In this document: positions 1 through 11,051 of the stretch, in pieces
Position numbering within the stretch: the first letter of the stretch is position 1
How the letters are laid out: every line of letters starts with the position of its first letter
Origin: Desulfobacteraceae bacterium
GTDB lineage: Bacteria; Desulfobacterota; DSM-4660; Desulfatiglandales; HGW-15
Reading direction: 5' to 3'
NCBI GenBank assembly: GCA_003819975.1
Contig: RPPU01000091.1
Span: 1 to 11,051, forward strand
Length of the DNA: 11,051 bases
Notes under the pieces: generated by a model
What the model was told of the DNA's origin: nothing
Databases searched by the model: none
What the model saw: the letters and a program-made list of their open reading frames with translations, nothing else
Translations under genes and position numbers: made by a program

Positions 1-110
1 CCGCTCGGTCCGGTGATGAAGACAAATTCGCCTTTGCGTATTTCCAGGTTGATATCTTTCAGGGCGGCACTTTGACCGTAGCTTTTTGTTACGTTATAAA
101 TATTGATCAT
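1..110 (-). CDS. ABC transporter ATP-binding protein, FtsE-like (N-terminal fragment, runs off the window)
   Basis: Only the first 36 codons are present; the rest lies beyond the left edge. The visible protein opens with a short strand pattern (MINIYNVTKSYG), continues with LKDINLEIRKGE and reaches FVFITGPSG, the first half of the Walker A loop. That order is the standard N-terminus of an ABC ATPase. The phrase GEFVFITGPSG is closer to FtsE, the ATPase of the FtsEX division complex, than to LolD or MacB, but 36 residues cannot settle the subfamily. The ATG at 108-110 has no strong Shine-Dalgarno sequence. The gene lies about 200 bp downstream of the tolC-like gene in the same direction, so co-transcription is possible. 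The ABC ATPase call is firm; the FtsE assignment is tentative. Confidence 0.8.
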   Translation of the reverse strand, partial: MINIYNVTKSYGQSAALKDINLEIRKGEFVFITGPS

Positions 111-250
111 CGGCTAATGTCGCTCTAAAGGATTTTACTAATGCCACTGTTAAAAAACGGGCTAAATCCATAGGACTGTTAGCATTTTTTTTCAAAAACA
201 TCAAGAATCTTTTATTGATGGACCGGGCAGACCGTTTGCCCCGAATGAGT

Positions 251-274
251 CTGCCGGCCGTTACCGGCCGGCAG
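251..274. other. Perfect GC-rich hairpin between the tolC-like gene and the ABC gene
   Basis: Two exact 10-bp arms (CTGCCGGCCG and CGGCCGGCAG) flank a 4-nt loop. The hairpin lies about 43 bp after the tolC-like stop codon. No clear run of T follows it on either strand, so it is not a textbook rho-independent terminator. It may be an mRNA-stabilising structure, an attenuator between the two minus-strand genes, or a dispersed palindromic repeat. Confidence 0.5.
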
Positions 275-316
275 CGAGGTTTTGCACATTGCGGAATTTT
301 TGAATCGAAACTATTT

Positions 317-1690
317 TCAACGCTCCCCGATGGCCCGCTGCAATTTGGCTTTGGCTAAAATATGGTCATATAAAGCATTATAATAATTCATGCGGGCTTG
401 ATTCAAAAGAGTCTGGGCATCCAATACTTCGGTCGAAGTCGTAACCTGCGCTTTGTAACGTTCCTGGCTGACTCTTAAATTTTCTTCGGCTTGTTCCACC
501 GCCTTTTGAGTCGGAACCATATTCTTATCCGCCGCTTCCAGATCCAGCATGGCTTGTTTGATATTCAGATTCAGGCCATCAACGGCTTTTGACCGTGTGA
601 CGCTCAATTCTTTCTTGAGACTCTCTTTTTCTAGGACTGAATTGCTGGTTTTGCCCCAATCCCATAAAATCCACGATAACCCAACCATGGCTTGCCAACT
701 GTTGCCGTCGTGAAAAGCGCTGCCGGTCACATTGGGATGATCTCCTTCTTTAATATAGTCATATGAGGCATAAACTTCCGGATAGTATTTGCTTTTGGCG
801 ATTTTTATTTGTTTTTCCACTTGCCGAAGATTGATGTCCAAGGTTTTGATCTCGGGCCGTTGGTCCATTGCTTTTTTCAGATTACTCGAAAAATCACTTT
901 CGATTTGATGATAACTTAGGATGTCCTCAACCGCTAAAGGAGCGTCTATCGGTCGGGCCAAAAGGTTGTTAAAGGCCGCCCGGGCGATCTTGGCTCCGTT
1001 CTGCGCCTTGATGAGATCATGTTGGGCATTGGCCAGTTCCACTTCGGCCTTAAGCACGTCGTTGACGGCGCTCATGCCGACTTTATAAAAACTTTGGGCG
1101 ACTTCCAGGTGAGAACTCAAGCTTTCAACCGCTTTTCCGGAAACTTCGACAGCCCGATCCGTTTTCAGGATGTTGAAATAACCGGCTTTCACTTCCAGAG
1201 CCAAATCAAGTTCCGTCAGATCCAAATCAATCTGGGATTGATCAATCCCCAATTTCGCCAATTCATAAGAACTGGTTAATGCAAAACCGGTGAAAAGCGA
1301 TTGCTTTACACTCACTTTCCATTGATAATTATCTTGGCTGTTAAGATCTTGACCAGGAATGGAAATAGAACCAGAACCAAATGGCGCCGGGAATGTGATG
1401 GTGTAATCTTGAGGTTGTGATTTCTTCACTTCACTCAATCGGGTGTACCCATAAGTAGTGCTCAATGTCGGATAAAAATCAGCCCCGGCTTGTTTTTTAG
1501 AATATTTCGCCTGCTCGATCTTTTCTTTTTTGGCTTTGATGGTCCAACTATTGGCCAATGCTTCGGCGATGCTTTTGTCCAAGGTATAGATATTGTCTTG
1601 AGTTTGAGCTGTGCTGACATTGGAAATGAAAAGGATAAATACAATACCGAATAGAATATGAACAAAATTTTTCTTTTGAAACCGGGACAT
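317..1690 (-). CDS. TolC-family outer-membrane efflux protein
   Basis: This 457-aa protein has the length and layout of a TolC/OEP outer-membrane factor, the channel-tunnel partner of periplasmic adaptors and inner-membrane pumps. Residues 1-29 form a signal peptide (basic start, hydrophobic stretch FGIVFILFI, small residues before the expected cut near STAQ). Two OEP repeats follow. Each is rich in long amphipathic helices with heptad-like Ala/Leu, for example AEVELANAQHDLIKAQNG near residue 220 and the typical C-terminal series RYKAQVTTSTEVLDAQ. The N-terminal half contains a Gly/Ser/Tyr-rich strand region (about 80-125), as expected for the membrane barrel. The start is fixed by AGGAGGT (1695-1701), four bases before the ATG. 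No adaptor or pump gene is visible; the FtsE-like ABC gene is next downstream. The exported substrate cannot be told. Confidence 0.93.
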   Translation of the reverse strand: MSRFQKKNFVHILFGIVFILFISNVSTAQTQDNIYTLDKSIAEALANSWTIKAKKEKIEQAKYSKKQAGADFYPTLSTTYGYTRLSEVKKSQPQDYTITFPAPFGSGSISIPGQDLNSQDNYQWKVSVKQSLFTGFALTSSYELAKLGIDQSQIDLDLTELDLALEVKAGYFNILKTDRAVEVSGKAVESLSSHLEVAQSFYKVGMSAVNDVLKAEVELANAQHDLIKAQNGAKIARAAFNNLLARPIDAPLAVEDILSYHQIESDFSSNLKKAMDQRPEIKTLDINLRQVEKQIKIAKSKYYPEVYASYDYIKEGDHPNVTGSAFHDGNSWQAMVGLSWILWDWGKTSNSVLEKESLKKELSVTRSKAVDGLNLNIKQAMLDLEAADKNMVPTQKAVEQAEENLRVSQERYKAQVTTSTEVLDAQTLLNQARMNYYNALYDHILAKAKLQRAIGER

Positions 1691-1897
1691 GTCTACCTCC
1701 TGGAAATTTTCCTTAGACCCAACTATATAATCATTTTAACAATACTTTGGTATCTAAAAAATGTTTCATTTTGTAATATTATTTCTAATATTAAAAGGCC
1801 CTATTGATTTTTCAGCACATCTCCGAAATCTGTTTCCCAGATCATCAAGACCATGGGCACCCCGACCGCCGTTTATATATCCTTATAAAGGCGAATA

Positions 1898-1924
1898 ATT
1901 ATAGTAGGTTAAGAAATAAGTCAA
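1898..1924 (-). promoter_or_regulatory. Likely sigma-70 promoter for the tolC-like gene, with a leader of about 200 nt
   Basis: Read on the minus strand, TTGACT (1919-1924) is followed after 15 bp by a perfect TATAAT (1898-1903). It lies just past the terminator of the DUF4412-like gene and points at the tolC-like gene, whose start codon is about 200 nt downstream. The spacer is shorter than the usual 17 bp. The resulting leader (about 1691-1890) is AT-rich; no known riboswitch was recognised in it and no convincing gene was found in the whole 1691-2034 gap. Confidence 0.5.
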
Positions 1925-1952
1925 TTTAAAACATACCGGTCCCCGATTGTGT

Positions 1953-1987
1953 AAAAAAAAGCCACCCGGATTATTTTTCCGAATGGC
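1953..1987 (-). terminator. Rho-independent terminator after the DUF4412-like gene
   Basis: On the minus strand a 10-bp stem (GCCATTCGGA with TCCGGGTGGC, two pairs being G-U in RNA) closes an AT-rich loop and is followed at once by eight T. It begins about 47 bp after the stop codon at 2035. This is a classic intrinsic terminator and separates this gene from the tolC unit. Confidence 0.88.
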
Positions 1988-2034
1988 TTTTGGAAAATTT
2001 ATGACTGATTTTAAGAAATCAGGTTAAAGTCATT

Positions 2035-2679
2035 TTAATCGTCATCTTCCGTTGCCGGTGCGGTCGGAACTTTACCCATACCGGGGATCATTCCTTTTCC
2101 GCCCATACCGGGAATTTCCATCTTGGTATAACCGGCCGGGATTTTAAATACGGAATCGGACACATTGCCTGTTTTGATATTTTTATATTCCATGGTCATA
2201 TCGCCCTGGGCGGTTTTTGTAACCGATTTGATCGGATACTTGATCTCTCTGGCGATCCACTGGGTTGATTGATTCATTCCCAAGGATTTATCTTTGGGAG
2301 TGAACAATCGTTTATCGCAGAGATAACCGTTTACGGTTTCCGTGCCCAGATCTTTCCAGGTTCCAAAATCTTTCTGAAATTCAGGGTCAGCCGCGGAAGC
2401 CGCCATTTGGCCCGATAAAGCCATTTCCATATAGGTTTTGTCCTTGGGATTAAGGATGTAAGTCGTTTTTTTCTTTAGATCCGTTATTATAATGGAATCC
2501 TGACCGCCTTCCTTACTCTCCATACGCGTCAAATGACCTTTGACAAAAACCTTGCCCGTACTGTTCTTCCCCATAAAGGATCGATAGGAATCGGCTGAAA
2601 ATTCCACAGCCCAAATTGAAAAAACCGACCCTAAAACCCATAAAAAAACCAGTAAAATAAATAAACTCGATTTCTTCAT
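2035..2679 (-). CDS. Secreted DUF4412-like protein
   Basis: The 214-aa product starts with a clear signal peptide (MKKSS, then a hydrophobic stretch to about residue 24, cut near SIWA). The mature part alternates strands in the way of DUF4412 and related LolA-like periplasmic folds. There is an early strand with GKVFVKGHLTRMES (42-55), a IIITDLKKKTTYILNPKDKTYMEM-type hairpin (63-86), a WKDLGTETVNGYLCDK segment (108-123) and WIAREIKYPIK (141-151). The C-terminus is a Gly/Met/Pro-rich tail (about 189-214) ending in acidic residues. One cysteine (121) lies in the mature domain and there is no lipobox, so it is probably soluble in the periplasm. The start is supported by AGGAGG (2688-2693), eight bases upstream. 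It is monocistronic, with its own promoter and terminator. The function is not known; the family assignment rests on pattern memory. Confidence 0.75.
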   Translation of the reverse strand: MKKSSLFILLVFLWVLGSVFSIWAVEFSADSYRSFMGKNSTGKVFVKGHLTRMESKEGGQDSIIITDLKKKTTYILNPKDKTYMEMALSGQMAASAADPEFQKDFGTWKDLGTETVNGYLCDKRLFTPKDKSLGMNQSTQWIAREIKYPIKSVTKTAQGDMTMEYKNIKTGNVSDSVFKIPAGYTKMEIPGMGGKGMIPGMGKVPTAPATEDDD

Positions 2680-2715
2680 GCTTGTTTCCTCCTGTTTGGT
2701 CTGCTATTAAATTCC

Positions 2716-2745
2716 AATTTAGGGATAACTGAAATAAAGTGTCAA
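2716..2745 (-). promoter_or_regulatory. Likely promoter of the DUF4412-like gene
   Basis: On the minus strand a perfect TTGACA (2740-2745) is followed after 18 bp by TAAATT (2716-2721), a 4-of-6 match to the -10 box. It lies about 40 bp upstream of the start codon, in the 189-bp gap shared with the divergent lysR gene. The LysR protein may also bind in this gap, but no clear T-N11-A site was picked out. Confidence 0.5.
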
Positions 2746-2868
2746 GCTCAAAGAGACTGGCTGGTCTTCATCGCCTACCCAAGTCTCCGATTATGACACG
2801 AATTCAGTCACCTGGGCGAGCTAAAAGGTTCATGGAAAAAATAGAAACCTCAAAAATCGGACCGAAAA

Positions 2869-3801
2869 ATGAAAACCCCAAAACCTTCCATTGATTTCGA
2901 TTTTCGGCAACTGGAGATATTCTGCCGGGTGGCGGAAGCCGGCAGTTTTTCCGAGGCTGCCAAGCAGGTTTTCCTGGCCCAAGCTTCAGTCAGCGAGAGA
3001 ATCGCAAGCCTCGAAAACATGGTCAATACTCGGCTTCTGGATCGCCAGGGCCGGCAAGTGACATTGACCAAGGCCGGCGAGCTCCTTTATCGACGCGCCC
3101 TGGATTTGCTCGAACTGAAAAAAAACATCGCCTTGGAACTGGAAGCCTTTCTGGGCCATAAAGGGGGGCAAATCGAGATCGGCGGCAGCACCATCCCGGG
3201 TGAATATATCCTGCCCGAGCACATCGGCCGCTTCAGCCGACAATTCCCCGATATATTTGTCAACCTGCTGATTGCCGACACCGATGAAATCGAAACCAAA
3301 GTCCTGGACGGCCGGCTCGAACTGGCCGTGACCGGTTCCAAACCCTCGAACCGCAATTTCGCAATCAAAGAACTCTGGAAAGACGAATTGGTCCTGGCTG
3401 TCCCGGCCGGACACGCCTGGGCCGGTCTCAAGGAAATCGGCTTGAAGGAATTGGTGCAAATGCCTTTTATCGCAAGAGAAAACGGTTCCGGCACCCTCCG
3501 GATGGTAAACGAAAGTCTTGCCAAGAGCCGCCTTAAATCGCCTGAGGCTTTGAAAGTGGTTGCCCGGCTCGGCAGTTCCACGGCCGTGAAACAAGGGATC
3601 AAGTCGGGTCTTGGCGTTTCCATTCTCTCAAAGGTCGCCGTTGCCGCGGAACTCGCCGAAGGCAGCCTTAAAGCCCTCAAGATCAAAGGCCTCGACCTGG
3701 GCCGCAGCTTTTACCTGATCTGCGACCGCCGCCGCACCGTCTCCCCGCCCTGTCAGGCTTTTCTCGATTTTCTGCTCGAGGATACCGGTGCAGAACGTTG
3801 A
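2869..3801 (+). CDS. LysR-type transcriptional regulator, selenium-metabolism-associated type
   Basis: This 310-aa protein has the full LysR plan: an N-terminal winged helix-turn-helix (residues 12-70, with FRQLEIFCRVAEAGSFSEAA and ASVSERIASLE as helix-turn-helix), a linker helix to about 95, and a periplasmic-binding-like effector domain (about 100-303). Effector-site motifs are GGSTIPGEYILP (105-116), RENGSGTLR (203-211) and GLGVSILSK (247-255). These phrases and the ending KIKGLDLGRSFYLI match what I recall of the LysR group linked to selenium metabolism, often found near yedF. Here yedF lies about 4.3 kb downstream. The ATG at 2869 has only a weak upstream SD. The gene diverges from the DUF4412-like gene, and no terminator was seen after it; its end abuts a gene fragment on the other strand. 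The LysR call is firm; the selenium link is by family memory plus context. Confidence 0.92.
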   Translation: MKTPKPSIDFDFRQLEIFCRVAEAGSFSEAAKQVFLAQASVSERIASLENMVNTRLLDRQGRQVTLTKAGELLYRRALDLLELKKNIALELEAFLGHKGGQIEIGGSTIPGEYILPEHIGRFSRQFPDIFVNLLIADTDEIETKVLDGRLELAVTGSKPSNRNFAIKELWKDELVLAVPAGHAWAGLKEIGLKELVQMPFIARENGSGTLRMVNESLAKSRLKSPEALKVVARLGSSTAVKQGIKSGLGVSILSKVAVAAELAEGSLKALKIKGLDLGRSFYLICDRRRTVSPPCQAFLDFLLEDTGAER

Positions 3802-3967
3802 TGTGAAGTTGTAGATTTCTTCTTGGCAGCCGCAAAATAAAACAACTCGCCGCATCCATAAGGGCCATAACGTTAAAGTCACCGTCCGATTCGGTGTAAA
3901 TGGGCGCGTCGTTCAATTGGAACACGAGCCAGGCCTCATTGACCTGAAATTGATTCGGATGAAGCAT
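3802..3967 (-). pseudogene. 5' fragment of an unrecognised gene, cut off against the lysR 3' end
   Basis: An ATG at 3965-3967 is preceded by AGAGGA at good spacing and opens a frame whose first 45 or so residues look like real protein (FQVNEAWLVFQLNDAPIY, then DGDFNVMALMDAASCFIL). After about position 3835 the composition changes to basic, low-quality sequence (RLPRRNLQLH and onward) and the frame continues antisense through the last 119 bp of lysR, which is not credible as coding. The fragment begins 10 bp after an attC-like site, so it looks like the start of a cassette gene whose 3' part and own attC were lost. I do not recognise the family. Confidence 0.55.
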
Positions 3968-3977
3968 GAATTCCTCT

Positions 3978-4105
3978 GTTGAACGGCAAGGGTTCAGCCG
4001 CGCGCGGGGTTAGTCGACAGCGCTTCGTTCACTGGCGCAACTCGATAGCGAACCACCTCACGAGTTCAGCGCGCAAAAGCGCGTCGGTTGGACCCAGTGT
4101 TAGGC
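3978..4105 (-). repeat. attC-like integron recombination site (128 bp)
   Basis: On the minus strand the site opens with GCCTAAC (4099-4105, perfect RYYYAAC core), whose TAA is the stop codon of the preceding gene, and closes with GTTCAAC (3978-3984). Just inside, GGGTCCAACCG can pair with CGGCTGAACCC at 9 of 11 positions, as L'' and L' arms do. Internal arms (CACTGG with CCAGTG, and a GCGCGC hairpin with an AAAA loop) fill the centre. A Shine-Dalgarno and start codon follow at once. The R' core is imperfect and the site is long, so confidence is moderate. Confidence 0.55.
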
Positions 4106-4720
4106 CGCGTCTTGCTTGGCCTGTTGAATCGTTGCCGCCGAGACGCTTGCTTGTAGTGTGCACAGTGAGCCGCCATGAGGTGTTTTCAAAAACTTGCCGA
4201 ACATCATTAAGGCTTCATCTGTCTCTTTACGCGACGTGCCACAGGTTTCTACTATAGTATCGAAAAATAACACATATTCTTGTAAGTAGACCTGTTCAGT
4301 CGGTGAACCTGATAAGCTATTGTAACGCAAAAAACGGAACGCTCTAAACACATGCTGGTCGAAGATGGGATAACATTGTGGCAAGGTTATATGCAGCAAG
4401 AATATTTTCCAGATGGTTGTGACTTTATCAAATACGTTTTGGAATGCGTCAAGACTGAAATCTGCTTTTAGTCGGTTGATGACGTCCAAATGGCGCGTTA
4501 TCTCTCGTAAAGCCTTTAGCTTCTTACCGCTCAACTTCATTCCATTTTTCCACAAGAACAGATTCTCTACATCGCTGGCCGAAAATGTCCCTTTGTTGAT
4601 GTTGTCGTGATAAAGATGTTCCTGTGGATAGTTGTAAAAATTGCTCCAAAAATTGATAAACTGTTGTGGGGTTATGTTCCAGTCAAATGACAATCGTGGA
4701 AATTTAATCGTTGCTGTCAT
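4100..4720 (-). CDS. Unrecognised 206-aa cassette-type protein
   Basis: I do not recognise a named family. The 206-aa product is cytoplasmic, with no signal peptide or membrane segment, and is rich in aromatic residues (DWNITPQQFINFWSNFYNYP, residues 13-32). A short motif LFLWKNGMKLSGKK (54-67) and the helix-rich stretch IWKIFLLHITLP...YPIFDQHVFRAFRFL (103-131) look conserved. The second stretch is loosely reminiscent of helix-hairpin-helix glycosylase-like folds, which is only a guess. The last 23 or so residues are low in complexity (Ala/Gln) and may be tail. The stop codon lies inside an attC-like site and another such site precedes the gene, which marks it as an integron cassette gene. 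No strong SD precedes the ATG at 4718-4720. Confidence 0.72.
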   Translation of the reverse strand: MTATIKFPRLSFDWNITPQQFINFWSNFYNYPQEHLYHDNINKGTFSASDVENLFLWKNGMKLSGKKLKALREITRHLDVINRLKADFSLDAFQNVFDKVTTIWKIFLLHITLPQCYPIFDQHVFRAFRFLRYNSLSGSPTEQVYLQEYVLFFDTIVETCGTSRKETDEALMMFGKFLKTPHGGSLCTLQASVSAATIQQAKQDAA

Positions 4721-4759
4721 CTTTGCTTACCTTGCGCGTTTCTTCGATTGCGGTGGGCG

Positions 4760-4824
4760 GCCGAACGATTAATATTGTATGCTGAGTCAACGCGCAGAGG
4801 GATTCAGCAGACAATTTGTTGGAC
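4760..4824 (-). repeat. attC-like integron recombination site (65 bp)
   Basis: On the minus strand the site begins with GTCCAAC (4818-4824, perfect RYYYAAC) and ends with GTTCGGC (4760-4766, one base off GTTRRRY). Between them ATTGTCTGCTGA pairs with TCAGCATACAAT with a single mismatch, giving the expected long imperfect stem around an unpaired centre. It separates the toxin-antitoxin pair from the 206-aa gene. The distance from the mazF stop to this site is about 117 bp, longer than usual for a cassette. The rest of the 4825-4940 gap holds only short hairpins and no gene. Confidence 0.6.
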
Positions 4825-4940
4825 TAAACCGCTTCGCGTTTTTGCCTATGGGGTTTGAATCTGATTTCTTTCTGGTGTCAAACCTCTTTGAATCGTATTT
4901 TAAACTCTCTGAATAGCGCTTCAATATGAAAATACACATA

Positions 4941-5264
4941 TTAAAAAGCAAATAGCTGTTGTAAAACTGAAATCACTTTTAACTGGGTTTCGGAATCAAG
5001 CGTACCGAGATTTTTTACAAGTCTGGTTTTGTCTATTGTTCGGATCTGATCCAATACAATTTGCCCCTTTTTTTTCATGAATTCGCATGCTATTCGTGTC
5101 GGATATTCTTTCCTCGCGGTTGTCATTGGAGCAACGATGACGGTGCTTATGAATTTATTCATCTCGTCCGGTGAAATAATCACACAAGGTCGTGTTTTCC
5201 GTATTTCCGCGCCGACCGTAGGATCAAGATTGATCAGATAGATATCGAATCGATTCACTGCCAT
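4941..5264 (-). CDS. mazF: MazF/PemK-family endoribonuclease toxin
   Basis: The 107-aa product has the hallmarks of MazF/PemK toxins, which cleave mRNA and are held inactive by their partner antitoxin. Near the N-terminus are RFDIYLINLDPTVGAEIRK (5-23) and the conserved RPCVIIS (25-31), followed by the second active-site strand VIVAPMTT (42-49) and the Gly-Gln-Ile/Asp-Gln-Ile-Arg pair (67-75) typical of the fold. The length is normal. Two start codons are possible: the ATG at 5270 lies directly on the GAGGA motif, while the ATG at 5264 is six bases from it, so 5264 is preferred. The start overlaps the end of the antitoxin gene, giving translational coupling. Confidence 0.93.
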   Translation of the reverse strand: MAVNRFDIYLINLDPTVGAEIRKTRPCVIISPDEMNKFISTVIVAPMTTARKEYPTRIACEFMKKKGQIVLDQIRTIDKTRLVKNLGTLDSETQLKVISVLQQLFAF

Positions 5265-5512
5265 TGCCATTCCTCTTCATCCCACGAATTTGAAATAGGG
5301 TCGTTTCCGTCTATTAAGATATCATCGCCTTTTTGGGCCATTTTCCTGAACGCCTCATCCCAACCAAGCCTTGGACTGAAGATTGGACGAATAATGATTT
5401 GGGTTTTTTCCACTTCAAGCTCGACATCATCCGTAATACCGGTTTGATCAAGTAATGGTTTTGGAATTCTAATTCCCTGGGAATTGCCTATTTTAATAAT
5501 ACGCGCTCTCAT
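5255..5512 (-). CDS. mazE: MazE-like AbrB-type antitoxin
   Basis: The 85-aa product begins MRARIIKIGNSQGIRIPK, the signature of the AbrB/SpoVT swapped-hairpin DNA-binding fold of MazE antitoxins (residues 1-43). The C-terminal half (about 47-85) is acidic, with a final Asp/Glu/Trp-rich segment, as expected for the disordered tail that wraps and inhibits MazF. The start at 5512 is decided by AAGGAGG (5518-5524) five bases upstream; the open frame extends 19 codons further up but that extension crosses the SD and operator. Its last codons overlap mazF. The pair has its own promoter, which fits a cassette-borne toxin-antitoxin module. Confidence 0.92.
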   Translation of the reverse strand: MRARIIKIGNSQGIRIPKPLLDQTGITDDVELEVEKTQIIIRPIFSPRLGWDEAFRKMAQKGDDILIDGNDPISNSWDEEEWQWQ

Positions 5513-5533
5513 TTTTTCCTCCTTGGTCATAGG

Positions 5534-5569
5534 TGCATACATTGTAATTACATGCATTATAAAAGTCAA
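5534..5569 (-). promoter_or_regulatory. mazEF promoter with overlapping palindromic operator
   Basis: On the minus strand TTGACT (5564-5569) and TACAAT (5541-5546) are spaced by exactly 17 bp, a near-consensus sigma-70 promoter. The -10 region lies in a partly palindromic block at 5534-5556, with TGCAT/ATGCA outer arms and a central GTAATTAC. AbrB-type antitoxins repress their own promoters by binding such palindromes, so this is the likely autoregulatory operator. Confidence 0.72.
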
Positions 5570-5676
5570 GTTTCAATCTGTTTATCAATTTTTTACTGCA
5601 TCCCGATTGTTCGCTCTCTGTAACCCGCCCTCCGTCAGCGCTATCCATCGGAAGAACCTTAATTTTCAGATTTATG

Positions 5677-5708
5677 TATCGGAATTTCCTGTTTGACATA
5701 TCGGAATT
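5677..5708 (+). promoter_or_regulatory. Pair of TATCGGAATT direct repeats upstream of yjiM, around a TTGACA box
   Basis: TATCGGAATT occurs at 5677-5686 and again at 5699-5708, exactly 22 bp apart, about two DNA helical turns. A perfect TTGACA (5693-5698) lies between them, but no good -10 box follows at 16-18 bp. A promoter that depends on an activator bound to such repeats is one reading. The distance to the yjiM start is about 55-85 bp. The remaining bases between 5570 and 5760 show no gene. Confidence 0.4.
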
Positions 5709-5760
5709 ATTAGATTAAGCCGTTATATCTAAAAACCATCTCGAAAGCGAGAACACCGAT

Positions 5761-6906
5761 ATGAAAACGGAAATTCAAAATAAATTACAGCAGATGGTGG
5801 AACAAAACCTGATCGACATCGAAGAGGCCAAGGAAAAAGGCAAAAAAGTAATCGGATTATATTGCTTATATTCTCCGGCTGAACTGGCCGTGGCCGCCGG
5901 GGCGATCCCTTTGCCGCTTTGCGGCACGCGCAACGATCCGATTCAGGCAGCCGAAGAAGTCCTGCCCCGGAATTTGTGTCCCCTAATCAAAAGCAGTTAC
6001 GGATTTGCCGCTACCGGCACTTGTCCCTATTTCCGTTTCTCGGATTTCCTGGTGGCCGACACCACCTGCGACGGGAAAAAAAAGATGTATGAACTACTCT
6101 CCGCTTTCAAACCCCTGCATGTCTTGCAGCTGCCGCAGAATCAAGACCCCTCCAGCGCTCTGCCCTTTTGGCTTGAAGAAGTTAAAAAATGTAAAGGATT
6201 CATCGAACGCCAAACCGGGGTTTCCATAACCGATGCCAAGCTTTCAGCCGCCATCCGGCTTATGAACCAAGAACGCCTGGCGCAAAAAGCTCTGATGGAT
6301 CTTGCCAAAATCAAGCCGTCACCGATCAGCGGAATGGATCTTTTAACTATTCTGTTCCGTACCGGTTTTTTCGCCGACAAAGCGCAAGGCATTCGCTTAA
6401 TCCATGAAATTGCGGCTGAGATCCGCAATGATGCTTCCCAAGGCATGCACCCATTTTCTCCGCATGCACCGCGGATACTCTTAACCGGGGTGCCGGTTGG
6501 TTTAGGCTCGGACAAGGTCATAAAACTACTCGAAGCAGCCGGCGGCAATGTGGTTTGCTTTGAAAGTTGCAGCGGTTATAAAAAAGTTTTTCAGATCGAT
6601 GAAACCATTGATCCCCTGCAAGCCATTGCGGAACAATACTTGAGCACGCCTTGCTCGGTCATGTCGCCCAATCAGGGCCGCTTGGATTTACTGGACCGGC
6701 TGATCAAGGAATTTTCCGTGGACGGCGTGGTGGATCTTACTTGGCAGGCCTGCCATACTTATAATGTCGAGTCTTATAACATCGGAAAATTCGTGCAGGA
6801 AAAGCATCGCCTGCCCTTCCTGCACCTTGAAACCGATTTCAGCGAAGCCGACACCGAGACCTTGCGGGTCAGGATCGAGGCGTTTCTTGAAATGGTGATA
6901 AAATAA
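5761..6906 (+). CDS. yjiM: Double-cubane-cluster anaerobic reductase, YjiM type (2-hydroxyacyl-CoA dehydratase family)
   Basis: This 381-aa protein belongs to the HgdB/BcrB-like family and matches E. coli YjiM in length and motifs. Relatives bind a double-cubane iron-sulfur cluster and reduce small or unactivated substrates using electrons driven in by an ATP-hydrolysing partner; the natural substrate is unknown. Conserved cysteine motifs are all present: YCLYSP (C35), LCGTR (C54), PRNLCPLIKSSYG (C73), CPYFRFSD (C88), TTCDGKKKMYE (C103), ESCSG (C270), CSVMSPN (C298) and QACHTYNVES (C331). A helical insert (about 135-225) joins two Rossmann-like halves, the second starting at RILLTGVP (238-245). 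It is cytoplasmic. The start lacks a strong SD. The activase gene yjiL follows after a terminator and a 185-bp gap. The family assignment is firm, the substrate open. Confidence 0.93.
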   Translation: MKTEIQNKLQQMVEQNLIDIEEAKEKGKKVIGLYCLYSPAELAVAAGAIPLPLCGTRNDPIQAAEEVLPRNLCPLIKSSYGFAATGTCPYFRFSDFLVADTTCDGKKKMYELLSAFKPLHVLQLPQNQDPSSALPFWLEEVKKCKGFIERQTGVSITDAKLSAAIRLMNQERLAQKALMDLAKIKPSPISGMDLLTILFRTGFFADKAQGIRLIHEIAAEIRNDASQGMHPFSPHAPRILLTGVPVGLGSDKVIKLLEAAGGNVVCFESCSGYKKVFQIDETIDPLQAIAEQYLSTPCSVMSPNQGRLDLLDRLIKEFSVDGVVDLTWQACHTYNVESYNIGKFVQEKHRLPFLHLETDFSEADTETLRVRIEAFLEMVIK

Positions 6907-6934
6907 CTCCGCTCAAAAACAGCGGAGTTATTTT
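6904..6934 (+). terminator. Rho-independent terminator directly after yjiM
   Basis: A perfect 10-bp stem (TAACTCCGCT and AGCGGAGTTA) with a 7-nt loop is followed by TTTTATAT. The stem includes the yjiM stop codon itself. A second small hairpin (CCGC aggaa GCGG, 6945-6957) with flanking A and T runs follows, perhaps a backup. The arrangement implies that yjiM and yjiL are not simply one transcript. Confidence 0.85.
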
Positions 6935-7053
6935 ATATAAAAAACCGCAGGAAGCGGATTTTAAAAGAGAAACCAACTAAACGGTTTATATTTTTATGGT
7001 AGACTTAAAAAATTTTCTAAAACGATTTTGGGGTTTTTTAAAATTCTAACCGT

Positions 7054-7081
7054 TGAACCGTGAACTCTGAACTATGAACTA
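7054..7081 (+). repeat. Four tandem heptamers (TGAACNN) upstream of yjiL
   Basis: Four consecutive 7-bp units share TGAAC and end in CG, TC, TA and TA. The last unit runs into the AAGG Shine-Dalgarno sequence of yjiL. The rest of the gap (6958-7053) is AT-rich with no clear promoter. Heptamer arrays like this can change copy number and shift spacing in a leader; whether they act here is unknown. Confidence 0.7.
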
Positions 7082-7091
7082 AGGAATAAAA

Positions 7092-7847
7092 ATGAAATAT
7101 GCAGGCCTTGACATCGGCTCACGAACCATTGAACTGGTTATTATCGAAGATGGTAAAGTAGTGGAATCCAAACAAGCCGACACCGGATTTGATCCTTTAA
7201 AACAGGCTCAGACGCTTCTTGACGGTGTAAAACACGACCGTCTCATGGCCACCGGCTACGGCCGCCATTTGGCCGCCGATGCGTTCGGCGCCGCCACGGT
7301 CACGGAGATTAAAGCCTATGCGGTCGGCGCCAGATCGATTTTTCCGGAAGCCCGCGCCATCCTGGATATCGGCGGCCAGGATTCCAAGGCCATCAGCCTG
7401 GACCAAGCCGGAAATATACTTAAATTCGAAATGAACGACCGCTGCGCCGCCGGCACCGGCAAATTTTTGGAGATCATGGCTCATGCCCTGGGTTATTCCA
7501 TGGAGCAGTTCGGCCCGGCCGCCTTGCAGGGCAAGGGCGCGTTAGCCATCAACAGCATGTGCACGGTATTTGCGGAATCGGAAGTGATCTCGCTGATCGC
7601 ACGCAACGAAAAACGGGAAAACATCGCTCAGGCGCTGCATCAAACGATTGTGAAAAGAGCGCTGGCTATGATCAAACGGGTTGGTCTGCACCAGCCATTG
7701 TTTTTCGCCGGCGGGGTCGCGCGCAATGTTTGCGTCCATCAACTCTTGGAAAGAATGATCGCCAACGCGGTCCTGGTGCCTGAAGAGCCGCAGATGACCG
7801 GCGCCCTCGGCGCGGCCTGGATCGCGGCGATGAATGAAAAGAAATGA
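7092..7847 (+). CDS. yjiL: ATP-dependent activase of the YjiM reductase (BadF/BadG/HgdC family, YjiL)
   Basis: The 251-aa product is an ASKHA-fold ATPase of the HgdC/YjiL type, which forms a homodimer around one [4Fe-4S] cluster and uses ATP hydrolysis to push a low-potential electron into its partner reductase. Visible motifs in order: phosphate 1 loop DIGSRTIE (7-14), the conserved ATGYGR (53-58), phosphate 2 loop DIGGQDSKA (92-100), cluster ligand region DRCAAGTGKFLE (C118), second cluster cysteine SMCTVFAESEV (C157), and the adenosine loop FAGGVARN (205-212). All key residues are intact and the length is normal. AAGGA lies 6-10 bases upstream of the ATG. Its neighbour yjiM is the obvious partner. 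An element of 235 bp separates it from yedF. Confidence 0.94.
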   Translation: MKYAGLDIGSRTIELVIIEDGKVVESKQADTGFDPLKQAQTLLDGVKHDRLMATGYGRHLAADAFGAATVTEIKAYAVGARSIFPEARAILDIGGQDSKAISLDQAGNILKFEMNDRCAAGTGKFLEIMAHALGYSMEQFGPAALQGKGALAINSMCTVFAESEVISLIARNEKRENIAQALHQTIVKRALAMIKRVGLHQPLFFAGGVARNVCVHQLLERMIANAVLVPEEPQMTGALGAAWIAAMNEKK

Positions 7848-7852
7848 AATCA

Positions 7853-8089
<237 letters not shown>

Positions 8090-8109
8090 ATTTTCAAAGG
8101 AGAAAAATC

Positions 8110-8703
8110 ATGAAACAAATCGACTGCCTGGGGCTGGCCTGCCCCGAGCCCGTACTCAGAACCAAACAACTGATCGAAAAAGAAAACCCGGTTGAACTCA
8201 AAATCCTGGTCGACAACGAAGCCGCCAAACAAAACGTAAGCCGCTTTCTCCAATCCCAGGGTTTTCAGGCCTCGGCCGAGAAAAAAGGTCCCAATTTCGA
8301 AGTGACCGGCAAAAAACCGGCCGGTACTTCCTGCTCTTGCGAAGCCATGCCCGCATCGGATGAACACCAAAAAATCATGGTCCTCATTACTTCCGACTGC
8401 ATGGGCCGCGGCGACGACGTCCTGGGCGCCAAACTCATGCAAGGCTTTCTCAAAACCCTCAAGGAAATGGGCCCCGAACTCTGGCGTCTGATGCTGATCA
8501 ACAACGCCATCAAACTCACGATCGAAGGCTCTGAAGCCGTGCCCCTGCTCCGGGACTTGGCCCAAACCGGCGTGCCCATCCTGGTCTGCGGCACCTGCCT
8601 GAACCATTTCCAATTGCTTGAAAAAAAACAAGTGGGCGAAATCACCAACATGCTCGACATCGTGACCGCCATGCAGGTGGCGGATAAAGTGATTACCATC
8701 TGA
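8110..8703 (+). CDS. yedF: Sulfurtransferase-like selenium metabolism protein YedF
   Basis: The 197-aa product has two domains. Residues 1-68 are TusA-like, with the CPEP active-site motif (C11) in GLACPEPVLRTKQ. Residues 88-197 are DsrE-like, beginning VLITSDCMGRGDDVLGAKLM (91-110) and including LVCGTCLNHF (158-167). The linker carries CSC (75-77). This two-domain form of about 200 aa is the YedF family tied to selenium metabolism in anaerobes; its exact chemistry, probably persulfide or perselenide handling, is not established. Start choice is clear: AAAGGAG lies eight bases upstream of the ATG. It follows yjiM and yjiL on the same strand, and a selenium-type LysR lies upstream. No selD or yedE is in the window. 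No clear terminator follows. Confidence 0.93.
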   Translation: MKQIDCLGLACPEPVLRTKQLIEKENPVELKILVDNEAAKQNVSRFLQSQGFQASAEKKGPNFEVTGKKPAGTSCSCEAMPASDEHQKIMVLITSDCMGRGDDVLGAKLMQGFLKTLKEMGPELWRLMLINNAIKLTIEGSEAVPLLRDLAQTGVPILVCGTCLNHFQLLEKKQVGEITNMLDIVTAMQVADKVITI

Positions 8704-8726
8704 AATGGAGGAAGAGGAAAATTTTT

Positions 8727-8785
8727 ACCACGAAACTATTTTAAGCAGCACAAAATTGTGTACACACGAAAAGGCATGAAAATTT
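8727..8785. repeat. Degenerate ACCACGAA-type intergenic repeat after yedF
   Basis: ACCACGAAA at 8727-8735 and ACACACGAAAAGGCATGAAAA ending near 8782 look like worn parts of a second scattered intergenic repeat (CCACGAA...CACGAAAAGGCA type). They are separated by unrelated sequence with a small palindrome (CACAAAATTGTG). Nothing else is clear between 8704 and 8872; a 25-codon minus-strand frame at 8795-8872 starts directly at the degraded attC edge but has no SD. Confidence 0.3.
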
Positions 8786-8872
8786 AAACGGGCGCTATTC
8801 AGAGTTAATCATCTTTTTGAAATATCGTCGGTAATCACCACCAAATCGGTCGAGGCCATGAACCACATTCAT

Positions 8873-8933
8873 GCCGAACGCCAAAGCGCAGCTTTTTGCG
8901 ATCCGCTGGAACCTTTTATTTACTGTGTTAGTT
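8873..8933 (-). repeat. Degraded attC-like site
   Basis: On the minus strand the site begins at the stop codon of the secreted gene (AACTAAC, 8927-8933) and ends with GTTCGGC (8873-8879), the same end seen at 4760-4766. It shares the 14-mer TTCCAGCGGATCGC with the good attC at 10543-10608. Stem pairing is weak (CCA/TGG, CGCA/TGCG and an AAAGC/GCTTT hairpin), so the site is probably diverged or inactive. Confidence 0.45.
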
Positions 8934-9497
8934 TTTTATGTGCATCTTATTAAAATCGCCGATCCAAAGCACGGTCTCACCGTCTTCAAGAAAATGCATA
9001 AGTAGTTTGTGATTTTTATTATCGGCAACGAATATAGGTTCCGTAATATCGTATGGAATCATGGCCCAGTATATTTGAAGCTCGATAGAATTGGGCTTGC
9101 GGATTTTAAAGGCACTGCCGTCTGCCTCAAGATATTTTTCCATGCTTGTGCAGAATGCAGTAATTTCTGTTTTGCTCTGAAATAGCGCTCCTTCAAATTT
9201 CTGCGCACCTCCAGTGCTTTTCGGCACAAAAATATTTGCCGGTGTTATGTTCATGTCTTTAAGTGGATTCTCTTTTTTCAGAGTGAGCCAAGGTTGAGGC
9301 CCACAGACGACTTTGGAACCAAAGAGAGTGTTCAATTTGATGGGATTTTGGCAAAAAATGGTCTCCAGCTTTTTCAATGCTTTTCCATTAAGTTCATCTG
9401 ATGCCTTGATATAACGGACACCTGGAGGAATCTCCTGTGCAGTCATAGCGGAAATAAATATTGCAGCCGCAATGAGAAAGTACGTGATTTTTTTCAT
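8928..9497 (-). CDS. Unrecognised secreted protein (189 aa)
   Basis: The product starts MKKITYFLIAAAIFISAMTA with a clear signal peptide, probably cut after residue 20. The mature part (about 169 aa) has three cysteines (49, 65, 116), mixed strands and helices, and no recognised family. The start at 9497 is decided by GGAGG (9503-9507) five bases upstream and by the signal peptide that follows. The frame stays open for 50 codons further upstream to 9647, but that stretch is group II intron RNA sequence, not coding. The stop lies inside a degraded attC-like site, so this is probably a cassette gene, although the intron remnant now occupies the place of the upstream cassette junction. Confidence 0.75.
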   Translation of the reverse strand: MKKITYFLIAAAIFISAMTAQEIPPGVRYIKASDELNGKALKKLETIFCQNPIKLNTLFGSKVVCGPQPWLTLKKENPLKDMNITPANIFVPKSTGGAQKFEGALFQSKTEITAFCTSMEKYLEADGSAFKIRKPNSIELQIYWAMIPYDITEPIFVADNKNHKLLMHFLEDGETVLWIGDFNKMHIKN

Positions 9498-9528
9498 TTG
9501 TTCCTCCGTCGTCCTACATTTTTGTATT

Positions 9529-9647
9529 GGATTTCCTTCAGCCCCCATCTCACGATGACGCCCTTGTCCTTCTCCTAATCTTCGGCTCAGCAAAAACCTG
9601 GTACGTGGATTTTCACCCCCGCTAATTACGTGCCATGCCTGGCACAC
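9529..9647 (-). mobile_element. 5' fragment of a group II intron (domain I start), truncated
   Basis: On the minus strand the sequence opens GTGTGCCAGGCATGGCAC, the typical first bases of many bacterial group II introns, in which GTGCCA pairs with TGGCAC. It continues with a GGGGGTGAAAATCC segment, GAGCCGAAGATTAGGAGAAG and CAAGGGCGTCATCGTGAGA, and ends at GGGGCTGAAGGAAATCC, the order known from domain I of these introns. About 119 nt remain; there is no reverse transcriptase and no domain V or VI. The next gene starts 32 bp later. Just upstream is a hairpin (CGGCT tac AGCCG) that could be a remnant of an attC arm, a known target of group IIC-attC introns. The intron subclass cannot be told. 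Confidence 0.7.
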
Positions 9648-9693
9648 ACGATGGCATCATCGGCGGCTGTAAGCCGTCCGGTGGAGTGACGGA

Positions 9694-9999
9694 TTATGTC
9701 CTCTCACTTGTTAATTTTTTTGCAATTGCAACAGCATCTATAGCTGTATCACAAGAAACAACTTCTATCGGTTTATCCCAATTGTCCGCAAGCACAAGGT
9801 AAACCTTATATACTGCCTGATAAAATCCGATGTCGACAATAAGAGGTTTACCTTCTGTCTGTTCCAGCTCTGCCTGAAACAAGCCTTCAGATACATCGTA
9901 GTCCCGTTGGCCATTTTTGTCGAATGGAGGTTGGTCGGTAATCCTATCGAAAGTTACCTTCCAGCCTCTCGGTAAATCTACGGTAAATTTCTTATACAT
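9694..9999 (-). CDS. Unrecognised 101-aa cassette protein
   Basis: No family is recognised. The small soluble product begins MYKKFTVDLPRGWKVTFD, has a charged central part and a strand-rich segment IVDIGFYQAVYKVYLVL (54-70), and ends in an Ala-rich helix (86-101). It has no signal peptide. The start lies 12 bp after a good attC-like site with GAAGG as SD, exactly how integron cassette genes begin. Downstream, its own attC seems replaced by the hairpin and group II intron fragment (9529-9690). Confidence 0.72.
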   Translation of the reverse strand: MYKKFTVDLPRGWKVTFDRITDQPPFDKNGQRDYDVSEGLFQAELEQTEGKPLIVDIGFYQAVYKVYLVLADNWDKPIEVVSCDTAIDAVAIAKKLTSERT

Positions 10000-10011
10000 A
10001 GTTGCCTTCAG

Positions 10012-10088
10012 ACATAACGCTCCGCTGAAGTGCGGTAACCCGCCAGCGAAGCGGTGGGTTTGCCGTCGCTTCCAGCGGTTTGTTAACT
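10012..10088 (-). repeat. attC integron recombination site (77 bp)
   Basis: On the minus strand AGTTAAC (10082-10088), which contains the stop codon of the acetyltransferase, opens the site and GTTATGT (10012-10018) closes it. CCGCTGGAAG pairs with CTTCAGCGG leaving one extra G unpaired, the extrahelical base that marks attC sites. Inner arms (CGGCAAACCC with GGGTTACCG) and a central GC-rich loop follow. The next gene starts 12 bp later. Confidence 0.8.
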
Positions 10089-10529
10089 CTGTATTTTCTT
10101 TAGCTTCAACATCTCGTTGTTGCCCTTTGTTTCACCTGTCGGTCTGTATCCTAATTTTCGATAGAAACCATGTGCCCGAACACTGGAATCGGGATTCGAC
10201 CACAACCAAATTTCTTCGTGTTCAAACGACCACAGCCATTCGTGAAGCTTCTGCATCAACTTTTTACCGATACCTCTTCGTTCGTACTCCGGATAACATG
10301 CAACGACGATTATTTCCGCGGTTTTGCTGTCAGCCATAGCAAAGCCAACTGGTTTATCGGATACTTCGCACAACCATCCTACAACGGATCCATCCAACCA
10401 CATAGAAACCGATTCCGGCGTTACCCCAACTTCCGCGAGATCTTTCATGCTGAAGTGATTTTCTTTCGTAGACACCCTAATTCTTAATATATCGTCGATG
10501 TCCTTTTTCTCTATCTCTCTTAATCTCAT
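10083..10529 (-). CDS. GNAT-family N-acetyltransferase (cassette gene)
   Basis: The 148-aa product has the usual GNAT length and fold order. The N-terminus MRLREIEKKDIDDILRIR gives strand 1 and helix 1. Strand 4 and motif A follow as IIVVACYPEYERRGIGKKLM (73-92), where RRGIGK (84-89) binds the acetyl-CoA pyrophosphate. Motif B at the end is HGFYRKLGYRPTG (120-132). The acceptor, whether an amino group on a small molecule, peptide or protein, cannot be inferred. The gene is bracketed by attC-like sites at 10543-10608 and 10012-10088, starts 13 bp after the first and ends inside the second, so it is one complete cassette. Acetyltransferases are common cassette cargo. Confidence 0.92.
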   Translation of the reverse strand: MRLREIEKKDIDDILRIRVSTKENHFSMKDLAEVGVTPESVSMWLDGSVVGWLCEVSDKPVGFAMADSKTAEIIVVACYPEYERRGIGKKLMQKLHEWLWSFEHEEIWLWSNPDSSVRAHGFYRKLGYRPTGETKGNNEMLKLKKIQS

Positions 10530-10542
10530 TTTCTTTTTTCCG

Positions 10543-10608
10543 AGTTAACGTCGCCATTCAGCGGGAGCGGCGATTTTTGCCGCGATCCGCTGGAATGGCT
10601 TGTTGGGT
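10543..10608 (-). repeat. attC integron recombination site (66 bp)
   Basis: On the minus strand ACCCAAC (10602-10608, perfect RYYYAAC) opens and GTTAACT (10543-10549) closes the site. GCCATTCCAGCGG pairs with CCGCTGAATGGC along twelve bases with one extra C left unpaired, the classic extrahelical base. An inner GCGGC AAAAATC GCCGC hairpin completes it. It begins 10 bp after the stop codon of the upstream gene and ends 14 bp before the acetyltransferase start. Confidence 0.85.
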
Positions 10609-10617
10609 GGTTTCATT

Positions 10618-11043
10618 TCAGAACGGATAGTCGTCATGTCGAGTGACCACGCGAATGTCGCTATCGTTCTTGAAGAGCTTTTCAACTGCTCCAATGGTCT
10701 CCAACACGTTTTTCGAGTTATCTATTGATCTGAATTTCGACCAAGACCATTTTTTCCCATTTTGGATCGACGGCAAAATCGCATACCTCTCAGGGTTAGG
10801 ATTGGCGTCCGGATCGGAGTATATGCAGAGGGCCATTTTGAAACCATTACGATCCGTCTCAAGCCACCAACCCCAGTCTTCATTACAGTAAAATGGCACA
10901 TTGATCCCAATTGAGGGCAGTTGTGCTTCGAGGTACTTGCACAGTGCTTTGCCGTACATGTTTTCATTCGTAATCTCATCCTTCTCGCCATCGAGGATGG
11001 GAAACTTTTTCGTTTCAATAAGAAGACAGGATTGTGGAATCAT
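10618..11043 (-). CDS. Unrecognised 141-aa cassette protein with an EDWGWW motif
   Basis: I do not recognise a named family. The soluble 141-aa product has a helix YGKALCKYLEAQLPSIG (30-46), the aromatic motif CNEDWGWWLE (53-62), a strand GFKMALCIYSD (67-77), a W/S/K-rich loop (98-104) and a C-terminal helix VLETIGAVEKLF (113-124). It has no signal peptide or membrane segment. The ATG at 11041-11043 has GTAGGA just upstream, at the very edge of the window, so the gene appears complete. Its stop is 10 bp from an attC site, which marks it as a cassette gene. Confidence 0.78.
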   Translation of the reverse strand: MIPQSCLLIETKKFPILDGEKDEITNENMYGKALCKYLEAQLPSIGINVPFYCNEDWGWWLETDRNGFKMALCIYSDPDANPNPERYAILPSIQNGKKWSWSKFRSIDNSKNVLETIGAVEKLFKNDSDIRVVTRHDDYPF

Positions 11044-11051
11044 GTTCCTAC

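What the first reader, a model, noticed from the sequence alone, without database searches (positions are those of the whole stretch)
8873..11051. Integron cassette array without a visible integrase (CALIN-like)
Four small minus-strand genes stand head to tail. attC-like sites lie at 10543-10608, 10012-10088 and, degraded, 8873-8933. The first two show core boxes, long arms with one extrahelical base, and stop and start codons within 10-15 bp of the site. Three of the four genes belong to no family I recognise.
Basis: partly seen in the sequence, partly recalled or inferred. Interest (0 to 1): 0.7.

Follow-up and report, generated by a model that had tools for sequence, protein, structure and literature searches.

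The report
Decaying integron cassette array with intron fossil
The end of this DNA piece is a genuine row of integron gene cassettes, ordinary in kind, in which one recombination site has been cut by a broken group II intron whose relatives sit on the less expected strand of such sites.

Summary
A covariance model built only from 23 attC sites near integron integrases in related genomes finds attC at exactly 10543-10608 (44 bits, E 4e-9) and 10012-10088 (27 bits, E 5e-5), minus strand; it finds nothing at E<=5 in 1.27 Mb of control DNA. The third, degraded site is real but smaller: 8873-8924 keeps both half-sites, a pairing seen 0 times in the control DNA. So each of the four genes is followed by an attC or attC remnant. 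A second, tentative cluster lies at 3978-4824. 'CALIN' is unproven: the sequence stops where attI and intI would be. 10 of 14 related introns lie in the attC top strand (R' box), in the orientation of the cassettes, whereas the review passages I read put integron introns on the bottom strand, with one exception. The array is a new member of a known kind; the intron lineage is the part worth following.

The parts
10618..11043 (-). Cassette gene 1, 141 aa, uncharacterised family with EDWGWW motif
   Evidence: 244 proteins at E<=1e-3 including itself, 120 listed, none of these with a Pfam domain; 0 Pfam/NCBIfam families; confident model (pLDDT 93.8) without a clear PDB fold match
10543..10608 (-). 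attC 1, intact
   Evidence: R1 model 44.4 bits, E 4.2e-9; fold z -4.5
10083..10529 (-). Cassette gene 2, GNAT acetyltransferase, 148 aa
   Evidence: Pfam Acetyltransf_1 E 4.9e-15
10012..10088 (-). attC 2, intact
   Evidence: R1 model 27.2 bits, E 5.1e-5; fold z -5.8
9694..9999 (-). Cassette gene 3, 101 aa, nearly orphan
   Evidence: 2 other homologues, 77% identical, on contigs of 634 and 597 bases; no family
9648..9699 (-). attC 3 remnant: R''-L''-loop-L' kept, R' box cut by the intron fragment
   Evidence: 5' half-site ranks 3rd in the window, 15.0 bits (0.07 expected per window); R1 only a partial 5.9 bits; 82% identical over attC plus intron to L130
9507..9647 (-). 5' fragment of a group II intron (3' part, reverse transcriptase and domain V missing); start uncertain by 2 bases
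   Evidence: Rfam RF02001 group-II-D1D4-3 at 9396-9559, 27.1 bits, E 0.0036, below its gathering score of 32; 71-83% DNA identity to intron 5' ends in related genomes and matches in two plasmids
8928..9497 (-). Cassette gene 4, signal-peptide-like N terminus (by eye), unknown family
   Evidence: open frame; no family in Pfam/NCBIfam
8873..8924 (-). attC 4, decayed (R'' box has lost its AAC)
   Evidence: 5' half rank 4, 3' half rank 1 in the window; such a pair 0 times in 1.27 Mb; no full-model score, no stable fold
4760..4824 (-). Tentative attC A of a second cluster
   Evidence: R1 14.6 bits, E 0.051; + strand fold z -2.4, 4 of 200 shuffles as good
4100..4720 (-). Tentative cassette gene, 206 aa, HhH-GPD-like (DNA glycosylase) fold
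3978..4105 (-). Weak attC-like stretch B
   Evidence: R1 13.4 bits, E 0.099; fold no better than shuffles, z -0.4

Best explanation
8873-11051 is the distal part of an integron cassette array, probably in the chromosome of a Desulfobacterota-type bacterium that is not closely sampled. It holds four gene cassettes on the minus strand, each a gene followed by its attC: two attC are intact, one was cut when a group IIC-type intron inserted into the R' box of its top strand (the intron later lost everything but its first ~141 bases), and the last has decayed. Working model: an integron integrase (not in this sequence) uses the folded bottom strand of each intact attC (the window's + strand) and inserts or excises the cassette at the R' box; cassettes bounded by intact sites could still move, those with broken sites are locked. 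Shown: attC sites, their strand, the intron fragment and its junction. Inferred: mobility, expression, the order of events, chromosome and host.
For: Model R1 from 23 IntI-linked attC (none from the window); their stem covaries (score 0.399 against 0.04-0.11 when slid; 0 of 500 shuffles reach it; two of the five measures, pairs changed on both sides and further pair types, do not exceed shuffles). R1 hits both sites, hits nothing in 80 control loci at E<=5, and hits two class 1 attC sites in plasmid pR148, one directly after aadA1, at 36-39 bits. L120, a relative's array beside an IntI frame of 377 aa, has attC with the same core as attC 1. 4 of 4 genes are followed by a site or remnant. Intron; junction-spanning attC on the intron's strand in relatives. 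Host: of the 14 best relatives of the flanking 5761-6906 protein, 62-72% identical, 13 bear Desulfobacterota-type names and one is an uncultured bacterium; 10 of the 15 genomes I tested of these have IntI over the family cut-off.
Against: No integrase, attI or Pc seen. Sites 3 and 4 do not score with the full model. The Rfam hit for the intron is below the family's gathering score; DNA similarity carries that claim. Training sites were picked by a rule (core boxes plus pairing arms), which favours canonical sites, and one of them lies by an integrase fragment, not a whole integrase. Host assignment rests on one protein.
Confidence: 0.92

Rival explanations
1. True CALIN: cassettes stranded in the chromosome with no integrase near, left by loss of intI or by off-target insertion.
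For: Two of four sites decayed or cut; no IntI seen in the sequence; a tentative second, separate cluster on the same contig.
Against: The sequence ends on the side where intI would lie; 9 of 17 genomes of the family of G002 have IntI; decay of distal cassettes is also possible in complete integrons.
Confidence: 0.4
2. Tail of a complete integron whose integrase and attI lie just beyond 11051.
For: Array polarity points to 11051; the two intact sites are the ones nearest that end; IntI is common in related genomes.
Against: Nothing seen directly.
Confidence: 0.5
3. The inverted repeats are ordinary terminators or repetitive hairpins between unrelated genes, not attC.
For: Any strong hairpin can be mistaken for attC by eye; the degraded site does not fold.
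Against: R1 scores sequence and structure together, gave no + strand hit at E<=10 at either site and 0 hits in 80 control loci at E<=5.
Confidence: 0.03

Closest known systems
CALIN / sedentary chromosomal integron arrays (IntegronFinder classes)
   Same: Gene-attC repeats in one orientation, mostly unknown genes, decayed sites
   Different: Cannot be placed as CALIN or complete integron because the sequence ends on the proximal side
Integron L120 (G025:C271) beside IntI
   Same: attC core TCCAGCGGATCGC...GCTCCCGCTGA shared with attC 1
   Different: Other cassette genes as read; integrase present
Group IIC-attC introns (S.ma.I2 type; PMC7923331, passages)
   Same: Group II intron inserted in an attC site between the Ts of a GTT box
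   Different: Described introns lie on the attC bottom strand at R'' (TTGT/T), opposite to cassette transcription; this one and most of its close relatives lie on the top strand at R', same orientation as the genes
Group IIC intron of Enterobacter cloacae in an attC top strand (cited in PMC7923331 as a reported unusual case)
   Same: Top strand, same orientation

Membership tests
Integron gene cassette array (attC sites) | attC sites with R''/L''/L'/R' and bulged bottom strand | tested here: met
   Two sites by R1 and folding
Integron gene cassette array (attC sites) | One gene per attC, same orientation, short spacers | tested here: met
   4 of 4 minus-strand genes followed by a site or remnant
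Integron gene cassette array (attC sites) | Integrase-mediated recombination at these sites | not testable with these tools
   needs a recombination assay
CALIN | At least two attC sites in a cluster (IntegronFinder 2.0 default) | tested here: met
CALIN | No integron integrase nearby | tested here: inconclusive
   None among the window proteins scanned, but the sequence ends at the proximal side; no genome held
Complete integron | intI and attI adjacent to the array | tested here: inconclusive
   would lie beyond 11051
Group II intron | Conserved domain sequence and structure | tested here: inconclusive
   Only a 5' fragment is present; RF02001 27.1 bits, below its cut-off of 32. Its DNA relatives do qualify: RF02001 over cut-off in 7 of 8 loci (L150-L156), RF01998 over cut-off in 4, an RT frame in L150 and L151, RVT_1 and GIIM domains in pR148
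Group IIC-attC intron | Insertion into an attC site | tested here: met
   attC 3 remnant abuts the 5' end
Group IIC-attC intron | Bottom strand, opposite orientation to cassette genes (as described in PMC7923331) | tested here: not met
   Same strand as the gene and as the attC top strand here and in most close relatives

The most novel reading that the evidence does not exclude
The fossil belongs to a lineage of group II introns that homes to the top strand of attC, splitting the invariant CGTT of the R' box (CGT/T), the box where integron integrases recombine. It is spread through cassette arrays of Desulfobacterota-type bacteria and has reached class 1 integrons on plasmids, beside a separate, more distant lineage that uses the bottom strand. 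Lying in sense orientation, such introns could splice out of the array's mRNA while locking the cassette's recombination site in DNA, the opposite arrangement from the described bottom-strand introns.
Probability: 0.55. Interest if true: 0.6.

Novelty: new member of a known kind. Interest (0 to 1): 0.4.

Why it matters
The array itself adds little beyond new cassettes of unknown function. The intron fossil points to a strand choice opposite to the described one: a sense-oriented intron in the R' box would be removable from RNA yet block cassette shuffling in DNA, a possible way in which parts of arrays become fixed. Related introns occur in class 1 integrons on plasmids too.

Tried and rejected

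Corrected on re-reading: my note 7 says that no intron lies on the opposite strand; that is wrong. In one search the intron of L183 has an attC hit on the opposite strand (21.1 bits, E 0.011) directly upstream: a bottom-strand case.

Papers: only passages of PMC7923331, PMC8876359, PMC4424553, PMC9024848, PMC3053210 and PMC7370490 were read; two papers on intron targeting were not held. The Enterobacter cloacae report is known to me only through PMC7923331. That I know of just this one top-strand case in print rests on searches (listings) in an open-licence library; most subscription papers are missing.

Full report
What was checked. No genome is held for the 11051-base window; three of its proteins are listed in the protein database on a contig of just that length, which suggests that it is a whole contig. 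Four minus-strand genes fill 8928-11043. Rfam has no match in the window at its gathering thresholds, so an attC model had to be made.

An independent attC model. I looked for integron integrases in 15 of the 80 genomes that encode close relatives of the flanking 5761-6906 protein: 10 of 15 have IntI over the curated cut-off, and so do 9 of the 17 genomes given for the family of G002. Around these integrases I took 23 attC sites found by a rule (core boxes plus pairing arms) from L100, L101, L108, L120, L121, L123, L125 and L128; the L108 site lies by an integrase fragment. Rule hits that did not look like attC, or were not in such arrays, were left out by eye. In the alignment 85% of cells pair against 69% in shuffles, and the covariation score is 0.399 against 0.04-0.11 for slid structures (0 of 500 shuffles); two of the five measures (pairs changed on both sides, further pair types) do not exceed shuffles. 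The model R1 contains no window sequence.

Result in the window. R1 with filters off gives 12 matches at E<=10. The next two, 14.6 and 13.4 bits (E 0.05 and 0.10), lie on the same strand on either side of the gene at 4100-4720; the other 8 have E of 1.1 to 8.7. Controls: 0 matches at E<=5 in 80 loci, 1.27 Mb, fetched for an unrelated gene (default filters, and at that size the cut-off lies above the score of the two weak sites, so it does not test them). In plasmid pR148 R1 finds two class 1 attC sites, one directly after aadA1, at 36.4 and 38.9 bits. Single-strand folding agrees: z -4.5 and -5.8.

The degraded site. But half-site matrices from the same 23 sites, scanned over the window, rank its 5' half 4th and its 3' half 1st. 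A 5' half and a 3' half of at least 9 bits within 80 bases on one strand occur once in the window, here, and 0 times in the 1.27 Mb of control loci. I conclude that it is a decayed attC, 8873-8924.

The missing site and the intron. The same scan ranks 9675-9699 third (15.0 bits; 0.07 expected per window). It lies directly after the third gene. What follows is not an R' box but a sequence that matches Rfam group-II-D1D4-3 (27.1 bits, E 0.0036, under the gathering score of 32). The stretch 9520-9700 has DNA matches in 41 of 395 genomes of the phylum of G002 (at most 2 candidates per genome were scored); some are attC matches only, some intron matches. For that phylum the tool draws the same first-listed genomes as for G015, the genome of Desulfosediminicola flagellatus (NCBI phylum Thermodesulfobacteriota). 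The best match, L130, aligns across the attC-intron junction at 82% over 181 bases; similarity to five introns ends at 9507. In relatives the sequence continues with group II intron domains and a reverse transcriptase frame (L150, L151) or, in L153, leads to a domain V match of 39.6 bits (cut-off 40) about 450 bases on, without RT. So the window holds the first ~141 bases of such an intron, and a deletion has removed the rest with the end of the attC.

Strand of insertion. Of the 20 loci fetched, 13 hold an intron 5' end that aligned. I scored the 94 bases up to each junction (L140 has fewer, being cut by its contig start): 8 have a 5' attC half of 15.7-24.0 bits on the intron's own strand, with at most 2 control windows of the same locus reaching that; L135 has 8.2 bits with 3 control windows as good; L132, L137, L140 and L145 have none by this test. 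On the opposite strand the best of 13 is -0.5 bits. Bias: the query held 50 bases of attC, and L130, L133 and L138 matched through it; of the 10 others, 5 pass the half-site test. R1 finds an attC across the junction on the intron's strand in 7 of the 13 (L130, L133, L134, L135, L136, L138, L139; L145 was not in that call). A second search with intron sequence only gave matches in 29 of 390 genomes; of its 30 loci, 10 hold introns already counted and 20 are new. Among the 20, R1 finds a junction attC on the intron's strand in one (L166), on the opposite strand in one (L183, 21.1 bits, E 0.011), and none in 18; in four of these (L170, L174, L181, L188) the 5' flank looks by eye like a terminator, the usual target of group IIC introns (PMC4424553, passages); in many the 5' end could not be placed. 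L183's reverse transcriptase stretch is 45% identical to that of L151, against 52-62% for L150, L158 and L160, so the bottom-strand case is the more distant one. Taking the 13 plus L166 and both tests, 10 of 14 close relatives lie in an attC top strand and none in a bottom strand. The 5' exons mostly end in CGT, and, if the intron ends in AT as aligned by eye in L150, L151 and L153, the 3' exon begins with T, so the R' box is split as CGT/T. CGTT is invariant in my 23 sites. In plasmids pPp47 and pR148 an intron of this kind follows a cassette gene in the same orientation, and in pR148 R1 sees the attC across the junction on that strand. PMC7923331 (passages) describes IIC-attC introns as lying on the bottom strand at R'' (TTGT/T), opposite to cassette transcription, and cites one Enterobacter cloacae intron on the top strand as unusual.

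How it most likely works. Array, strand and junction are shown. That an integrase moved these cassettes, that sites 1 and 2 still work, and that the intron locked a site are inferences from what is known of integrons: IntI uses the folded bottom strand and its extrahelical bases (PMC3053210, passages). By my reading of the folds, attC 1 has a bulged G, the common base, and attC 2 a C.

The genes. Gene 1 belongs to a tight family of 244 proteins at E<=1e-3 (itself included; of the 120 listed many lie on contigs of a few kb or less), with no Pfam or NCBIfam family, no convincing PDB sequence relative (best E 0.17) and a confident alpha/beta model without a clear fold match. Gene 2 is a GNAT. Gene 3 has two other known homologues. 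Gene 4 has no family. The 206-aa gene of the second cluster has an HhH-GPD-like fold. In a metagenome survey about two thirds of cassette genes had unknown function, and acetyltransferases and toxin-antitoxin genes were among the commonest known ones (PMC7370490, passages), so this is typical.

Verdict.

Noticed in passing
window 9507-9699; L130, L133, L134, L136, L138, L139, L160, L166: Group II intron fragment and relatives inserted in the attC top strand at the R' box, same orientation as cassette genes, against the bottom-strand rule for IIC-attC introns.
   Followed up: partly
L183 1331-1421: A more distant intron with the attC on the opposite strand directly upstream, i.e. the described bottom-strand arrangement, in the same phylum.
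   Followed up: partly
window 3978-4824: Second possible cassette cluster: weak attC-like sites on both sides of an HhH-GPD-like gene (4100-4720), same strand as the main array; a further minus-strand ATG at 3967 follows 10 bases after the R' end of site B.
   Followed up: partly
window 4941-5569: MazF/PemK toxin and MazE antitoxin pair (Pfam) on the minus strand, upstream of the second cluster; no attC hit at its own start.
   Followed up: no
window 7847-8093: Two 37-base inverted arms, 89% complementary, 173 bases apart, between the activase and TusA-DsrE genes; looks like a small repeat element.
   Followed up: no
L153 5021-5471: An intron of the same lineage without a reverse transcriptase: 5' end and domain V match only about 450 bases apart.
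   Followed up: no
window 10618-11043: Gene 1 family (EDWGWW motif): 244 proteins at E<=1e-3 in the protein database, no named family.
   Followed up: partly
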